The notes under the pieces are model-generated. The model saw nothing but the letters and a program-made list of their open reading frames with translations. It was not told where the DNA came from and did no database searches. Source: Acidimicrobiia bacterium (GTDB taxonomy: Bacteria; Actinomycetota; Acidimicrobiia; Acidimicrobiales; Bin134). Taken from it: a stretch of 64,000 nt of DNA. The position numbers and the translations under genes were made by a program. Where the stretch lies: contig JAJECA010000025.1 of assembly GCA_022822265.1 (NCBI GenBank), positions 1 through 64,000 of the forward strand. The letters are read 5' to 3'. Numbering within the stretch: position 1 is the first letter of the stretch; each line of letters starts with the position of its first letter. This document shows, piece after piece, positions 1 to 64,000 of the stretch.

Positions 1-306
1 GGGCTCGCTCACGTCATAGCCCAACTCCTCCAACAGATGGTGATAAATAGCAGCCTGCATATAGCCCGTCGTCCAGTTCGCCCGAGCCATAGTCACACTC
101 ACACCCTCACCAGGCATCATGTCCATCTCATCCGCAGCCGGTGCCTCATCATCAGGAGCCGGCGCCTCATCATCAGCCGCCGGAGCCTCATCAGCCCCCG
201 GCGGCGCCCCCGGCTCATCATCATCGTCATTGCCACAAGCAGCAACAACCAGCCCGAAGGCCAGAAGAATGGCTAGCAAAACTCTCCAGTGGTTTCGCTC
301 TCTCAT
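1..306 (-). CDS. Glycine betaine/proline-type ABC transporter substrate-binding lipoprotein, N-terminal part (cut by window edge)
   Basis: Only the first 102 residues lie in the window; the gene runs off at base 1. The ATG at 306 follows a good ribosome site (GGAGGG, 7 nt upstream). The product starts with a lipoprotein signal peptide (lipobox VVAAC followed by GNDDDD), then an Asp/Ala/Pro/Glu-rich linker, then the receptor start GVSVTMARANWTTGYMQ, which is also the start of both modules of the neighbouring gene. By family knowledge it would capture a quaternary amine outside the cell and pass it to the ABC permease. It is the last gene of the importer group and a paralogue of the gene at 426-2690. 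The first 114 bases of the window are identical to 2370-2483, so duplication or gene conversion is recent. The substrate is inferred. Confidence 0.85.
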   Translation of the reverse strand, partial: MRERNHWRVLLAILLAFGLVVAACGNDDDDEPGAPPGADEAPAADDEAPAPDDEAPAADEMDMMPGEGVSVTMARANWTTGYMQAAIYHHLLEELGYDVSEP

Positions 307-425
307 TGGTTACCCTCCAATTGAAGTCAAGCTTGGCCCGCCTCAGTGCGCGCCAACCCGCCTAGGGGCCACACCCTAAACCAAACCAGGCTTGTGCGCT
401 AGAGACTCTGAGAAGAATGAACGGG

Positions 426-2690
426 TCAGCCCGCGGCCCGAGCCTCTGCCAACCAGCCGTCGACGGTGTCGCGGTTGTCGGCGATCCAGGCCGCCGCGTG
501 GCGGTTCACGTCGTCGGTGGAGTCTTCGCCGCCGTCGTAGAGCACGTTCTGCAATGCGACGTCGACCACGCTGATCTGCACCAACTCCAGCAGCTTCGCC
601 GCCGATGGATTGGCACTGAGGAAGTCGTTGTTGGCCGTCACCTTGATGTCGGCGGAGTTACGGAACAGGTAGCAAGGATCGTTGGTGCACACATCGGTGC
701 CCAACGAAGCAGGAGCATCCACCGCGAAGCCCGGGTTGTCGGTCGACCCGTCGTGCACCTTGTCGGCCTCATGGGCCAGCCACATGGCGTTCACGCCCGG
801 GATCAACTGGGTCACATAGCCACTCGGCGTCCACGTGTAGGCAATGAACGGCGTGCCGGACTCGGCTCGCGACACCGCCTCGGCGATCACCGCGTCGTAA
901 CCGCCGACCTCCAACTGCTCGGCCCGATCGCCATAACCGGCCAACTCCAGCGTCTCAGCCAAGGCCACGTAGCAGCCCCAGCCCTCGACACAGCCCAAAA
1001 TCTGAAGGACCCCGTCACCGGGGTTCGGGTCGGTCGACTCATACAGCTCGAACAACGCGTCGTCGCTCATGATCTGATCGAACGTGGTGATCCCATGCTC
1101 TTCCACCAACGACTTGTTGGTCATCAAACCCTCAAGACCGCCAGCAAGCATCTCATTGCCCACCACCGACACATGCTCGTTGACGAGAGAGCCGTCGGGC
1201 ATTTCACCGTTGAGGAACGGATCATGGTTCGGATACCACGAGTTGGCCCAGAAATCGAACGCCCCCTCGGCCAAGGCCACATACGCGTTCGCCGGTGCCA
1301 ACTCCAGATCAGCGGGCTCGCTCACGTCATAGCCCAACTCCTCCAACAGATGGTGATAGATCGCCGCCTGCATATAGCCCGTCGTCCAGTTCGCCCGAGC
1401 TTGGGTAACGCTGACGCCGTCGCCGGGCATAGACATATCGTCTTCAGCCGCGGGGGCTTCCGGAGCTGCCGGGAGATCCACGCTCGTCGCGCCGCGGGCG
1501 TCGGCGAGCCAGGCGTCGACGGTGTCGCGGTTGTCGGCGATCCAGGCCGCAGCGTGGCGGTTCACGTCGTCGGTGGTGTTCTCACCGCCGTCGTAGAGCA
1601 CGTTCTGCAATGCGACGTCGACCACGCTGATCTCCACCAGCTCCAACAGCCTCGCCGCCGCCGGATTCGAGGTCAAAAAGTCGTTGTTGGCCGTCACCTT
1701 GATATCCGCGGAGTTGCGGAACAGCCAGCACGGATCGTTGGTGCACACATCAGTGCCCAACGAAGCCGGAGCATCCACCGCGAAGCCCGGGTTGTCAGTC
1801 GAGCCGTCGTGCACCTTGCCAGCCTCGTGCGCCAACCACATCGCGTTCACACCCGGAATGAGCTGGGTGACGTAGCCGCTCGGCGTCCACGTGTAGGCGA
1901 TGAACGGCGTGCCGGACTCGGCCCGCGACACCGCCTCGGCGATCACCGCGTCATAGCCGCCGGCCTCCAACTGCTCGGCCCGATCGCCATAGCCGGCCAA
2001 CTCCAGCGTCTCGGCCAAGGCCACATGGCAACCCCAGCCCTCGATGCAGCCCAGGATCTGAAGGACCCCGTCACCAGGATTCGGGTCGGTCGACTCATAC
2101 AGCTCGAACAACGCGTCGTCGCTCATGATCTGATCGAACGTGGTGATCCCATGCTCTTCCACCAACGACTTGTTGGTCATCAAACCCTCAAGACCGCCAG
2201 CAAGCATCTCGTTGCCCACCACCGACACATGCTGGTTCACCAACGACCCGTCGGGCATCTCCCCGTTGAGGAACGGATCATGGTTCGGATACCACGAGTT
2301 CACCCAGAAATCGAACGCCCCCTCAGCCAAGGCCACATACGCGTTCGCCGGCGCCAACTCCAGATCAGCGGGCTCGCTCACGTCATAGCCCAACTCCTCC
2401 AACAGATGGTGATAAATAGCAGCCTGCATATAGCCCGTCGTCCAGTTCGCCCGAGCCATAGTCACACTCACACCCTCACCAGGGGTCAAGTTCATCTCAT
2501 CTGCCACCGGCTCATCATCAGGTGCCGGGGCTTCATCATCAGGAGCCGGGGCCTCGTCAGCCGCCGGCGCCTCATCCGCCGCCGGTGCTGCCCCCGGTTC
2601 ATCATCATCGTCATTGCCGCAACCAGCAACAATCAAGGCAAGAACTGCAAACAGCGCGAGCCAAACCCTCCAGTGCTTCTTCTTCAGCAT
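426..2690 (-). CDS. Substrate-binding lipoprotein with two tandem glycine betaine/proline-type receptor modules
   Basis: The protein has 754 residues, about twice the usual ProX/OpuAC length. It starts at an ATG preceded by GGGAGGGAAA. Residues 1-24 form a lipoprotein signal (LIVAGC lipobox). An acidic Ala/Pro/Asp linker follows to about residue 66, then module 1 (about 68-395), a short Pro/Ala/Glu linker, and module 2 (about 420-754). Reading the modules side by side shows only about 20 differences in some 325 positions. Both keep the FDFW..SWYPNHDPFL stretch and the paired cysteines (LGC..GWGC and CTNDPC). Family knowledge places it on the outer membrane face as receptor for the ABC importer encoded just upstream (ATPase 5122-6345, permease 2792-5125). 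Two receptors on one tether could raise the capture rate, but that is inference. The exact ligand (glycine betaine, choline, proline, DMSP) cannot be read from sequence. Confidence 0.88.
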   Translation of the reverse strand: MLKKKHWRVWLALFAVLALIVAGCGNDDDDEPGAAPAADEAPAADEAPAPDDEAPAPDDEPVADEMNLTPGEGVSVTMARANWTTGYMQAAIYHHLLEELGYDVSEPADLELAPANAYVALAEGAFDFWVNSWYPNHDPFLNGEMPDGSLVNQHVSVVGNEMLAGGLEGLMTNKSLVEEHGITTFDQIMSDDALFELYESTDPNPGDGVLQILGCIEGWGCHVALAETLELAGYGDRAEQLEAGGYDAVIAEAVSRAESGTPFIAYTWTPSGYVTQLIPGVNAMWLAHEAGKVHDGSTDNPGFAVDAPASLGTDVCTNDPCWLFRNSADIKVTANNDFLTSNPAAARLLELVEISVVDVALQNVLYDGGENTTDDVNRHAAAWIADNRDTVDAWLADARGATSVDLPAAPEAPAAEDDMSMPGDGVSVTQARANWTTGYMQAAIYHHLLEELGYDVSEPADLELAPANAYVALAEGAFDFWANSWYPNHDPFLNGEMPDGSLVNEHVSVVGNEMLAGGLEGLMTNKSLVEEHGITTFDQIMSDDALFELYESTDPNPGDGVLQILGCVEGWGCYVALAETLELAGYGDRAEQLEVGGYDAVIAEAVSRAESGTPFIAYTWTPSGYVTQLIPGVNAMWLAHEADKVHDGSTDNPGFAVDAPASLGTDVCTNDPCYLFRNSADIKVTANNDFLSANPSAAKLLELVQISVVDVALQNVLYDGGEDSTDDVNRHAAAWIADNRDTVDGWLAEARAAG
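430..2486 (-). repeat. Internal tandem duplication of about 1 kb within the binding-protein gene
   Basis: Module-coding stretches of about 1 kb (roughly 1490-2486 and 430-1430) repeat head to tail. Long runs are identical at DNA level, for example the segment around 1084-1190 and its partner around 2140-2246. The third copy of the module start is at 1-114 and matches 2370-2483 base for base. Confidence 0.9.
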
Positions 2691-2791
2691 TTTCCCTCCC
2701 TAGTTGTTTTCTCCCGCCAATGGAGAAATGCGCGAAGCCAGCAATCGAAACGCTAGTTGAGAGGTTTCCAAGGGACAAGAGCCACTTTGGT

Positions 2792-5125
2792 TTATTCGAT
2801 GTCGGCCGTTGCTCCTTCCGGAACCGCATCGGGCTCGTCCACGGCGACGTACACCTGAGACCGGTCGAACTCTGAAAGCACACTTGCCGTACTGGCCACG
2901 AGAAGGACCCCGGCAATCATGCACAGGAAAGAGCCAGCGCCGGTGTTTACCTGGGCGTCGGCAACCCTGATTGACGAAGCGATCCAGGTGATCGGAATCA
3001 CCAAGAGCGCCACGCCAGTACTGGCGACGACGGCATTCCAGCGCCATCGCCGGCGATATTGGCTACCGAACACACCTGATGCCGGCAGCGCAAAGCCGAG
3101 ACCGAGAGCAGCCAGTCCAATGGCCAGATAGCCATACCTGGCACCGGTGCCGACGAAGCCGTCGGTTATGACCTTTCCGGTCTGCTTGGCCTCATTGGCG
3201 ATCCTGCTGATGTCTTGGGCCAACTCAGCCGAACGGGATGGATCCTCGCGGGCCTCTTGGCGCAGAGCTTCGATCTGCGCCTCTGCGACCGGATCGGGAA
3301 TGATGCCTGCCCCGACACGGACGTCGAAGAGCCAAGCCGAGAACCCGCATATCACGGCCAAGGCCACTACAACAGCGGCTACGCCGATCTGGCCCCGGGA
3401 GACTCCGGCTCGCAGCGGCCTGAGCGCGGTGTACGGCGCCCGCCTGAGCCAAATCACCGCGCCGATTGCGGCTATCCCAGCGCCCGCCGCCGCTATCCAC
3501 GGACCGATGCCTTCGCTATAGGAGGCATTGGCCCTCGCGGCCGGCGCCCATAGATAGGCGACGGCCGCGGCCAACATTCCGAAGGCCAACGCCGACATAC
3601 CGTTGGACCTGAAGAGGCGGGGTCCTCGACCAGGTTGTCTCAAGTTGCTCACCACAGTCGCGATGATCAAAAGCGCGAAACCGAGAACGGCTATGCCGTA
3701 GAACGACCCCCCGGACGCGCTGAGGCCGTTGAAGTCACGCCCTGCCAGGGAATTCGAAAGCCGGGCAATCTCGTCGTCCAGGTCGGCAACAGCGGCCGCG
3801 GCCTCCTCGTCGGCGAGACCCTCCGATCCAGCGGCGGCCAGCACGGCCACCCGCTGGTTCTCCAGCCGGCTGATTTCCGCTGCGTTTTCGGCCGGCGGGC
3901 TGGCGCTGGCTGGCTGGAGCTCAACTTCACCAGGCGATCCCGCCGGGTCAACCTCCACGTATTCCCAGCGCCCAGTGTCCACCAACCGGGAGTAGCCGGA
4001 GATCTTGCCCGAGTCGTGTCCCCAAGGCAGGAACACGGCAATGACAGCGATGATCGCCCCAGCAGCTGCGATTGTCAGGCCGCGGCGCTCGGCCCTAGAC
4101 AGCGGCGTGGGCTGGCCCCGCGTTTTGGCCACCGCGCCGATCACCGCGGCTTGCGGCAACAGCGCCTCGGGATCCTGGCGATGGGCCCAGGCCCGGCGAA
4201 CACGTTTGAACAGGTTCTCCGGATCGCTTTCTTCAGACTGCGAAATACGATCCAGCACCAAGGCCACGATGTACAGAGCCAAGCCGGCAGAGGCACCTCC
4301 GGCGACATCGAGATTCTGGACGGCCCGAAATACGAGCAAGCCGAGTCCGCCAGCACCCATGATGGCGGCGATTCCCAACATCGAGATCGACAGCAGCAGC
4401 GTCTGGTTTAGCCCAGTCATCACCGCTGGTCGGGCCAGCGGAAGCTGAACGTCGGCTAGTACTCGCCACTCCGGCGCCCCGTAGGCCCGACTGGCCTCCA
4501 CCACATCCTCGGGCACTTGACGAATGCCGAGATTGGTCAGGCGTATCAGCGGCGGTACCGCAAACACCATGGTGACCATCGTGGCCGGCACGAGGCCGAG
4601 GCTGAAGAAGAAAATGACCGGCAACATGTAGACGAACGGGTGAACCACCTGCATGGCGTCCAGCACAGGGCGAACCGAATTCCATACACCGTCGATGCGT
4701 CCGCTGAGAATGCCTATCGGAATGCCGATAATGGCGCAGAGCACAACCGCAACGACGATCATGCCCACGGTAAGGGCGGTTTCCTCCCAGTATTCGCCGC
4801 CCAGCAGACCGCAGAGCGCTAAGAGACCGGCAACGAATCCTCCGACTTTGACGTTGCGGAGCAGAGTTCCGAAAACGAAGGTGATGGCGCACACGCCGAT
4901 CCACGGCATGTCAGTGATCTGCCACCATGGATAGTGGCCGGGGCCATCCACGAAGTTGCGGAATAGAAAATCGAAAGGCCACTCAATGACGCTGAGCAGC
5001 CAGTCGAGGTTGAGCTTGATCCAATCGACCATTTGGTCGATCCATTCCCCGAAGGGCACCTCCCACTGATCGAGCACCTTGTTGTCGGCGATGCCCGGAG
5101 ACTCGGATTGGGCCAGCGCGCTCAC
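2792..5125 (-). CDS. Glycine betaine/proline-type ABC transporter permease with a large C-terminal membrane extension
   Basis: The start is taken as the GTG at 5125, which has GGAGG 7 nt upstream and overlaps the ATPase stop as GTGA; this gives 777 residues. Residues up to about 320 form a ProW/OpuAB-like permease: an N-terminal amphipathic stretch (VDWIKLNLDWLLSVIEWPF), several membrane helices and the EAA loop (EASRAYGAPEWRVL) that docks on the ATPase. A standard permease would end there. The rest, about 430 residues, has no family I recognise. It contains at least eight hydrophobic segments, an extracytoplasmic Glu/Ala-rich, coiled-coil-like stretch (EISRLENQRVAVLAAAG) and a second such stretch (DPSRSAELAQDISRIANEA). 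It is translationally coupled to the ATPase and followed by the receptor genes. The permease assignment is firm; the role of the extension is unknown. Confidence 0.88.
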   Translation of the reverse strand: MSALAQSESPGIADNKVLDQWEVPFGEWIDQMVDWIKLNLDWLLSVIEWPFDFLFRNFVDGPGHYPWWQITDMPWIGVCAITFVFGTLLRNVKVGGFVAGLLALCGLLGGEYWEETALTVGMIVVAVVLCAIIGIPIGILSGRIDGVWNSVRPVLDAMQVVHPFVYMLPVIFFFSLGLVPATMVTMVFAVPPLIRLTNLGIRQVPEDVVEASRAYGAPEWRVLADVQLPLARPAVMTGLNQTLLLSISMLGIAAIMGAGGLGLLVFRAVQNLDVAGGASAGLALYIVALVLDRISQSEESDPENLFKRVRRAWAHRQDPEALLPQAAVIGAVAKTRGQPTPLSRAERRGLTIAAAGAIIAVIAVFLPWGHDSGKISGYSRLVDTGRWEYVEVDPAGSPGEVELQPASASPPAENAAEISRLENQRVAVLAAAGSEGLADEEAAAAVADLDDEIARLSNSLAGRDFNGLSASGGSFYGIAVLGFALLIIATVVSNLRQPGRGPRLFRSNGMSALAFGMLAAAVAYLWAPAARANASYSEGIGPWIAAAGAGIAAIGAVIWLRRAPYTALRPLRAGVSRGQIGVAAVVVALAVICGFSAWLFDVRVGAGIIPDPVAEAQIEALRQEAREDPSRSAELAQDISRIANEAKQTGKVITDGFVGTGARYGYLAIGLAALGLGFALPASGVFGSQYRRRWRWNAVVASTGVALLVIPITWIASSIRVADAQVNTGAGSFLCMIAGVLLVASTASVLSEFDRSQVYVAVDEPDAVPEGATADIE

Positions 5126-6345
5126 AGGAACACCTCCCTCTCGAAACCATCGATGAGGTTCTCGACTCGGCCCATCTCCTCCATGATGTGACGGGGGTCG
5201 AGGTTCCCGACCAGAACCCCCGATTCGTCGCACACTGCGATGGAAAGGCCTCGGCCAGCAGCGGCGTATACCTCGTTGAGCCGGTCGTCTGGCCCACAGC
5301 GATCGAAGTCGGTGCGCAGTGCAGAAGTCAGATTGGTGGTGCCCATGCTCGCGGCTCGGGCGGCGTCTTCAACGGTGAGCAGGTGCGTGGGCGCCCCTGC
5401 GGCATCCAGCACGAATGCTCCTATGCGGTCGCCCATAGCGCCGAGGGCCTCGGCGATGGTGGCGGTCGGGGCAACGGGTGCCGGCTTCTGCATCACCTCG
5501 TGCACCTGGATAACCCGGCCCTGGTCCACGTCTTGCACGAACTCAGCCACATACCCGGTGGCCGGCTCGGTGAGAATCTCCTCGGGCGTGCCGATCTGCA
5601 CGACGGCACCGTCCTTCATGATGCACACCCGGTCGCCGATTCGCAGCGCTTCGTTGAGATCGTGGGTGATGAACAGGATGGTTTTTTGAAGCTCGCTCTG
5701 GATTTCCAGTAGCTCGTCTTGCATCTGGCGGCGGATCAGCGGATCGAGAGCACTGAAGGCCTCATCCATCAGCAAGATCTCGGGATCCGACGCCAGCGCT
5801 CGGGCCAGGCCCACTCGCTGCTGCATTCCGCCGGAGAGTTCCGACGGCATGTTCTGCGAATAGGCGTCGAGGCCCACCAGTGACAGCGCCCGCATGGCCG
5901 CGTCATTGCGGGCCGCTTTGTCCACCCCCTGAACCTTAAGGCCATAGCTCACGTTGTCGATGACGTTGCGGTGCGGGAACAGTGCGAAGTGCTGGAAGAC
6001 CATCCCCATCTGGCTCCTGCGGAAAGCCTGGAGCTCGGAGCCATCGAGAGTCTGCACGTCGGTGCCTTCGACCATAACGGTGCCCGCAGTGATGTCGTGG
6101 AGCTTGTTGACGGTGCGGATGGCGGTGGACTTGCCCGACCCCGACAAGCCCATTACTACGAAAATCTCGCCTCTGGGCACCGAGAAGGAAACGTCGTGAA
6201 GGCCCACCACATGGCCGGTCTCGGCTTGAACTTCGTCTTTGCCCATGCCTGAACTGGCCAGCTCGAAGGCTCGGCCCCGGGGCTGGGGTCCGAAGATCTT
6301 GTAGACACCGTCCAGCACGATGATGTCATCGCCCACCTGTGCCAT
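5122..6345 (-). CDS. Glycine betaine/proline-type ABC transporter ATP-binding protein with C-terminal CBS-like region
   Basis: This is a cytoplasmic ATPase of 407 residues of the ProV/OpuAA family, which powers uptake of compatible solutes. The ATG at 6345 is chosen because GGGAGGAG lies 5 nt upstream; an upstream in-frame ATG has no such site. Visible motifs in order: Walker A GLSGSGKST, Q-loop QHFALFPH, signature LSGGMQQR, Walker B ILLMDEAFSALD, and switch His ITHDLNEAL. Residues from about 280 on resemble the paired CBS region that senses ionic strength in OpuA-type transporters (AEALGAMGDRIGAFVLD and LSIAVCDESGVLVG). It is the first gene of the importer operon and overlaps the permease by 4 bp. 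This is the best supported member of the group. Confidence 0.93.
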   Translation of the reverse strand: MAQVGDDIIVLDGVYKIFGPQPRGRAFELASSGMGKDEVQAETGHVVGLHDVSFSVPRGEIFVVMGLSGSGKSTAIRTVNKLHDITAGTVMVEGTDVQTLDGSELQAFRRSQMGMVFQHFALFPHRNVIDNVSYGLKVQGVDKAARNDAAMRALSLVGLDAYSQNMPSELSGGMQQRVGLARALASDPEILLMDEAFSALDPLIRRQMQDELLEIQSELQKTILFITHDLNEALRIGDRVCIMKDGAVVQIGTPEEILTEPATGYVAEFVQDVDQGRVIQVHEVMQKPAPVAPTATIAEALGAMGDRIGAFVLDAAGAPTHLLTVEDAARAASMGTTNLTSALRTDFDRCGPDDRLNEVYAAAGRGLSIAVCDESGVLVGNLDPRHIMEEMGRVENLIDGFEREVFL

Positions 6346-6437
6346 AGGACTCCTCCCGCCAGCCGACGCCCATTTACCGTAGTGGGTTGGGCCATACGGT
6401 GTCGCCAATCGGTTCCGATGGCGAATGCGAGGGTTGA

Positions 6438-7322
6438 CTATCGGCGGCGGCGAAGGCGGCGGGCGTGGGCTTCTAGTTGTTTGCGCTGTTTGCGGGTGAG
6501 GCTGTCAAGGCCTTGGCTGGACACCTGGTCTAGGAGGGCGTCGATCTCGGGGCTGACGCTCTCGTCGCGCAATGGGACCGCCCGCAGGTGGTCTCCCCTT
6601 CGGGACCGCCGACGAGACCTCGAAGGTCGGTCGCGGGCCGAAGACTGACCGGAGCTTGACGCCAAAGACAGCTTGGGAATCCACGTCAGGTTGGTGGCGT
6701 AGCCGAAGGCCCGAATGCCGAGCAGGGCCACCGCCACCGTGCAGGCCAGAACGATCAGCGAATACTCGTCGCGGTCACCGAGGGCCTGGAGAGCGTCGAG
6801 CCCGACGATGACGACAGCGATCACCCAACCGGGAATGCCGGGCCAGAACCGGGCATGGGCGTATTGGGCGGCAAAGGCCACCAGCACCCCGACTTCCACC
6901 ATGCGAAGGCCGGCCACGTAGCCGGTGATGCCGGTCGCCGCCTCCACCGCGGTCACTATCACGGCGGGGATGAGAGTCAGGGCAACGAGGAAGAAGGCAA
7001 ACCGCCAACGTCCCAGGAGGGACTCAATCTGGGAGCCCAGCATGTAGAAGATGGCGAACAGGATGATCGTCCAGAAATGGGGCTCGTTCGGGATCGGCCA
7101 GGTAACCAGCCGCCAAACATCTCCCTCCACCACGCTTCCGAGCGAGAAGTTCTCCGAAACCAGCACCAACTCGCGAAAGATCGGCCCGAAGCGGCCCTCT
7201 ATCCCCCAAATGATCATGGAGATAACGCCGAGGCCGACCACAAAGGCGGTGGTGGACACCGGGTACCCACCGATGCGGAACCACGGGTCGTCGCTGTAGC
7301 CGAAGCGCCGGGACGAGTACAT
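6438..7322 (-). CDS. Rhomboid-like membrane protein without catalytic serine
   Basis: The product has 294 residues, with about six hydrophobic helices in the first 205 and a basic, Arg/Ser-rich cytoplasmic tail. The segment VWRLVTWPIPNEPHFWTIIL, followed by a helix ending in GSQIESLLG, is the typical first part of the rhomboid fold (the W-R-L/P-T signature of loop 1 and helix 2). The active-site motif GxSG of rhomboid proteases is absent: the corresponding helix reads GLRMVEVGVLVAFAAQYAHA. I therefore read it as a pseudoprotease or a rhomboid-fold structural protein. The ATG lies 2 bp after the sulfatase stop, so the two are co-transcribed. Its partner is unknown. Confidence 0.65.
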   Translation of the reverse strand: MYSSRRFGYSDDPWFRIGGYPVSTTAFVVGLGVISMIIWGIEGRFGPIFRELVLVSENFSLGSVVEGDVWRLVTWPIPNEPHFWTIILFAIFYMLGSQIESLLGRWRFAFFLVALTLIPAVIVTAVEAATGITGYVAGLRMVEVGVLVAFAAQYAHARFWPGIPGWVIAVVIVGLDALQALGDRDEYSLIVLACTVAVALLGIRAFGYATNLTWIPKLSLASSSGQSSARDRPSRSRRRSRRGDHLRAVPLRDESVSPEIDALLDQVSSQGLDSLTRKQRKQLEAHARRLRRRR

Positions 7323-7324
7323 GG

Positions 7325-9595
7325 CTATTGGTGGCGCATGGCGTGGGCCATCTCGGCGTCGAAGTCGAAGGGGGGCAGCGGACCGGTCTCAATGACCAAC
7401 GAGGCCAGAGCCTCGGGTCCTTCGAACGGCGGCTCATAGTCGTCGCACACCGGGAAGGGCCGGCCGTAGCCCACGGTGAGGAAAGCGCCGTCGGGGGCCC
7501 AGTTGGTGGGCAACGGCACTGGTTCGGCCCCCAGACCGATCTCGGCATCGTCGGCGGTGAGCGTCACCGTGAACAGGCCACCGTCGGTCGGGTCTACCAC
7601 CGCCCCCAGGAAGCGAGCCCCGGTGGGGGCGAGGGCGGTGACCCGGTACTCCCGTCCGTGAACCACCGCCACCCAGCGAATCTCCCCATCGGCCAGGAAC
7701 AGCGCCCAGCCGGCAATCCAGTCACCCTGCTCGCAGATGATGCCCTCAGCGCTCTCGGGCAAGCCATCGGGGAAGGCGGCCACCGCCCGGTAGCCGCCGA
7801 ACTGGAGCGGCCCGGCCGCTTCGTGCACTTTGTCGCCCGGGACCAGGTCGAAGCGGGACCGCAGCGACATCCAGGGGGCATACATGTGGGCGATGCGGTT
7901 GACCGCGGTGTCGTCGAGGGGCAGCACCCCGTTGCGATCGGCCTCGGCATCCCACAGCTCGATCATCTCGGCCAGCTTCTCGGGATGGGTTTCGGCCAGG
8001 TTGTTCGACTCGGTGGGATCGGCCCCGGTGTCGAATAGCTCCCACTGGTCCTCGGCGAAGTCGTGGCTGCCGATGATGGCGTCGCGCTCAGCCGCGGTGA
8101 GCTGGTTGACGTGGTTGGTGACCGCCTTCCACCCTTCGTGGTACATGGCCCGGCTGCCCCAGCACTCGTAGTACTGGCTGGTGCGGGCGGCCTCGGGATC
8201 ATCGTCTTCCAGGATTTGCCGCATGCTGGCGCCGTCGAACGACATCTGCTCCACCCCGCCGAATTCGGCCGGGGGCTGCACCCCGGCCAGATCCAAAATG
8301 GTGGGCATCACGTCGGTGACGTGGGAGTACTGGTGGCGCAATTCGCCCTGCGCCGACAGGCCAGCCGGCCACGACAAGATCAACGGGTCGCGCACGCCGC
8401 CCTCGAAGGTGTACCGCTTCCACCGCCTAAAGGGGGTGTTGCCGGCCAGCGCCCATCCCCAGGGGTAGTGCCCGGAGGAGCGGAACCCGCCGAGGTCGTC
8501 GTAATGGGCCAACTCCAAGTCGAGATCGTCTGCTTCGTCGCTGATGTAGTGGCGGATCTGGTTCCAGCTGCCGTTGGGGCCGCCTTCGGCTGAGGTGCCG
8601 TTGTCGGAGATCAACGCCACCACGGTGTTGTCGGCCTCGCCGGTTGACTCCAAGTAGTGCAGCACCCGGCCGATGTGGTGGTCGGCATGGCTCAGGAACC
8701 CGGCGTACACCTCCATCATGCGGGCGTACAGCCGCTGGCGGTCGGGGTCTATGTCGTCCCAGGGCTCGACCCACTCGGGTCGCTCAGACAAGGTCACATC
8801 GCCAGGAATGACGCCCAGTTCCTTCTGGCGGGCCAGCACTTCTTCTCGCCACACATCCCAGCCCCGGTCGAACTTGCCGGCGAAGCGGTCGATCCACTCC
8901 GGGGGCGCCTGATGGGGGGCGTGGGGGGTGCCGGTGGCGTACCACATCATGAACGGCCGATGGGGGTCAGCGAGCCGCAGACCTCGCAGGTAGTCGATGG
9001 CCTGATCGGCCAGATCGGCGTCGAGGTGGTACCCCTCCTCGGGGGTGGCCGGGGGTTCGACGTAGGTCTGGTCGCGGATGAGTTGAGGGGTCCACTGGTT
9101 GGTCTCCCCGTTGAGGAACCCGTAGTAGTGGTCGAAGCCGACCCCGGTGGGCCAGGTGTGATACGGCCCGGCGGCCCGCTGGTCGCGGGGAGTGAGGTGC
9201 CACTTGCCCACCGCGAAGGTGGCCCAGCCCTCGGCGCCCAGGTATTGGGCCAAGGTCCCGGCCGAGTCGGGGATCCGGCCGTCGTAGCCGGGAAAGTTGA
9301 CGGGCATGTCGGTGAGCATCCCCACCCCCACCCGGTGGTGATTTCGCCCGGTGAGCAGGCACGCCCGAGTGGGCGAGCACACCGCGGTGGTGTGGAAGTT
9401 GGTGAACCGCAACCCCCGGCCAGCCAGTCGATCCAGGTTGGGGGTGTCGATATCCGACCCGTAGCACCCCAACTGGGCGAAGCCGAGATCGTCCAGCACG
9501 ATCACCAGCACATTGGGGGCATCGGGATCGTAGGGCCGCGGCACCGGCGGTGACGTGGACTCGGCCAGGGTGAGTCCGACTTTGTATTCGGTCAT
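7325..9595 (-). CDS. Arylsulfatase (type I, Cys-type sulfatase)
   Basis: The 756-residue hydrolase cleaves sulfate esters. The N-terminus holds the metal-site aspartates (VLDDLG, residues 34-39), and residues 73-77 are CSPTR, the C-x-P-x-R core whose Cys is converted to formylglycine, followed by ACLLTGR. AVGKWHLTP and SDNGTS are further conserved sulfatase segments. There is no signal peptide at this start, so it looks cytoplasmic. The C-terminal 200 residues form a beta-rich extension common in large arylsulfatases. It starts the unit that continues with the rhomboid-like gene. Activation needs a formylglycine-generating enzyme, not seen here. The substrate (algal or host sulfated sugars, steroid sulfates) cannot be told. 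Confidence 0.93.
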   Translation of the reverse strand: MTEYKVGLTLAESTSPPVPRPYDPDAPNVLVIVLDDLGFAQLGCYGSDIDTPNLDRLAGRGLRFTNFHTTAVCSPTRACLLTGRNHHRVGVGMLTDMPVNFPGYDGRIPDSAGTLAQYLGAEGWATFAVGKWHLTPRDQRAAGPYHTWPTGVGFDHYYGFLNGETNQWTPQLIRDQTYVEPPATPEEGYHLDADLADQAIDYLRGLRLADPHRPFMMWYATGTPHAPHQAPPEWIDRFAGKFDRGWDVWREEVLARQKELGVIPGDVTLSERPEWVEPWDDIDPDRQRLYARMMEVYAGFLSHADHHIGRVLHYLESTGEADNTVVALISDNGTSAEGGPNGSWNQIRHYISDEADDLDLELAHYDDLGGFRSSGHYPWGWALAGNTPFRRWKRYTFEGGVRDPLILSWPAGLSAQGELRHQYSHVTDVMPTILDLAGVQPPAEFGGVEQMSFDGASMRQILEDDDPEAARTSQYYECWGSRAMYHEGWKAVTNHVNQLTAAERDAIIGSHDFAEDQWELFDTGADPTESNNLAETHPEKLAEMIELWDAEADRNGVLPLDDTAVNRIAHMYAPWMSLRSRFDLVPGDKVHEAAGPLQFGGYRAVAAFPDGLPESAEGIICEQGDWIAGWALFLADGEIRWVAVVHGREYRVTALAPTGARFLGAVVDPTDGGLFTVTLTADDAEIGLGAEPVPLPTNWAPDGAFLTVGYGRPFPVCDDYEPPFEGPEALASLVIETGPLPPFDFDAEMAHAMRHQ

Positions 9596-9623
9596 CGAAC
9601 GATGACCTTAGCCAGTACACCTC

Positions 9624-9651
9624 TTGATATCTCAACAAGGTTCGATAGGAT
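9624..9651 (+). promoter_or_regulatory. Candidate sigma-70 promoter of the toxin-antitoxin pair
   Basis: A TTGATA hexamer at 9624-9629 and TAGGAT at 9646-9651 are separated by 16 bp. The implied start, near 9658, falls inside the small inverted repeat at 9655-9671. This is pattern reading only. Confidence 0.45.
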
Positions 9652-9654
9652 GAC

Positions 9655-9671
9655 TACAAATAGTTGTTGTA
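9655..9671. promoter_or_regulatory. Candidate antitoxin operator (inverted repeat)
   Basis: TACAA at 9655-9659 and TTGTA at 9667-9671 form a small inverted repeat just downstream of the predicted -10 box. Ribbon-helix-helix antitoxins usually bind such repeats to repress their own operon. The arms are only 5 bp, so support is modest. Confidence 0.35.
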
Positions 9672-9699
9672 TTCACTTTCAATTTCAAGGGATGCACTG

Positions 9700-9927
9700 A
9701 TGCCCACATCGATTCGGCTAGAGCCCGCAACCGAAGAGAGGCTCACTCAGCTGGCTCTGCTAACCGGTCGGACGAAGGCCTTTTATTTGCGCGAGATCAT
9801 TGACCGGGGGCTCGACGACCTTGAGGACTACTACTTGGCCGCCGATGTCCTAGAACGCATCCGCAAGAACGACGAGCAGATTCACTCTGCTGCGGACGTG
9901 AGGAAAGAGCTTGGCCTGGACGATTGA
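9700..9927 (+). CDS. RelB-type ribbon-helix-helix antitoxin
   Basis: The small protein of 75 residues begins MPTSIRLEPATEERLTQLA, a typical ribbon-helix-helix start (one beta strand then two helices) that dimerises and binds DNA. The C-terminal half (DVLERIRKNDEQIHSAADVR) would wrap the toxin. The ATG at 9700 is preferred to an upstream TTG at 9664 because it places the beta strand at the N-terminus and has AAGGGA upstream. It overlaps the next gene by 17 bp, the usual coupled arrangement. By family knowledge it neutralises the RelE-like toxin and represses the operon. Confidence 0.85.
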   Translation: MPTSIRLEPATEERLTQLALLTGRTKAFYLREIIDRGLDDLEDYYLAADVLERIRKNDEQIHSAADVRKELGLDD

Positions 9928-10174
9928 CTACACCGACACGGCCAAATCCCAGCTAAGGAAGCTCGACAAGAATACCGCCCGGCGCATCATGGACTACATG
10001 GATGAGCGCGTCGCACCTTCTGATCCCCGCCGACTCGGTCAGGCTCTGACCGGACCCCTAGGCGGGCTTTGGCGCTACCGAGTGGGCGATTGCCGCATTG
10101 TCTGTGACATCCAAGACGAGGCAATCCGAGTCTTGGTGGTTCGGATCGGACAGCGAGATCGGATCTATCGCTGA
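9911..10174 (+). CDS. RelE/ParE-family toxin
   Basis: The product has 87 residues and starts at a TTG (9911) with GGAAAGAG just upstream, inside the antitoxin gene. The sequence WTIDYTDTAKSQLRKLDK, the middle GLWRYRVGDCRIVCDI and the end VLVVRIGQRDRIYR match the RelE fold, with the basic residues and C-terminal Arg/Tyr used by RelE mRNA interferases at the ribosomal A site. It is paired with the RelB-type gene at 9700-9927. RelE is favoured over ParE because of the YRVGDCRI core and IYR end. Confidence 0.87.
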   Translation: MAWTIDYTDTAKSQLRKLDKNTARRIMDYMDERVAPSDPRRLGQALTGPLGGLWRYRVGDCRIVCDIQDEAIRVLVVRIGQRDRIYR

Positions 10175-10185
10175 GGCGATGGCTA

Positions 10186-11847
10186 CTACGGAACGAGGTC
10201 AAACCCCTCGTAGCCAGCGGCGGCCACCTCATCGCACTTCTCGGCATAATCGGGGAAGCCGGGCAAGGGCATGAACACCCGGGTCTTGCCGGGGATGTTG
10301 GCCCCCAGGTACCAGGAGTTGCAGGTGGGATAGAGCGTGTAGCTGGCCACCAGGTTCACGTGGTCCACCCAGGCTTCGGTGGCCTCCTCGGTGGCCTCGA
10401 TGTGGCGGTGGCCGTTGGCCCGCATGTGGTCGATGCAGTCGCCGATCCAGTCGACGTGCTGCTCGATGCACACGATCATGTTGGCCAGCACCGACGGGCT
10501 GCCCGGACCGGTGATGGTGAACATGTTGGGGAACCCCGGCACGCCCAGGCCCAAGTAGGTGCGGGGCCCGGCGTACCACTGCTCGGCCAGAGGGAGTCCC
10601 TCGCGGCCTCGGATGTCGATGCGAAGCAGCGAACCGGTCATGGCGTCGTAGCCGGTGGCGAACACGATCACATCGAGGTCATAAGAGGTGCCGTCGACGG
10701 TGCGCAGGCCACTGGGGGTGATCTCGGTGATGGTGTTCTCGCTGATGTCCACCAGGGTGACGTTTTCTCGGTTGTAGGTGATGAAGTAGTCGGTGTCGAG
10801 CACCAGCCGCTTGCAGCCGATGTAGGTGGTGGGGATGAGCCGATCGGCCACCTCGGGATCTTTGACCGTCTCGCGGATCTTGTCCTTCACGAAGTCGGCG
10901 GCCACGTGGTTGGCTTCAGGGGTGCGGGCTATGTCGGAGTAGGCACCGAGGAAGGCGAAGCCGCCGATCTCCCAGCGAGCGTCGAACTCCTTGAACGCCT
11001 CCTCCACCTCGACGTCGAGCACCGAGCCCTCGTTCCAGTCGAACCGGGCGCCGAGGGCGCCTTGTTGGCTCTTGTTCTGCTCGCGGAGCTTGCGGTAGTC
11101 GGCTTTGACCTCGGCCTGCTCGGCCGGGTCGAGGGGGTGGTTTCGGGCCGGTATGGCGTATTGCGGGGTGCGCTGGAACACGGTGAGGTGCTCGGCGGTC
11201 TCGGCGATGACCGGAATGGCCTGAATCCCCGAGGAACCGGTGCCAATCACGCCGACCCGCTTGCCGGCGAAGTCGATGCCCTCTTTGGGGTAGCGGCCGG
11301 TGTGGCACAGCTCGCCCTCGAAGGTGTCGATGCCGTCGATGTCGGGGACATTGGAGGACGACAGACAGCCCACCGCGGTTATGAGGTACTCGGCGGTCAC
11401 CAGATCGGCGTCGGGACCGGCGGGAGCGTGGTTGTGATCGATGTGGTCTACCGCGGGTGCGCTGCTGACGTGCCAGCGGCCGGTGTCGTCGTCGAAGGCC
11501 GCCTTGGTGACCTTGGTGTTGAACTGGATGTCCCGATACAGGTCGTAGCGCTCGGCCACGTGCTGGGCGTAGCGGAGGATCTCGGGCTGGCCCGGGTAGC
11601 GCTCGGTCCACTCCCACTCCTGCTCCAGTTCGGGATCGAAGCTGTAGCAGTATTCCAGGCTCTCCACGTCGCAGCGGGCACCGGGATAGCGGTTCCAGTA
11701 CCAGGTGCCGCCCACGTCGTCGCCGGTCTCGAAGGCCTTGGCAGTCAGCCCCATTTGGCGGAGCTTGTACAGCATGTAGATGCCGGCAAAACCGGCACCG
11801 ATGACCACGGCGTCGTAGTGGGTGGGATTTTGGTCGTTGGTGCTCAT
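10186..11847 (-). CDS. Flavin-containing monooxygenase, Baeyer-Villiger type
   Basis: The enzyme has 553 residues and would use FAD and NADPH to insert oxygen next to a ketone. The FAD Rossmann motif GAGFAG lies at residues 17-22, a second GTGSSGIQ motif marks the NADPH fold, and between them FEGELCHTGRYP (about 174-185) fits the BVMO fingerprint F-x-G-x3-H-T-x2-W-P except that Tyr replaces the Trp. It lies 44 bp downstream of a P450 gene on the same strand, so the two may act on one substrate, for example hydroxylation to a ketone and then ester formation. That coupling is inference. The substrate (steroid, terpenoid, cyclic or alkyl ketone) cannot be read. Confidence 0.88.
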   Translation of the reverse strand: MSTNDQNPTHYDAVVIGAGFAGIYMLYKLRQMGLTAKAFETGDDVGGTWYWNRYPGARCDVESLEYCYSFDPELEQEWEWTERYPGQPEILRYAQHVAERYDLYRDIQFNTKVTKAAFDDDTGRWHVSSAPAVDHIDHNHAPAGPDADLVTAEYLITAVGCLSSSNVPDIDGIDTFEGELCHTGRYPKEGIDFAGKRVGVIGTGSSGIQAIPVIAETAEHLTVFQRTPQYAIPARNHPLDPAEQAEVKADYRKLREQNKSQQGALGARFDWNEGSVLDVEVEEAFKEFDARWEIGGFAFLGAYSDIARTPEANHVAADFVKDKIRETVKDPEVADRLIPTTYIGCKRLVLDTDYFITYNRENVTLVDISENTITEITPSGLRTVDGTSYDLDVIVFATGYDAMTGSLLRIDIRGREGLPLAEQWYAGPRTYLGLGVPGFPNMFTITGPGSPSVLANMIVCIEQHVDWIGDCIDHMRANGHRHIEATEEATEAWVDHVNLVASYTLYPTCNSWYLGANIPGKTRVFMPLPGFPDYAEKCDEVAAAGYEGFDLVP

Positions 11848-11891
11848 GGTGGTTTTAGTTGTGGGTTTGGGCTGGGATTCAGGGTAGGGGC

Positions 11892-13145
11892 TCAGGCTGC
11901 GGGACGGAGTTTGTAGCGGACCGGCAGCTGCTTCGCCCCAACAATGAGGTTCGACTCGGTGCGGACAATCGGCCCCGCCGGCTCGATCTCGATTACCCGC
12001 TCGGCCAGTTGCCTGATGAGCGCCTGGGTGCTGGCTCGAGCCAGATGCGCTCCCAGGCAGTAGTGCTCGGCCCAGCCGAAGCCCAGGTGACGGTTGGGAT
12101 GGCGGCCGATATCGAAGTCGTGGGGACGGTCGAACACCGTCTCATCTCGATTCCCCGAGGCGTAGAAGAACACCACGAAGTCGCCTTCCTTCACCGGCTG
12201 ACCGGCCACGGTGGCGTCGGCCATTGCGGTGCGCTTCATGTAGTTCACCGGGGTGGACCACCGCACCACTTCTTCCACCGCGTCTTTGGCCATCTCCGGG
12301 TTCTCCCGCAGCCGCTGAAGCTGGTCGGGATAGGCCAAGAATGCCTCCAGCGCGCCCGACAGGCCATTGCGGGTGGTGTCGTGGCCGGCGGTGAACACAA
12401 TGAGGTAGTAGCCGAAGGTCTCGATCTCGGGCAGGGCCTCGCCGGTGGGCAGGTGGGCATTGGCCAGCATGGTGGCCAGATCCTCTTGGGGGTGGGCCCT
12501 ACGATCTTTGATGATGCGGTCGAACATGGCGTAGAACTCCATGCCCACCTCTGCGCTGGCCTGATAGCGGGTCTCCGCCTCGCGCCGGTAGTCAGGGTCG
12601 TCACCGGACAGGAGCTGCTGGGTCAGCACCAACAGGCGCTCCTCGTCTTCGCGGTCGATTCCGAGGATGGTGGCCAGCACCCGCAGCGGGTGACGCTGGG
12701 CGATGATGTCGACGAAGTCGCACTCGCCCTCGTCGCCCAGACTGTCGAGCAGGGCCTTGGCGCTGTCGTTGACGATCTGATCGAGCTGGCTGATGCCCCG
12801 AGGGGTGAAGAAGCCGCTGGCTACTTTGCGGTAGAGCCGATGGTCGGGCGGATCCATGCTGATGATGGTCCGCATGTCGCCGATGATGCTCCCGTGCTCC
12901 TCCAGATCGGCCACCTGCTGGTCGGTGCGGATCGTGATGCTGTCGGCCTCGTTGCTGAACAACTCGGGCTGCATGGAGACTTCGATGATGTCGGCGTGGC
13001 GGGTGACGGCCCAGAAGTTCTGGTAGCCGTCGGGTTCGCACCAGTGAACCGGGGAGTTCTGGCGCATCCAGGCCAGCAGTTCGTGAGGCTGGCCGTTTTC
13101 GCCGTAGCGCTTGGGGGAGATGAGATCTAGGGGGTCGACGTCCAC
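11892..13145 (-). CDS. Cytochrome P450
   Basis: The product has 417 residues and is a soluble bacterial P450. Visible landmarks: I-helix oxygen-binding AGHDTT (about residue 253), K-helix EVVRW (E-x-x-R type) and the haem loop LGFGWAEHYCLGAHLAR with the thiolate Cys near residue 362. The haem loop has WAEHY where most have a Gly-x-His-x run. The start is a GTG at 13145 without a clear ribosome site. It lies upstream of the BVMO gene in the same orientation. Electron donors (ferredoxin and reductase) are not in the window. Family-level assignment is certain; subfamily and substrate are unknown. Confidence 0.93.
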   Translation of the reverse strand: MDVDPLDLISPKRYGENGQPHELLAWMRQNSPVHWCEPDGYQNFWAVTRHADIIEVSMQPELFSNEADSITIRTDQQVADLEEHGSIIGDMRTIISMDPPDHRLYRKVASGFFTPRGISQLDQIVNDSAKALLDSLGDEGECDFVDIIAQRHPLRVLATILGIDREDEERLLVLTQQLLSGDDPDYRREAETRYQASAEVGMEFYAMFDRIIKDRRAHPQEDLATMLANAHLPTGEALPEIETFGYYLIVFTAGHDTTRNGLSGALEAFLAYPDQLQRLRENPEMAKDAVEEVVRWSTPVNYMKRTAMADATVAGQPVKEGDFVVFFYASGNRDETVFDRPHDFDIGRHPNRHLGFGWAEHYCLGAHLARASTQALIRQLAERVIEIEPAGPIVRTESNLIVGAKQLPVRYKLRPAA

Positions 13146-13193
13146 GCTAAAACGTTAGAGGGTCAGCGTTGTTTGATCCACAGCGCAGCGAGA

Positions 13194-13209
13194 ATGCCGT
13201 TACCGGCAT
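13194..13209. terminator. Possible hairpin terminator after the iron-binding protein gene
   Basis: ATGCCG and CGGCAT form a perfect 6-bp stem with a 4-nt loop 16 bp beyond the stop of the minus-strand gene at 13225. There is no T-run, so it may be a weak or factor-assisted terminator. Confidence 0.3.
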
Positions 13210-13224
13210 CCGGTGGGCTGGGCG

Positions 13225-14253
13225 CTACTGACTCAGTATTCCGCTGGATTGGATTATTTCTTCGGTGGTTTCGAAGCCGCCGCCTAGGGCGTCGAAATCT
13301 ACGGAGCCGATGGACAGGGCGGAGAGGGGAGGTAGGGCGGGGTTGGGCTCGATGCCGCCGGCTAGGGGGTATTCGTAAGTGCTGTTGGTGAAGTAGCGCT
13401 GGGCCGACGGGGAGAGCAAGTAGGCAATGAGCTCTTGGGCTGCTTCGCGGTCATCAGCGTTGGCGGTCATGGTGGCGGCAGTGATGATGAGCAGTGATCC
13501 GATGTCCTCATCGGACAGGTCATAGTTGGCCGCCCGATGCTCGCGGCCGGCGGCCTCGGCGTCTGAGGCCATCCGGTGGTTGTAATAGTGGTTCACCAGG
13601 CCCACATCGATCTCGCCCCGGGCGGCGGCGTCCACAATGGAAACGTTGTTGGGATAATTGCGGGCGTCGTTGGCCACCATGTCGTCTAGCCACTGGGTGG
13701 CGACATCGTTGCCGTATTGATCGCGGAACACGGTGAACCAGTCCACGAACGAGCCGTTGGTGGCCGGGATAGCCACCCGGCCCCGCCACTTGGGGTCGGT
13801 GAGCTCGAACACCGAGTCGGGCAACTCGGATGGCGGCACGCTATCGAGATTGTGGACCAGCACCCGCTTGCGTCCGGAGAACCCGATCCAGGTGCCATTG
13901 GCCCCCCGGTGCTCGGCAGCCACTAAGTCGAGAACGCTGGAGTCCATTGTGGCAAGCAGGCCCTTGGCATCCAGAAAGCCCACCGGGCCCGGTGACCGGG
14001 AGATGAACACGTCGGCTTGGGTCTGCTCTGCCTCCTCGGCAACGAGCAGGGCCAAGTCGGTGGAGGAGCCCCAGCGAACCTGAACGGTAATGCCGCTTTG
14101 GCGCTCGAACTCGTCAAACAGCGGCATCATCAGGTTTTCGCTTCGGCCGGAGTACACGGTGACGACTCTCTCGTCGTCACCACCGCAGGAACTGGCCAGC
14201 ATGGCCACCACAAGGAGCACAGCAGCCAGCCCAGTACGAGAAATCTTGCTCAT
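13225..14253 (-). CDS. Fe(III) ABC transporter substrate-binding lipoprotein
   Basis: The 342-residue lipoprotein has lipobox LASSC and then GGDDERVVTVYSGRSENL, the FbpA/FutA-type start (VTVYSGR). GYxx-like YYNHR and the SGRKRVLVHNLD segment also fit this ferric-iron receptor family. No permease or ATPase follows, so it is an orphan receptor that must use a transporter encoded elsewhere. Forty bases upstream lies an IdeR/DtxR-type palindrome overlapping a predicted -10 box, which supports iron as ligand and iron-dependent repression. The ribosome site is weak (AGGG about 13 nt upstream of the ATG). Confidence 0.85.
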   Translation of the reverse strand: MSKISRTGLAAVLLVVAMLASSCGGDDERVVTVYSGRSENLMMPLFDEFERQSGITVQVRWGSSTDLALLVAEEAEQTQADVFISRSPGPVGFLDAKGLLATMDSSVLDLVAAEHRGANGTWIGFSGRKRVLVHNLDSVPPSELPDSVFELTDPKWRGRVAIPATNGSFVDWFTVFRDQYGNDVATQWLDDMVANDARNYPNNVSIVDAAARGEIDVGLVNHYYNHRMASDAEAAGREHRAANYDLSDEDIGSLLIITAATMTANADDREAAQELIAYLLSPSAQRYFTNSTYEYPLAGGIEPNPALPPLSALSIGSVDFDALGGGFETTEEIIQSSGILSQ

Positions 14254-14288
14254 GGGCGTGGAACCCTAGGATCGGTGAGCCTAAGTTG

Positions 14289-14307
14289 TCAAGTTAGCCT
14301 AACAAAA
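14289..14307. promoter_or_regulatory. IdeR/DtxR-type iron box
   Basis: The core GTTAGCCTAAC (14293-14303) is a perfect 11-bp palindrome around its central base and equals the centre of the consensus TTAGGTTAGSCTAACCTAA. The flanks match less well. It overlaps the TAGGCT -10 box of the gene at 13225-14253, as expected for an iron-bound repressor. Confidence 0.75.
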
Positions 14308-14323
14308 GAAGTTCAGAGGTCAA
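14296..14323 (-). promoter_or_regulatory. Promoter of the iron-binding protein gene
   Basis: On the minus strand TTGACC (14318-14323) and TAGGCT (14296-14301) are 16 bp apart, and the -10 lies inside the iron box. Confidence 0.55.
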
Positions 14324-14331
14324 GATGGCTC

Positions 14332-15552
14332 TCAAGCAGCAGGTTTGACACCATCCCACCGCAGCGGCATCTCGACATATCCGTCGACCAGGCTGGAGTG
14401 CAGGCGACGCAGGGTCCGGGGGTCTTCCACCCCTAGCTCCAGACCCTCAAAGCGGCCGATGATGGCCTCGAACATCATCTTGGCCTCCAATCGGGCCAGC
14501 GACGCCCCCAGGCAGAAGTGGGGACCGCCGGCGCCAAAGGCCACGTGCTGGCTGGCGTCGCGGGTCACGTCCAGCGTGTCGGGATTTTCGAAGGCCCGCT
14601 CGTCCCGGTTGGCCGAGGAGTACCAGATCACCACCGGATCGCCAGCCTTGATCTCCTGATCCCCCACCACGGTGTCGTGGGTGGGCCGGCGCACGAACTG
14701 CATCACCGGCGTGGTGTAGCGCAACAGCTCCTCCACGGCGTTGGGGATGAGCGACGGGTCGTCTTTGAGGATCTGCATCTGGTTTGGGTTGCGGATGAGC
14801 TCCAGCGTGCCGGTGGTGATGAGGTTGCGGGTGGTCTCGGAGCCGGCGTTTTGGAGGAGCATGAAGAACACGTCGATCTGCATCTGGTCGAGCGACTCGC
14901 CGTCGATCTCGGCCTCCATCAGCACGCTGATGAGATCGTCGTGGGGCTCTTTCTTGCGGATCTCGCACATCTGGTCGGCGTAGGCGAACATCTGCGCGCC
15001 GGCCTCCATCATCTCGTCGGTGGTGTACTTCTCGTCGAAGCCGAATGTGATCTCGGTCCAGTGGAAGATCTGGTGGCGGTCTTCTTCGGGCACGCCCACC
15101 AAGTCGGCGATCACCTGCAAGGGCAGCTCCACCGCGATCTCGCTGACCATCTCACAGCCGGCCTTGTCGGCCACCTGGTCGATCAAACGGTCGACCTGTG
15201 ACTGGATCCTCTCCTCCAAATCGCGCACCCGACGAGGCGTGAACCCCCGATTGACCAGCTTGCGCATCTTGGTGTGATCGGGCGGATCGAGGCTGATGAG
15301 CATTTGCGAGTTGGAACCGTCGTCAACCGCGGGCGGCTGGTCGCCGGCCAGGAAGGGGTTGGGCTGGCTCTTGAAGCAATCGGAATCGCGTGATACCCGC
15401 TGCACGTCGGCGTGGCGAGTGACGTTCCAGTAGCCGTCCCATACCGGGTGTTCGCTCCAGAACACCGGATCGTTGTCGCGCTTGTGGCGGAAGTAGTCGT
15501 GGGGGAAACCGTTCTTGAATGTCGAGGGATTCCAAAGTTCCAGATTCTCCAT
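14332..15552 (-). CDS. Cytochrome P450
   Basis: The product has 406 residues. The I-helix motif is AGSETT (about residue 235), the K-helix EELLRY, and the haem loop FGAGGPHFCLGASLAR has the Cys near residue 347, the canonical F-G-x-G-x-H-x-C-L-G form. Overall phrases (FTPRRVRDLE, ISLDPPDHTKMRKLVNRGF, SSANRDERAF) resemble the actinobacterial CYP124/125/142 group that oxidises sterol or isoprenoid side chains; this is resemblance from memory, not a search. It lies 18 bp downstream of the methyltransferase gene on the same strand, so they are probably co-transcribed. Confidence 0.93.
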   Translation of the reverse strand: MENLELWNPSTFKNGFPHDYFRHKRDNDPVFWSEHPVWDGYWNVTRHADVQRVSRDSDCFKSQPNPFLAGDQPPAVDDGSNSQMLISLDPPDHTKMRKLVNRGFTPRRVRDLEERIQSQVDRLIDQVADKAGCEMVSEIAVELPLQVIADLVGVPEEDRHQIFHWTEITFGFDEKYTTDEMMEAGAQMFAYADQMCEIRKKEPHDDLISVLMEAEIDGESLDQMQIDVFFMLLQNAGSETTRNLITTGTLELIRNPNQMQILKDDPSLIPNAVEELLRYTTPVMQFVRRPTHDTVVGDQEIKAGDPVVIWYSSANRDERAFENPDTLDVTRDASQHVAFGAGGPHFCLGASLARLEAKMMFEAIIGRFEGLELGVEDPRTLRRLHSSLVDGYVEMPLRWDGVKPAA

Positions 15553-15570
15553 CTCAGCCTCCTGAGTTCC

Positions 15571-16356
15571 TTATTTGGCGGGCTTTCGGCCCCATACTGC
15601 GATCGATAGAGAACTCATCATGACAAATCCGGGCGCTCGAACCTGAGCCAGGGCTGTCTGGCCTTCTTCAGCGGTTACCAGGCCGGCCTGCACAATGCGG
15701 GGAATGGCCCGCTCCATGGCGAGGAACCACCACTCCCCGCCCGGGTCTCCAGAGCGCATGGCCCAGACCTCTCCGGTGATGTCGATGTCTTCGGCGCCCA
15801 GATCGCGAAACCGCTCCGGCAGGCGCACTCCGAAGTTGGGATCGCGCCACTTGGCGGTGGCCCCGGTGGCCATGGCGCGGTGGACGGTGGCGTAGGGCTC
15901 GGGCAGAGGCTGCTCACTGAACGCCTGAAAGGCGCCGTCCTCCACCACCAGCCAGCCACCCGGCGCCACCGCCGCCCACAGTGTTTCAATCACTTGATCT
16001 CGTTCTGGCACATGCTGGAGCACCGCGCGGGTGTGGACGAGATCAAAGGCTGCCCGGGGCGCGGGGTCTTTGGCCACGTCGTGCTGCTCTACCACCACGT
16101 TGGGAAGCACCGGCCGGTGGAACTGGAGATCCAAATCAGTGGACCACACCGCTCCCTCTGGCCCGACCTTTCGGCCCAGCCAAGCTGACACCGAACCCGC
16201 ACCGGCGCCCACTTCCCAACACCTCCAGCCGTAGCTCAGCCCGATGCGGTCGAGGACGCGGCGGGTGCGGGGGTCGCGGGCTTCGGCCAACATCTCCAGG
16301 CGGGTGCGCTCGATCTCCACCTCTTCATCCCGAACCCCGTATCGATCATCGGCCAT
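15571..16356 (-). CDS. SAM-dependent methyltransferase (class I)
   Basis: The chosen ATG at 16356 follows AGAGGAG at a good distance and gives 261 residues; a longer open frame upstream would overlap the divergent gene at 16405 and is rejected. The SAM-binding motif is WEVGAGAGSVSAWL, with an acidic end of strand 2 (STDLD), followed by FDLVHTRAVLQHVPER (motif IV area) and GGWLVVEDG (motif VI area). The acceptor substrate is unknown. The P450 gene follows 18 bp downstream. It is transcribed divergently from the acyl-CoA dehydrogenase gene, with a 48-bp gap holding both promoters. Confidence 0.85.
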   Translation of the reverse strand: MADDRYGVRDEEVEIERTRLEMLAEARDPRTRRVLDRIGLSYGWRCWEVGAGAGSVSAWLGRKVGPEGAVWSTDLDLQFHRPVLPNVVVEQHDVAKDPAPRAAFDLVHTRAVLQHVPERDQVIETLWAAVAPGGWLVVEDGAFQAFSEQPLPEPYATVHRAMATGATAKWRDPNFGVRLPERFRDLGAEDIDITGEVWAMRSGDPGGEWWFLAMERAIPRIVQAGLVTAEEGQTALAQVRAPGFVMMSSLSIAVWGRKPAK

Positions 16357-16404
16357 GGAGGCTTCTCCTCTGTTTCTGTCGGCCCCATACCGTATCGTCG
16401 CGCC

Positions 16405-17646
16405 GTGGCCGACCACTCCGAGGACACTGCGCAGCAAACGGCGTTCAGAGCAGAAGTGCGGGCCTGGCTGGAAGCCCGGGCCCCATTGCGGGAAGACGGC
16501 GACGGCTGGTCCACTCGAACCACCCACCACGACGCCACCGCGGAGAAGGCCCACATGGACCGCTGCCGAGAGTGGCAGCGAGAGCTGTACGACAGCGGTT
16601 GGGCGGCCATCGACTGGCCTGTGGACCACGGGGGCCGGGGCGGCGAGCGATGGCAGCGGCAGATCTTCCAGCAGGAGGCCGCCCTTTTCGATGTGACCAG
16701 TGGGTTTATCGCCGCGGGCATCGCCTTGGCCGGACCGGCCATTGGCCACTTCGGCACCGAGGAGCAGAAGGCCCGCCACCTAGAGCCCATGCTGCGGGGC
16801 GACGTGGTGTGGTGCCAGCTGTTCAGCGAGCCCGGTGCAGGGTCGGATTTGGCCAACCTGGCTACGCGGGCCGTGCGAGACGGCGACGAGTTCGTGGTTA
16901 ACGGCCAGAAAGTGTGGAACTCCTCGGCCCATTTGTGCGACTGGGGAATCCTGTTGGCCCGCACCGATCCCGACGCCCCCAAACACAAGGGGATCACGTT
17001 CTTTTTGGTGGACATGAACACCCCCGGCGTGGACCCCCGCCCCATCCGCACCATCAACGGGTCGGCCCATTTCAACGAGGTGTTCTTGAGCGACGTGCGG
17101 ATCCCGGCGGAGAACGTGGTCGGCGAGGTGAACTCCGGATGGGCGGTGGCCCGGATGGTGCTGGCCAACGAGTCCACCATGATCGGCGGCGGCATGGACC
17201 GGGCCGACAGCGCAGCCAACCTGATCGCGCTGGCCCAGCGCTGGGGCACGGCCCACGACCCGATGGTCCGCCAAGGGCTGGCCCAGGCCTACACCCAAGA
17301 GAAGCTGCTCGACTGGATGGGCCGGCGCCTGCAAGAGGATGTGCGCCGGGGTCGCCAACCCAGCTTCGACGGCTCGACTCTCAAGGTGTACTGGTCGGAG
17401 AGCCGCCGGGACCGGGGCAACCTGGGCGTGGGGATCCTCGGGGGCTACGGGGTGGCCGGGAACCATGCCGACACCGCGGTGTGGGCCAATGAGGCGCTGA
17501 ACCGGTTCTGGGGATCGATCGGCGGAGGCACCGACGAGGTACACCGCAACAACATGGCCGAGCGGGTGCTCGGTCTGCCCCCTGAGCCCCGAGTGGACAA
17601 GCACGTCCCGTGGCGAGAGCAGGTGGGCGGCGCCGGCTCGAAATAG
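16405..17646 (+). CDS. Acyl-CoA dehydrogenase family protein
   Basis: The 413-residue flavoenzyme starts at GTG 16405. The conserved middle-domain run WCQLFSEPGAGSDLANL is the ACAD signature that contacts FAD and substrate, followed by VWNSSAH and later EVHRNNMAERVLGLP at the C-terminus (IGGGTDEVHRN). By family it introduces a 2,3-double bond in an acyl-CoA, part of fatty-acid or side-chain degradation. The catalytic base position cannot be fixed without alignment. The neighbouring P450s and BVMO fit sterol, terpenoid or alkyl catabolism. Long-chain versus branched substrate is undecided. Confidence 0.92.
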   Translation: MADHSEDTAQQTAFRAEVRAWLEARAPLREDGDGWSTRTTHHDATAEKAHMDRCREWQRELYDSGWAAIDWPVDHGGRGGERWQRQIFQQEAALFDVTSGFIAAGIALAGPAIGHFGTEEQKARHLEPMLRGDVVWCQLFSEPGAGSDLANLATRAVRDGDEFVVNGQKVWNSSAHLCDWGILLARTDPDAPKHKGITFFLVDMNTPGVDPRPIRTINGSAHFNEVFLSDVRIPAENVVGEVNSGWAVARMVLANESTMIGGGMDRADSAANLIALAQRWGTAHDPMVRQGLAQAYTQEKLLDWMGRRLQEDVRRGRQPSFDGSTLKVYWSESRRDRGNLGVGILGGYGVAGNHADTAVWANEALNRFWGSIGGGTDEVHRNNMAERVLGLPPEPRVDKHVPWREQVGGAGSK

Positions 17647-17720
17647 CAATTCGCATTCGTCTTCTTGTTCACCTCGGTCGCGATCACATCTGCCGATGGC
17701 GCCAGTAAGCTGTGCTCAAG

Positions 17721-18320
17721 ATGGCTGACCAAGCCAAATTCGCCGAACAGGCCATGGAGTACATGGACCAGCTCTACTCGGCGGCCCGGCGAATGACTCG
17801 CAACACAGCCGACGCCGAAGACCTGGTTCAAGAGACCTACCTGCGGGCCTACCGGGGGTTCGGCAACTTCCAGGAGGGCACCAACCTACGGGCCTGGCTG
17901 TTCCGCATCCTCACCAACGCCTTCATCAACTCCTACCGGAGCAAGCAGCGGAAACCGCAATCGGTTGATCTGGCCGGAGTCGAAGACCTCTATCTGCACC
18001 AGCGGCTGGGGGGCGACACCAAGGCCGCGCTAGGCGCCAGCGCCGAGGACGTGCTCATGGAGGCGATTACCGAGTCGGAGATCGTGGACGCCCTGGAGTC
18101 GCTGCCCGAGGAGTACCGGATCGCTGTGCTGTTGGCCGATGTGGAGGGCTTCGCCTACAAGGAGATCGCCGAAATCCTCGACGTGCCCATGGGCACTGTC
18201 ATGAGCAGGCTGCATCGGGGAAGAAAAACGCTGCAAAAGCGGTTGTTAGAGTTCGGACAGACAAGGGGCTGGGTTGATCCGCCCGACCCCGACCGAGCGC
18301 CAGCGCCGGCTGGCATCTGA
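17721..18320 (+). CDS. ECF sigma factor of the SigR/SigH (redox stress) type
   Basis: The ATG at 17721 ([10 protein letters not shown]) is preferred over an in-frame GTG at 17712; the protein has 199 residues. Region 2 reads [16 protein letters not shown] then [19 protein letters not shown], close to SigR/SigH. Region 4 includes [26 protein letters not shown] and [14 protein letters not shown]. It is followed 17 bp later by a small Cys-rich anti-sigma gene, the standard SigR-RsrA arrangement. By family knowledge it would direct transcription of thiol-oxidative-stress genes (thioredoxin, proteases). I see no clear SigR-type promoter upstream. Confidence 0.92.
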
Positions 18321-18337
18321 TATTCGGAGGCACTGCG

Positions 18338-18622
18338 ATGACGAGGGATGAGCCTTGCTTGGGGGTTCCCAATCAGTGCGACCTCTCGCGCCAGCTCATC
18401 GCCCAGGCCCTGGACGGCCAACCCACCGTGGAGGACGTGAGCCGAGTACGGATTGAGCTGGCCAATTGCCTGCCCTGCATTCAGATCCTCGACGTGGAGG
18501 TGCGCTTCAAGCTGGCCATGAGCCAGGCCTGTCGGGAGTCGGCCCCCGCCTCCTTGCAAGTACGGATCAGCGAGACCCTCCAACGGGTGGTGCTCGACGA
18601 CCTGGACATCCAGGATTTCTGA
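18338..18622 (+). CDS. RsrA-like zinc anti-sigma factor with His ligand missing
   Basis: This 94-residue protein has GGAGG 8 nt upstream of its ATG and directly follows the SigR-like gene. It carries CLPC at residues 44-47, with C7, C14 and C65 elsewhere. The ZAS family motif is H-x3-C-x2-C, but residue 40, where His is expected, is Glu (IELANCLPC). By family it binds the sigma factor while reduced and zinc-loaded, and lets go when a disulfide forms. The replaced ligand could alter zinc affinity or redox set point, which is inference. The C-terminal DDLDIQDF is acidic. Confidence 0.85.
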   Translation: MTRDEPCLGVPNQCDLSRQLIAQALDGQPTVEDVSRVRIELANCLPCIQILDVEVRFKLAMSQACRESAPASLQVRISETLQRVVLDDLDIQDF

Positions 18623-18692
18623 ATGACTGGATCATGCGACCGCTCCCGTCTTGGCGTGGAGCTACTGGGAACCAGTGGCGTAGGGTGAGGCC

Positions 18693-18869
18693 ATGGATTT
18701 GATCGCCGCCGTCGTGTGGCACTGGTGGATCGCCCTGCTCCTGGTCATCGGGACCGTTCCCTTGGTGATCGCCACCATCGTCGGCTACTTCACCAAGGTG
18801 GTGGCCCCCCGCTACAACAGTCGGCACCAGCGGGAAATCAGATCTCAGAGCGCCGACGACACCGAGTAA
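18693..18869 (+). CDS. Small single-span membrane protein (58 residues)
   Basis: The ATG at 18693 with GTGAGG upstream opens a 58-codon frame. Residues about 10-34 are strongly hydrophobic (WIALLLVIGTVPLVIATIVG), followed by a short cytoplasmic tail rich in charged residues (NSRHQREIRSQSADDTE). I do not recognise a family. The gene stops 6 bp before the GTG of the DUF2342 gene, so they are very likely co-transcribed. Coding support comes from the ribosome site, tight packing and clear topology. Confidence 0.7.
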   Translation: MDLIAAVVWHWWIALLLVIGTVPLVIATIVGYFTKVVAPRYNSRHQREIRSQSADDTE

Positions 18870-18875
18870 TCCCCG

Positions 18876-19961
18876 GTGGTTGCAGCAGCCGATCCAGTCG
18901 ACTGGCGGCTGGCTGAGCGGATAGCCAAGAAGGTGGGCGGCCACGAGCCGTTCATCGACTCCTACCACTACCGCAGCCTCTCCCCCGAGCTGGCCGAGCT
19001 GACCGCCCAGGCCGAGGAGCTGGTGGCCGCCGAGACGGGACTGAAGTCGATGAGTGGGGCGGCCCGGGCCCAGGTGACCACCAGAGCAGGGTGGGTGGCC
19101 GCCAACGTGGCCTCCTTCCAGCGACTGCTGCGCCCGGTGACCGACAAGATGGCCGAGCGGGTGTCGTACTCGTGGCTGGCCCCCGTTGCCCAGCGGGTGA
19201 GCGGCACCGAGATGGGGGCGGTACTGGGGTGGATGTCCACCCGGGTGCTGGGCCAGTACGACCTGCTCATCATCGAGGACGAGCGGCCCGAAGACCAGGA
19301 CATGGTCTATTACGTGGGGCCCAACGTGATGGCCCTCGAGCACAAACACGGTTTCGACCCCCGCCAGTTCCGGCTGTGGCTGGCCTTGCACGAGACCACC
19401 CACCGGGCCCAGTTCACCGGCATCGAGTGGCTCCGCCCCTACTTCCTGGGCCTGGTGCAAGACGCCCTCGATGCGGCCGAGCCCGACCTGGAGCACTTCA
19501 AGCAGGTGGCCAAACAGGTGCTGGAGGCCCGGCGCCGGGGGGAAGACCCGCTGGCCGACGGAGGCCTCCCCGCCCTATTGGCCACCCCCGAGCAGAAGGC
19601 GGTGCTGGATCGCATCGGCGGCATGATGAGCCTGCTGGAGGGCCACGGAGACATCACCATGGACCGGGCCGGCGCCAGCCACATCCCCGACGCCAGCCGG
19701 TTCGCCCGGGTGCTGCGCCACCGCCGCAACTCGGCCAAGGGGGTGTCCAAGATGGTGCAGCGCATCATCGGCATCGAGGCCAAGCTGAACCAGTACGCCG
19801 CCGGCGAGGCGTTCATAGAGACGGTGGAGGCCCGGGGCGGCCCCGAGCTCTTGAACCGGGTGTGGGAGTGTTCCGAACGGCTGCCCACCATGACCGAGAT
19901 CCGCAATCCCCAGCAGTGGATCGACCGCGTGGGTGGCACCCCCGCCGAAGCGGCCGTTTGA
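18876..19961 (+). CDS. Zinc-dependent metalloprotease of the DUF2342 family
   Basis: The product has 361 residues from GTG 18876. The segment LWLALHETTHRAQF carries the HExxH-like zinc motif HETTH typical of this actinobacterial family (sometimes annotated as F420 biosynthesis associated). Other family phrases are APVAQRVSGTEMGAVLGWMSTRVLGQYDL and GGMMSLLEGHGD, the latter holding another likely ligand (EGHGD). Family knowledge places it next to tilS and hpt in many actinobacteria, as here. Its stop TGA overlaps the tilS TTG start. The physiological substrate is not established. Confidence 0.88.
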   Translation: MVAAADPVDWRLAERIAKKVGGHEPFIDSYHYRSLSPELAELTAQAEELVAAETGLKSMSGAARAQVTTRAGWVAANVASFQRLLRPVTDKMAERVSYSWLAPVAQRVSGTEMGAVLGWMSTRVLGQYDLLIIEDERPEDQDMVYYVGPNVMALEHKHGFDPRQFRLWLALHETTHRAQFTGIEWLRPYFLGLVQDALDAAEPDLEHFKQVAKQVLEARRRGEDPLADGGLPALLATPEQKAVLDRIGGMMSLLEGHGDITMDRAGASHIPDASRFARVLRHRRNSAKGVSKMVQRIIGIEAKLNQYAAGEAFIETVEARGGPELLNRVWECSERLPTMTEIRNPQQWIDRVGGTPAEAAV

Positions 19962-20839
19962 GCGTCGAAATCCCCGACCTGCTAGCGCGCTGCACGTTTC
20001 CCCCTGCTGGCCCCTCCGCGGGCACCGCAGTGGACTGCGCGGTGTCGGGCGGGCCCGACTCGCTGGCGCTTTTGGTGCTGGCCTCAGAGGCGGGCTGCAT
20101 GGTGACCGCCTGGCATGTGGACCACGGGCTGCGCCCGGGCTCGGCGGAAGAAGCCGATGTGGTGGCTGAGGCCGCCACCCGCTGGGGGGCGGCCTTCGAG
20201 GCCCGCACCGCCCACTGCGAACCCGGACCCAACCTGGAGGCCCGGGCCCGCCAAGCCCGCTACGGCGTGCTGCCCTCCGGCGTGCTCACCGGCCACACCG
20301 CCGACGACCAGGCCGAGACCGTGCTGTTGAACCTCATCCGGGGAGCGGGGCTCGACGGCTTGGCCGGCATCGACCCGGCCCGCCGACCGCTGCTCGGCCT
20401 GCGCCGGAGCGAAACCCAGGCGCTGTGCCAGGCCCAGGGGCTGGAACCGGTGCAAGACCCGTCGAACCTCGACCCCGCCCACCGCCGCAACCGGATCCGC
20501 CACGAGCTGCTGCCGCTGCTCTGCGACATCGCCGACCGAGACGTGGTGCCGATCATCGCCCGGGGCGCCACCCTGACGGGCGGAGTGCGCGACCTGCTCG
20601 ACGAGCTGGCCGCCGCCATCGACCCCACCGACGCCAAAGCAGTGGCCGAGGCCCCCGAACCCCTGGCCCAGATGGCGCTGCGCCGGTGGATCCAGCGCGA
20701 GACAAACGCCGACCACCCGCCCGACGCCGCAGCCATCGAGCGGGTTTTGGCCGTGGCACGAAATGAAGCTCGATCCACCGAAATAGGCGGAGGCTGGCGG
20801 GTAACCCGATCTTCCCAACGGCTCGGCCTCCAAAGATAA
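19958..20839 (+). CDS. tilS: tRNA(Ile)-lysidine synthase
   Basis: TilS converts C34 of tRNA-Ile(CAU) to lysidine so that it reads AUA. The N-terminal PP-loop AVSGGPDSLALLVLA (SGGPDS from residue 30) binds ATP; WHVDHGLRPGS and LTGHTADDQAETVLLNLIRG are family signatures. Length is 293 residues, short for the family, consistent with the compact actinobacterial form. The start is a TTG at 19958 overlapping the previous stop as TTGA. No nearer ATG or GTG precedes the conserved domain. It is followed by hpt, the usual neighbour. Confidence 0.92.
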   Translation: MSVEIPDLLARCTFPPAGPSAGTAVDCAVSGGPDSLALLVLASEAGCMVTAWHVDHGLRPGSAEEADVVAEAATRWGAAFEARTAHCEPGPNLEARARQARYGVLPSGVLTGHTADDQAETVLLNLIRGAGLDGLAGIDPARRPLLGLRRSETQALCQAQGLEPVQDPSNLDPAHRRNRIRHELLPLLCDIADRDVVPIIARGATLTGGVRDLLDELAAAIDPTDAKAVAEAPEPLAQMALRRWIQRETNADHPPDAAAIERVLAVARNEARSTEIGGGWRVTRSSQRLGLQR

Positions 20840-20859
20840 GCACCACTAGGTTGGCCCTC

Positions 20860-21417
20860 GTGTCCACCGAGGCGACCACCGGCAACGGCGACCCCGGCCC
20901 GATCCTCATCTCCAACGACGAGCTGACAACCTGCATCGCCGACCTCGGCACCCGCATCACCAACGACTACCAGGGCCGGGCGCCCCTGCTGGTGGGAGTG
21001 CTCAAGGGCGCCTTCATGTTCATGGCCGATCTGGCCCGGGCCATCGACCTGCCGGTGGAGTTCGACTTCATGGCGGTGTCCTCCTACGGCAGCTCCACCC
21101 GCACCAGCGGCGTGGTGCGGATTGTCAAAGACCTCGACCTCGATTTAGCCGGGCGCGACGTGATCCTGGTGGAAGACATCATCGACAGCGGCCTGACCCT
21201 CAACTACCTCCGCAAGAACCTGGCCGCCCGCAACCCGTCCAGCCTCGAAGTGTGCGCCCTGCTGGTGCGCAAAGGCCGCCAGTACGAAGACCTCGACCTG
21301 CGCTACGTGGGCTTCGAGATCCCGCCCGACTTCGTGGTGGGATACGGCCTCGACGTGGGCGAGCGCTACCGCCAACTCCCCCACATCTGCCAATATCAGC
21401 CGAACAGCAATACATAA
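20860..21417 (+). CDS. hpt: Hypoxanthine-guanine phosphoribosyltransferase
   Basis: This purine salvage enzyme transfers phosphoribose from PRPP to hypoxanthine or guanine. The PRPP loop VILVEDIIDSGLTL lies at about residue 100, LVGVLKGAFMFMADL forms the N-terminal PPi loop, and DFVVGYGLDVGERYRQLP is the base-binding end. GTG 20860 is taken as the start, giving 185 residues; a TTG at 20851 is an alternative. tilS-hpt is conserved in actinobacteria. Here ftsH, the common next gene, is missing and a pilus cluster begins instead. Confidence 0.94.
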   Translation: MSTEATTGNGDPGPILISNDELTTCIADLGTRITNDYQGRAPLLVGVLKGAFMFMADLARAIDLPVEFDFMAVSSYGSSTRTSGVVRIVKDLDLDLAGRDVILVEDIIDSGLTLNYLRKNLAARNPSSLEVCALLVRKGRQYEDLDLRYVGFEIPPDFVVGYGLDVGERYRQLPHICQYQPNSNT

Positions 21418-21517
21418 AACGAATTGAAATACACCTTGCTTTATTGAGCAGAGTGTGGCAGATTGAGGCCTTCGGAGCGACTTCACGGCTCCCCTCCCGA
21501 CCTCTCGGTAACGACCC

Positions 21518-22228
21518 ATGCGGATGGCAAGCGAGGATCGTCGGCGTCAGCTCCCCTGGGTGATACTCGGATTGACCGTCACCCTCACCGCAGCGATCAT
21601 CTTCGCCTTATGGGCATCCTCCCTCAGCAACCGAACGGCGGTTGCGGTGGCCAGTCGAGACATCCCCACCGGATCGACGGTTGAGATCGACGACCTGCGA
21701 GCGGTCGAATTGGCCAGCGGGCAAGGAGCAGGCTTCGTGCCCATGGCCGATTTGGATTCCGTGGTGGGACGCACTGTTCGGGCCGGAATCCCCGAAGGGA
21801 CGATTCTTCACCCTGGACTCTTGTTGTCGAGCCCGCCAGTCGATGGGGAGATGGCAATGGTCGGCGCAGTTCTCCATCCCGGCGAATACCCAATTGCGCA
21901 ACTCGGTCCAGGACAACCGGTCGGAGTGGTGACCGTCAGTCAAAGCCGCGGCCAATACGTGACGACCGGACACAGCCAGGCGAATATGACCAGCTTGTCC
22001 GGTGTCGCCGTCGAGACCGTCCGGGCCACAGTGGCCGAAGCAAGCGAAGTGATGGACTCAGGCCAAGACGCCCTGTTCGTGTCGCTCCTGGTCCCCGTCG
22101 ACGACGCAGTCCACATCAGCAACGCAGCTGCCAACCGCGAACTACGGCTGATTCTGCTGCCCGAGGAATCCCCGACGCGAGACGGTCCCCCGATTCGACA
22201 GCAAGCAATTGCCGGAGCAGTTCCATGA
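21518..22228 (+). CDS. SAF-domain pilus assembly protein (CpaB/RcpC-like)
   Basis: The 236-residue protein has one N-terminal membrane helix (PWVILGLTVTLTAAIIFALW) and a SAF domain starting VAVASRDIPTGSTVEIDDLRAVEL, as in CpaB/RcpC, which sits in the outer part of Tad pilus machines. It is the first gene of the Tad cluster; the 100-bp upstream gap is AT-richer than its surroundings and probably holds the promoter. It overlaps the next gene by 4 bp (ATGA). Base composition drops from here (hand count 57% GC in sample lines versus 68% in tilS). Confidence 0.82.
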   Translation: MRMASEDRRRQLPWVILGLTVTLTAAIIFALWASSLSNRTAVAVASRDIPTGSTVEIDDLRAVELASGQGAGFVPMADLDSVVGRTVRAGIPEGTILHPGLLLSSPPVDGEMAMVGAVLHPGEYPIAQLGPGQPVGVVTVSQSRGQYVTTGHSQANMTSLSGVAVETVRATVAEASEVMDSGQDALFVSLLVPVDDAVHISNAAANRELRLILLPEESPTRDGPPIRQQAIAGAVP

Positions 22229-22971
22229 GCATCATCGCCGTGGGCAGCGCAAAGGCCAGCCCGGGTGTGACCAGCTTGTCGGTTGGGCTCGGACAATCAT
22301 GGGAACCAACCACTGGACGACGGGCCGTCGTGGTGGAAGCAGATGGCGATGGCGGGGTAATTGCCGCTCGATTCGGGCTGGCATCTACACCCTCATTGGT
22401 GGAGCTCTCCGGAACCACCCGACACGAAATGACAATCAGCCGGCTCCAAGCGAGTTGCCAGCCACTCGCCGGGCAACTGCCGGTTCTCGTCGCTCCCGGT
22501 TGCGGCGAGACAACCACCCGGATCCTCTCCCATCTGGCTAAGCGACTGGCCGACGGCCTCGGCCAACTTGACGAAATCGACGCCGTGGTAGACGTAGGTC
22601 GGGTGCGGCTCGACTCCCCTGCTACGGAGCTCATCAAGCACTGCGACCTGCTCGTCCTCGTCGCTCATCCCCGGTTCGACCAACTCGTCCCCCTAGTCCA
22701 TCAGGCACGAAGGGTTCTCTCTGAAGAAATCCCAACCGCTCTGGTCTGCGTTGGCGACCGGCCCTACCCACCTACGGAGATGGCAAAAGCATCTCAGCTC
22801 GATCTCTTGGGCGTTATGGCCCACGAGCCGAGAGTGACCCAAGCGCTCGTCGGCGGATTTCCTGTCAACCAGCGTCATCGCCGACTGCTGCTGTGGCGAA
22901 CACTCACCGAGCTCGTCCATCGAATCCACTTTCGTCTGCAAGCTGCGGCGGGTGATCGAGAGGCGGCATAG
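22225..22971 (+). CDS. ParA/MinD-like ATPase of the Tad cluster (TadZ/CpaE-like) with altered P-loop
   Basis: The product has 248 residues. The N-terminus IIAVGSAKASPGVTSLSVGL is the place of the deviant Walker A of the MinD/ParA family, but the usual GKT is replaced by GVT, so the P-loop lysine is missing; only the early Lys remains. RRAVVVEADGDGG resembles the Walker A-prime region and DAVVDVGRV the Walker B strand with Asp. Position between the SAF protein and the CpaF ATPase fits TadZ/CpaE, which localises the pilus machine. The altered P-loop suggests a non-hydrolysing or weak ATP binder, as reported for some TadZ proteins. Confidence 0.75.
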   Translation: MSIIAVGSAKASPGVTSLSVGLGQSWEPTTGRRAVVVEADGDGGVIAARFGLASTPSLVELSGTTRHEMTISRLQASCQPLAGQLPVLVAPGCGETTTRILSHLAKRLADGLGQLDEIDAVVDVGRVRLDSPATELIKHCDLLVLVAHPRFDQLVPLVHQARRVLSEEIPTALVCVGDRPYPPTEMAKASQLDLLGVMAHEPRVTQALVGGFPVNQRHRRLLLWRTLTELVHRIHFRLQAAAGDREAA

Positions 22972-24275
22972 TGGCTTCTCCCGTTGCCGACCGGGTGCTG
23001 GCCATGGTCACCCACGAGCTAGAGCAAGCGGAGTCAAACCGACTCGGCAACCGTCTGGAGCAAACTGCCCTAGCCAGACAATTCATCCTTGAGGCGCTTG
23101 ACGTCATTGCAGCAGATCGAGCCAGGGCGTTCTTGCCCCCTCTCGACGAACCTGAAGAATCTCGAATAGCCGACGAGGTTCTGGCCACATTGTTCGGACT
23201 CGGGCCCATCGATCGATTGTTGGCTGACAAAACGGTCGAGAACGTGAGCGTGAACGGATGTGACACGGTTTGGGTGCACTATGCCGGGGGCAAGAAGCGC
23301 CGCGTTGAAGCCATCGCAGATTCGGATGACGAGTTGATCGAGCTCATACGCCGGGCAGCCGCTCGGCTGGGCCGCAACGAAAGGCGGTTCGACATTGCCA
23401 ACCCGTTTCTGGACTTGCGACTACCCGACGGATCCCGACTGAACGCTGTCATGGCGGTGTCGGAGCGTCCGGCGGTATCGATTCGTCGACATCGCCATGA
23501 CCAGGTCACATTGAGCGATCTCTGCGAACTGGGCACTTTTGACGAGACGCTGAGAGATTTCTTGGGCGCGGCCGTGAGAGCCCGACTGAGCATCATCGTG
23601 TGCGGTGGAACCAACGCGGGCAAGACGACCCTGTTGCGCGCCCTCTTGAATGCCTGCGACCCCGACGAGCGGCTAATCACCATTGAAGACCGATTGGAGC
23701 TGGGCCTGGCCTCTAACCCCGATCGGCATTGCGACGTGATCGAAATGGAAACCCGCACGGCCAACATCGAGGGAACTGGCGAGATCACAATGCAGCAACT
23801 GGTTCGCAATGCGTTGGCCATGTCGCCCGACCGGTTGATTGTGGGCGAGGTTCGGGGCGCCGAAGTGGTCGACATGCTCTCGGCGCTTTCCACAGGAAAC
23901 GACGGATCGATGTGCACCATTCACGCCAACTCCTCCCAAGCAGCCTTCAGCAAGATCGCCACCTACGCCTTGCGATCCACGGAGCACATACCGGTTGAAG
24001 CAACTAACCGCATGGTCGCGGAGAGCATCGACTTCGTAGTCCATGTGAGCAGAGCACGCGACGGCCAGCGTCGAGTGAGGTCAGTGCGCGAGGTCACTGG
24101 CACTTCGTCAGGCCAGGTGACCAGCGTGGAGGTATTTTCGGCCAACGGATCAGCAACGGCCCTGCCGTGCGCCGAGCTGCAGGCCTCAACCCAACAGCGA
24201 TTGGCCAGCGGGGGGTTTGATCCTTCTTCTTGGGAGCGCGAGTTGGCCCATGAGGAATTCGAATGTCCTCGCTGA
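22971..24275 (+). CDS. Tad pilus secretion ATPase (TadA/CpaF)
   Basis: This 434-residue hexameric ATPase drives pilin polymerisation. Walker A is GGTNAGKTTLL (about residue 211) and the Walker B region is RLIVGEVRGAEVVDML (about 286), with the His box and Asp box between them; GNDGSMCTIHANS is the conserved region after Walker B. The GTG start shares one base with the previous stop. It is the catalytic core of the Tad cluster and is followed by tadB and tadC. Confidence 0.92.
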   Translation: MASPVADRVLAMVTHELEQAESNRLGNRLEQTALARQFILEALDVIAADRARAFLPPLDEPEESRIADEVLATLFGLGPIDRLLADKTVENVSVNGCDTVWVHYAGGKKRRVEAIADSDDELIELIRRAAARLGRNERRFDIANPFLDLRLPDGSRLNAVMAVSERPAVSIRRHRHDQVTLSDLCELGTFDETLRDFLGAAVRARLSIIVCGGTNAGKTTLLRALLNACDPDERLITIEDRLELGLASNPDRHCDVIEMETRTANIEGTGEITMQQLVRNALAMSPDRLIVGEVRGAEVVDMLSALSTGNDGSMCTIHANSSQAAFSKIATYALRSTEHIPVEATNRMVAESIDFVVHVSRARDGQRRVRSVREVTGTSSGQVTSVEVFSANGSATALPCAELQASTQQRLASGGFDPSSWERELAHEEFECPR

Positions 24276-25150
24276 TCGGAGCGATGTTGGGGGCGGCGTT
24301 GGGCACCGGTGTGTTCACCACCGTCATGGGGCTGCGCGGCTTCTCACCGGTACCAGGAGCCCGCCGCCGGAGGCCGGACAGCCGGTTCCAAGGAACACTC
24401 ACGCGACTACTAGTTCGCACGGCCATGGCCGTAGCCGGGGCCGTAGCCGCAATCGTGTCAACCGGATGGCCGGTCGCCGGTTTCGTAGTGGGCATTGCTG
24501 CATTCCTTTCCCCAACATTGCTGAGGGCCAAGTCGAACCGCGATCGGGAGATGGACCGCATGAGCGCCCTGGCTACTTGGGTGGAGATGTTGCGGGACAC
24601 AATCAGCGCGGCATCGGGTTTGACCGAGACTTTGAAAGCCACCGCAGACTCCGCTCCTGCGATATTGCGTGCTCCCGTCAGACAGCTGGCCGCCCGGGCT
24701 GAACGTGAACCCCTCCCTGCTGCCCTGGCGAAATTTGCCGACGAGGTAGATCACACGGTTGCCGACACTGTTGCACTGTCGCTCGGGCTAGCGGCGACCA
24801 ACCAAGTGGGTTCCTTGCAGGAGTCTCTGGATGAACTCGCTGAGAACACCCGTCAAGAAGTGTCGATGCGTTTGCGGATCGAGGCCTCGCGGGTTCGGCA
24901 GTTCACCTCCGCCCGGTTGATCGCCGGTGTGGTGGCTGTGTTCTCCCTTGCCATGGTGGGCTTCAGCAGAAGTTACTTGGCGCCCTTCGACACCGTGTCG
25001 GGGCAGGTAGCACTGGCCATGATCGGCGGGCTATTCATCGGATCGGGAATTGCCCTCGAGAGAATGAGCCGGTTCAGCAGTCCGCCCCGGATTCTGGAGA
25101 TGAATCGATCTCCTCTTGCTCCAAGCCCGGCCTCAGAGCATTCCCGATGA
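24263..25150 (+). CDS. Type II secretion F-domain membrane protein (TadB-like)
   Basis: The product has 295 residues. N-terminal and C-terminal hydrophobic helices flank a cytoplasmic T2SSF domain (LATWVEMLRDTISAASGLTE, then AADSAPAI-type helices and DNL-like TADTVALSLGLAATNQVGSL). TadB forms the inner-membrane platform with TadC. It overlaps cpaF by 13 bp and tadC by 4 bp, so all are translated together. Confidence 0.87.
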   Translation: MSSLIGAMLGAALGTGVFTTVMGLRGFSPVPGARRRRPDSRFQGTLTRLLVRTAMAVAGAVAAIVSTGWPVAGFVVGIAAFLSPTLLRAKSNRDREMDRMSALATWVEMLRDTISAASGLTETLKATADSAPAILRAPVRQLAARAEREPLPAALAKFADEVDHTVADTVALSLGLAATNQVGSLQESLDELAENTRQEVSMRLRIEASRVRQFTSARLIAGVVAVFSLAMVGFSRSYLAPFDTVSGQVALAMIGGLFIGSGIALERMSRFSSPPRILEMNRSPLAPSPASEHSR

Positions 25151-26025
25151 TCGTTGGTCTAGCCATGGGCACGATGATCGGTCTTGGTCTCGCTGTGGCA
25201 TTGTGGGGTCTGTTTCCCCCTCGAGAGGCACTGCAGAACAGGCTGAGCGAACTGAGCCAGCCAATTGACCTCACGAGCCAGTCCAAGACACGCCGAGAGC
25301 GACTGGGCCGTGCCGCCGAGCAAACGTTCGGTCGATTGAATCTTCGAGGACGCCGGGTTGAGCGGGACCTCAGAGCTGCCGGGCAGACCGCCGAAGCACT
25401 GGCATTGGCAAAGCTCGGGATGCTGGTGCTAGGGGTGGGATTGCCCGTGGGAGTTTGGGTAATCACCTGGTTGGCCCGAGCGTGGGTCTCCCCGACCGTC
25501 GTGGTCCTAGCGTCGATCTTGGCGGGAGGCCTCTTGTTCTTCGTTCCAGATCTGTCATTGCGAGAAAAGGCCCGTAAGCGACGCCGGGAACTGCGGAACC
25601 ACGTCAGCACCTATCTGGACTTGGTGGGACTCCACCTGTCGGGAGGCTCGGGCATGGAACGGGCACTGACTGATGCGGCAGACCTGGGTTCTGCCTGGGG
25701 ATTTGCCGAGATCCAAAGGACCTTGCGGCAAGCTCAGTTGGCCAACGAACCGCCATGGACGGCTCTAGAGAAACTCGGTCGAGACCTCGGCTCACCGGAA
25801 CTAGAGGAGTTGGCGGCGTGGCTAAGGCTGGCCGGAACTTCTGGGTCAAGAGTGCGATCGTCCTTGCGCGTCAAAGCCCGAGGATTGCGAGAGCGGGCGA
25901 TGAACGAGGCGGAAGTAGAAGCCCAGCAGGCTACCGAGCACATGTCGCTTCCAGTGGTTCTCCTGTTCACAGGCTTTTTGGGACTCATTGGGTATCCGGC
26001 AGTGGCGGCGATTCTCAGCCCATGA
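25147..26025 (+). CDS. Type II secretion F-domain membrane protein (TadC-like)
   Basis: The product has 292 residues, with helices at residues 1-20, about 95-140 and near the C-terminus. The F domain includes HVSTYLDLVGLHLSGGSGME and the late ATEHMSLPVVLLFTGFLGLIGYPAVAAI. It pairs with the TadB-like protein at 24263-25150 as inner-membrane platform of the Tad pilus. The ATGA overlap with the previous gene indicates coupling. Confidence 0.87.
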   Translation: MIVGLAMGTMIGLGLAVALWGLFPPREALQNRLSELSQPIDLTSQSKTRRERLGRAAEQTFGRLNLRGRRVERDLRAAGQTAEALALAKLGMLVLGVGLPVGVWVITWLARAWVSPTVVVLASILAGGLLFFVPDLSLREKARKRRRELRNHVSTYLDLVGLHLSGGSGMERALTDAADLGSAWGFAEIQRTLRQAQLANEPPWTALEKLGRDLGSPELEELAAWLRLAGTSGSRVRSSLRVKARGLRERAMNEAEVEAQQATEHMSLPVVLLFTGFLGLIGYPAVAAILSP

Positions 26026-26063
26026 ATTGCACTGGGGACCAGGCTGCGAGACATGTACTTATC

Positions 26064-26079
26064 GGCGACTTGAATCGCC
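26064..26079. other. Small hairpin upstream of the Flp-like gene
   Basis: GGCGA and TCGCC (26064-26068, 26075-26079) form a 5-bp inverted repeat in the only sizeable gap (75 bp) within the Tad cluster. It may limit readthrough or separate pilin expression; no T-run is present, so the assignment is weak. Confidence 0.3.
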
Positions 26080-26100
26080 CCAATCAACTTTTGACAGGAG

Positions 26101-26307
26101 ATGACGATGAGAGTGGCTGCCAAGCTCTATGAACTGATGACCGTCGCATTGGCGGAGCTCGAACAACGCGTACGCCAGGCGTGGCAAGCCGAACGAGGGG
26201 ATGTGACCTCAACGGTGATCATCATCGCGGTCTTGGTTGCTGCGGCGGTGGCTGCCGGAGTGGTCATCACCACCTTCATCTCAGGCCAAACCAGCAAGAT
26301 CAGCTGA
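26101..26307 (+). CDS. Flp-pilin-like small protein
   Basis: The protein has 68 residues and ACAGGAG just upstream of its ATG. A basic/acidic N-terminal part ends at AERG, followed by DVTSTVIIIAVLVAAAVAAG, a 20-residue hydrophobic helix. Position (after tadC, before the TadE genes) and size match the Flp pilin of Tad systems. Processing would be after the Gly of ERG. The conserved Glu at +5 and the following Tyr of Flp pilins are absent; the +5 residue is Thr or Ser depending on the cut. It could instead be a minor pseudopilin. Confidence 0.65.
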   Translation: MTMRVAAKLYELMTVALAELEQRVRQAWQAERGDVTSTVIIIAVLVAAAVAAGVVITTFISGQTSKIS

Positions 26308-26333
26308 TCGACGACGGTGGGGCCGACCAAGTA

Positions 26334-26711
26334 ATGCAGCGCGAGCGCGGTGAAGTGACGACCGCCGTCTTGGTCGTGCCCGTTGCCATGCTCTTGGTCT
26401 TTGTGGTCGTCCAGGCAGCCCTGGTCTTTCATGCCCAGGCTCTGGTGGATGCAGCTGCTCAAGAAGGCGCCCAGGCTGGTCAAGGCCAATCGGGCACCGA
26501 GGCGGCAGCCCACTCGGCCGTGCGGTCGGTCATTGGAGCAAGCGCGGGAAGCCTGTTGTCGGACGTGGGTGTCTCTGTGCAGGCAAGCCCATCGCGGCTG
26601 ACGGTGACCGTACAGGCCGCCGTGACGTCGCTGATCCCTGGGTATCGTCCCAGCGTTTCTTCTACTGCGGCGGGACCACGCGAGGTCTTCGTTCCCGAGC
26701 ACCGGAGATGA
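26334..26711 (+). CDS. TadE-like minor pseudopilin
   Basis: The product has 125 residues. ERGEVTTAVLVVPVAMLLVF shows the TadE pattern: Gly, then Glu at +2, then a long hydrophobic helix. QAALVFHAQALVDAAAQEGAQAG is the conserved amphipathic continuation. The rest is a small extracytoplasmic domain. The ATG at 26334 is 26 bp after the pilin-like gene, and the gene overlaps the next by 4 bp. By family it helps initiate or anchor the pilus. Confidence 0.78.
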   Translation: MQRERGEVTTAVLVVPVAMLLVFVVVQAALVFHAQALVDAAAQEGAQAGQGQSGTEAAAHSAVRSVIGASAGSLLSDVGVSVQASPSRLTVTVQAAVTSLIPGYRPSVSSTAAGPREVFVPEHRR

Positions 26712-27157
26712 AGACCCAGATCCGCTGGCGCCGTCGGCCAAAGGGAATCGCGGAACGAGGAAGCAGTGTGGTGGGACTGGTGATTCTGACTCCGATAATG
26801 GCCACCCTTCTCTGCTTCGTTGTGGCTGCCGGTCGACTAGGAGTAATCGAGAGCAAGCTCACTTCTGCCGCTCGCAGCGCGGCCCGCGCCGCCTCACAAA
26901 CCCAGTCGGTCTCAAATGCGCAGGCCGCGGCATCGACAACCGCAAAGGCCACTCTGGAGCACCTGAATGCCAGTTGCCATGGAGGACCCCAGGTTCGTGT
27001 CTTGGAGCTTGATCTTCGACCGGGAGGGAAGGTGCATCTCCAAGTCTCGTGTGTGGTGAGGCTTTCGGATCTGGCCGTGCCTGGTCTGCCCGGGAGTCGA
27101 ATGGTGTCCGCAGAGTCCATTTCAGTGGTGGACCGCTTTCGAAGCGGGGGCTCGTAG
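26708..27157 (+). CDS. TadE/TadF-like pseudopilin
   Basis: The 149-residue protein has a basic N-terminus (QIRWRRRPKGIAERGSS) and then the hydrophobic helix VVGLVILTPIMATLLCFVVA. LTSAARSAARAASQTQS is the TadE-type amphipathic helix after it. Two cysteines (near CHGG and VSCVV) in the outer domain could form a disulfide. It is the second of three related genes in the cluster, coupled by ATGA to the previous one. Confidence 0.75.
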   Translation: MKTQIRWRRRPKGIAERGSSVVGLVILTPIMATLLCFVVAAGRLGVIESKLTSAARSAARAASQTQSVSNAQAAASTTAKATLEHLNASCHGGPQVRVLELDLRPGGKVHLQVSCVVRLSDLAVPGLPGSRMVSAESISVVDRFRSGGS

Positions 27158-27159
27158 CT

Positions 27160-27621
27160 ATGCCCCCAGGTCTCTCGAGAAGGACTCTTGGCCTTCTCCG
27201 ATCACGCAAGAACCGGCAACGGGGACAGGTCACGGTGGTCTTCGTCGTGTTGGCTGGAGCGCTAGTCATGCTTGGAGGGCTGGCCTACGACGGTGCCCAG
27301 ATTTTGAACGCCAAGCGGGCCGCCTCCTCCCTGGCTCTGGAGGCAGCCCGAGCCGGCGCCCAGGCGATTTCAACCGAATCCATCTACCAAGGGGAAGGGA
27401 ACGTGACCGTTGACCCTACAAAGGCGCGAATCGCGGCGTCGGAATTTCTCGGCCCAAACGATGAGTGGTCCATCTCGGTCCGGGGCGACACGGTCTCCGC
27501 AACTGTCCGGTTGACCCAGCCTCTTCGAGTGCTCTCAATGCTCGGCATTGAGTCGCGTCGGGTGACTGGCCACGCCAGTGCCCGTGCCATACAGGGAATA
27601 GACAGAGGAGATTACCTATGA
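27160..27621 (+). CDS. TadG-like pilus assembly protein
   Basis: The product has 153 residues from the ATG at 27160, two bases after the previous stop. The run QRGQVTVVFVVLAGALVMLG, then GLAYDGAQILNAKRAASSLALEAARAGAQ, is the TadG/TadE N-terminal pattern (Glu replaced by Gln). It is much shorter than full TadG proteins with a von Willebrand domain, so only the membrane-anchor part is present. It overlaps the next gene as ATGA. Confidence 0.72.
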   Translation: MPPGLSRRTLGLLRSRKNRQRGQVTVVFVVLAGALVMLGGLAYDGAQILNAKRAASSLALEAARAGAQAISTESIYQGEGNVTVDPTKARIAASEFLGPNDEWSISVRGDTVSATVRLTQPLRVLSMLGIESRRVTGHASARAIQGIDRGDYL

Positions 27622-30452
27622 ACCTGAATGAAGACCCCCGAAGGGAAATCGTCCGCGGCCTGATTTCAGCCGTGCTATTGGCGGGCTTGTTGATTGGCGT
27701 ACCGATAGTCCTGATCTTTGGGGTGGGTTGGCCACTACCCCAAGGAATCCCCTCGGGTTCGGACCTTGTGACCGCCGTCAAGACAGGCGCTGTGCCCCAC
27801 TCTGCGATCTGGAAGTCCATTTCGGTCGTTGTGTGGGTTCTTTGGTTCCTGTTGCTTACCGGAGTGGGGATAGAAGCGTGGGCCCACCTTCGAGGCCGAG
27901 TTGCCCCTCGGGTTGTCTTCTTACCCTCGTTCATCCAGCGCATATCGGCCCAAATCATGGGAGCGGCTCTCTTGATTACCTTCTCACTCCAACATCCAGG
28001 GGTTGCGATGGCCGACAATCAAGAGCTCCTAGTACCAACAGAATTCAAGATGGATGTCGAGGCCGCCGATGACGACCTGCTTGTCCATGCTGCGGAACGC
28101 CACGACAGCGTGCGCCAGTTGGCTGAGCAGTACCTGGGGGACTCAAACAGATGGACTGAGGTGTTCATGCTGGATGAAGGGCAAGCGCAACTAGACGGAG
28201 GATCGCCGTCGGACACAGACCAGTTCCAAGCCGAGTGGGAGCTTGTCGTGCCTGACGCCGACCTCGAGCAATCCTTGGTCACGGTCCAGAGCGGCGACAC
28301 CTTGTGGGGACTGGCAGCTCAGCATCTCAATGACCCAGAGAGGTGGGTTGACATCTTCGACTCCAACCAGGACATCATCCAAGACCCAGAAGTCATCTTG
28401 CCTGGATGGCAGCTTGAGATCCCCGCCCTTGATTCCAGGCCGACTCCTGCCGCGCCGCCAGCCCAACCCGTGCTACAGAAGGTCGACACAGACATCATCG
28501 AGACCCAACCCGTACCGGAAAAAGTCGACAGCGCCGCCCTTGTGTCGGCCTACGCCACGGCTAGGCCAATGGTGGTGGCCAGTGTTCCTTCCGAAAGCAC
28601 AGATCGGCCGTCTGCCCCCAGTAAGGAGGCAATGTTCGCAGTAGGTGGGCTAGGAGTCTTCGCCAGCAGCCTTGGGTGGGTGCTGGCCCGTCTTCGAAGG
28701 ACTCAGCGCCGTCGATTGCCAAATGGTCGAATGCCCGTGCCTCCCTCCACGAACGCTGTTCAGTTCGACCAACAACTGCAATCCGCTGCCGATCCTGATG
28801 CTGCTCTCTTCTTGGACGCGTCTCTGCGAATCATGTCTTCTCGGGTTGATGCCAGCGCGCCTCCAAACATCATCGGAGTGTCTCTGGACTCAAACGAAGT
28901 GTCGATCCACCTCAACTCACCCATTGAGGCTCCACCCGGATTCCACACCGGCGACGACGGCATGACTTGGTCGCTTCGGAGGGACGTCGGGCTGGAACAA
29001 CTCTTGGATGAAGCCGATGGTGTGCCTGCGCCGCTGCCCACTCTGGCCACCGTGGGCAAGGCAAGGGGCAATGAGTTTCTTCTGAACCTGGAACACATGG
29101 GCGCCCTGAGCCTGGAAGGAAGCTCTGACGCGATAGCTGGCCTTTGCTCGGCCTTGGCAATGCAGCTGGCCAGCAGCCACTTGGCCGATGATCTAACCGT
29201 CTTGTGTGTGGGATTCGGACAAGAACTCACCGTGATGGAGCGAGTCGAATACGTACCGGATGTGGCTTCCGCCATTGAGCGAATCAGGCACCACCAGCGC
29301 GAGAATCGAGCATTGTTGGGAAGCCATTCCTCCGCCGTCGGCAACAGAATTGGGGACAAAGATGACTTCTCGCACCCAATGGTGACACTGGTCCCCCATC
29401 AGCTAAGCCAGGAAGATGCCCCCGAACTCCTCGAAGCATGCGACTCCTCGGTCAGTGTCGTAGCTCACGGCCTCGACGATGCCTCGTGGGTGGGTCAATT
29501 CAACCAAGATGGCCTACTGCTTCAGCCCATCGGACTCTTACTAGAGGCACAACGGTTGCCTGATGCGGCCATCACCGCCTTTGCTGAATTGGCCTCTTCA
29601 GCGAAAGACAACGAGGGCGTAGCCCTGACCGTGCCGCCAATTCCACGACTGATCGAAGTCAAACGCGGCGCATCTGCCGTCGACCCATTGGATGCGAACA
29701 TTGAGATCCGGGTGTTGGGAACTGTAGAAGTGTCTGGGGCTGCTCAACCGTTTACGTCTCGTCGTGCACTAGATCTGGTTGCCTACCTGGCCTTCCATTC
29801 TGAAGGAGCTGATAGAGACCAGTTGCGAGCCCACATATGGCCCTCCGACGAACCACCTTCTGAGTCCACTTTGGCCAACACGGTGAGTCGAGCTCGCAAA
29901 GCCCTTGGGTCCAATGAGAACGGCGATCTGTACCTGCCAAGAGTGAGCCCCGAGGGGATTTATCGACTGCGGGAAGGGGTGGGTACCGATGTCAGCAGGT
30001 TCGAAGCCCTCGTTTCGGCTGCCCGCAATGATGCGGGCGAGCGCGGTCGAGAGCAGCTTCAATCGGCTCTCGATCTGGTGCGGGGAACACCGTTTACCGG
30101 TGGCGCCGGCGACATGTTCCGATGGGCTGATTTCGGGCTGCGTACCCACATCGACTGTCTGGTGGATACCGCGGCCCATGAATTGGCCGAACGGTGCTTG
30201 GAGGTCGGCGATACCGACGGCGCTAGAAGGGCGGTCTTGACCAGCCTCCAATTGGTCGGGGTCTGCGAGCAGTGCTACCGCTGGCGGTTGATGGCCGCGG
30301 CCGAGAACCCCACCGAGGTCCGCCAGATAATGGCGGAGCTGGTGCGCTTGCTGAAGCGGGAGAGCAACCAGCCCGAGTCCGACGATCTCATCGGCCCCGA
30401 CCTCTTGGAGCTGTACGAGCAGCTGATGTCGACTCGTTCAATGTTCAGGTAG
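27618..30452 (+). CDS. Membrane LysM protein fused to a BTAD/SARP-type regulator domain
   Basis: The product has 944 residues. Membrane helices lie at about 14-36, 62-84 and 109-130. A degenerate LysM-like segment lies at about 153-213 and a clear LysM at about 221-271 (VTVQSGDTLWGLAAQHL). A further helix follows at about 340-358 (VGGLGVFASSLGWVLARLRR), then a long cytoplasmic part. The C-terminal region from about 695 carries a winged-helix segment (RVLGTVEVSGAAQPFTSRRA) and a bacterial transcriptional activator domain with TPR-like helices. It is translationally coupled to the Tad cluster. The layout suggests wall sensing outside and DNA or protein binding inside. It overlaps the convergent DUF4349 gene by 8 bp. 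The last 250 bp are more GC-rich than the rest. Confidence 0.8.
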   Translation: MNLNEDPRREIVRGLISAVLLAGLLIGVPIVLIFGVGWPLPQGIPSGSDLVTAVKTGAVPHSAIWKSISVVVWVLWFLLLTGVGIEAWAHLRGRVAPRVVFLPSFIQRISAQIMGAALLITFSLQHPGVAMADNQELLVPTEFKMDVEAADDDLLVHAAERHDSVRQLAEQYLGDSNRWTEVFMLDEGQAQLDGGSPSDTDQFQAEWELVVPDADLEQSLVTVQSGDTLWGLAAQHLNDPERWVDIFDSNQDIIQDPEVILPGWQLEIPALDSRPTPAAPPAQPVLQKVDTDIIETQPVPEKVDSAALVSAYATARPMVVASVPSESTDRPSAPSKEAMFAVGGLGVFASSLGWVLARLRRTQRRRLPNGRMPVPPSTNAVQFDQQLQSAADPDAALFLDASLRIMSSRVDASAPPNIIGVSLDSNEVSIHLNSPIEAPPGFHTGDDGMTWSLRRDVGLEQLLDEADGVPAPLPTLATVGKARGNEFLLNLEHMGALSLEGSSDAIAGLCSALAMQLASSHLADDLTVLCVGFGQELTVMERVEYVPDVASAIERIRHHQRENRALLGSHSSAVGNRIGDKDDFSHPMVTLVPHQLSQEDAPELLEACDSSVSVVAHGLDDASWVGQFNQDGLLLQPIGLLLEAQRLPDAAITAFAELASSAKDNEGVALTVPPIPRLIEVKRGASAVDPLDANIEIRVLGTVEVSGAAQPFTSRRALDLVAYLAFHSEGADRDQLRAHIWPSDEPPSESTLANTVSRARKALGSNENGDLYLPRVSPEGIYRLREGVGTDVSRFEALVSAARNDAGERGREQLQSALDLVRGTPFTGGAGDMFRWADFGLRTHIDCLVDTAAHELAERCLEVGDTDGARRAVLTSLQLVGVCEQCYRWRLMAAAENPTEVRQIMAELVRLLKRESNQPESDDLIGPDLLELYEQLMSTRSMFR

Positions 30453-31863
30453 CCGGCGGGGCCGTCGACTCCGCTTTGCGGTTGCGGCGGCGGATCCACC
30501 AGATCAGAGCGGCGATCGCCGCGATGATGGGGAGGAAGGGCAGCAGCACTCCGACCACTATCAGCACCACGCTGAACACGGCCACCACGCCGCTGGCGCC
30601 GTCGGACACCGAATCGCCGAACCCGGGCAGGGCGTCGTCGGTGTCCACCTGAACCCACACCACCGACTCGCCCCACACCTCATCGAGGGCGGTGCCGTCG
30701 AAATCGATGGGGGTGGCGGTGACCTCAAGCTCGATGGGCAGGCCTCGGGTGGCCACCCGGCCGGCCAGGCGGCCCTCTTCGATGGGCAGCTCTAGGACCG
30801 CAGCCATGAGCTCGCTGGGCTCGATGCGGCTGAAGGTGCCCTGGGCGGGCCGGAAGTTGTCCAGGTTGAGGCGCAGGTTGCGGGTGCTAACCTCCACGTC
30901 GGTGAGCGCCGAGGTGCCGGTGTTCTCCACCTCCAGGCAGAGATAGACCCTTGCCTCGGGCTCCACGGTTATGTTCTGGACCCCCAGGCAGGGGTCGTCG
31001 GCGCGCTCGGAGACCCAGGCGGTGACCATGATCCCGGTGTCGGGCAAAACGGTGGGCGACTGGGTGATGGTGATCGTGATGGTGGCCAGATCAACCTGGT
31101 TTTGCAGGGTGCGGAGCTGGCCCCGCAGCCGCTCCAGGGTGGTCTCGCGGTCGAGCAGCTCCCGCTCGAGCTCGGCCACGTCTTCAAGATCGGTGGCGGC
31201 TTGGAGGAAGTTCCGCAGCCGCTCCACGCTGGCCTCGGCGGTGATGATGCGGCTCCGCAGATCGACGATGATCTCGGTCACATCGTCGGAGCTGATGGAC
31301 TGGTCCACCAGCTTGCCCACGCCGGCCAGCCGTTCAAGGGCGGTGGAGAAGTCGTCGGGCAGCACCTTGAAGGTGATGGCGGTGCGGGGCCGGGGCTCGG
31401 TTTGGGTGGTTTGGGCGAACACGATGCCGCCCAGGCCCTGCACGATGGCCACCGCCTCCCGGCTGGCCGCGGTCACGTCGTCGGCCTGCACCGCGATCTC
31501 GGCGGTGTAGATGATGTCGCGGCCCAGATCGGCGGGGGTGAGGGCGGTGGGAACGGCCAGGCCGCTGTCTTGGGCGAGGTCGACGTCTACCGCGGCAGCC
31601 TCATCCATGTCGTCCATCGCCATGGGAGCCTCTTCCATGGCCTCTTCTGCCGCGGGTTCCGGGCGGGCCAGCCTTTCCCCGGAGTCGTCGGCGGCGGCCG
31701 ACGGGCCATCGAAGTCGGCAGGAGCGGAAGCTGCTGCCGAGTCGTCGTCGTTTCCGGCATTACAGGCACCGAGCAGTACAAACACCACACTGACCAATGC
31801 CAGCAACACGAAGCTCAGGGGGCGGCGCTTGGGCCTGGTTGAAGTGCGGATCGCGTCGTACAT
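30445..31863 (-). CDS. DUF4349 membrane-associated lipoprotein
   Basis: The product has 472 residues. A lipoprotein signal (VFVLLGAC) is followed by an acidic low-complexity stretch rich in Ala, Glu, Asp and Met (to about residue 95), then the DUF4349 domain: IIYTAEIAVQADDVTAASREA, GGIVFAQ, then a coiled coil (AELERELLDRETTLERLRGQ) and VDLATITITI. Near the C-terminus a helix (GVVAVFSVVLIVVGVLLPFL) spans the membrane, followed by a basic tail. Function is not known for the family; related proteins are surface proteins of actinobacteria. It is transcribed divergently from the sigma factor gene at 31932. Confidence 0.82.
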   Translation of the reverse strand: MYDAIRTSTRPKRRPLSFVLLALVSVVFVLLGACNAGNDDDSAAASAPADFDGPSAAADDSGERLARPEPAAEEAMEEAPMAMDDMDEAAAVDVDLAQDSGLAVPTALTPADLGRDIIYTAEIAVQADDVTAASREAVAIVQGLGGIVFAQTTQTEPRPRTAITFKVLPDDFSTALERLAGVGKLVDQSISSDDVTEIIVDLRSRIITAEASVERLRNFLQAATDLEDVAELERELLDRETTLERLRGQLRTLQNQVDLATITITITQSPTVLPDTGIMVTAWVSERADDPCLGVQNITVEPEARVYLCLEVENTGTSALTDVEVSTRNLRLNLDNFRPAQGTFSRIEPSELMAAVLELPIEEGRLAGRVATRGLPIELEVTATPIDFDGTALDEVWGESVVWVQVDTDDALPGFGDSVSDGASGVVAVFSVVLIVVGVLLPFLPIIAAIAALIWWIRRRNRKAESTAPPAT

Positions 31864-31931
31864 GGATTCCTCCCCTATCGAGCGTTGGCAACTATGACGA
31901 AAGGCGGGGCGGATTAGTTCCCGGCGGGTCT

Positions 31932-32555
31932 ATGTCACTGTGCAACCAACGGTGGGCCACGGGTGGGTACCCTCGGGGCATCAGAGGCGCGGCGGATGAC
32001 ACCGAGCTGGTGAAGAATGCCCAGAAGGGCGACCAAGACGCCCTCGATGCCCTGCTGCGCCAGCACTACAACCAGATCTTCGCCATCTGCCGACGGCTGG
32101 CCGGCAACGAGGCCGACGCCCTCGATGCCACTCAAGAGGCGCTCATCACCCTGGTGCGGCGCATCGACCGCTTCGACGGGCGCTCCCGGTTCACCACCTG
32201 GATGCACCGGGTGGTGACCAATGCCTGTTTGGACGAGCTGCGGCGGCGGGGGCGGCGCCCGGTGCCGTCCCCCGTGGAGGAGCAGCCCTTGGTGGCCACC
32301 GAGCGGCCGGTGGTTGATTCGGTGGTTGATCGGCTCGATATTGAATCGGCTTTGGCCCAGCTCCCCGAGATGTTCCGGGTGCCGGTGGTGCTGTGCGACC
32401 AGGTGGGCTTGAGCTATGAGGAGATTGCCGACGAGCTGAACATCGCCCCCGGGACAGTGAGGTCCCGCATCTCCCGGGGGCGCCGACGGCTGGCGGAAGT
32501 GCTGCGCGGGAACCCAGACGACCCCGGCCAACGTCACACTGGGGAGAGACCATGA
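31932..32555 (+). CDS. ECF sigma factor (SigM-like by position)
   Basis: The product has 207 residues. Region 2: ALLRQHYNQIFAICRRL, DALDATQEALITLVRRIDRF and FTTWMHRVVTNACLDELRRR. Region 4: LPEMFRVPVVLCDQVGLSYEEIADEL and IAPGTVRSRISRGRRRL. The ATG at 31932 is the only usable start near the conserved part. The next gene is a membrane anti-sigma factor coupled by ATGA. In mycobacteria sigM and its anti-sigma lie immediately before trxB-trxA-cwlM near the origin, the same order as here; that supports the SigM-like label but not its regulon. Confidence 0.9.
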   Translation: MSLCNQRWATGGYPRGIRGAADDTELVKNAQKGDQDALDALLRQHYNQIFAICRRLAGNEADALDATQEALITLVRRIDRFDGRSRFTTWMHRVVTNACLDELRRRGRRPVPSPVEEQPLVATERPVVDSVVDRLDIESALAQLPEMFRVPVVLCDQVGLSYEEIADELNIAPGTVRSRISRGRRRLAEVLRGNPDDPGQRHTGERP

Positions 32556-33565
32556 GCGACGAACGCGGTCACATGACCCCAGAAGAACTCGACGAGCTGG
32601 CCTCCGCCTATCTGGACGGGGAGGCCACAGCGGAAGAGGCCGCCCTGGTGGAGAGCGATCCCCGCTTGCAGGAGCTGGTGGAAGAGCTCCGGGCGGTGCG
32701 GGATCTGGTGGCCGCCCCAGTGGAGGCGCCTTCCAACGAGATGCGAGACCAGATGATCGCCCGGGCCCTAGATCACCGGGCCCCGGTGGTGTCGATGGAA
32801 ACCGCCCGGCGCCGGCTGCGGGCCATTCCCCCTCAAGCCAGGGCGATTCTGGCGGCCGCCGCGGTGGTTGCGGCCATCGCCTTGGTGGGCGTGACCGTCC
32901 TGGATCGGCAAGGTGACGAGTTCGCCGATGACGACATGGCGTCGGCTCCTGAGATGGCCGACGCGCCGGCAGATACCGAGGAAATGGCACTGCCCGCTCC
33001 AGCCGCCGAAGCCGACGACCAGGAATCTGCCGAAGAATCGGTTGCCGGTCCTGCTTCTGATGACGCTGGGGACGTCTTCGCGGCGGAAGCCCCCGCCGAG
33101 GCGATGATGGATGAAGACGTGGCGGTCGAACTCGCGGAAGCCCCGATGGACGACGAGGGGTACGCGGAAGCGGAACCAGTGGAAGCCGCTGCCGATGAGC
33201 CCGACGACGGGGAGATGGCCATGGCCGATGCCGCGGCAGACGCCGTGCCCACATCAGGAGAGGCCCACTTGGAGTTCGAGACCGCCTCTGATCTCGTCGA
33301 CTTCATGATGCTGTTGGCCGAAGATCTCGTCGCTGCTCAGGGCACCAGCAGACTTGACGAGCCCGCCGCCATCGACCTCATGGGTTGCCCGCTGTTCCCT
33401 GACGAGGGAATCGAACTGCTAAGCCGATTCGACGCAGTGGTCGATGGTGTCGAAGTGCAAGTGTCGGTGTACCTCGATGGCGATGATCTGCAATTGACCG
33501 AGACATCTCCGCCCCCCGAATGCGAACTGCTCAATTCCCACACCTTCCTCAACTGGCTTGAATAG
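32552..33565 (+). CDS. Membrane anti-sigma factor with acidic extracytoplasmic region
   Basis: The product has 337 residues. The N-terminal part (MTPEELDELASAYLDGEATAEEAALVE) is an anti-sigma domain without the zinc ligands. One helix at about 95-117 (AILAAAAVVAAIALVGVTVL) spans the membrane. Outside comes a stretch of about 110 residues almost entirely Ala, Glu, Asp, Met and Pro, then a small folded domain with two Cys (MGCPLFPDEG and PPPECELLN). It overlaps the sigma gene by 4 bp. By family it holds the sigma factor at the membrane until regulated proteolysis. Confidence 0.87.
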   Translation: MSDERGHMTPEELDELASAYLDGEATAEEAALVESDPRLQELVEELRAVRDLVAAPVEAPSNEMRDQMIARALDHRAPVVSMETARRRLRAIPPQARAILAAAAVVAAIALVGVTVLDRQGDEFADDDMASAPEMADAPADTEEMALPAPAAEADDQESAEESVAGPASDDAGDVFAAEAPAEAMMDEDVAVELAEAPMDDEGYAEAEPVEAAADEPDDGEMAMADAAADAVPTSGEAHLEFETASDLVDFMMLLAEDLVAAQGTSRLDEPAAIDLMGCPLFPDEGIELLSRFDAVVDGVEVQVSVYLDGDDLQLTETSPPPECELLNSHTFLNWLE

Positions 33566-33626
33566 CCCCCGCTCCCCACTCCCCCAACATCTGAAATGAC
33601 ACACCTCGGCGGTAGTCTGAAGCTCT

Positions 33627-33956
33627 ATGGCTGAAGCCTCTGAGCCGAAGGACGAAGCAGCGACCGCTTCCATACCAGGGCTGTCTGAGGACTGGCCCGA
33701 GCAGGCCGCCGATGCCGTGGTCAACGCCGTGGACAAGGTGCGCGAAGTGACCACCGGGCCGGTTATCAACGTCAGCCGTCTGCTGGCCTATCTCATTTTC
33801 GGCGTGTTTCCCCTGATCATCGTGCTGGTTCTGGGCGTCATCGCCGCGGTACGCGGGCTGGAGATAGCCACCGGGCGGGCTTGGGCCGCCCACGGCATCC
33901 TCGGCTTGCTGTTCGTGTCGCTTGGAGCCATTGCCTGGTCGAGGCGAGATTCATGA
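33627..33956 (+). CDS. Small two-helix membrane protein
   Basis: The product has 109 residues. An acidic soluble N-terminus is followed by two helices (LLAYLIFGVFPLIIVLVLGV and HGILGLLFVSLGAIAW). I recognise no family. It lies between the anti-sigma gene and trxB and overlaps the latter as ATGA, so it is co-translated with thioredoxin reductase. Such unnamed membrane proteins are common in this spot in actinobacteria. Confidence 0.72.
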   Translation: MAEASEPKDEAATASIPGLSEDWPEQAADAVVNAVDKVREVTTGPVINVSRLLAYLIFGVFPLIIVLVLGVIAAVRGLEIATGRAWAAHGILGLLFVSLGAIAWSRRDS

Positions 33957-34930
33957 CCTCCACCGGACAAGACATCCGCAATGTGATCATCGTCGGCTCG
34001 GGCCCGGCGGGGCTCACCGCGGCCATCTACTCGGCCCGGGCCAACCTCGCTCCTTTGGTCATCGAGGGCGAGCCGTCGTCCACCAGCGACCAGCCCGGCG
34101 GCCAACTCATGCTCACCACCGACGTGGAGAACTACCCCGGATTCCCCGATGGTGTCATGGGACCGGAGCTGATGATCAAGTTCCGAGAACAAGCCCAGAG
34201 ATTCGGCGCGGAGATGCTCACCGACAAGGTCACCCGGGTCGATTTCTCGGGCCCTCCCCACGGCGTGTGGGTGGGAGATCCCACTGCCCCCGAGCCCACT
34301 TATCGGGCCTGGGCGGTGATCGTCTCCACCGGCGCCCAGTCGCTCATGCTCGGCCTAGAGGCTGAGGAGAGGCTGATCGGCCACGGCTTGTCCACCTGCG
34401 CCACCTGCGACGGCTTCTTCTTCCGGGATCAGCACATCGCCGTGGTGGGCGGGGGCGACTCCGCCATGGAGGAAGCCACCTTTTTGACGCGGTTTGCATC
34501 GAAAGTCACGGTGATACACCGAAGAGACGAATTGCGGGCCTCGAAGATCATGCAGGACCGGGCGTTCGCCAACGACCGCATCGAGTTCTTGTGGAACAAT
34601 GTGGTAAGCGACATCCACGGCGAGGAGAAGCTGACCGGCGTCGAGGTGCAGAACACCGTCACCGGCGAGACCTCGCTGCTGGACGTAACGGGTCTGTTCA
34701 TCGCCATCGGCCACCGCCCCAACACCGACTTGTTCGAGGGGCAGCTGAAGCGCAAGGAAAACGGGTACCTGGTAACCGAGCCCGATTCCAGCTGCACCGA
34801 AATCGAGGGGGTTTTCGCCTGCGGCGATGTGCAGGACGACTACTACCGCCAGGCGGTGACCGCGGCGGGGTCGGGCTGCATGGCGGCTATCGATGCCGAG
34901 CGGTGGCTGGAGTCCGCTGGACACGGCTAA
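33953..34930 (+). CDS. trxB: Thioredoxin reductase
   Basis: The 325-residue flavoenzyme reduces thioredoxin with NADPH. The FAD motif GSGPAGLTAAIYSARA is at the N-terminus, the redox pair CATC at about residues 148-151 (STCATCDGFFF), NADPH motif GGGDSAMEEA, and FAD end GVFACGDVQDDYYRQAV. The ATG at 33953 is coupled to the previous gene. trxA follows 62 bp downstream. The sigma, anti-sigma, trxB, trxA order is the actinobacterial origin-proximal thiol-stress arrangement. Confidence 0.96.
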   Translation: MTSTGQDIRNVIIVGSGPAGLTAAIYSARANLAPLVIEGEPSSTSDQPGGQLMLTTDVENYPGFPDGVMGPELMIKFREQAQRFGAEMLTDKVTRVDFSGPPHGVWVGDPTAPEPTYRAWAVIVSTGAQSLMLGLEAEERLIGHGLSTCATCDGFFFRDQHIAVVGGGDSAMEEATFLTRFASKVTVIHRRDELRASKIMQDRAFANDRIEFLWNNVVSDIHGEEKLTGVEVQNTVTGETSLLDVTGLFIAIGHRPNTDLFEGQLKRKENGYLVTEPDSSCTEIEGVFACGDVQDDYYRQAVTAAGSGCMAAIDAERWLESAGHG

Positions 34931-34992
34931 ACCGAAGGGCCGCTGATAGGCTGACCGTTCCCCGACCGACCCGAACGAAGGGACGCCCCGAG

Positions 34993-35322
34993 ATGGCAGA
35001 GAGCATCACAACGCTCACCAACGAGACATTCGACGAGGTCATCGGCAGCGCTGAGCTGCCGGTCGTGGTCGATTTCTGGGCTGAGTGGTGCGGCCCTTGC
35101 AAGATGATCGCCCCCATCCTCGATGAGATCGCCGTCGAGAAGGCCGGCGTGATCAGCGTGGCCAAACTCAACGTGGACGACGCCCAGGACGTGGCGCTGA
35201 GATATCAGGTAATGAGCATTCCCACACTGATCGTGTTCAAAGACGGGGAGCCAGCCAAACGGATCGTCGGCGCCAAGGGCAAGCAGCAGCTGCTCCAGGA
35301 GATCGGCGAAGTCGCCTTTTGA
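34993..35322 (+). CDS. trxA: Thioredoxin
   Basis: The product has 109 residues, and the active site WCGPCK starts at about residue 32. Cis-proline segment SIPTLIVFKDG and the preceding DVALRYQVM are typical. It is the electron acceptor of the trxB product encoded upstream and reduces cytoplasmic disulfides. The ATG at 34993 gives the normal family length. Confidence 0.96.
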   Translation: MAESITTLTNETFDEVIGSAELPVVVDFWAEWCGPCKMIAPILDEIAVEKAGVISVAKLNVDDAQDVALRYQVMSIPTLIVFKDGEPAKRIVGAKGKQQLLQEIGEVAF

Positions 35323-35372
35323 TTTTCCCTCTACGTTCGTAATCTGCGGGGGGCGCAGCAGGAGCGCACGAC

Positions 35373-36353
35373 TTGGCCGATTACCACCCCCCCACCCTCA
35401 AGCGAGGAGACGAGAGCGACGACGTCGTCGCCTTGCAGCAGAAGCTGGCGACCGCCGGCTTTGCCCTGGCCCTTTCGGCTAACGGCATCTTCGACGCCTC
35501 CACCGCGGCCGCCGTGGCCGATTTCCAAGCCAGCCGCGGTCTCAGCGTTGACGGGATCTGCGGACCGCACACCTGGACCGCCCTGCAAGAAGCCAGCTGG
35601 GCACTCGGCGACCGCAACCTGTTCCTGAGCCAACCCATGCTCAGGGGCGACGACGTGGCCGAGCTTCAGCTTCGACTCGGCTCCATGGGATTTGACGCGG
35701 GCCGCGTGGACGGCATCTTCGGACCCGATACCGCTGGTGCCGTGGAGGAATTCCAGCTCAACAGCGGATTGGTCGCCGATGCGGTATGCGGCTCGGAGAC
35801 CACCGCAGCGCTGCTGCGCATGTCAGCCCGAGTCACCCCGGCCACCGTCGCAACGGTCCGGGAACGGGCCAAGCTCCAGCGGGCCCCTCGACAGCTGACC
35901 GAACAGCACATCATGATCGCGTCAATGAGCACCATGGCCGCAGTGGCTGGAGAATTGGCCACCGGTCTGCGGCGGTCGGGGGCAGCGGTAAGCGAAGTTT
36001 GCGACTGGCCCGAATCCCAGCGAGTGGACGAGGCCAACCGGCTCGGGGTGGACGTATACCTGGGATTGCTCCCGTCAGAGGAAGCGGATTGCAGGGTGGC
36101 GTATTTTGCCACCGAGGGATTCGTTTCCCCGGGCGGCCAGCGCCTGGCCAGCATTCTGGGGCAACGGCTGCCGGCGGCTTTGGGCATCGACAGCGCCGAC
36201 GTGAGGGGTATGCGGTTGCCGGTGCTGCGTCATACCCGCATGACCGCAGTCCAGTGCCTCATCGGCCCACCGGGCCTGGTCCAAGCCCGCCTCTCGCCCC
36301 TTGCCCGCTCTATCGACGGAAGCCTGGCCTTCTGGGCAACCAGGCCAGCTTGA
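35373..36353 (+). CDS. CwlM-like peptidoglycan-binding protein with degenerate amidase domain
   Basis: The product has 326 residues from a TTG at 35373 with AGGAG 8 nt upstream. Two peptidoglycan-binding domains lie in tandem (DVVALQQKLATAGF..GPHTWTALQ and DVAELQLRLGSMGF..GSETTAAL). The C-terminal part corresponds to an Amidase_3 domain, but its start reads IMIASMSTMAAVAGELA, without the D-P-G-H zinc motif, so it should be inactive. In mycobacteria CwlM sits in this exact place and acts as a regulator of peptidoglycan precursor synthesis rather than as a hydrolase. No signal peptide is visible. It converges on parB with no gap. Confidence 0.85.
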   Translation: MADYHPPTLKRGDESDDVVALQQKLATAGFALALSANGIFDASTAAAVADFQASRGLSVDGICGPHTWTALQEASWALGDRNLFLSQPMLRGDDVAELQLRLGSMGFDAGRVDGIFGPDTAGAVEEFQLNSGLVADAVCGSETTAALLRMSARVTPATVATVRERAKLQRAPRQLTEQHIMIASMSTMAAVAGELATGLRRSGAAVSEVCDWPESQRVDEANRLGVDVYLGLLPSEEADCRVAYFATEGFVSPGGQRLASILGQRLPAALGIDSADVRGMRLPVLRHTRMTAVQCLIGPPGLVQARLSPLARSIDGSLAFWATRPA

Positions 36354-37229
36354 TCAGGCCTGGAGCATCACCCGGTAGATCCGCTCCAGATCATCTAGGT
36401 CGGCAAACTGAATGACGAGCTTCCCCTGGCCCTTGCCGAGCGTCACATCGACCTTGGTGTCGAGATGATCGCTCAGCAGGCTCTCCAGCTCCAGCACCGC
36501 CGCTCCCCTGTCGGTGCCGCTGGCCCGCGGCGGCGGCTGTGCCTTGTTGGCGACCGGCGCGACACCCCGAGCCGCTTCCTCCACCATCCGCACCGTCAGT
36601 CCGTCGGCCACCGCCTTTTTGGCCAGTTTGATCAGGCGCTTCTCATTGGCGATGCTCAGCAAGGCCCGAGCGTGGCCAGCCGACAGTGAGCCGCTCATGA
36701 CCATGGACTTGACTTCGTCAGGGAGCTGCAAAAGGCGCACCGAGTTGGCCACCGCCGATCGGCTGCGGCCCAGCCGCTTGGCCACAGTCTCCTGGGTGAA
36801 CCCGAACTCGTCCATCAACTGCTGGCAAGCGGACGCTTCTTCAATGGCGTTCAAGTCTTCCCGGTGCAGGTTCTCGAGCAGGGCCTGCTCCAGGGTATCG
36901 GCGTCTTCTGCCGTGCGAACCACCGCAGGAATCCGGTCTAATCCCGCCTGTCGGGCGGCCCGGCAGCGCCGTTCGCCGGCGATCAGCTCGTATTTTCCGT
37001 CGACGCTGGGGCGAACCAGCACGGGCTGAAGCACGCCCACCTCGCGGATCGACTCTGTCAGCACGTTCAGCGAAGCCTGGTCGAACTTGTCTCGAGGCTG
37101 AAAGGGATTCACCGCTATCGCATCGAGGGGGAGCTCCAGATAAGACGACGAGCGCACACCTTCGGTTGGCGAGGTGGAATCGGATATCAGGGCGCTGAGT
37201 CCCCTACCCAACCCGGGCGAGCGCGCCAT
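36354..37229 (-). CDS. parB: Chromosome partitioning protein ParB
   Basis: The 291-residue CTPase clamp loads at parS and spreads on DNA. The N-terminal CTP-binding domain includes the family boxes LIAGERRCRAARQAG and ENLHREDLNAIEEA; the helix-turn-helix is FTQETVAKRLGRSRSAVANSVRLL. The C-terminal part (LDTKVDVTLGKGQGKLVIQF) is the dimer domain. It overlaps parA by 26 bp, and a perfect parS lies at 38062-38077. Confidence 0.96.
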   Translation of the reverse strand: MARSPGLGRGLSALISDSTSPTEGVRSSSYLELPLDAIAVNPFQPRDKFDQASLNVLTESIREVGVLQPVLVRPSVDGKYELIAGERRCRAARQAGLDRIPAVVRTAEDADTLEQALLENLHREDLNAIEEASACQQLMDEFGFTQETVAKRLGRSRSAVANSVRLLQLPDEVKSMVMSGSLSAGHARALLSIANEKRLIKLAKKAVADGLTVRMVEEAARGVAPVANKAQPPPRASGTDRGAAVLELESLLSDHLDTKVDVTLGKGQGKLVIQFADLDDLERIYRVMLQA

Positions 37230-38010
37230 CAGCTACCTCCTTGGCCAGTTCGCGGTAGGCCAGTGCTCCCCGCGACCGGGGATGTGTGACGGTTACCGGT
37301 GCTCCGTACGACGGGGCCTCCGCTAAACGGATATTCCGGGGAATCATCTGATGGCACACCTTGTCGCCGAAGTAGCTGCGGATTTCCGAAGCCACTTGGG
37401 CCGACAGCTTGGTGCGGCCGTCGTACATCACCAACACGATCAGTGAGATCTCCAGATCGCTGTTGAGGCTGCTTCGAACCAAATCGATGTTCCGCATGAG
37501 CTGCCCGAGACCCTCCAGCGCGTAATACTCGCACTGGATTGGAACCATCACCTCACGGGCGGCAGCCATGGCGTTTACGGTTAGCAAGCCGAGTGAGGGG
37601 GGGCAGTCCACAAATACGAAATCAAATTCTCCATACACCGTGGAGAGGGCATTGTCGAGCCTTCGCTCGCGGCTGAAGGCCGGCACCAGCTCTATCTCGG
37701 CGCCGGCCAGATCCAAGGTGGACGGCGAAACCCATAGATTCTTGACTTGGGTGGCAACAATGCTGTCCCTCATGCTGCCGTTCTGAAGCAAGACGTCGTA
37801 GGTGGAAACGCCGCCGGAGAACGGATCGATGCCCAGCCCGGTCGTGGCGTTGGCCTGAGGATCCAAGTCGACCACGAGTACTCGGTGGCCATCATCAGCA
37901 AGGCAGGCAGAGAGGTTGACGGTGGTGGTGGTTTTACCGACCCCGCCTTTTTGATTGGCCACCGCGATCACGCGGCATGGCCCAGACTGCATTGAATCCT
38001 GAAGGGACAT
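37204..38010 (-). CDS. parA: Chromosome partitioning ATPase ParA
   Basis: The 268-residue Walker ATPase binds DNA nonspecifically and moves ParB-parS complexes. The deviant Walker A ANQKGGVGKTTTTVNL lies at residues 18-33, Walker A-prime VLVVDLDPQANATTGLG follows, and the Walker B strand is FVFVDCPPSLGLL. It forms an operon with parB and lies downstream of rsmG on the same strand. parS sits 50 bp upstream of its start. Confidence 0.96.
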   Translation of the reverse strand: MSLQDSMQSGPCRVIAVANQKGGVGKTTTTVNLSACLADDGHRVLVVDLDPQANATTGLGIDPFSGGVSTYDVLLQNGSMRDSIVATQVKNLWVSPSTLDLAGAEIELVPAFSRERRLDNALSTVYGEFDFVFVDCPPSLGLLTVNAMAAAREVMVPIQCEYYALEGLGQLMRNIDLVRSSLNSDLEISLIVLVMYDGRTKLSAQVASEIRSYFGDKVCHQMIPRNIRLAEAPSYGAPVTVTHPRSRGALAYRELAKEVADGALARVG

Positions 38011-38061
38011 CCAGCCAATTGTCCCTCACCCTCAACCTGGTATCAAGCATCCCTCGCTCAA

Positions 38062-38077
38062 TGTTTCACGTGAAACA
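38062..38077. promoter_or_regulatory. parS centromere site
   Basis: TGTTTCACGTGAAACA is a perfect 16-bp palindrome identical to the widely conserved parS consensus. It lies in the rsmG-parA gap, 4 kb from the presumed origin, where ParB should nucleate. I noticed no second copy in the window. Confidence 0.95.
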
Positions 38078-38108
38078 CTTAGGGGGTGGGGGGGACGACC
38101 CTGCACTC

Positions 38109-38672
38109 TCAGGTTGTTCTTGTGGATCGGTGGAATTTTGGGGGGGATTGGGTTAGGCGATCGGGGGCCATGGCGAGGTCGGCCAGGTCCTTTGGGGGCC
38201 AGGGGGTGGCTTGGGGAGCGGCGCTTACTATTAGCTCTCCTCCTACTTTGAGTAGGGGGGCGGCGGCTTGGATTACTGATGGTGGGGGGCCGAAGCTGCG
38301 GGCGGTTACTAGGTCGGCCGTGGCTTGGTACTGCTGGTCTTGGCTGAGGGTTTCGGCTTGGGCGTGGACTACGGCGACGCGGTCTGACCATCCGAGGTGG
38401 GCGCAGTGCAGCTCCAAGAAGGCTGCCTTGGGGAGTGAGGAATCCACCAGGGTCCATTGGGACTGGGGCCAAAGAGCGGCAAGGACCAAGGCCGGCAGTC
38501 CGCCGCCGCTCCCCAAATCAACAGCCACGGTAGGAATGGCTGCGGCGGCGGCGGCAAAACCCAGTGAATGCTCGATGTGCTGGTCGAGGTCTGTACCGCC
38601 GATCCAACCCCGGTCTTGGGCGAGACTGAAGATCTCAGTCAGCCTCGCCCTGTCGGTGCCGTCCAAGGGCAC
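38109..38672 (-). CDS. rsmG: 16S rRNA (guanine527-N7)-methyltransferase
   Basis: RsmG methylates G527 of 16S rRNA using SAM. The product has 187 residues, a little short for the family. The SAM motif is VAVDLGSGGGLPALVLA, preceded by the family segment DLDQHIEHSLGF, and followed by VDSSLPKAAFLELHC and VTARSFGP. It starts at GTG 38672, three bases after the jag stop, and ends 32 bp before parS. The order jag-rsmG-parA-parB is standard near the origin. Confidence 0.92.
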   Translation of the reverse strand: MPLDGTDRARLTEIFSLAQDRGWIGGTDLDQHIEHSLGFAAAAAAIPTVAVDLGSGGGLPALVLAALWPQSQWTLVDSSLPKAAFLELHCAHLGWSDRVAVVHAQAETLSQDQQYQATADLVTARSFGPPPSVIQAAAPLLKVGGELIVSAAPQATPWPPKDLADLAMAPDRLTQSPPKFHRSTRTT

Positions 38673-38675
38673 GGA

Positions 38676-39620
38676 TCAATCGGGGATTATCACGACCCAG
38701 CGGCGAGGTTCTTGACCCTCCGAGACGGTGTTTACTCCCTCCATCTCGGCCACAACGTCGTGAACCACCTTACGGTCCGCCGCATTCATGGGCTCGAGGG
38801 GCCGCTCCGTGCCGTTGTCCCGAACCTCAAGGGCGATCTTCTCGCAGAACGCCTCGAGTGCGGCCCGGCGGCGTTCGCGATATCCGCCGATGTCCACTCG
38901 GATGCGACCTTCACAGTTCCCATCCGACTTTCGTTGCACCAGCATCCGAGAGAGATCCTCAACCGCCCGGAGCGTGTTGCCCTTGGGTCCTATGAGCAAC
39001 CCCACCCCCTGAACGTTCTCCACTCGCATTTCCATCGTCTCGTCGTCAACGCGCTCGGCATAGACGTCGGCGTCGAGATCAAAGGCCTCCAACAGCCCAT
39101 CAAGAAACTCAACTACCAAAGTGCTCTGCTCTTGCAAGCTCATTGGGTCTTCCATTGGTTTGTTCTCCCTCGCTTTTTTCCCCTCCGGGACTTTTGGTGA
39201 ACGGTTTTCGCCGGCGCCTCCGCTGTTCTTGCCGACGTTCTCAGATCTCTTCCTTTGCTCGCGTGGAGCCTTATCCCCACCCTTTGCCTTCGAACTGCGA
39301 TTCTGGCCTTTCCCGCCCTGGCTATTGCCGCCTTGATTGGCCCGATTCCTATCTTGCCTCAAATTATCCCGATCAGGCTTGCGGTTTCGGTTCCGGTCTC
39401 TGTTGTTGGAACCGCGCCGATTCCGTTCTCGCTTTTCCCGGGGCATGACCGGCCGTACTCGGGCCCTGATTCTCGCCTCGGTCTTGCGAAGGCCCAATAG
39501 GGCCGACTTGGGCTCGTCCACAACGGAGAACTCTGCTTCGCTGCGGTCCACTCCAAGCCGGTCGAGAGCTGCTTCTTCGGCTTGGGCGATGGTCTTGCCG
39601 GTGACTTCTAGCCACTCCAT
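38676..39620 (-). CDS. jag: Jag/KhpB RNA-binding protein with long disordered linker
   Basis: The product has 314 residues. An N-terminal Jag domain (MEWLEVTGKTIAQAEEAALD) is followed by a linker of about 110 residues rich in Arg, Asn, Gln, Lys and Gly, a KH domain (GVGLLIGPKGNTLRAVEDLS), and an R3H domain ending PRRWVVIIPD. KhpB proteins bind RNA and influence cell division and wall synthesis. It lies two bases after yidC in the same operon. The linker is unusually long and Asn/Arg-rich. Confidence 0.93.
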   Translation of the reverse strand: MEWLEVTGKTIAQAEEAALDRLGVDRSEAEFSVVDEPKSALLGLRKTEARIRARVRPVMPREKRERNRRGSNNRDRNRNRKPDRDNLRQDRNRANQGGNSQGGKGQNRSSKAKGGDKAPREQRKRSENVGKNSGGAGENRSPKVPEGKKARENKPMEDPMSLQEQSTLVVEFLDGLLEAFDLDADVYAERVDDETMEMRVENVQGVGLLIGPKGNTLRAVEDLSRMLVQRKSDGNCEGRIRVDIGGYRERRRAALEAFCEKIALEVRDNGTERPLEPMNAADRKVVHDVVAEMEGVNTVSEGQEPRRWVVIIPD

Positions 39621-39622
39621 GG

Positions 39623-40876
39623 CTACCTTCTCCTCTTCTTCCGCCGGCGCCGACGATCCGTGGGATGTGACTGGTGACCCTTTTGGGTGGTCCGGCTCGA
39701 CTGGCGCTGTGGCGGCGTTTCTTTTGACGATTTCGTACTACCCGGCTTCGTATCCGAAGCCTTCGTTCCCTTGGCACGTGTCTCTTCGGCCCGCGTGTCC
39801 TTCGGCTCTGTTTCTTTGGCGGTTCGCGGTGAAGTCCGCTGCCCGGAGGATGCGCCAGATGATGTGCCAGTGGTGCGGCGGCTGTCCGTGCGCCGCTTCG
39901 GTGGCGTCCGCGAGGTGGGCCGCCGGGTGCCGTGATCGGTGGCCGGTGGGCGCGACCGGGCCATGGGCCGCGGCTCCTCCTCAACTGGTTCAGGAGGGTC
40001 TTCCTCCTCCTCTTCGTCGTCCTTGGTGCTCTCGATCAGGGCCTGGCGCTCCCGGTGCGGGTTGTAGATCCGATGGGTAATCACCGCTTGCTGGCCCACT
40101 CGCACAATGTTCGAGCTCACGAAGTACAGATTCAGACCAGCGGGGAATCCAATGGAGATCACCGGCAAGAACCAGGGCATGAACTTCATGATCATCTGCT
40201 GCTGGGGGTTTATCGGCGTGTCGGGGTCGCGGCGCCCCGCTATCTGGCGCTGCTGGACATAGCTCGTCACCCCGATCAGCACGATCAGCAGCAAGAACGG
40301 CAATGCGGTGGCGAAGGAATCTCGAAAGGCATCCATGAGGCTGGCCGACAGATCCGTACCCAAGAAGTTCATCTCCGTCGAACTTTCCAGAGCGACCCGC
40401 AAATCAGAATCCGAGGCCAGATACTCGGGATTGAACGTCCTCTCGGGAAAAGCAGGATTCGGCACCGAGTTTTCCCCGAACGGCAACCGCCAGCCGACAT
40501 GCGATCCTAAGTCACTGACACGCCTTGTGAGTCCTCTAATGAGTCGGAATAGAACGAAAAATACGGGAAGTTGGGCGAGGATAGGCAAGCAGCTTCCCAG
40601 CGGATTGACGTTGTTGGCCTGATACAGGCGCATCATTTCTTCGTTCATCCGCTGGCGGTCGCCCTGATGCTTCGCCTGGATCTTCTTGACCTCCGGCTGG
40701 AGGGTCTGCATCCGGAGCATCGACCGCGTGGTGTAGAACGTCAGAGGGGTGAGAATCAACATCACCGTCAGCGTGAACAGCATGATGGCGATGCCGTAGC
40801 TGCTGCCCAGCGTGTAGTAGACCGCCAGCAGCCAGGCGAGGCCGTCGAACAACCCGTCGAATATCGAGTCAAACAC
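39623..40876 (-). CDS. yidC: Membrane protein insertase YidC
   Basis: The 417-residue protein inserts membrane proteins, alone or with SecYEG. Hydrophobic segments include [19 protein letters not shown], the conserved [20 protein letters not shown] cytoplasmic hairpin, [17 protein letters not shown], and later [21 protein letters not shown] and [20 protein letters not shown]. The C-terminal 110 residues form a hydrophilic tail that is acidic, then very basic, ending RRRRKKRRR, expected for ribosome contact. The GTG start overlaps yidD by 8 bp. Confidence 0.95.
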
Positions 40877-41177
40877 CCGACATCGCCTCGCTTGACGTTG
40901 GGTCGGGCGCCAGGCAGCCGTTGGCGTCGGGCACCGGATCCCAACCAGACGGACCCCCGGGGCGGCACCGAAGCAGCCGGCGCACGCTCAACCAGAACCC
41001 CTTGGCCGCGCCATGAACCTCCACCGCCTCCACCGCGTAGTAGGAACAACTCGGGACGTATCGACAGGGACTCGGGCGGTGATCGGTGGCCCGTTGATAG
41101 CCGATGATCAGGCCCCGCAAGGCCTGGGCAGCCATGCTCGGCTTCCCCATGTGGTCCTTGTGCTCTGCGAGACTCAT
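40869..41177 (-). CDS. yidD: Membrane protein insertion efficiency factor YidD
   Basis: The product has 102 residues. The signature [20 protein letters not shown] and the later RLLRCRPGG are diagnostic of YidD. It is encoded between rnpA and yidC, as in most bacteria, overlapping rnpA as ATGA and yidC by 8 bp. It assists YidC-dependent insertion; the mechanism is not well defined. Confidence 0.95.
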
Positions 41178-41518
41178 CTTGTTTTCCGATCCAGTTCGGA
41201 GAAGCAGGTCGACAAGGAAATTCGCAGGTCAGAGTATGTGGGGTGGCCATTGCCCCGTCGAGTGCCGATGAGGTAAAGGCCAGGGGAAAGTCCGCTGGGC
41301 GTCTCCCGATCGAGCGTCCTGACCGCCTCGCGCAAGCGCCGCCGGGTCCTGTTGCGAATCACCGCAGAGCCCATCTGTCGAGGCAACGCATACGCCACCT
41401 GGGCCGCGCCGACACAGGAGTCCGGCAAATGCCGCACCCAGAGCAGTCCATCTTCCGCGCGAACTCCATCGGCACGCAGCCGAGCGAACGCCGAGCGTCC
41501 CCGAAGCCGCTCGATCAG
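41174..41518 (-). CDS. rnpA: Ribonuclease P protein component (probable CTG start)
   Basis: This protein subunit of RNase P matures tRNA 5-prime ends. The conserved region [27 protein letters not shown] contains the RNR motif. A GTG at 41437 would give only 87 residues and drop the conserved N-terminal helix. The frame continues upstream with [25 protein letters not shown], which is clearly RnpA. No ATG, GTG or TTG occurs in frame before an upstream stop near 41680. The best placed initiator is the CTG at 41518, overlapping the rpmH stop as CTGA, giving 114 residues and an N-terminus of (M)IERLRGR. A sequencing error is the alternative. Confidence 0.85.
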
Positions 41519-41649
41519 GCCGACAGCCTTTTGCGGCCGCGGCGCCGACGGGCATTGATGATCGCCCGCCCGCTTCTCGTCGTCATCCGATGCCGAAACC
41601 CGTGACGCCGAGCCCGGCGTAGCACATTCGGCTGATACGTGCGCTTCAC
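41515..41649 (-). CDS. rpmH: Ribosomal protein L34
   Basis: The frame of 44 codons starts at GTG 41649 with GGAGGAAGTT directly upstream. The product reads [20 protein letters not shown] and ends [11 protein letters not shown], an unmistakable L34. It is the first gene of the minus-strand rpmH-rnpA-yidD-yidC-jag-rsmG-parAB run and marks the left border of the dnaA upstream region. Confidence 0.95.
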
Positions 41650-41943
41650 AACTTCCTCCAAGGCCGGGGGGGCATCCTCTGGGGCCGCCCTACAAGCGCC
41701 TCCCGTCTCCCGGCGTCCCCACTACGCTACGGCCTCACCCGGCATCACGACAACCAGTTGTCACCGGAGCCGAACCTTGCCCCACAACTGCCACCTGAAC
41801 GACACTGGCCACATCATCAACACAAGCCTCTGACCAGCAAGAACGCCCCAGTCGCCCGTGCACGAACACAGAAGAGGTGCTACAGTCCTAAATTCCAGTC
41901 GAGGCGGTGCCAACTTGGTTGGGCGAAGAAGATAGATCGCGGG

Positions 41944-41952
41944 TTATCCACA
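41944..41952 (+). promoter_or_regulatory. DnaA box, perfect consensus
   Basis: TTATCCACA matches the DnaA box consensus exactly, 54 bp before the dnaA ATG. With the site at 41966-41974 it forms an inverted repeat of 9-bp arms (TATCCACAA / TTGTGGATA). Confidence 0.9.
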
Positions 41953-41965
41953 AGTTTTACACATT

Positions 41966-41974
41966 TGTGGATAC
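41966..41974 (-). promoter_or_regulatory. DnaA box, one mismatch
   Basis: Read on the minus strand this is GTATCCACA. It is the inverted partner of the perfect box at 41944-41952. The pair could serve dnaA autoregulation, origin function, or both. Confidence 0.75.
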
Positions 41975-42005
41975 CACACGTTATTATTTTGGAGTTACAA
42001 CCAAA

Positions 42006-43385
42006 ATGGTGTCAGCAACCGTTCTCTGGTCCTCATGCGCCAACAGTATTCGAACTCAAGTCCCTGACGCCGTCTGGCAGTCGACCTTCAACCCGGCAAA
42101 ACCAACATCCCTTGAAGAAGATGTTCTCGAGCTGACGGTCCCGAATACAATCATAAAGGACCGTCTCGAAGGCGAATACTTTGAGGTCTTGAGGAATGCC
42201 CTGGCCAGCTCAAACGCCACTCATATCACCCTCAAGATCTCTGCTGAACAAGACGAGGCAAGCGAAGACCTTCACGTCGCTGTCTCCTCTCCGCCGGTCG
42301 CGCTTCCAGAAGTCGATACTCCCAAATCAGTAAGTCGAACCAATAACGCCCTTCATCCCAATTATGTTTTTGAGAAATTTGTCACTGGTCCTTCCAACCG
42401 GTTCGCCCTGGCAGCCGCTCTATCTGTAGCGGAAACCCCTGGTAAATCGTACAATCCCCTTTTCATCCACGGTCATGCCGGTCTCGGGAAGACCCATCTT
42501 CTCCAAGCCATCGGCCATTACGTTAAGAGCCACTACGTTGATGATCAACGACACCCGATAAGACGCATCGTCTATGTCTCAACGGAGACCTTTCTGAACC
42601 AATTCGTTGATGCAATCCGAACCAATACTCGCAGCGACTTCAAGCGAATCTACAGGGAAGTTGACGTACTTCTTGTAGACGACATTCAATTCCTCGAAGG
42701 AAAAGAGGGTTTACAGGAAGAATTTTTCCATACGTTTAACTCGCTCCACGAGGTAAACAAGCAGATCGTGTTGACGAGTGATCGTCCGCCGGACGCCATT
42801 CCAACACTTGAAGATCGCATGACCAGTCGTTTCAAGATGGGTCTTTTGACCGATATCCAACCTCCCGATCTTGAGACTCGTCTGGCAATTCTGAGAAAAA
42901 AGGCGGAACAGTCCAATTTTGTAATCGACGACGAAGTTCTTACGTTCATCGCCAGTAACATCAAGGACAACATCCGAGAATTAGAGGGAGCTCTCACTCG
43001 GGTTACCGCATACGCCAGCTTCAACGACAGATATCTCGATCTGGAACTCGCCCAGTACGTCCTTCGGGACATAACCGCTCGTCGCGAACCGCAGCCGGTG
43101 ACCGCCGACGTCATCTTGAACGCCACGGCCGATCTCTTCGGATTCCACGTCGACGACATCGTGGGACCGCGGCGGCAGCGGCCCCTGGTGAAGGCGCGCC
43201 AAGTATCCATGTACGTATTTCGAGAGCTAACCGAGCTGAGTTACCCCGACATCGCCCGGGTGTTCGGCGGGCGGGACCACACCACCGCCATACACGCCGT
43301 GCAGAAGATCACCAAGCAAATGGCCGAGCAACCGGAGACCTTCAACCAGATCACCGAGCTGATCCAAAGGATCAAGAATGCGTGA
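42006..43385 (+). CDS. dnaA: Chromosomal replication initiator protein DnaA
   Basis: The 459-residue initiator binds DnaA boxes and opens oriC. The ATG at 42006 is taken as the start (TGGAG 11 nt upstream), giving the domain I beginning MVSATVLWSSCANSIRTQV. Domain III has Walker A GHAGLGKTHLL (about residue 158) and Walker B VLLVDDIQF; domain IV ends with the DNA-binding signature GGRDHTTAIHAVQKI. Domain II is short. The first 1.07 kb is far AT-richer than the last 0.3 kb (sample lines 45-48% versus 73% GC). Confidence 0.96.
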   Translation: MVSATVLWSSCANSIRTQVPDAVWQSTFNPAKPTSLEEDVLELTVPNTIIKDRLEGEYFEVLRNALASSNATHITLKISAEQDEASEDLHVAVSSPPVALPEVDTPKSVSRTNNALHPNYVFEKFVTGPSNRFALAAALSVAETPGKSYNPLFIHGHAGLGKTHLLQAIGHYVKSHYVDDQRHPIRRIVYVSTETFLNQFVDAIRTNTRSDFKRIYREVDVLLVDDIQFLEGKEGLQEEFFHTFNSLHEVNKQIVLTSDRPPDAIPTLEDRMTSRFKMGLLTDIQPPDLETRLAILRKKAEQSNFVIDDEVLTFIASNIKDNIRELEGALTRVTAYASFNDRYLDLELAQYVLRDITARREPQPVTADVILNATADLFGFHVDDIVGPRRQRPLVKARQVSMYVFRELTELSYPDIARVFGGRDHTTAIHAVQKITKQMAEQPETFNQITELIQRIKNA

Positions 43386-43625
43386 GTCGGCGTCTTGGGG
43401 ATCTGCGGGGGATCAAGCGGGGAAAGAAGGCCCTCTGCTGGGGACAGCGAGACCTCCATCCACAGCAATTCGGCGACAACCGCGTACAATCCACTTGCCT
43501 GGGGAAACCGCAGGAGAAAGTATTCATGGGCTGACCAGGGGAAATGATACGTTTCCACATTTCCACCGCCCTACTGCTAACAGCAGTAATTAATTAACTA
43601 CTACAGGTAAGAAAGCGAGAACCCT
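43386..43625. promoter_or_regulatory. Candidate oriC / dnaA-dnaN intergenic region
   Basis: The 240-bp gap without a gene contains relaxed DnaA-box-like sites (CCATCCACA at 43456-43464 and GTTTCCACA at 43551-43559, two mismatches each), a perfect hairpin at 43572-43588, and an AT-rich run TAATTAATTAA at 43587-43597. On the minus strand that run is preceded by TAGTAG (43598-43603), resembling DnaA-trio repeats. In mycobacteria oriC lies in the dnaA-dnaN gap, which supports this reading. The perfect box pair upstream of dnaA is the competing or cooperating site. Confidence 0.5.
43572..43588. other. Perfect short hairpin in the dnaA-dnaN gap
   Basis: TACTGCT-AAC-AGCAGTA has 7-bp arms with a 3-nt loop, directly next to the AT-rich run. 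It could be the dnaA terminator or part of the origin. The run that follows is A/T-mixed rather than a clean T-run. Confidence 0.6.
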
Positions 43626-44720
43626 GTGAAATTCCGATGCGAGCGAGATGCCCTCCTTGAGGCACTGTCGGCAACCGGCCGAGCAGCGGGAACTCGCGGG
43701 GGATTTCAGCTGGTGCTCTCCGGGGTGCACATGTCGCTTGAGGGGGACGAGTTGACCCTGACTGCGACCGATCGGGAGTTGACCATCACAGTGCAGCTGA
43801 CGGTAGCGGGAGGCGGCGACGGTGAGGCGGTGGTGACTGCCCGGCTGGCCAACGAGGTTGTTCGCTCCTTTGATGCCGGCGCGGTGAACGTGGAAGTTGA
43901 CGACGAGGGCATCCACATTGACTCGGCTCGCTCCAAGTTCTCCTTGCAGACCATGGGAGTGGAGGACTTCCCGCAGGTTGCCTCCCTGGAGGGAGACCCC
44001 GTGGTTCTTGAGGCGGAGGGATTGCTGACCGCGTTGCGACAGGTGGTGAAGGCGGCATCGGCTGACGAGTCTCGGCCGGTATTGACGGGGGTACTGTTGT
44101 CGGCTGAGGAGGAGGGACTTCGCATGGTTACCACCGACTCCTACCGCTTGGCCTTGTGTGATCTACCCGGCTTGGAAGTACTGGGATCCGACCAGAGCGT
44201 GCTGGTGCCCTCAAGGGCGCTGCAAGAAGTAATCCGGCTGTTAGGGGACGTCGAGCAAGTGAGCGTTCGGTTCAGCGAGCGCGAGGCCTCGTTCACGGTG
44301 GGTGTAGTAACGGTGACCACCCGGCTGATTGAAGGGGAATTTCCCAGCTATCAGGGCTTGATCCCCACCCACCAGCCGAACCGGCTCACTGTGGGCACCG
44401 AGGCCTTTATCAACGCGGTGAGAAGGGTCCGCCTCATGGCTCAGGATTCGACCCCCATTCGATTGGATATGTCAGAAGGCGGACTCGAGCTATCGGCCAC
44501 GACGCAAGACGTGGGTGAGGCCAGGGAGCAATTGGACGCGGCGTTCGAAGGCGAAGACCTCACCGTGGCATTCAATCCCGAGTACTTGCTCGATGGAGCG
44601 GAGGCCGCCCCCGGTGAGGAGATCGTGCTGAACACGGTTGACGCGCTGAAGCCGGCGGTAATCCGAACACCAGGGTCCGAAGAGTTCCTATACCTGTTGA
44701 TGCCCGTTCGCATCAACTGA
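43626..44720 (+). CDS. dnaN: DNA polymerase III sliding clamp (beta subunit)
   Basis: The ring-forming processivity factor has 364 residues in three repeated domains. The N-terminus MKFRCERDALLEALSATGRAA is typical, ADESRPVLTGVLLSAEEEGL opens domain 2, and it ends YLLMPVRIN, the universal clamp C-terminus. It starts at a GTG after a weak ribosome site and follows dnaA, as in most bacteria. Confidence 0.96.
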   Translation: MKFRCERDALLEALSATGRAAGTRGGFQLVLSGVHMSLEGDELTLTATDRELTITVQLTVAGGGDGEAVVTARLANEVVRSFDAGAVNVEVDDEGIHIDSARSKFSLQTMGVEDFPQVASLEGDPVVLEAEGLLTALRQVVKAASADESRPVLTGVLLSAEEEGLRMVTTDSYRLALCDLPGLEVLGSDQSVLVPSRALQEVIRLLGDVEQVSVRFSEREASFTVGVVTVTTRLIEGEFPSYQGLIPTHQPNRLTVGTEAFINAVRRVRLMAQDSTPIRLDMSEGGLELSATTQDVGEAREQLDAAFEGEDLTVAFNPEYLLDGAEAAPGEEIVLNTVDALKPAVIRTPGSEEFLYLLMPVRIN

Positions 44721-44747
44721 GCCCCGCTTGCGTCAGTTGGACAGAGT

Positions 44748-45833
44748 GTGCGGCTTCAACATCTCTGGCTAGCGGACTTTCGCAATTATTCCCAGCTCGA
44801 ATTGGAGTTCCCCGTCGGCACGAGCCTGTTAGTGGGGTCCAACGGAGAGGGCAAGACCAATTTGTTGGAAGCGGTCTATTACCTGGCCACGATGACTTCG
44901 TTTCGCGTAACCCCCACCGAGGCTTTGATCCGAACCGGTGCCGAGGCCACCGGGGCGGTGGCGAGGGGCGAGATGAGGGTCGACCAAAGAGAGGTTCTCT
45001 TTGAAGCCTCGTTGAGGTCTACGGGGCGCTCCCAATTTCAAGTAAACCGCCAGAAGGTCCGCCGGCGAGATCTGCTGGGCCTGGCCCCAGTGTCCATCTT
45101 CATGCCCGACGACCTGGTTCTGCTCAAGGGGGGGCCAGGTGAACGGCGCCGTTTTCTCGACACCGCGTTGAGCCAGATCGACCCCCGGCTCGATGTGGCG
45201 AGGTCGGACCTTGAGAGCATCCTACGGCAGCGGAATGCCCTGCTTCGCCAGACCGGCGGCCACCTCGGTTCTGACATTGCCGTGACCCTGGATGTGTGGG
45301 ACGACAAGCTCGCCGATGTCGGCGAGCGGCTGGCCGCGGCCCGAAGGAGTCTGGTGGCCGAGCTCAGTGTCGGGGTGGCTTCGGCTTATGGGGAGATAGC
45401 CGGGCGAACGACTCCGGTAGAGCTGGATTACGAGTCAACCTGGCCGGAGGGCGAACTGAAGGAGATGCTGGGCCAAGTCCGCACCGAGGATCTGCGTCGG
45501 GGGGCGACGACGGTGGGGCCCCATCGCGACGATATGGCGGTAGTTCTGGATGGAAGGCCGGCCCGCACCCATGCCTCTCAGGGAGAGCAGCGATCGTTGG
45601 CCCTGGCTTTGCGCCTGGCAGTACACCGGGAATTGGAGAAGGCGACCGGCCAGTCTCCGCTGCTGTTGCTAGATGACGTGTTTTCTGAGTTGGACCCGGA
45701 TCGGTCGCGTGGCGTTCTGGGCGCCTTGCAGTCGGAGCAGACTCTGCTGACGACGGCGGGCGCGTTGCCGGGTGACATCGACTACAGCGCCCGCTTTCGG
45801 GTGTCGGCCGGCCGGGTGGTCCGCGAAGAGTGA
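44748..45833 (+). CDS. recF: DNA replication and repair protein RecF
   Basis: The 361-residue SMC-like ATPase helps load RecA at gaps. Walker A GSNGEGKTNLLEAVYYL lies near residue 30; the signature region LASQGEQRSLALALRLA and Walker B LLLLDDVFSELDPDR are present. The GTG start is 27 bp after dnaN. The dnaN-recF-DUF721-gyrB order is conserved in actinobacteria. Confidence 0.96.
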   Translation: MRLQHLWLADFRNYSQLELEFPVGTSLLVGSNGEGKTNLLEAVYYLATMTSFRVTPTEALIRTGAEATGAVARGEMRVDQREVLFEASLRSTGRSQFQVNRQKVRRRDLLGLAPVSIFMPDDLVLLKGGPGERRRFLDTALSQIDPRLDVARSDLESILRQRNALLRQTGGHLGSDIAVTLDVWDDKLADVGERLAAARRSLVAELSVGVASAYGEIAGRTTPVELDYESTWPEGELKEMLGQVRTEDLRRGATTVGPHRDDMAVVLDGRPARTHASQGEQRSLALALRLAVHRELEKATGQSPLLLLDDVFSELDPDRSRGVLGALQSEQTLLTTAGALPGDIDYSARFRVSAGRVVREE

Positions 45834-45876
45834 TCTATTGGTCGCCAGGGCGGTGTTGTCGAGGCAGACTGGGAAC

Positions 45877-46197
45877 ATGGGGTGGGAGCCGCTGAAGAAG
45901 TCGTCGGGACCGAGGCGGTTGAAGGAGGCCCTCGATCGGCTGGCATCTGGGTTGAGGGTTCCGCGGGCCCAGGTCTTGAGCATGGTCTTCGACTCTTGGG
46001 AAGGGCTGGTCGGCTCGGTGATGGCCGCCCATTCGTCGCCGGTGCGACTGGTTGACGGCGAGTTGGTGGTGTCGGTGGACGACCCCGCGTGGGCCACCGA
46101 GATGAGGTTCTTCAGCGCCGAGCTCATCGGCCGGATCAATGCCGCCGCAGAGGAGGAAGCTGTCACTTCGCTGACGGTGAAGGTCCGCCCTCGATGA
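45877..46197 (+). CDS. DUF721 / DciA-like protein
   Basis: The product has 106 residues from ATG 45877; a GTG at 45853 in the same frame would add eight. PRRLKEALDRLASGLRVPRA, then VFDSWEGLVGSVMAAHSSPVRLVDGELVV and DDPAWATEMRFFSAELIGRI, match the DUF721 family, in which DciA loads or activates the replicative helicase DnaB in bacteria lacking DnaC. Its place between recF and gyrB equals Rv0004 of Mycobacterium tuberculosis. No other helicase loader is visible in the window. Confidence 0.85.
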   Translation: MGWEPLKKSSGPRRLKEALDRLASGLRVPRAQVLSMVFDSWEGLVGSVMAAHSSPVRLVDGELVVSVDDPAWATEMRFFSAELIGRINAAAEEEAVTSLTVKVRPR

Positions 46198-48360
<2,163 letters not shown>

Positions 48361-48375
48361 GCATCAAGGAATCCA

Positions 48376-50841
48376 GTGCCCGACGAGCCTGACATCTCGC
48401 CTGAGCCTGAGGAGTCGCCGAGCGGCGCAGTTCAGGACATCGACATCCAAACCGAGATGGAGCAGTCGTTCTTGGACTACGCCATGTCGGTCATCACAGC
48501 ACGAGCACTCCCCGATGTACGCGACGGGCTCAAGCCAGTCCACCGCCGCATTCTCTGGGGTATGTACGACCAGGGCACTCGACCCAATCGGCCGTATGTG
48601 AAGTGCGCCCGGGTGGTGGGCGATGTCATGGGGAAGTACCACCCCCATGGTGATCAGGCCATCTACGACGCCTTGGTTCGGCTAGGGCAGACCTTCTCGC
48701 TGCGCCACCCGTTGATCGACCCCCATGGGAACTTCGGCTCTCCCAACGATCCGCCGGCGGCCATGAGGTACACCGAGTGCCGCCTCGACGAGTTGGCCAT
48801 GAGGCTGCTCGACGGCATCGACGAGCAGACCGTCGATTTCTCTGACAACTTCGACTCCACTGAACAAGAGCCGAAAGTGCTGCCGTCGCGGTTCCCCAAC
48901 CTGCTGGTGAACGGCAGCCAGGGCATCGCCGTGGGTATGGCCACCAACATCCCGCCTCACAACCTGGGTGAGGTGATTGACGCGGTGAATCACTTGCTGG
49001 AGAACCCGGAGGCCACCAATGAGGACTTGATGGCGTTCGTGAAGGGCCCTGATTTCCCCACCCGGGGCCGCATCATGGGATACCAGGGTATTCGAGACGC
49101 CTATTCCACCGGCCAGGGGACGATCAAGGTGCGAGCCTCCGCAGAGATTGTGGAGAGCGGTTCCAACGTCCAGATTGTGGTCACCGAAATCCCATATCAG
49201 ACCAGCGCAGAGATCATTGAGGAGAAAGTGGCCGACCTGGTGAATCGGCGGGTGATCGACGGTATTCGCCAAATCCACAATGAATCGGCCAAAGGTCGGA
49301 CCAAGCTGGTGTTCGAACTGAAGAGGGACGCCCCTGCGCTGGTTGTGCTCAACAACCTCTACAAGCACTCCCCGCTGCAAACGAATTTCCCGGTGAACAT
49401 GGTGGCGCTCGCCGACGGGGTGCCTCGGACCATGACGCTGCGAGACTGCCTGGCCGCATACGCCGGCCACCAGCAGGAGGTGGTGCGACGCCGGACAGAG
49501 TTCCGCCTGGAGGAGGCCCGCCGTCGGGAGCACATCCTCGAAGGGCTGGTACGGGCGGTGGACATGATCGACGAGATCATCGCCGCCATCCGGTCCTCGG
49601 ACAACCGCGCCGCGGCCCGGGCAGTGCTGATGGGCGAGCAGTTCGAGTTCAGCGAGATCCAAGCCAATCACATTTTGGACATGCCGTTGGGTCGGCTTAC
49701 TCAGCTGGGCCAAAAGGAGCTGAACGACGAGCTGGCCGAGAAGCGAGCGTTGATTATCGACTTGGAGGCCATATTGGCCGACGACGCCAAGCTGCGAGCC
49801 GTTATCTCAGAAGAACTGCTCGAAGTTCGAGAGGCCTTTGCCAACGAGCGGCGGACCCACATCATGGCCGACGAGGGTGAGATCGACATCGAAGCCCTGA
49901 TCGATGACGAAGACCTGATGTTCAGCTTGAGCTCTGCCGGCTACGTCAAGACGGTGGCGCCTGACGAGTTCAAGACCCAGGGGAGAGGCGGCAAAGGCGT
50001 TATCGGCGCCAACCTCAAGGACGGGGACTACATCGCCTCGCTCATCCACACCACCGCCCATGCCTATCTGATGTTCTTCACCAGTTCGGGTCGGGTGTAC
50101 CGCATCAAAGCCCACGAAGTGCCCCGGACGAGTCGCACCGCTCGGGGTATGGCCATTGTGAACCTGCTGCACTTGGCCCCGGAGGAGACCATTTCTGCGG
50201 TGATCGACACTCGGGACTACGAGACGATGCGGTACTTGTTGTTCGTTACTCGCCGGGGGGTAGTGAAGCGGACCCGGTTCTTGGAGTACGACAAGACCCG
50301 CACCAAGGGGCTGATCGCCATCAACTTGCGGGAGGGCGATGAATTGGTGCGGGTGCTACCCACTACGGGGAATGACGACATCTGCTTGGTGAGCGCGTCG
50401 GGGCGGCTCATGAGGTTTTCAGAATCAGAAGTTCGATCAATGGGACGAACCGCAGCCGGTGTGCGGGGGATGAAGCTGCTCGGTGACGACATCGTGGTTG
50501 CCGCCACCGCGGTGCAGCCCGAGGGGGAATTGCTCTTGGCCACCAACCAGGGCTTCGGCAAGCGGGTTCTTCTCGACCATTTCCGGTCCAAGCATCGAGG
50601 TGGCCAAGGGGTCATCGCCATGAAGCTGCCCAATGAGCGGGGTTCAGTGGTGGGGGCGCGGGTGGTCGCGCCCGACGACGAGGTGTTCGCAGTGGCCTCC
50701 AATGGAGTCACGATCCGAATGCCCGTCTCGTCGGTCTCGGTGCAGGGGGCTCACGCCGCCGGAGTACGGATAATGACCTTGTCTGAGGATCAAACCATGG
50801 CGGCCATAGCGCCGGTCTTATCCACCGGAGACGAGGAGTAG
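48376..50841 (+). CDS. gyrA: DNA gyrase subunit A
   Basis: This 821-residue breakage-reunion subunit starts at GTG 48376. The catalytic Tyr is in AMRYTECRL. The quinolone region reads KYHPHGDQAIYDALVRL: residue 94, matching E. coli Ser83, is Gln, and the Asp87 equivalent (Asp98) is kept. The C-terminal pinwheel contains the GyrA box QGRGGKGV, which identifies gyrase rather than topoisomerase IV. It forms an operon with gyrB. Confidence 0.97.
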   Translation: MPDEPDISPEPEESPSGAVQDIDIQTEMEQSFLDYAMSVITARALPDVRDGLKPVHRRILWGMYDQGTRPNRPYVKCARVVGDVMGKYHPHGDQAIYDALVRLGQTFSLRHPLIDPHGNFGSPNDPPAAMRYTECRLDELAMRLLDGIDEQTVDFSDNFDSTEQEPKVLPSRFPNLLVNGSQGIAVGMATNIPPHNLGEVIDAVNHLLENPEATNEDLMAFVKGPDFPTRGRIMGYQGIRDAYSTGQGTIKVRASAEIVESGSNVQIVVTEIPYQTSAEIIEEKVADLVNRRVIDGIRQIHNESAKGRTKLVFELKRDAPALVVLNNLYKHSPLQTNFPVNMVALADGVPRTMTLRDCLAAYAGHQQEVVRRRTEFRLEEARRREHILEGLVRAVDMIDEIIAAIRSSDNRAAARAVLMGEQFEFSEIQANHILDMPLGRLTQLGQKELNDELAEKRALIIDLEAILADDAKLRAVISEELLEVREAFANERRTHIMADEGEIDIEALIDDEDLMFSLSSAGYVKTVAPDEFKTQGRGGKGVIGANLKDGDYIASLIHTTAHAYLMFFTSSGRVYRIKAHEVPRTSRTARGMAIVNLLHLAPEETISAVIDTRDYETMRYLLFVTRRGVVKRTRFLEYDKTRTKGLIAINLREGDELVRVLPTTGNDDICLVSASGRLMRFSESEVRSMGRTAAGVRGMKLLGDDIVVAATAVQPEGELLLATNQGFGKRVLLDHFRSKHRGGQGVIAMKLPNERGSVVGARVVAPDDEVFAVASNGVTIRMPVSSVSVQGAHAAGVRIMTLSEDQTMAAIAPVLSTGDEE

Positions 50842-50890
50842 CCTCCTACTCGGCGAAGCTTCCCCCCAGACATGACAGCGGAGAAGCGCG

Positions 50891-51256
50891 ATGGACGAGA
50901 GGGGATCGATTTCGGTGTTGGGCGTGGGGACATTGGCGGTGATCGCGATGGCGATCCTGCTGCTGGGCCAACTCGGCGCTGACGCCGTTCGCCGGGCTCG
51001 GGCGACAGCAATCGCCGACGTGGTGGCAATGGCCGCGGCGGCCGACCCCCAGGCTGCTCGAGCCACCGCCGCGGCCAACAAGGCGACGCTGGTTTCGATG
51101 GTGCAAGAGGGTTTCGAAACCGAGGTGGTCGTGCGCCGTAACGGTGCCCCAGCAACGGCCAGAGCAGAGTTCCGGCCGATCGGCTGGTGGTGCCAATCAC
51201 TTTCGACCAGCGATCCCTTACACTTCGGGGCGTGTCCATCGACCCCGGTCGGGTGA
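50891..51256 (+). CDS. TadE-like orphan pseudopilin protein
   Basis: The product has 121 residues. DERGSISVLGVGTLAVIAMA starts with the short pseudopilin leader and a hydrophobic helix, followed by ADAVRRARATAIADVVAMAAA, the amphipathic TadE/TadG-type continuation. The rest is a small exported domain with two Cys. It resembles the Rv3654c-type secretion or DNA-translocation related TadE-like proteins. It lies apart from the pilus cluster at 21.5-30.5 kb, between gyrA and the DUF3566 gene, and ends in a GTGA overlap. Confidence 0.65.
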   Translation: MDERGSISVLGVGTLAVIAMAILLLGQLGADAVRRARATAIADVVAMAAAADPQAARATAAANKATLVSMVQEGFETEVVVRRNGAPATARAEFRPIGWWCQSLSTSDPLHFGACPSTPVG

Positions 51257-51765
51257 GCGACCCCTCTGCCTCGCCGTTGCCCAGCCAGGCAGTGGCGCGC
51301 CAGCCGGTCAAGGTGACTCCGAGGGAGTACCGGAGGGCAGTGCGATTGCAGGCGCGCAAGGTGCGCCGGGTGATTCGGCACATAGAGCCGTGGTCGGTGC
51401 TGAAGATCTCGTTGATCTTCTACCTGTGCCTCTGGGTGATCGTGATGCTGGCCGGCGTGATGCTGTGGAGCATTGCGGTGGGATCGGGCACCGTGGACGA
51501 CACCGAGTCGTTCATCGAGGAGTTGTTCGCCCTGCAAGAGTTCAAGTTCAACGCCAGCCAGATATTCCGCGGCTTTGCCATAGGCGGGTTGGTGCTGGTG
51601 GTGGCGGGCACGTTCTTCAACGTTTTGCTGTGTGTGCTGTTCAACCTCATCAGCGACCTGACCGGCGGAATGAGGGTCACTGTGATTGAGGAGGAGACAG
51701 CACGGCAGCGGCCCCGGACCCGGCCTCGCCGATTTCGTTGGCCTGCCTGGAACCCCCGTAAGTAG
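51253..51765 (+). CDS. DUF3566 membrane protein
   Basis: The product has 170 residues with two helices (LKISLIFYLCLWVIVMLAGV and GFAIGGLVLVVAGTFFNVLL) and the DUF3566 phrases VRRVIRHIEPWSVLKIS and NLISDLTGGMRVTVIEE. This family sits directly after gyrA in most actinobacteria (Rv0007 position). GTG 51253 is chosen because it overlaps the previous stop as GTGA; GTG 51232 is an alternative. Function is unknown, and the basic N-terminus is probably cytoplasmic. Confidence 0.87.
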   Translation: MSDPSASPLPSQAVARQPVKVTPREYRRAVRLQARKVRRVIRHIEPWSVLKISLIFYLCLWVIVMLAGVMLWSIAVGSGTVDDTESFIEELFALQEFKFNASQIFRGFAIGGLVLVVAGTFFNVLLCVLFNLISDLTGGMRVTVIEEETARQRPRTRPRRFRWPAWNPRK

Positions 51766-51787
51766 GCTGTCGGTTCGGTTTGGCCTT

Positions 51788-51861
<74 letters not shown>

Positions 51862-51915
51862 CGTTGGAAGTTCTCCCCGGTTGCACCGCTTAGGGGGTTC
51901 GTTAGGATGGGTGTC

Positions 51916-52047
51916 GTGAAGATTCTGCGAAGAGCGCTGGTTGCTCTGGCAGGGGCGGCCGCCATCGCTGCCATTTTGCGTGCCCGGGGAACCGGGGGCG
52001 TACCGCCTCAGTCGGGCGGCTGGCGCCAGATCAGCGGCAGCAACTGA
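51916..52047 (+). CDS. Small single-helix protein next to tRNA-Ile (43 residues)
   Basis: The GTG at 51916 has AGGATGGG just upstream; an ATG at 51907 in frame would add three residues. The product is MKILRRALVALAGAAAIAAI, a short membrane helix with basic start, followed by LRARGTGGVPPQSGGWRQIS. In other actinobacteria the gene in this position encodes a similarly tiny DLW-39 family protein with a Trp-containing end. Here the end is GGWRQI, so relation is only suspected. Confidence 0.6.
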   Translation: MKILRRALVALAGAAAIAAILRARGTGGVPPQSGGWRQISGSN

Positions 52048-52107
52048 CTCTGAACTGCTCCATCTGAGCCGTATTGTGACCCTCGTTCTGCCGGTCAGAT
52101 AGCCGAT

Positions 52108-53082
52108 ATGAAAATCCTGGTAATCGGCGCGGGCGTGGTCGGCGCCGGAGTGGTGAAGCAACTGGCTGGCTCGCCTTCGATCCCCGTCAGCCGGGTGGCC
52201 ATGATCGACCGAAATCACGATCGGGCCTGGCACCTGGCCGAAAAACATGGGCCTCCGGTGACCGTGGGAAACTTGGATGATCTGGCCGATGTGGTGGTTC
52301 TGGCTACCGCGTCTGGCACCCAGGCTCGACTGGCCCGTCGGCTTCTCGACCAGGGGCGGGTGGTGCTGGCCACCTCTGACTCGGTGTCTGATGTGAGGCG
52401 GATGCTGGGCATGAACGGGGCGGTTCGACAACAGGGCTCGCTGGTGGTTGCTGGAGTGGGTATGGCCCCCGGGCTGAGCGATGTGCTTGCCGTTCGGGCG
52501 GCCGCGGAGCTCGACCGGGTGACCGAGGTTCACGTCGCCAAGTTCGGCACCGGTGGGCCGGATTGCGCCCGTCAGCATCATCGGGCCTTGAGCTCTCTGG
52601 CGTTGGAATGGCGGGGCGGTTGGAAACAGCGGCCGGGCGGCTCGGGGCGGGAGCTCTGCTGGTTTCCGAGCCCGGTGGACGCAGCCGACTGCTACCGGGC
52701 GGCATTGCCTGATCCGATGCTGCTGGTTCGGAAGTTCAGCAGGGCGGATCGGATCACGGCCCGCATGGCAGCCACTCGGAGGGATCGCTTTTCCTCATGG
52801 TTACCGATGCTGCGGCCCCCGCATCCGGAGGGGAAGCTGGGGGCAGTGCGTGTAGAGGTGCGGGGCCAGCGAGATGGTGCTTGGGCGGGGCGGATCCTGG
52901 GGGCCTCAGGGGCGCCGGGGTTTGTGGCTTCGTCGGTGGTGGTGAGCGCTCTGGAGCTGATCGGGGCAGGGAGAGTTGATGGGACTGGAGTGATGGGGTT
53001 GTCGGAGATTGTGGACGCGGGGGAGTTCTTGAGCGTGCTGGAACGGCAAGGGGTGGTTTGTGAGGAGTTCGCTGGTTCCTAG
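52108..53082 (+). CDS. Saccharopine dehydrogenase-like NAD(P)-binding protein
   Basis: The product has 324 residues. The Rossmann motif MKILVIGAGVVGAGVVKQLA opens the protein, VVVLATASGTQARLARRLLDQG follows the second strand, and VVAGVGMAPGLSDVLAVRAA is a family-typical loop. It resembles saccharopine dehydrogenase NADP-binding proteins of actinobacteria whose substrate is unknown. The gene converges on the inositol-phosphatase-family gene with a 4-bp overlap at the stops. Confidence 0.75.
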   Translation: MKILVIGAGVVGAGVVKQLAGSPSIPVSRVAMIDRNHDRAWHLAEKHGPPVTVGNLDDLADVVVLATASGTQARLARRLLDQGRVVLATSDSVSDVRRMLGMNGAVRQQGSLVVAGVGMAPGLSDVLAVRAAAELDRVTEVHVAKFGTGGPDCARQHHRALSSLALEWRGGWKQRPGGSGRELCWFPSPVDAADCYRAALPDPMLLVRKFSRADRITARMAATRRDRFSSWLPMLRPPHPEGKLGAVRVEVRGQRDGAWAGRILGASGAPGFVASSVVVSALELIGAGRVDGTGVMGLSEIVDAGEFLSVLERQGVVCEEFAGS

Positions 53083-53846
53083 CCGTTGGTGAGGAGAAGG
53101 CGGAGTTCTTCGTGGAAGTTCCCGTTGGTGGCTATCCAGTCGCCCGCAGATGGCGTGTTGGTGCCGTTCCATTGGGTGATTTGGCCGCCGGCTTCGGGGA
53201 TTATGACGAGCATGGGGGCGATGTCCCAGAGGTTGAGGCCGGGGTCGATCATGGCGTCGACGCGACCGGTGGCTACCAGCACGTAGCCGTAGCCGTCGCC
53301 CCAGGTTCGCACTCGGGCCCCGGATGGACCGATACGGCCGAAGGTGCTGTTGGGCCACCATTCGAGGCCTGATGTGCTCAAGTACGACCGGCTTAGCTCG
53401 GTTTGGGAGCTCACTTGGCAGCGGCGGCCGTTGTGGAAGCAGCCCAAGCCTCGGCCGGCCCACACTGCTTCGTCGAGTGGGGGGACAGCCGCGACGCCAA
53501 TGGACGGCCCGTGCTGATCGATCAAGGCCAGCAGGGTGGTGTACAGGGGCACGCCGCGGACGAAGCTGCGAGTGCCATCGATGGGGTCGATGACCCAGGT
53601 CCGCCCCGACGTGCCCTGCTCTTCGGGGTATTCCTCCCCGATCACCGCATCGTCGGGAAACCTCTTGGCCAAAGCCTCTCGGAGGAAGGCCTCCGCGGCC
53701 TTATCGGCTTCGGTAACCGGCGACCCGTCGTCCTTGCGTAGCACCGACAGCTCATGGTCGGAGAACCACCGCAGCGTTAGCCGTCCGGCTTCTCGGGCCA
53801 GCTCAACGGCCTCGTTCAACAGCTCGGCATCGGCCGACTCGGTCAT
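53079..53846 (-). CDS. Inositol monophosphatase family protein (possible histidinol phosphatase)
   Basis: The Mg-dependent phosphatase has 255 residues. Metal ligands: VIGEEYPEE and WVIDPIDGTRSFVRG (D-x-D-G-T), and at the C-terminus GLNLWDIAPMLVIIPEAGG (W-D-x-A-P). The shape resembles the actinobacterial HisN type as much as SuhB, so the substrate is open. The ATG at 53846 overlaps the CaiB-gene stop as ATGA; it is the last gene of the six-gene operon. Confidence 0.87.
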   Translation of the reverse strand: MTESADAELLNEAVELAREAGRLTLRWFSDHELSVLRKDDGSPVTEADKAAEAFLREALAKRFPDDAVIGEEYPEEQGTSGRTWVIDPIDGTRSFVRGVPLYTTLLALIDQHGPSIGVAAVPPLDEAVWAGRGLGCFHNGRRCQVSSQTELSRSYLSTSGLEWWPNSTFGRIGPSGARVRTWGDGYGYVLVATGRVDAMIDPGLNLWDIAPMLVIIPEAGGQITQWNGTNTPSAGDWIATNGNFHEELRLLLTNG

Positions 53847-55075
53847 CCCAAGATGCCTTGGTCCCGCAGTGAAGCCAGTCGGTCGTCGTCCAATCCCAAC
53901 ACCTCGCTGAGCACCTCGTCGGTTTGCTGGCCGACGGTGGGGGCGTGGGTGGGGACGGGGAGCTCCTCGTCGAAGAACTTGACGGGAAGGGGCAGTTGCT
54001 CGCAACCCACCTGCTCGGTGGTGAACAGCGGAAGGCGGTCTTGGAACTGCGGGTCGTCCACCACGTTCTTGGCGTTGTTAACCGGGGCGATGGGCGTGTT
54101 CACCCGGTCGCCGAACTCGAGCCATTCGGCGCTGGTCTTGGTGCGGAAGATGTCCCGCAGCTCCCGCTGCATTTCGAGATTGCCTCGGGCGTGGTCGGCG
54201 TACTTCGACCCCGGCCAGCGTTCGAAGAGGTCCATGCGGTCTAGGGCTTCACAGAAGTTCTTCCAAAACGCCTGTTCAGAGGCCATGAAGAGCACGTGGC
54301 CGTCGGACGACTCGTACATCTGATATCGGACGCCCTCCCACATGCCGGCCAGGCCGGGGGCCCTGCGCTCATAGTCGTCTGAGGGGTTGCCGGTCACCTC
54401 GTCTTCGGGGCGCTCGTAGGCCCTCCAGGTTTCGATGCGGTACCAGTCCATGTAGGCGGCCGCGTCGGACTGGGCCAGCTCGAGCCGGCAGCCCTCGCCG
54501 GTGTCCCGAGCCCGAATGATTCCGGCACACACCGCCAGCGCACCGATGAGGGGGGCGATGTTGATGCCGATGTTGGGCATCTCCGGGATCCGGCAGAAGC
54601 CGTCGTCGTCATAGGCGGGGGGAATCAGGCCGGCCCAGGTGTCGTAGGCAATGCCGTGGCTGGGCATGTCCTTGTACGGACCGGTCATCCCGTAGCCGCT
54701 GATGGTGGCGAACACGATCCGGGGGTTGACTTCCTTGAGCTGCTCGTAGCCCAGGCCTCGCCGCTCTAGGGCGCCGGGCCGCATGGCCTCCACCACCGCG
54801 TCGGCGTTGCGAGCCAGATCCAGATACAGCTCCACGCCCTCGGGCTGGCGCAGATCGAGCACGATGCTGCGCTTGCCCCGATGGGTGTGCAAATGCAGCA
54901 GCGACACCCCGTTGACAATGGGCCAGGTCATCTGGCGGATGTAGTCGCCTTGGGGTGGCTCGACCTTTATGACGTCGGCACCCATGTCGGACAGGAACGT
55001 GGTCAAGAAGCCGGGGCCGAGAAGCGAGCTCTCGATCACCCGGACACCGGCCAGTGGGGGAGCGGGGTGGCTCAT
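53843..55075 (-). CDS. CaiB/BaiF family CoA transferase
   Basis: The product has 410 residues. Signature segments: PLAGVRVIESSLLGPGFLTT, GADVIKVEPPQGDYIR, LDLRQPEGVELYLDLA, DAVVEAMRPGALERRGLGYE and ATISGYGMTGPYKDMPSHG. The likely catalytic Asp is in LELAQSDAAA. Family members move CoA between organic acids and form interlocked dimers. It overlaps the SDR gene by 4 bp, so substrate activation may feed the MaoC hydratase and the SDR dehydrogenase of the same operon. Confidence 0.93.
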   Translation of the reverse strand: MSHPAPPLAGVRVIESSLLGPGFLTTFLSDMGADVIKVEPPQGDYIRQMTWPIVNGVSLLHLHTHRGKRSIVLDLRQPEGVELYLDLARNADAVVEAMRPGALERRGLGYEQLKEVNPRIVFATISGYGMTGPYKDMPSHGIAYDTWAGLIPPAYDDDGFCRIPEMPNIGINIAPLIGALAVCAGIIRARDTGEGCRLELAQSDAAAYMDWYRIETWRAYERPEDEVTGNPSDDYERRAPGLAGMWEGVRYQMYESSDGHVLFMASEQAFWKNFCEALDRMDLFERWPGSKYADHARGNLEMQRELRDIFRTKTSAEWLEFGDRVNTPIAPVNNAKNVVDDPQFQDRLPLFTTEQVGCEQLPLPVKFFDEELPVPTHAPTVGQQTDEVLSEVLGLDDDRLASLRDQGILG

Positions 55076-55785
55076 GCCTTGGTACCTCCATCAACTCGCA
55101 AAATAATCCCATTACAGAAGCTGGCGTCATCGCTGGCTAGGAAGGCGAATGCTGAGGCGAGCTCGGACGCGTGGGCCGGTCGGTGGTAGGGCTCCATGAT
55201 GGCCATGAGGGTGAGATCGACGTCTTCGGGAGGCATGAACTGCTTGTAGATCTCGGTCTCCACGCCGCCAGGGGCGATGCAGTTCACGCGGATCCCCTCG
55301 CGCCCGTTGGTGCTGGCCATGGTCTGGGTGAGCGCGACCACCCCGCCTTTGGAGGCCGAATAGGCCGAGCTCCACGGCTGGGCATGGGTGCCCGCAGTTG
55401 ATGCGGTGTTGACGATGTTGCCCTGGGACTCAAGCAGGTGGGGCAAGCAGGCCTGGGACATGAAGAAGGTGCCGGTGAGGTTCACGCCGATCACCCGGTT
55501 CCATGCTTCCAGGGTCTCGTCTTCGTCGCGGGAGAAGTGGCCGATGCCGGCGATGTTGCACAGCACGTCGATCCGGCCATAGGCGTCCACTATCTGAGCG
55601 ACGGTGGGAGCGATGGCGTCCAGGTTCAGCAGGTCCAGTTGGATGGCCATGTCGACGTCGTCAACTGGGTCCCGGTCGATGCCCACCACGGTGCCGCCCT
55701 CTGCGCGCAGACGGTCGGCGGTGGCCCGTCCGATGCCGGAAGCCGCGCCGGTGACTACGGCGATTTTGTCTTCAAATCGGTTCAT
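55072..55785 (-). CDS. Short-chain dehydrogenase/reductase
   Basis: The product has 237 residues from the ATG at 55785. The cofactor motif is TGAASGIGRA with Asp after strand 2 (GIDRDP), suggesting NAD; NIAGIGH follows, and the catalytic set is NTAST..SAYSASKGG (Tyr-x3-Lys). The C-terminal segment CNGIILRVDGGTKA is standard. It lies 14 bp downstream of the MaoC gene and overlaps the CaiB gene, so a beta-oxidation-like hydroxyacyl-CoA step is plausible (inference). Confidence 0.92.
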   Translation of the reverse strand: MNRFEDKIAVVTGAASGIGRATADRLRAEGGTVVGIDRDPVDDVDMAIQLDLLNLDAIAPTVAQIVDAYGRIDVLCNIAGIGHFSRDEDETLEAWNRVIGVNLTGTFFMSQACLPHLLESQGNIVNTASTAGTHAQPWSSAYSASKGGVVALTQTMASTNGREGIRVNCIAPGGVETEIYKQFMPPEDVDLTLMAIMEPYHRPAHASELASAFAFLASDDASFCNGIILRVDGGTKA

Positions 55786-55799
55786 GCCCAAAGCATGGC

Positions 55800-56285
55800 C
55801 TATTGGGGCGGTCGGCGATGCATCAGAGCCGTGCGAACGGCGCGACAAACAAGAGCTTCTGAGCCCGTGCAGTAGGCCCGGTGCTCCAGGGTCACCACCC
55901 CCTGCGTGGGGCGGGACTTGGATTGGCGGGCGTCCAGCACCTCGGTCTCCACCCGGATGGTGTCGCCGGCGAACACCGGGGCGCCGAAAGAGACTTCTTG
56001 GAAGCCCAGATTGGCCACGGTGGTGCCCATCGTTGTCTCGTGGACGCTGATGCCCACCGTCAACCCCAAAGTGAGCAGCGAGTTCACCAGCGGTTGGCCG
56101 AACTCGGTGCCGGAGGCGTAGTCGGCGTCGAGATGGATGGGCGCCGGGTTCATGGTCATGGTGGTAAACGCCACGTTGTCGGCCTCGGTGATCGTGCGGC
56201 GAATGGCGTGGTGAACCACCAGTCCGGGGGTCAAGTCCTCAAACCACAGTCCAGTGACCGGTCGGGGAATCTGATGGTCTGCCAC
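55800..56285 (-). CDS. MaoC-like hydratase
   Basis: The product has 161 residues with a hot-dog fold. The active-site helix region [26 protein letters not shown] carries the N-P-x-H-x-D motif of MaoC/mesaconyl-CoA hydratase-type proteins. GLTVGISV and [15 protein letters not shown] complete the pattern. It starts at GTG 56285, 9 bp after the TetR gene stop. By family it hydrates enoyl-CoA thioesters. Confidence 0.9.
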
Positions 56286-56294
56286 AGTGGCAAA

Positions 56295-56939
56295 TTACCG
56301 GCCCGCGCGCTGAGGTGCCGCCATGGCCGCACGCCGAGAGGGGGCCTCAATGATCCCGGTCAACATGTCCACCAGATTGGCGGCGTACTCGTGGTCTTGA
56401 GTGGCCAAGGGATCGCCTGCTTCGATGCGGCGGGCCCGCTCGGCCAACGAGGCGGTCATCAGCTGGATCATGCCCAGAACCCGCTCGTCTCGCTGGGCCT
56501 TGTCGGTGGCCGATGAGCGGTCTCGCAACAGCCTCAAGATGGCGTTGAGGTTTGCCGGCACGTGGGTGGGATCGAAATCCCAGCGGCTGAACTCTGCGCT
56601 GAGCTGGGCCACGATCCGCAGGTAGCACCGACCGCTGTCGGTGGCCAACCGGCGGGTGAGAGGCTGGACCAGCGCCGCGATGAGCGCGGGAGTGTGGTCG
56701 TCATCCAAAGAAGCCCACACCTCACCCCGGTCTTGGTCGATGGGCTCACCGTGCTCTCGCAAAATGGCGTCGAGCACCCCGCTACGGGACCCGAAGTGAT
56801 AGGAGAGCGCCGAGCTGTTCTTCTGCCCAGCGGCGGCCACGATGTCTTGAACCCGCACCTTCCAGATGCCCTGCTCGGCGAACAGGCGCTCGGCTTCGGC
56901 GATCAGTCGGGCTCGGGTTTCGGTGGCGTCGCGGGGCAC
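56295..56939 (-). CDS. TetR-family transcriptional regulator
   Basis: The product has 214 residues from GTG 56939. The N-terminal DNA-binding domain reads ETRARLIAEAERLFAEQGIW, VQDIVAAAGQKNSSALSYHFGSR (helix-turn-helix) and then a helical ligand domain. It lies inside the operon, between the LLM gene and the MaoC gene. The palindrome at 58228-58250 over the operon promoter is its most likely operator, which would make it autoregulated. The inducer is presumably a CoA thioester or substrate of the pathway. Confidence 0.92.
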   Translation of the reverse strand: MPRDATETRARLIAEAERLFAEQGIWKVRVQDIVAAAGQKNSSALSYHFGSRSGVLDAILREHGEPIDQDRGEVWASLDDDHTPALIAALVQPLTRRLATDSGRCYLRIVAQLSAEFSRWDFDPTHVPANLNAILRLLRDRSSATDKAQRDERVLGMIQLMTASLAERARRIEAGDPLATQDHEYAANLVDMLTGIIEAPSRRAAMAAPQRAGR

Positions 56940-56965
56940 AGCCGCTGTTCCTTGAGTCTGTCGGG

Positions 56966-58186
56966 CTATTTGCCGTGGCCCAGGGGCAATATGGCGGTGT
57001 CGGGGATGAGTTCCACATCGATGCCGTCGGGCAGCGGGAACTCGAAGTCGGGATACCGACGCTGGGCGGTCGCCCGATATCGGTCGGTGGAGTGGATCGG
57101 ATCGGGGTCGTACTCGGGGATGACCTTGGTGCCGAACACTTCGAGCATCTCGTCGATCTCGTCATGCTCCATGCCTTCGCCGGGCAGGCCGAACACCACC
57201 TGATCGCAGCCGACCGTCTGATAACGGGCCACCTGTTCGCAGACCTCTTCGGCATTGCCGCACAGCATGTAGCCGCCGGCAATGGCCCCGTCGAGCATCT
57301 CGTCGGTCCACTCCACCTGGTTGGGCGCAGAAGGCCAGGTGATGGCGTCGGGAGACTTGGGCATGGTGTCGTGGTAGAGGTTCACCATCGTGACCAGGTA
57401 GCCCCGCCCTTTGGCCTTGGCGATCTCCCGGGCCCGTTCCCGGTCTTCCAGGCAGATGACGGCGTTGGTCATCATCACGTTGTCGTTCTTGAACTGGCCG
57501 ATCTGCTCCACCGGGCTTTGGATGGCTTCCTTGTAGGCGTCGATGCGGCCCTTGAGGTTGAAGATGGGCTCGAAGTTGAAGGCGATGGCGCCGATGCCCA
57601 GCGACCCGGCCTTGGCGAAGGTGGGCGGGTTGCCGCACGCCACCCAGATGGGGGGATGGCCGTGGCCGTGGGGCTTGGGCAGCACGTTGTGGGGCTTGGG
57701 CACCGAGAAGTGCTCGCCCTCGAAGCAGTAGTCGCGCTGCTCCCACATGCGGGGGATCTCGCGGATTACCTCATCCCACATCGACTTGGTTTCGGGCGGG
57801 GTCAGCCCGCCGAAGGTGGCCACCTCATGGCTGCCCGCGCCTCGCCCGGTGCCGAACTCAAAGCGGTTCTCGGTGATGTGGTCGAGCATTGCGGCCCGCT
57901 CGGCAATGCGGACCGGGTGTTCCTTGGCGGTGGGCAGGCTGGTGATGCCGGTGGAGAGATGGATGCGATCGGTTTTGGCGGCCACATAACCCATGACCGG
58001 GGCGGGGGCCGACATGTGGCTGTACTCAGTGAGGCAGTGGTGCTCACCGAACCAGGCGTACTTCCAGTTGTACTTGTCAGCGGTGATGACGTAGTGGGCC
58101 TCCCGCATCAAGGCAGTGTGCTCGGCTCCGGTGTCGTGGGCTGCCGGCCCAGGGATGTAGCCGTTGACGAAAATTCCGAACTCCAT
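56966..58186 (-). CDS. LLM-class (luciferase-like) flavin-dependent oxidoreductase
   Basis: The TIM-barrel enzyme has 406 residues, and GGAGGAGACC precedes the ATG. MEFGIFVNGYIPG, AWFGEHHCLTEYSHMSAPAP and RFEFGTGRGAGSHEV are family patterns, as is GYMLCGNAEEVCEQVARYQ at the C-terminal end. It uses FMNH2 or F420; which one cannot be told. It is the first gene of the operon, directly behind the regulated promoter. A monooxygenase step at the start of a degradation route with CaiB, MaoC and SDR genes is likely. Confidence 0.9.
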   Translation of the reverse strand: MEFGIFVNGYIPGPAAHDTGAEHTALMREAHYVITADKYNWKYAWFGEHHCLTEYSHMSAPAPVMGYVAAKTDRIHLSTGITSLPTAKEHPVRIAERAAMLDHITENRFEFGTGRGAGSHEVATFGGLTPPETKSMWDEVIREIPRMWEQRDYCFEGEHFSVPKPHNVLPKPHGHGHPPIWVACGNPPTFAKAGSLGIGAIAFNFEPIFNLKGRIDAYKEAIQSPVEQIGQFKNDNVMMTNAVICLEDRERAREIAKAKGRGYLVTMVNLYHDTMPKSPDAITWPSAPNQVEWTDEMLDGAIAGGYMLCGNAEEVCEQVARYQTVGCDQVVFGLPGEGMEHDEIDEMLEVFGTKVIPEYDPDPIHSTDRYRATAQRRYPDFEFPLPDGIDVELIPDTAILPLGHGK

Positions 58187-58227
58187 GGTCTCCTCCGCGT
58201 CCGTTAGGTGAGGGCAATGCTGAGCTA

Positions 58228-58250
58228 GTTCTAATGGAAGATATTAGAAC
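58228..58250. promoter_or_regulatory. Palindromic operator of the LLM-TetR operon
   Basis: GTTCTAAT (58228-58235) and ATTAGAAC (58243-58250) are perfect 8-bp inverted arms with a 7-bp spacer. The site covers the -10 and part of the spacer of the promoter driving the minus-strand operon, so bound protein would block transcription. The TetR-family protein of the same operon is the natural candidate. Confidence 0.75.
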
Positions 58251-58257
58251 GTGTCAA
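58228..58257 (-). promoter_or_regulatory. Promoter of the LLM-TetR-MaoC-SDR-CaiB operon
   Basis: On the minus strand a perfect -35 TTGACA (58252-58257) is followed after 18 bp by TAGAAC (58228-58233). This gives a start near 58221 and a 35-nt leader before the LLM ATG. Confidence 0.65.
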
Positions 58258-58258
58258 G

Positions 58259-59206
58259 TCAAACTTCGTCCACTTGGCTGCGGAGGGACTCGATCCAGCT
58301 CTGGGCCTCGCTCCACGCAGAGGAGGCATTGCTGTTCTTCTCCTCGCTGCCCCGAGTTGTGGTGGGATAGGAGCCGAGGAACTTCACCTCACCGTGCTTG
58401 GCCAGGATGCTGGTGAGGCAGTCGGCCACCAGCTGATCAGCGATGTGGCCCTCAAGGTCGATAAGGAAGCAGTAATCGCCCAACGCCTTTTTGGTGGGCC
58501 GGGATTCCAGTTTGGTGAGGTTGATGGAGCGGGCCGCGAACTCGGCGAGGATGCCCATCAGCGAGCCCGATCGGTCGGCACGCTGGAAGACCACGATTGA
58601 GGTCTTGTCGTTCCCGGTGGGGGTGGGCACGCCCGAACTGGAGACCGCCACGAAGCGGGTTTGGTTATCCGGGTGGTCCTCGATGCTGGTGGCGATCAGC
58701 TCCAGGCCGTAGAGCTGCTGAGAAAGGGCGGTGCCGATTGCAGCAACTGCCGCGTCTTGGGAAGCGGCGAGGTCCAGCGCCGCGGCCGCGGTGGAGTTGG
58801 CTGCCACTTCTTCGGCATGGGGCAGGTTGTCGGTCAGATAGCGCCGGCACTGGGCAGTGGCCACTGGAAAGCTGATGACCCGTTGAATTGTCTCCAACGA
58901 CGCGCCGGGAAGGCCGAGAAGGTGGAGACGGACGTCGATGATCACCTCTCGCTGGATGAGAAGGTCGTGTTCGAAGATCAAAGCGTCGAGGGCGACGTTT
59001 ACCGTGCCCTCTATGGAATTCTCGATGGCGGTAAACCCCAAGTCGGCGCGGCCATCCGCCGCGGCCTCTAGCACCTCGGGGATCGACCGGCAGAGCAGGT
59101 GATCGGCTTCAGCCAGGTCGGGCTGGGTGAGAAGTGCTTCCTCGGTGAAAGTGCCCGGAGGTCCCAGATAGGCCACATGACTCACGGATCGGACAGAGGC
59201 AGTCAC
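58259..59206 (-). CDS. pheA: Prephenate dehydratase
   Basis: The 315-residue enzyme makes phenylpyruvate for phenylalanine synthesis. The N-terminus VAYLGPPGTFTEEALL and ADLGFTAIENSIEGTVN are the catalytic PDT segments, QTRFVAVS is the TRF motif, and the C-terminal ACT domain has SIVVFQRADRSGSLMGIL with the ESRP regulatory motif (KLESRPTKK) for Phe binding. GTG 59206 is taken as the start; GTG 59185 is also possible. It is divergent to larB with a 14-bp gap. Confidence 0.93.
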   Translation of the reverse strand: MTASVRSVSHVAYLGPPGTFTEEALLTQPDLAEADHLLCRSIPEVLEAAADGRADLGFTAIENSIEGTVNVALDALIFEHDLLIQREVIIDVRLHLLGLPGASLETIQRVISFPVATAQCRRYLTDNLPHAEEVAANSTAAAALDLAASQDAAVAAIGTALSQQLYGLELIATSIEDHPDNQTRFVAVSSSGVPTPTGNDKTSIVVFQRADRSGSLMGILAEFAARSINLTKLESRPTKKALGDYCFLIDLEGHIADQLVADCLTSILAKHGEVKFLGSYPTTTRGSEEKNSNASSAWSEAQSWIESLRSQVDEV

Positions 59207-59220
59207 AAAAGGGCAGGATA

Positions 59221-60012
59221 GTGGGAGTGGATGAGGCCTTTGTTCGGCAATTGATGGCAAACGTGCGCGATGGCACGGTGACAGCAGACGATGCCGTGCG
59301 GCAATTGCGCCGCTTGCCGTTCGCTGATTTGGGTTTTGCCCGGGTGGATCATCATCGCAGCCTCCGACAGGGATTGGCCGAGGTTGTGTACGGCCCGGGC
59401 AAGACCCCCGACCAGTGCGCGGCCATCGTGAGGGAATTGTTGGATCAGCCGGGCGGCCCCGTGCTGTTGACCCGAGCCTCTGATGAGCAGGCGGCAACTT
59501 CGCTGGGCCTCAACCCCGGAGGGGAGCGCTACGACGCCACCTTGGTGTGGCGTCCGGCGACGCCGCGTCCCGAGCGGGTGGTGTTGGCCGCGGCGGGAAC
59601 CGCCGACCTTCCGGTAGCCGACGAATGCGGCGTGGTACTGGCTGCTCACGGCTTGGCACCGCAGCGGCTGAACGATGTGGGGGTGGCCGGGCTTCACCGG
59701 ATCCTCGGCGAGGTCGACGTATTGGCCTCGGCTGACGCCGTGGTGGTGGTGGCGGGGATGGAGGGGGCACTGGCCTCGGTGGTTGGCGGCCTGACCGCGG
59801 CCCCGGTGGTAGCCGTGCCCACCAGCGCGGGGTACGGCTCTTCGCTCGAAGGGGTCACCCCGCTGTTGGCCATGTTGTCCTCGTGCGCCGCGGGGGTGAC
59901 CGTGGTGGGAGTGGACAACGGTTTTGGCGCGGCCTGCGCGGTGCTGCGGCTGTTCAAGTCGAGAGGGCGAGCGGCCTCAGAGGCGGAGATGACCGGAGCG
60001 ACCGATGGCTGA
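59221..60012 (+). CDS. larB: Nickel-pincer cofactor biosynthesis protein LarB
   Basis: LarB carboxylates and hydrolyses nicotinic acid adenine dinucleotide, the first step to the nickel-pincer nucleotide of lactate racemase and related enzymes. The product has 263 residues. FADLGFARVDHHRSLRQGLAEVVYGPGKT is the LarB N-terminal signature; VVLAAAGTADLPVADEC and SAGYGSSLEGVTPLLAMLSSC belong to the AIR-carboxylase-like domain. It overlaps larC by 8 bp. larE is not in the window. Confidence 0.92.
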   Translation: MGVDEAFVRQLMANVRDGTVTADDAVRQLRRLPFADLGFARVDHHRSLRQGLAEVVYGPGKTPDQCAAIVRELLDQPGGPVLLTRASDEQAATSLGLNPGGERYDATLVWRPATPRPERVVLAAAGTADLPVADECGVVLAAHGLAPQRLNDVGVAGLHRILGEVDVLASADAVVVVAGMEGALASVVGGLTAAPVVAVPTSAGYGSSLEGVTPLLAMLSSCAAGVTVVGVDNGFGAACAVLRLFKSRGRAASEAEMTGATDG

Positions 60013-61192
60013 GCCGGCTGGGGTTGCTTGGTTTCACTGCTTTAGCGGGATCGCGGGCGACATGGCGCTGGGGGCGTTGATCGACGCCGGGGCCGATGTG
60101 GCCGAAGTGCGGGACATATGCGAACTGCTGCCCTTGGGCGGTTGGGATCTGCAAGCCCATCCCACCCAGCGAGGGGGTGTCGCGGCTACCGACGTGAGGG
60201 TGATCACCCAGGAGACATCGGTGGTGCGCACCGCCAGTCACATCAATGCCCTCGTCGGAGAGGCTCGGCTACCCGACCGGGTGGCCGACCGGGCGCTGGC
60301 GATCTTCGATGCCCTGGCGCAGGCCGAGGGCAAGCTGCACCGCCGGCCGCCAGAGCAGGTTCATTTCCACGAAGTGGGCGGGCTGGACGCCATCATCGAC
60401 GTGGTGGGTACCTGCGCTGCGCTGGAGGTACTGGGGATCGACCAGGTGTTCTCCAGCGCGGTGGCGTGCGGGCGGGGAATGATCCGCAGTGCCCACGGCC
60501 ATCTGCCCAATCCGCCGCCCGCCGTGGTGGAACTGCTGGTGGGGTGCCCGACGTTCGGCTTGGATGTGGGAATGGAGCTGACCACGCCTACCGGTGCGGC
60601 GATTCTGTCGGCCCTGGCGGAAGGATGGGGTCCCATGCCGCCGATGACGATCTCGGCGAGCGGGTTTGGCTCGGGCGACAATCAACTGGAGGATCGTCCC
60701 AATCTGACTCAAGTGGTAGTGGGGTCGATGGCGGCATCTCGCCCTGCGGGCCAGCCGGTGATGTTGTTTGAGACCAACGTGGACGACGCAACCGGGGAGA
60801 CCCTGGCGCACACGGTGGCATCGCTGTTGGACGCTGGGGCGCACGATGCCTGGATCACACCGATCGTCATGAAGAAGGGGCGGCCGGCCTACACGGTGAG
60901 CGCATTGGCTGATCCTGCGGTGGGCGATCAGGTGGCGGCCACCCTGGCGGAGGAGACGGGGTCGCTTGGGGTGCGGGGGCAGTTGGTCGAGCGGTGGCCT
61001 CGGGCGCGGCTGGAGCATGAAGTGGATGTGGATGGGCGCCGGGTTCGGGTGAAGGTGAGCGCGGGGCGGGTGAAGGTTGAGCACGATGAGGCTGTTCGGG
61101 CTTCTCGGTTGTTGGGGTTGCCGGCGCGTGAGGTTGTTTCGTTGGCTGAAGAAGCCTGGCGGCGACAGGGGGACGATGAGCCTGTTGCTTGA
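60005..61192 (+). CDS. larC: Nickel-pincer cofactor nickel insertase LarC
   Basis: LarC is a CTP-dependent nickel insertase that completes the pincer cofactor. The product has 395 residues as one uninterrupted frame. WFHCFSGIAGDMALGALIDAGAD, EQVHFHEVGGLDAIIDVVG and MELTTPTGAAIL are the family landmarks, as is ETNVDDATGETLAHTVASLL in the C-terminal half. No lactate racemase (larA) gene is visible nearby, so the client enzyme is encoded elsewhere. Confidence 0.93.
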   Translation: MAEPAGVAWFHCFSGIAGDMALGALIDAGADVAEVRDICELLPLGGWDLQAHPTQRGGVAATDVRVITQETSVVRTASHINALVGEARLPDRVADRALAIFDALAQAEGKLHRRPPEQVHFHEVGGLDAIIDVVGTCAALEVLGIDQVFSSAVACGRGMIRSAHGHLPNPPPAVVELLVGCPTFGLDVGMELTTPTGAAILSALAEGWGPMPPMTISASGFGSGDNQLEDRPNLTQVVVGSMAASRPAGQPVMLFETNVDDATGETLAHTVASLLDAGAHDAWITPIVMKKGRPAYTVSALADPAVGDQVAATLAEETGSLGVRGQLVERWPRARLEHEVDVDGRRVRVKVSAGRVKVEHDEAVRASRLLGLPAREVVSLAEEAWRRQGDDEPVA

Positions 61193-61208
61193 GGGTTTAC
61201 CATCGTCC

Positions 61209-61290
61209 GGTGGTCGGCGGGTCCTGTCACCTACGGCGGCCTGGCCGTCGGGGCGGCCAGGTCCGCCTGCGGTGCCACCCCCCGACCACC
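61209..61290. other. Long imperfect GC-rich hairpin downstream of larC
   Basis: Nested arms pair in order: GGTGGTCGG (61209-61217) with CCGACCACC (61282-61290); CACC (61228-61231) with GGTG (61271-61274); GGCGG with CCGCC; and CCTGGCC (61240-61246) with GGCCAGG (61255-61261). It could be a structured RNA leader of the downstream hydrolase gene, a palindromic repeat unit or a terminator of larBC. No T-run follows. Confidence 0.5.
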
Positions 61291-61326
61291 TCCGTTGGGT
61301 ACCTCTCCCGTTGTGAATTGGTAGGG

Positions 61327-61353
61327 AGGGGCGGCGGCTTTGCCACCGCCCCT
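61327..61353. terminator. Strong hairpin before the MBL-fold gene
   Basis: AGGGGCGG-C-GGC and GCC-A-CCGCCCCT form a 12-position stem with one mismatch and a TTT loop. It ends 13 bp before the GTG of the next gene. No T-run is present. Terminator or translation-control element are both possible. Confidence 0.4.
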
Positions 61354-61366
61354 ATGATCGGGCGTT

Positions 61367-62083
61367 GTGATTGAGGATCGGCTGTACTTCAGACAGCTTT
61401 TGTCGGGGCGGGACTTGGCGGTTGGGGACATGATGGCCCGGCAGATGGTGAACTTCGTCTATCTGATCGGGGATCGGGAGACGGGGGAAGCGGTGGTGGT
61501 GGACCCGGCTTATGACCCGCAGGGGATCGTGGATCTAGTTGAGGCCGATGGGATGCGGCTGACGGGGGTGTTGGCCACCCACTACCACGCCGATCATGTG
61601 GGCGGGTCGATAATGCAGTTCTCCATCACGGGGGTGGCCGAGCTGTTGGAGCTGGTGTCGGTTCCAGTGCACGTGCAGGCCGATGAGGCCCGCTTCGTCA
61701 CCATGACAACGGGCATCGGGGAAGACGATCTGTGCCTGCACCACAGCGGCGATGTGCTGTCGGTGGGGGAGGTGGACATCGAGATGATCCACACGCCGGG
61801 CCACACTCCCGGAAGCCAGTGCTTTTTGACCAACGGGCGTTTGGTGGCCGGCGACACGCTGTTCTTGGAGGGGTGCGGGAGGACCGATCTGCCGGGAAGC
61901 GATCCAGCGGCAATGTATGAGAGCCTCACCCAGCGCCTGGCCCGAGTTCCCGACAGTGCGACTCTGTATCCCGGGCATCTGTACTCGCCCCAGCCGTCGG
62001 CGTCGATGGGCGAAACCCGCCAAACCAACTACGTGTTCATGCCCCGCTCGGCCGAGCAGTGGATGGCGATGTTCGGCGGGTGA
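61367..62083 (+). CDS. Metallo-beta-lactamase-fold hydrolase (glyoxalase II/persulfide dioxygenase-like)
   Basis: The product has 238 residues from GTG 61367. The metal motif is ATHYHADHVGG (T-H-x-H-x-D-H, about residues 69-79), then MIHTPGHTPGSQCF, LVAGDTLFLEGCGRTDLPG and LYPGHLYS supply the further His and Asp ligands. The GRTDLPG segment resembles persulfide dioxygenase/ETHE1-type and rhodanese-linked MBL proteins. It ends in an overlap with the CMD-like gene, which is followed by the AhpD-like selenoprotein gene, hinting at a common thiol or peroxide related role (inference). Confidence 0.88.
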   Translation: MIEDRLYFRQLLSGRDLAVGDMMARQMVNFVYLIGDRETGEAVVVDPAYDPQGIVDLVEADGMRLTGVLATHYHADHVGGSIMQFSITGVAELLELVSVPVHVQADEARFVTMTTGIGEDDLCLHHSGDVLSVGEVDIEMIHTPGHTPGSQCFLTNGRLVAGDTLFLEGCGRTDLPGSDPAAMYESLTQRLARVPDSATLYPGHLYSPQPSASMGETRQTNYVFMPRSAEQWMAMFGG

Positions 62084-62457
62084 TGGGAATGAGCTCAACT
62101 TCCACCGACAATCCCCTGGCCGCCTTGGACTCCCATGTGGCTGGCCCGCTGGAGGAGTTGGTGCAGGCCCTCGATGGCGTGGGGCTGGATCGCGGATTGT
62201 TGGAACTTTGCGCTGCCCGCATCGAGCAGATGATCGGCGGTGGGGCGTCGGCCGCTTCTCCCCAAGACGACCGAGAGAGGGTCGTGCTGGCGTTCACCGA
62301 GCAATACGTGCTGGACGCCCACGGGGTGACCGATGAGCTGTGCGCCGAGTTGAATGCCCATCTGTCGCCGCCGGAGCTGTCCGCGCTCACCACGGCCATA
62401 GCCACGTTCGAAGCCCTGGCTCGCAGCCGGGCAGTGTTGAAAGGAGTCATGGAATGA
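62083..62457 (+). CDS. CMD/AhpD-like helical protein without CxxC motif
   Basis: The product has about 124 residues. Starts at GTG 62080 or ATG 62083 or 62089 are all possible. The helical pattern LEELVQALDGVGLDRGLLELCAARIEQMIGG, then QDDRERVVLAFTEQYVLDAHGVTDEL and LSALTTAIATFEALARSRAVL, follows the carboxymuconolactone decarboxylase/AhpD fold, but the redox pair after the first helices is missing. It overlaps the next gene as ATGA. I read it as a degenerate paralogue and probable partner subunit of that gene product; the assignment is tentative. Confidence 0.6.
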   Translation: MGMSSTSTDNPLAALDSHVAGPLEELVQALDGVGLDRGLLELCAARIEQMIGGGASAASPQDDRERVVLAFTEQYVLDAHGVTDELCAELNAHLSPPELSALTTAIATFEALARSRAVLKGVME

Positions 62458-62957
62458 CCAGGATCGCCATCCCCGAAGGTGGAATGTCGCTCTTCGACCA
62501 CCAGCCCGAGCTGTTCGCGGTGTTCAACCGGTTCTACGGCACGCTGTGGAGCGAAGGGCAGTTGGACCAGGCCACCAAGGAGGTGGGCCGGCTCCGCAAC
62601 GCCAGGGTCAACGACTGCAACATTTGAAAGAACCTCCGCTTCGCAGGTGCGAAGCAGCAGGGGCTCACCGAAGATCTGGTGGAGCAGATACAGGATGGCT
62701 ACGGCGACAGCGATCTGCCCGATCGATTGAAGCTGGCCTTGCGAATGGCCGATGCGGTGATCTCCGACCCGTCAGGGCTGAGCGAGGCTGATCAGACGGC
62801 TCTGCGGGAGGAGTTCACCTCGGCCGAGTTGGCTGAACTGGCATTGACAGTGGCAATGGCTGCCGGATTCTCCAAAGCGGCCATCGCTTGGGGCCCGCCC
62901 CCGGTCATCCCCGTTACCGAAGTGCCCACCCCCACCCCCGATGGAACGGTGGGCTGA
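62454..62957 (+). CDS. AhpD-like selenoprotein with in-frame TGA read as selenocysteine (Cys-x-x-Sec)
   Basis: The frame starts at ATG 62454 (overlapping the previous stop as ATGA) and runs 168 codons to TGA 62955-62957, with one internal TGA at 62625-62627 (codon 58). Upstream of it reads EVGRLRNARVNDCNI and downstream KNLRFAGAKQQGL; in the CMD/AhpD family this place is RNARVxxCxxCKNLRFAG, so the TGA sits exactly at the second redox Cys. A perfect 7-bp hairpin with AGGT loop begins 10 nt after the TGA. Downstream sequence is fully coding-like in the same frame (family helices LKLALRMADAV and LTSAELAELAL-type). The product would be a 167-residue thiol/selenol oxidoreductase of the peroxidase-reducing AhpD type. 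A plain nonsense mutation is the alternative, but it does not explain the hairpin. Confidence 0.88.
62638..62655 (+). promoter_or_regulatory. Candidate bacterial SECIS element
   Basis: GCTTCGC (62638-62644), loop AGGT (62645-62648) and GCGAAGC (62649-62655) form a perfect stem. It begins 10 nt after the TGA; the classic E. coli fdhF element begins 11 nt after its UGA and has loop AGGUCU. SelB would bind this loop to insert selenocysteine. Both position and the AGGU loop fit. Confidence 0.85.
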
Positions 62958-62966
62958 GTTGAACGG

Positions 62967-63050
<84 letters not shown>

Positions 63051-63126
63051 TGGTTGTCGGGGTGGTCAGCGTACAAGACAACCGAACAGATCGATAACCA
63101 AGAATCACGCGAAATCCCTAGCCGAA

Positions 63127-63155
63127 TGCCAAATTTGTCGAACGCTGGTTATAGT
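63127..63155 (+). promoter_or_regulatory. Possible promoter of the PP2C gene
   Basis: TATAGT at 63150-63155 is a good -10 box; the -35 position, 17 bp upstream, reads TGCCAA and is weak. The gene starts 39 bp downstream. Confidence 0.35.
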
Positions 63156-63193
63156 CCTCCGCAAAGTGGGGGCACCACGGTCATGGAACTCTG

Positions 63194-63991
63194 ATGATCC
63201 GGCTAGAGGCGGGGCAAGCCACCGATAGAGGCCGACGTCGAGAGAAAAACGAAGACTCGATGCTGGTTGAAGGAGAACTCTTCGCGGTCGCTGACGGGTT
63301 GGGGGGTCACCGAGGCGGGGAGGTGGCGTCGGCCTTGGCGGTGGAGGTGCTGGCTGCCCAGGTAGAAACCGCGGTAGAGGCGCGAACTGGTGATCGTCGG
63401 CGACATCTGTTTGCCCGTCGGCCGAATGAGTCGCGGGCTCCTACGCTCGATGAGCTGGTGGATGCGGTGGATCGGGCGAATGAGGAAATCTTGGCCAAGG
63501 CCACGTCGAGTCCTGAATTGGAGGGGATGGGGACCACGTTGTGCGCGCTGGCGGTGGTAGAACACGAGCAAAGCCGGGAGTTGGCGGTGGTCAATGTCGG
63601 CGACTCCCGGGTGTATCGCTGCGATGACAGCGGGTTCCACCAGCTCACCGAGGACCACACCGTGGTGCAAGAGATGGTCAAAGCAGGAATCCTCACTCGC
63701 CAAGAAGCGGAAGTCCACACTTACCGTCACCATCTCAGCCGAGCACTGGGCATTGAGTCGAAAGTGGTGGTGGACGACTGGGTTCTGGAGCCGGTGAGCG
63801 GCCATCGCTACCTGCTGTGCTCAGACGGGCTGACCAACGAGGTACCCGATCGGGACATCCATTCGATCCTGCTGCAATTCGAGTCGCCGGCCGAGGCGGC
63901 GGATGCGTTGGTAAGCCAGGCCTTGCAGCACGGGGGCAGCGACAACATCACGGTCGTTATCGTGGACGTGGCCGACGTCGCCCTACCTTAA
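63194..63991 (+). CDS. PP2C-family serine/threonine protein phosphatase
   Basis: The product has 265 residues. Metal-binding motifs in order: REKNEDSM, FAVADGLGGHRGGE, GMGTTLCAL, VVNVGDSRVYR, LTEDHTVVQEMV, LLCSDGLTNEV and GGSDNITVVIV. These are the usual PstP/Stp PP2C motifs for reversing Ser/Thr kinase action on division and wall proteins. No membrane helix is present, unlike mycobacterial PstP, so it looks soluble. The window ends 9 bp after its stop, so an adjoining kinase or FHA gene cannot be seen. Confidence 0.93.
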   Translation: MIRLEAGQATDRGRRREKNEDSMLVEGELFAVADGLGGHRGGEVASALAVEVLAAQVETAVEARTGDRRRHLFARRPNESRAPTLDELVDAVDRANEEILAKATSSPELEGMGTTLCALAVVEHEQSRELAVVNVGDSRVYRCDDSGFHQLTEDHTVVQEMVKAGILTRQEAEVHTYRHHLSRALGIESKVVVDDWVLEPVSGHRYLLCSDGLTNEVPDRDIHSILLQFESPAEAADALVSQALQHGGSDNITVVIVDVADVALP

Positions 63992-64000
63992 AACCAGCAG

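Follow-up and report, generated by a model that had tools for sequence, protein, structure and literature searches.

Why does a reading frame of the AhpD/CMD family carry a stop triplet at the very codon where the second cysteine of its CxxC motif would be expected, and can such a frame still specify a whole protein? The frame lies in the first 64,000 nucleotides of contig C52 (hereafter the window) of an Acidimicrobiia genome of 3.48 Mb in 64 contigs, which we label G000; throughout, G numbers designate genomes and L numbers loci. Judging from the sequence, positions 62454-62957 very probably encode an AhpD/CMD-family selenoprotein of bacterial type, in which the internal TGA is predicted to specify selenocysteine (Sec). 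The elements of the gene are the following.

62440-62446, forward strand: Shine-Dalgarno-like AAAGGAG, spotted by eye
62454-62957, forward strand: predicted AhpD/CMD-type selenoprotein gene, 167 amino acids, final stop TGA at 62955-62957
62616-62618, forward strand: codon of Cys55, the proposed resolving cysteine, invariant in the 12 rows of our alignment A1
62625-62627, forward strand: predicted Sec codon TGA (U58 of CxxU), the only in-frame interruption
62638-62655, forward strand: bSECIS-like hairpin, with a 7-bp stem (62638-62644 paired with 62649-62655) and the loop AGGU (62645-62648)

The translation of this frame reads C55-N-I-TGA58 at the interruption. An earlier note on this DNA had proposed that TGA 62625 is the sole interruption of a CMD/AhpD frame and that it falls on the second Cys of CxxC, and both claims hold, with 167 residues and a single internal TGA. 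The window protein matches PF02627 (CMD) with 40.4 bits, above the curated cut-off of 23, and when the window was scanned for in-frame TGAs with suitable codon bias and coding-like sequence on both sides, TGA 62625 ranked first of the four that passed the thresholds. We also considered whether the downstream half is a gene of its own, with GTG 62679 as its start, and rejected this, since both halves form one uninterrupted protein in Frankia. Standard gene callers would probably truncate such a frame, as the earlier note had expected.

The hairpin begins 10 nt past the TGA, and the perfect 7-bp stem and AGGT loop that had been described at this distance are indeed there. When the region 62625-62672 is folded, a check that the earlier note had suggested, the hairpin forms part of the minimum free energy (MFE) structure (-18.2 kcal/mol, z -1.88), a signal that is modest by itself given that 5 of 200 shuffled sequences fold equally well. 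Its rarity in the window is more telling: among the 1798 TGA trinucleotides on both strands, only five have a perfect stem of 7 bp, closed by a 4-nt loop, that starts 8-14 nt downstream, and the hairpin after TGA 62625 is the only one of the five with GG in its loop. The hexamer GCAGGT, moreover, has the same offset from the TGA, 18, here and in E. coli fdhF. Across homologues, the AGGU hairpin is part of the MFE fold in 17 of 20 Sec rows, and the 7-bp stem is unbroken in 16 of them (14 genus rows together with L065 and L070). L070 has changed both sides of one pair, from C-G to U-A. A U-C stem mismatch is common to L064, L066, L067 and L068; L068 keeps the hairpin with this one mismatch, and the other three fold otherwise. 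In the row from Frankia, which encodes Cys at this position, a different hairpin is found, with the loop CGA and without GG.

Patterns of substitution bear on both the frame and the hairpin. In 13 genus rows, without L060, which a contig end cuts short, the dN/dS ratio is 0.069 ahead of the TGA (codons 2-57) and 0.082 beyond the hairpin (codons 69-167), and the low value past the TGA means that the downstream part is translated. In the same rows dS is 0.48 and 0.67 in these two segments, versus 0.07 in codons 59-68. Counting instead the comparisons in codons 59-68 where the amino acid is kept, now over 14 rows, 39 of 910 differ (4.3%), and the two ten-codon bins that overlap the hairpin (51-60 and 61-70) show 10.9% and 8.9% synonymous differences, versus 17-43% in the other 13 bins. 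This drop in synonymous change, which runs across the hairpin, implies that its nucleotides are constrained beyond the encoded protein, and it makes the locus a clean example of a SECIS made visible as a local fall in synonymous substitution.

A selenoprotein gene calls for the machinery to read it, and the earlier note's claim that this genome uses selenocysteine is borne out by tRNA-Sec, selA, selB and selD, each over its cut-off. Our tRNA-Sec, selB and selD models, used at low stringency, match all 14 control genomes, and therefore only scores over the cut-off were taken into account. The tRNA-Sec scores 67.5 bits (cut-off 47, with eight weaker matches below it) and is called tRNA-SeC by ARAGORN; selA scores 405.1 bits, over its curated cut-off; selB, which starts 15 bases past the selA match, scores 273.8, and selD 356.1. 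The selD frame (L018, contig C11, 115856-116800) has an in-frame TGA of its own, in HGAG-TGA-AGKLG, and its product, the selenophosphate synthetase, probably contains Sec too (HGAG-U-AGKLG). The same note had supposed that Sec is uncommon in this group, a view that does not survive at the level of the order: selA is present in 32 of the 41 genomes searched there, namely in 21 of the 22 genomes of the genus, our own included, and in 11 of the 19 from other families.

Homologues of the gene follow a consistent pattern. Among these 41 genomes, our own and 14 of its 21 same-genus relatives have the frame complete or almost so, interrupted by a single TGA. A further relative, G015, retains only residues 88-167, and the search gave no orthologue in the remaining six (G004, G009, G010, G016, G020 and G021), of which G009 is 68% and G010 84% complete, and G020 has a contig break within the upstream paralogue described below. 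Named genomes provided 21 loci. In line with the reading that had been proposed for codon 58, 19 of them have TGA at the motif, one (L063, Frankia nepalensis) has Cys in the motif CKIC, and one (L069, on the same contig as the G015 locus) is a deletion remnant that has lost the motif. The named loci from the genus largely repeat the same-genus relatives, so that independent support comes from L064-L068, L070 and G152, all with TGA, and from L063 with Cys; the six named TGA homologues beyond the genus (L064-L068 and L070) are 54-61% identical to the window protein. In a sample of 396 genomes from the phylum, 17 including our own have a match at E<=1e-15, and the only close homologue beyond our own is in G152 (E 3.9e-45, one TGA), a complete genome from another family of the order; the next best match in any genome of the sample is at E 2.3e-23. 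As to habitat, the relative bin134 (L057) comes from the sponge Aplysina aerophoba, and homologues also occur in Frankia and in the metagenome-assembled genome K_Offshore_80m.

Other CMD-family frames with a TGA were seen along the way. Our genome holds a second, distant one (L095, contig C41, match at 117796-118050) with one TGA in C-V-V-U, and similar frames with one TGA occur in many same-genus relatives. G152 holds a further CMD frame with the motif C-H-T-U (L097, contig C1, match at 204958-205341).

Frankia nepalensis provides a natural control, as it carries the Cys form and no Sec machinery was found in its genome. There is no selA match, and neither selB nor selD exceeds its cut-off (best scores 203.9 versus 242.25, and 69.9 versus 125). 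Its best tRNA-Sec match, at 47.3 bits, is just over the cut-off of 47 and is called tRNA-Ser by ARAGORN; six weaker matches have no ARAGORN call. We compared nine genomes in this respect, those of L063-L068 and L070 plus G014 and G152. ARAGORN calls a tRNA-SeC in seven of the nine and selA is over the cut-off in six, and all eight with a Sec-type gene have at least one of the two. Partial cases are G014 (a Sec-type gene and tRNA-SeC, without a selA match), G435 (tRNA-SeC plus a fragmentary selA match, 77 bits) and G436 (selA pieces, with a best tRNA-Sec match that is a tRNA-Ser). In a tree of 22 rows, the Frankia Cys row pairs with L065 (support 82/84) inside a 13-row clade (93/99), a weak fork that hints at a change from Sec to Cys in Frankia. 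L077 and L079 yielded no usable segment for this tree, which also leaves aside 9 of the 20 loci from the phylum sample, among them those of our own genome and of G152, the close homologue of the latter being taken from L096.

How else could this frame be explained? If an ordinary AhpD gene with CxxC had suffered a nonsense mutation or been misread in sequencing, its frame would equally be interrupted by a stop codon, and decay does occur at this locus, as seen in the true remnant in G015. Yet the same TGA, with no other internal stop, is found in 13 of 13 genus rows and recurs at the motif in the six distant named homologues, the Sec machinery is in the genome, and selection has kept dN/dS at 0.08 downstream; on the conserved TGA and this last ratio we reject a pseudogene, which we find scarcely conceivable. 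Alternatively, UGA58 could be read as a residue other than Sec, be it because the code is reassigned or by simple read-through. The frame continues past the TGA without a break, and most of the homologous genes compared here also end in TGA, so that context must discriminate. Such a reading has to contend, however, with a genome that encodes tRNA-Sec, selA, selB and selD, with a GG-loop hairpin at the spacing of fdhF, with suppressed synonymous change, and with the Cys found in Frankia, the genome in which no such machinery turned up. The machinery and the silent constraint at the hairpin lead us to reject a general change of code, and we consider a non-Sec residue at this position very improbable. 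We thus return to the selenoprotein, and infer that SelB and Sec-tRNA would read UGA58 with the aid of the hairpin at 62638-62655, inserting Sec in place of the second Cys of CxxC.

The gene does not stand alone. Two further genes precede it in a tight run.

61367-62083, forward strand: MBL-fold hydrolase, first of the tight three-gene run (PF00753, 67.8 bits)
62083-62457, forward strand (start at 62083 or 62089): CMD-fold paralogue without CxxC, recognized by hhalign and Foldseek

The stop of the paralogue overlaps the start of the selenoprotein gene (ATGA), and its own start, if placed at 62083, forms a TGATG overlap with the MBL-fold stop. The paralogue sequence alone gives no Pfam match. 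Its relationship emerges from comparison of profiles, that of the paralogue (11 homologues) aligning with that of the selenoprotein in hhalign at 96.4% and E 1.1e-9; among the 11, two reach a Pfam CMD match, the better at E 2.2e-12. The AlphaFold model of the paralogue has a pLDDT of 88.4 and finds PA0269/AhpD as its best Foldseek matches (E 5.2e-4). Its Cys41 is invariant and located away from the position of the missing CxxC, so that the chain need not be inactive. The paralogue sits directly upstream of the selenoprotein in 19 of the 21 named loci, the two others being L070, where it is 2.6 kb away, and L069, which is cut; in G152 it is likewise just upstream. The MBL-fold gene stands beside the pair in the genus only (L050-L062 and L069), the upstream DNA of L066 being too short to tell, and LarB, LarC and PP2C are likewise found with it nowhere outside the genus. 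A tRNA-Leu gene (anticodon cag, minus strand, 62965-63050) separates the selenoprotein gene from PP2C. In G021 (L093) and G004 (L094) the MBL and PP2C genes are present but both members of the pair are absent from the space between them, and in G015 (L092) one stretch is gone, beginning near residue 18 of the paralogue and reaching residue 88 of the selenoprotein.

This arrangement makes the paralogue a candidate structural partner of the selenoprotein. Since proteins of the AhpD-like kind assemble into trimers to hexamers, the CxxC-less relative might do so with the selenoprotein, which we regard as a real possibility on somewhat less than even terms. Going further, one can tentatively picture a two-subunit selenoenzyme, in which an AhpD-fold chain with Sec would be obligately paired with a translationally coupled, motif-less paralogue in a hetero-oligomer with a dedicated substrate. 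In the same tentative vein, the pair would be kept and lost as one unit, with the Cys form found in Frankia. With the CxxC-less paralogue next door, the idea of a hetero-oligomeric selenoenzyme can be put to the test.

What might the enzyme do? Modelled by AlphaFold with Cys in place of Sec, the selenoprotein has a pLDDT of 85.1 and a pTM of 0.82, and its best PDB match is PA0269 (2ijc_F; E 5.4e-5, TM 0.70/0.80), other AhpD-like proteins being found too. AhpD of Mycobacterium tuberculosis, whose chain topology differs (PMC3141380), matches the model only insignificantly, at E 1.3 and higher. In the alignment, Glu43, Cys55 and Sec58 line up with Glu36, Cys48 and Cys51 of PA0269, and the position of Sec58 is also that of Cys133 of M. 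tuberculosis AhpD; Cys51 and Cys133 are each described as one of the two cysteines to which peroxidase activity is ascribed (PMC3141380). The proton relay residues Tyr50 and His55 of PA0269 have their places taken by Ile57 and Arg62. Of the five residues that characterize the relay of the AhpD peroxidase subgroup (Glu, Cys, His, Cys and His, with Tyr for the first His in PA0269), three are thus present here, and peroxidase activity through the known relay is not assured because of these two replacements. We do not regard Arg62 as a special feature, since Arg is found in all nine CxxC relatives of the tree, for which the selection pattern required His or Arg. Selenols are present largely as selenolates at neutral pH, and the loss of the relay His may therefore matter less. 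In the chemistry that we somewhat favour, Sec58 would attack a hydroperoxide or a disulfide, Cys55 would resolve the resulting selenenylsulfide, and a cellular thiol system would then re-reduce the enzyme.

Instead of being a peroxidase, the same selenoprotein could act as a thiol-disulfide adaptor or in the manner of a reductive dehalogenase, an alternative that concerns its chemistry only and is compatible with its identity. The debrominase Bmp8 (6ohi, 6ohj) has the same fold and is among the Foldseek matches (E 0.04-0.06), the relay His has given way to Arg62, and sponges, the source of at least one relative (bin134), are rich in bromo-organics. However, homologues occur in Frankia and K_Offshore_80m as well, and the closer structural matches are AhpD-like, one of them, PA0269, with a measured weak peroxidase activity (PMC3141380). 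We therefore hold this alternative to be unlikely, though not negligible, and keep attack by Sec58 as the working chemistry.

Comparison with known systems places the protein more precisely. At the level of RNA, E. coli fdhF shares GCAGGT at an equal distance from its UGA, although it encodes an unrelated protein and has another stem sequence. At the level of structure, PA0269 (2ijc, 2o4d) and Atu0492 (2gmy) share the fold (TM 0.69-0.71 by query length), the Glu and both redox positions, but have CxxC where our protein has CxxU, and PA0269 has Tyr50 and His55 in place of our Ile57 and Arg62. PA0269 is reported to form hexamers, and its peroxidase activity is thiol-dependent (PMC3141380). The window protein is under every NCBIfam cut-off, with 31.9 of the 81.8 bits of TIGR01926 and 31.8 of the 310 of NF053654. 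The latter, the "YciW-related (seleno)protein", is its second-best NCBIfam match and is matched by 9 of the 12 rows of A1 at E<=0.001, but with a score so far under the cut-off our protein is no member of that equivalog.

Selenoproteins of this kind have been predicted before, as the earlier note had correctly stated with regard to metagenomic surveys. Table 2 of an ocean survey lists 299 "AhpD-like 1" (COG2128) and 70 "AhpD-like 2" (pfam02627) sequences with CxxU (PMC2398784), AhpD-like selenoproteins are named in two other papers (PMC1088965; PMC1794560), and CxxU forms appear in reviews of 2022 (PMC9312934) and 2026 (PMC13188914). Some of the published metagenome sequences may already belong to the present subfamily. 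SelA and SelB are reported to occur together in most sponge symbiont bins, across various phyla (PMC5649159), and our gene is one candidate for what this machinery serves there. Like the CxxU AhpD-like proteins described in these sources, ours belongs to the CMD/AhpD family, with Sec predicted at the second position of CxxC and a predicted bacterial SECIS downstream. Unlike those sets as they are presented there, it is now placed in genomes of Acidimicrobiales, together with the Sec machinery and beside a paralogue without CxxC.
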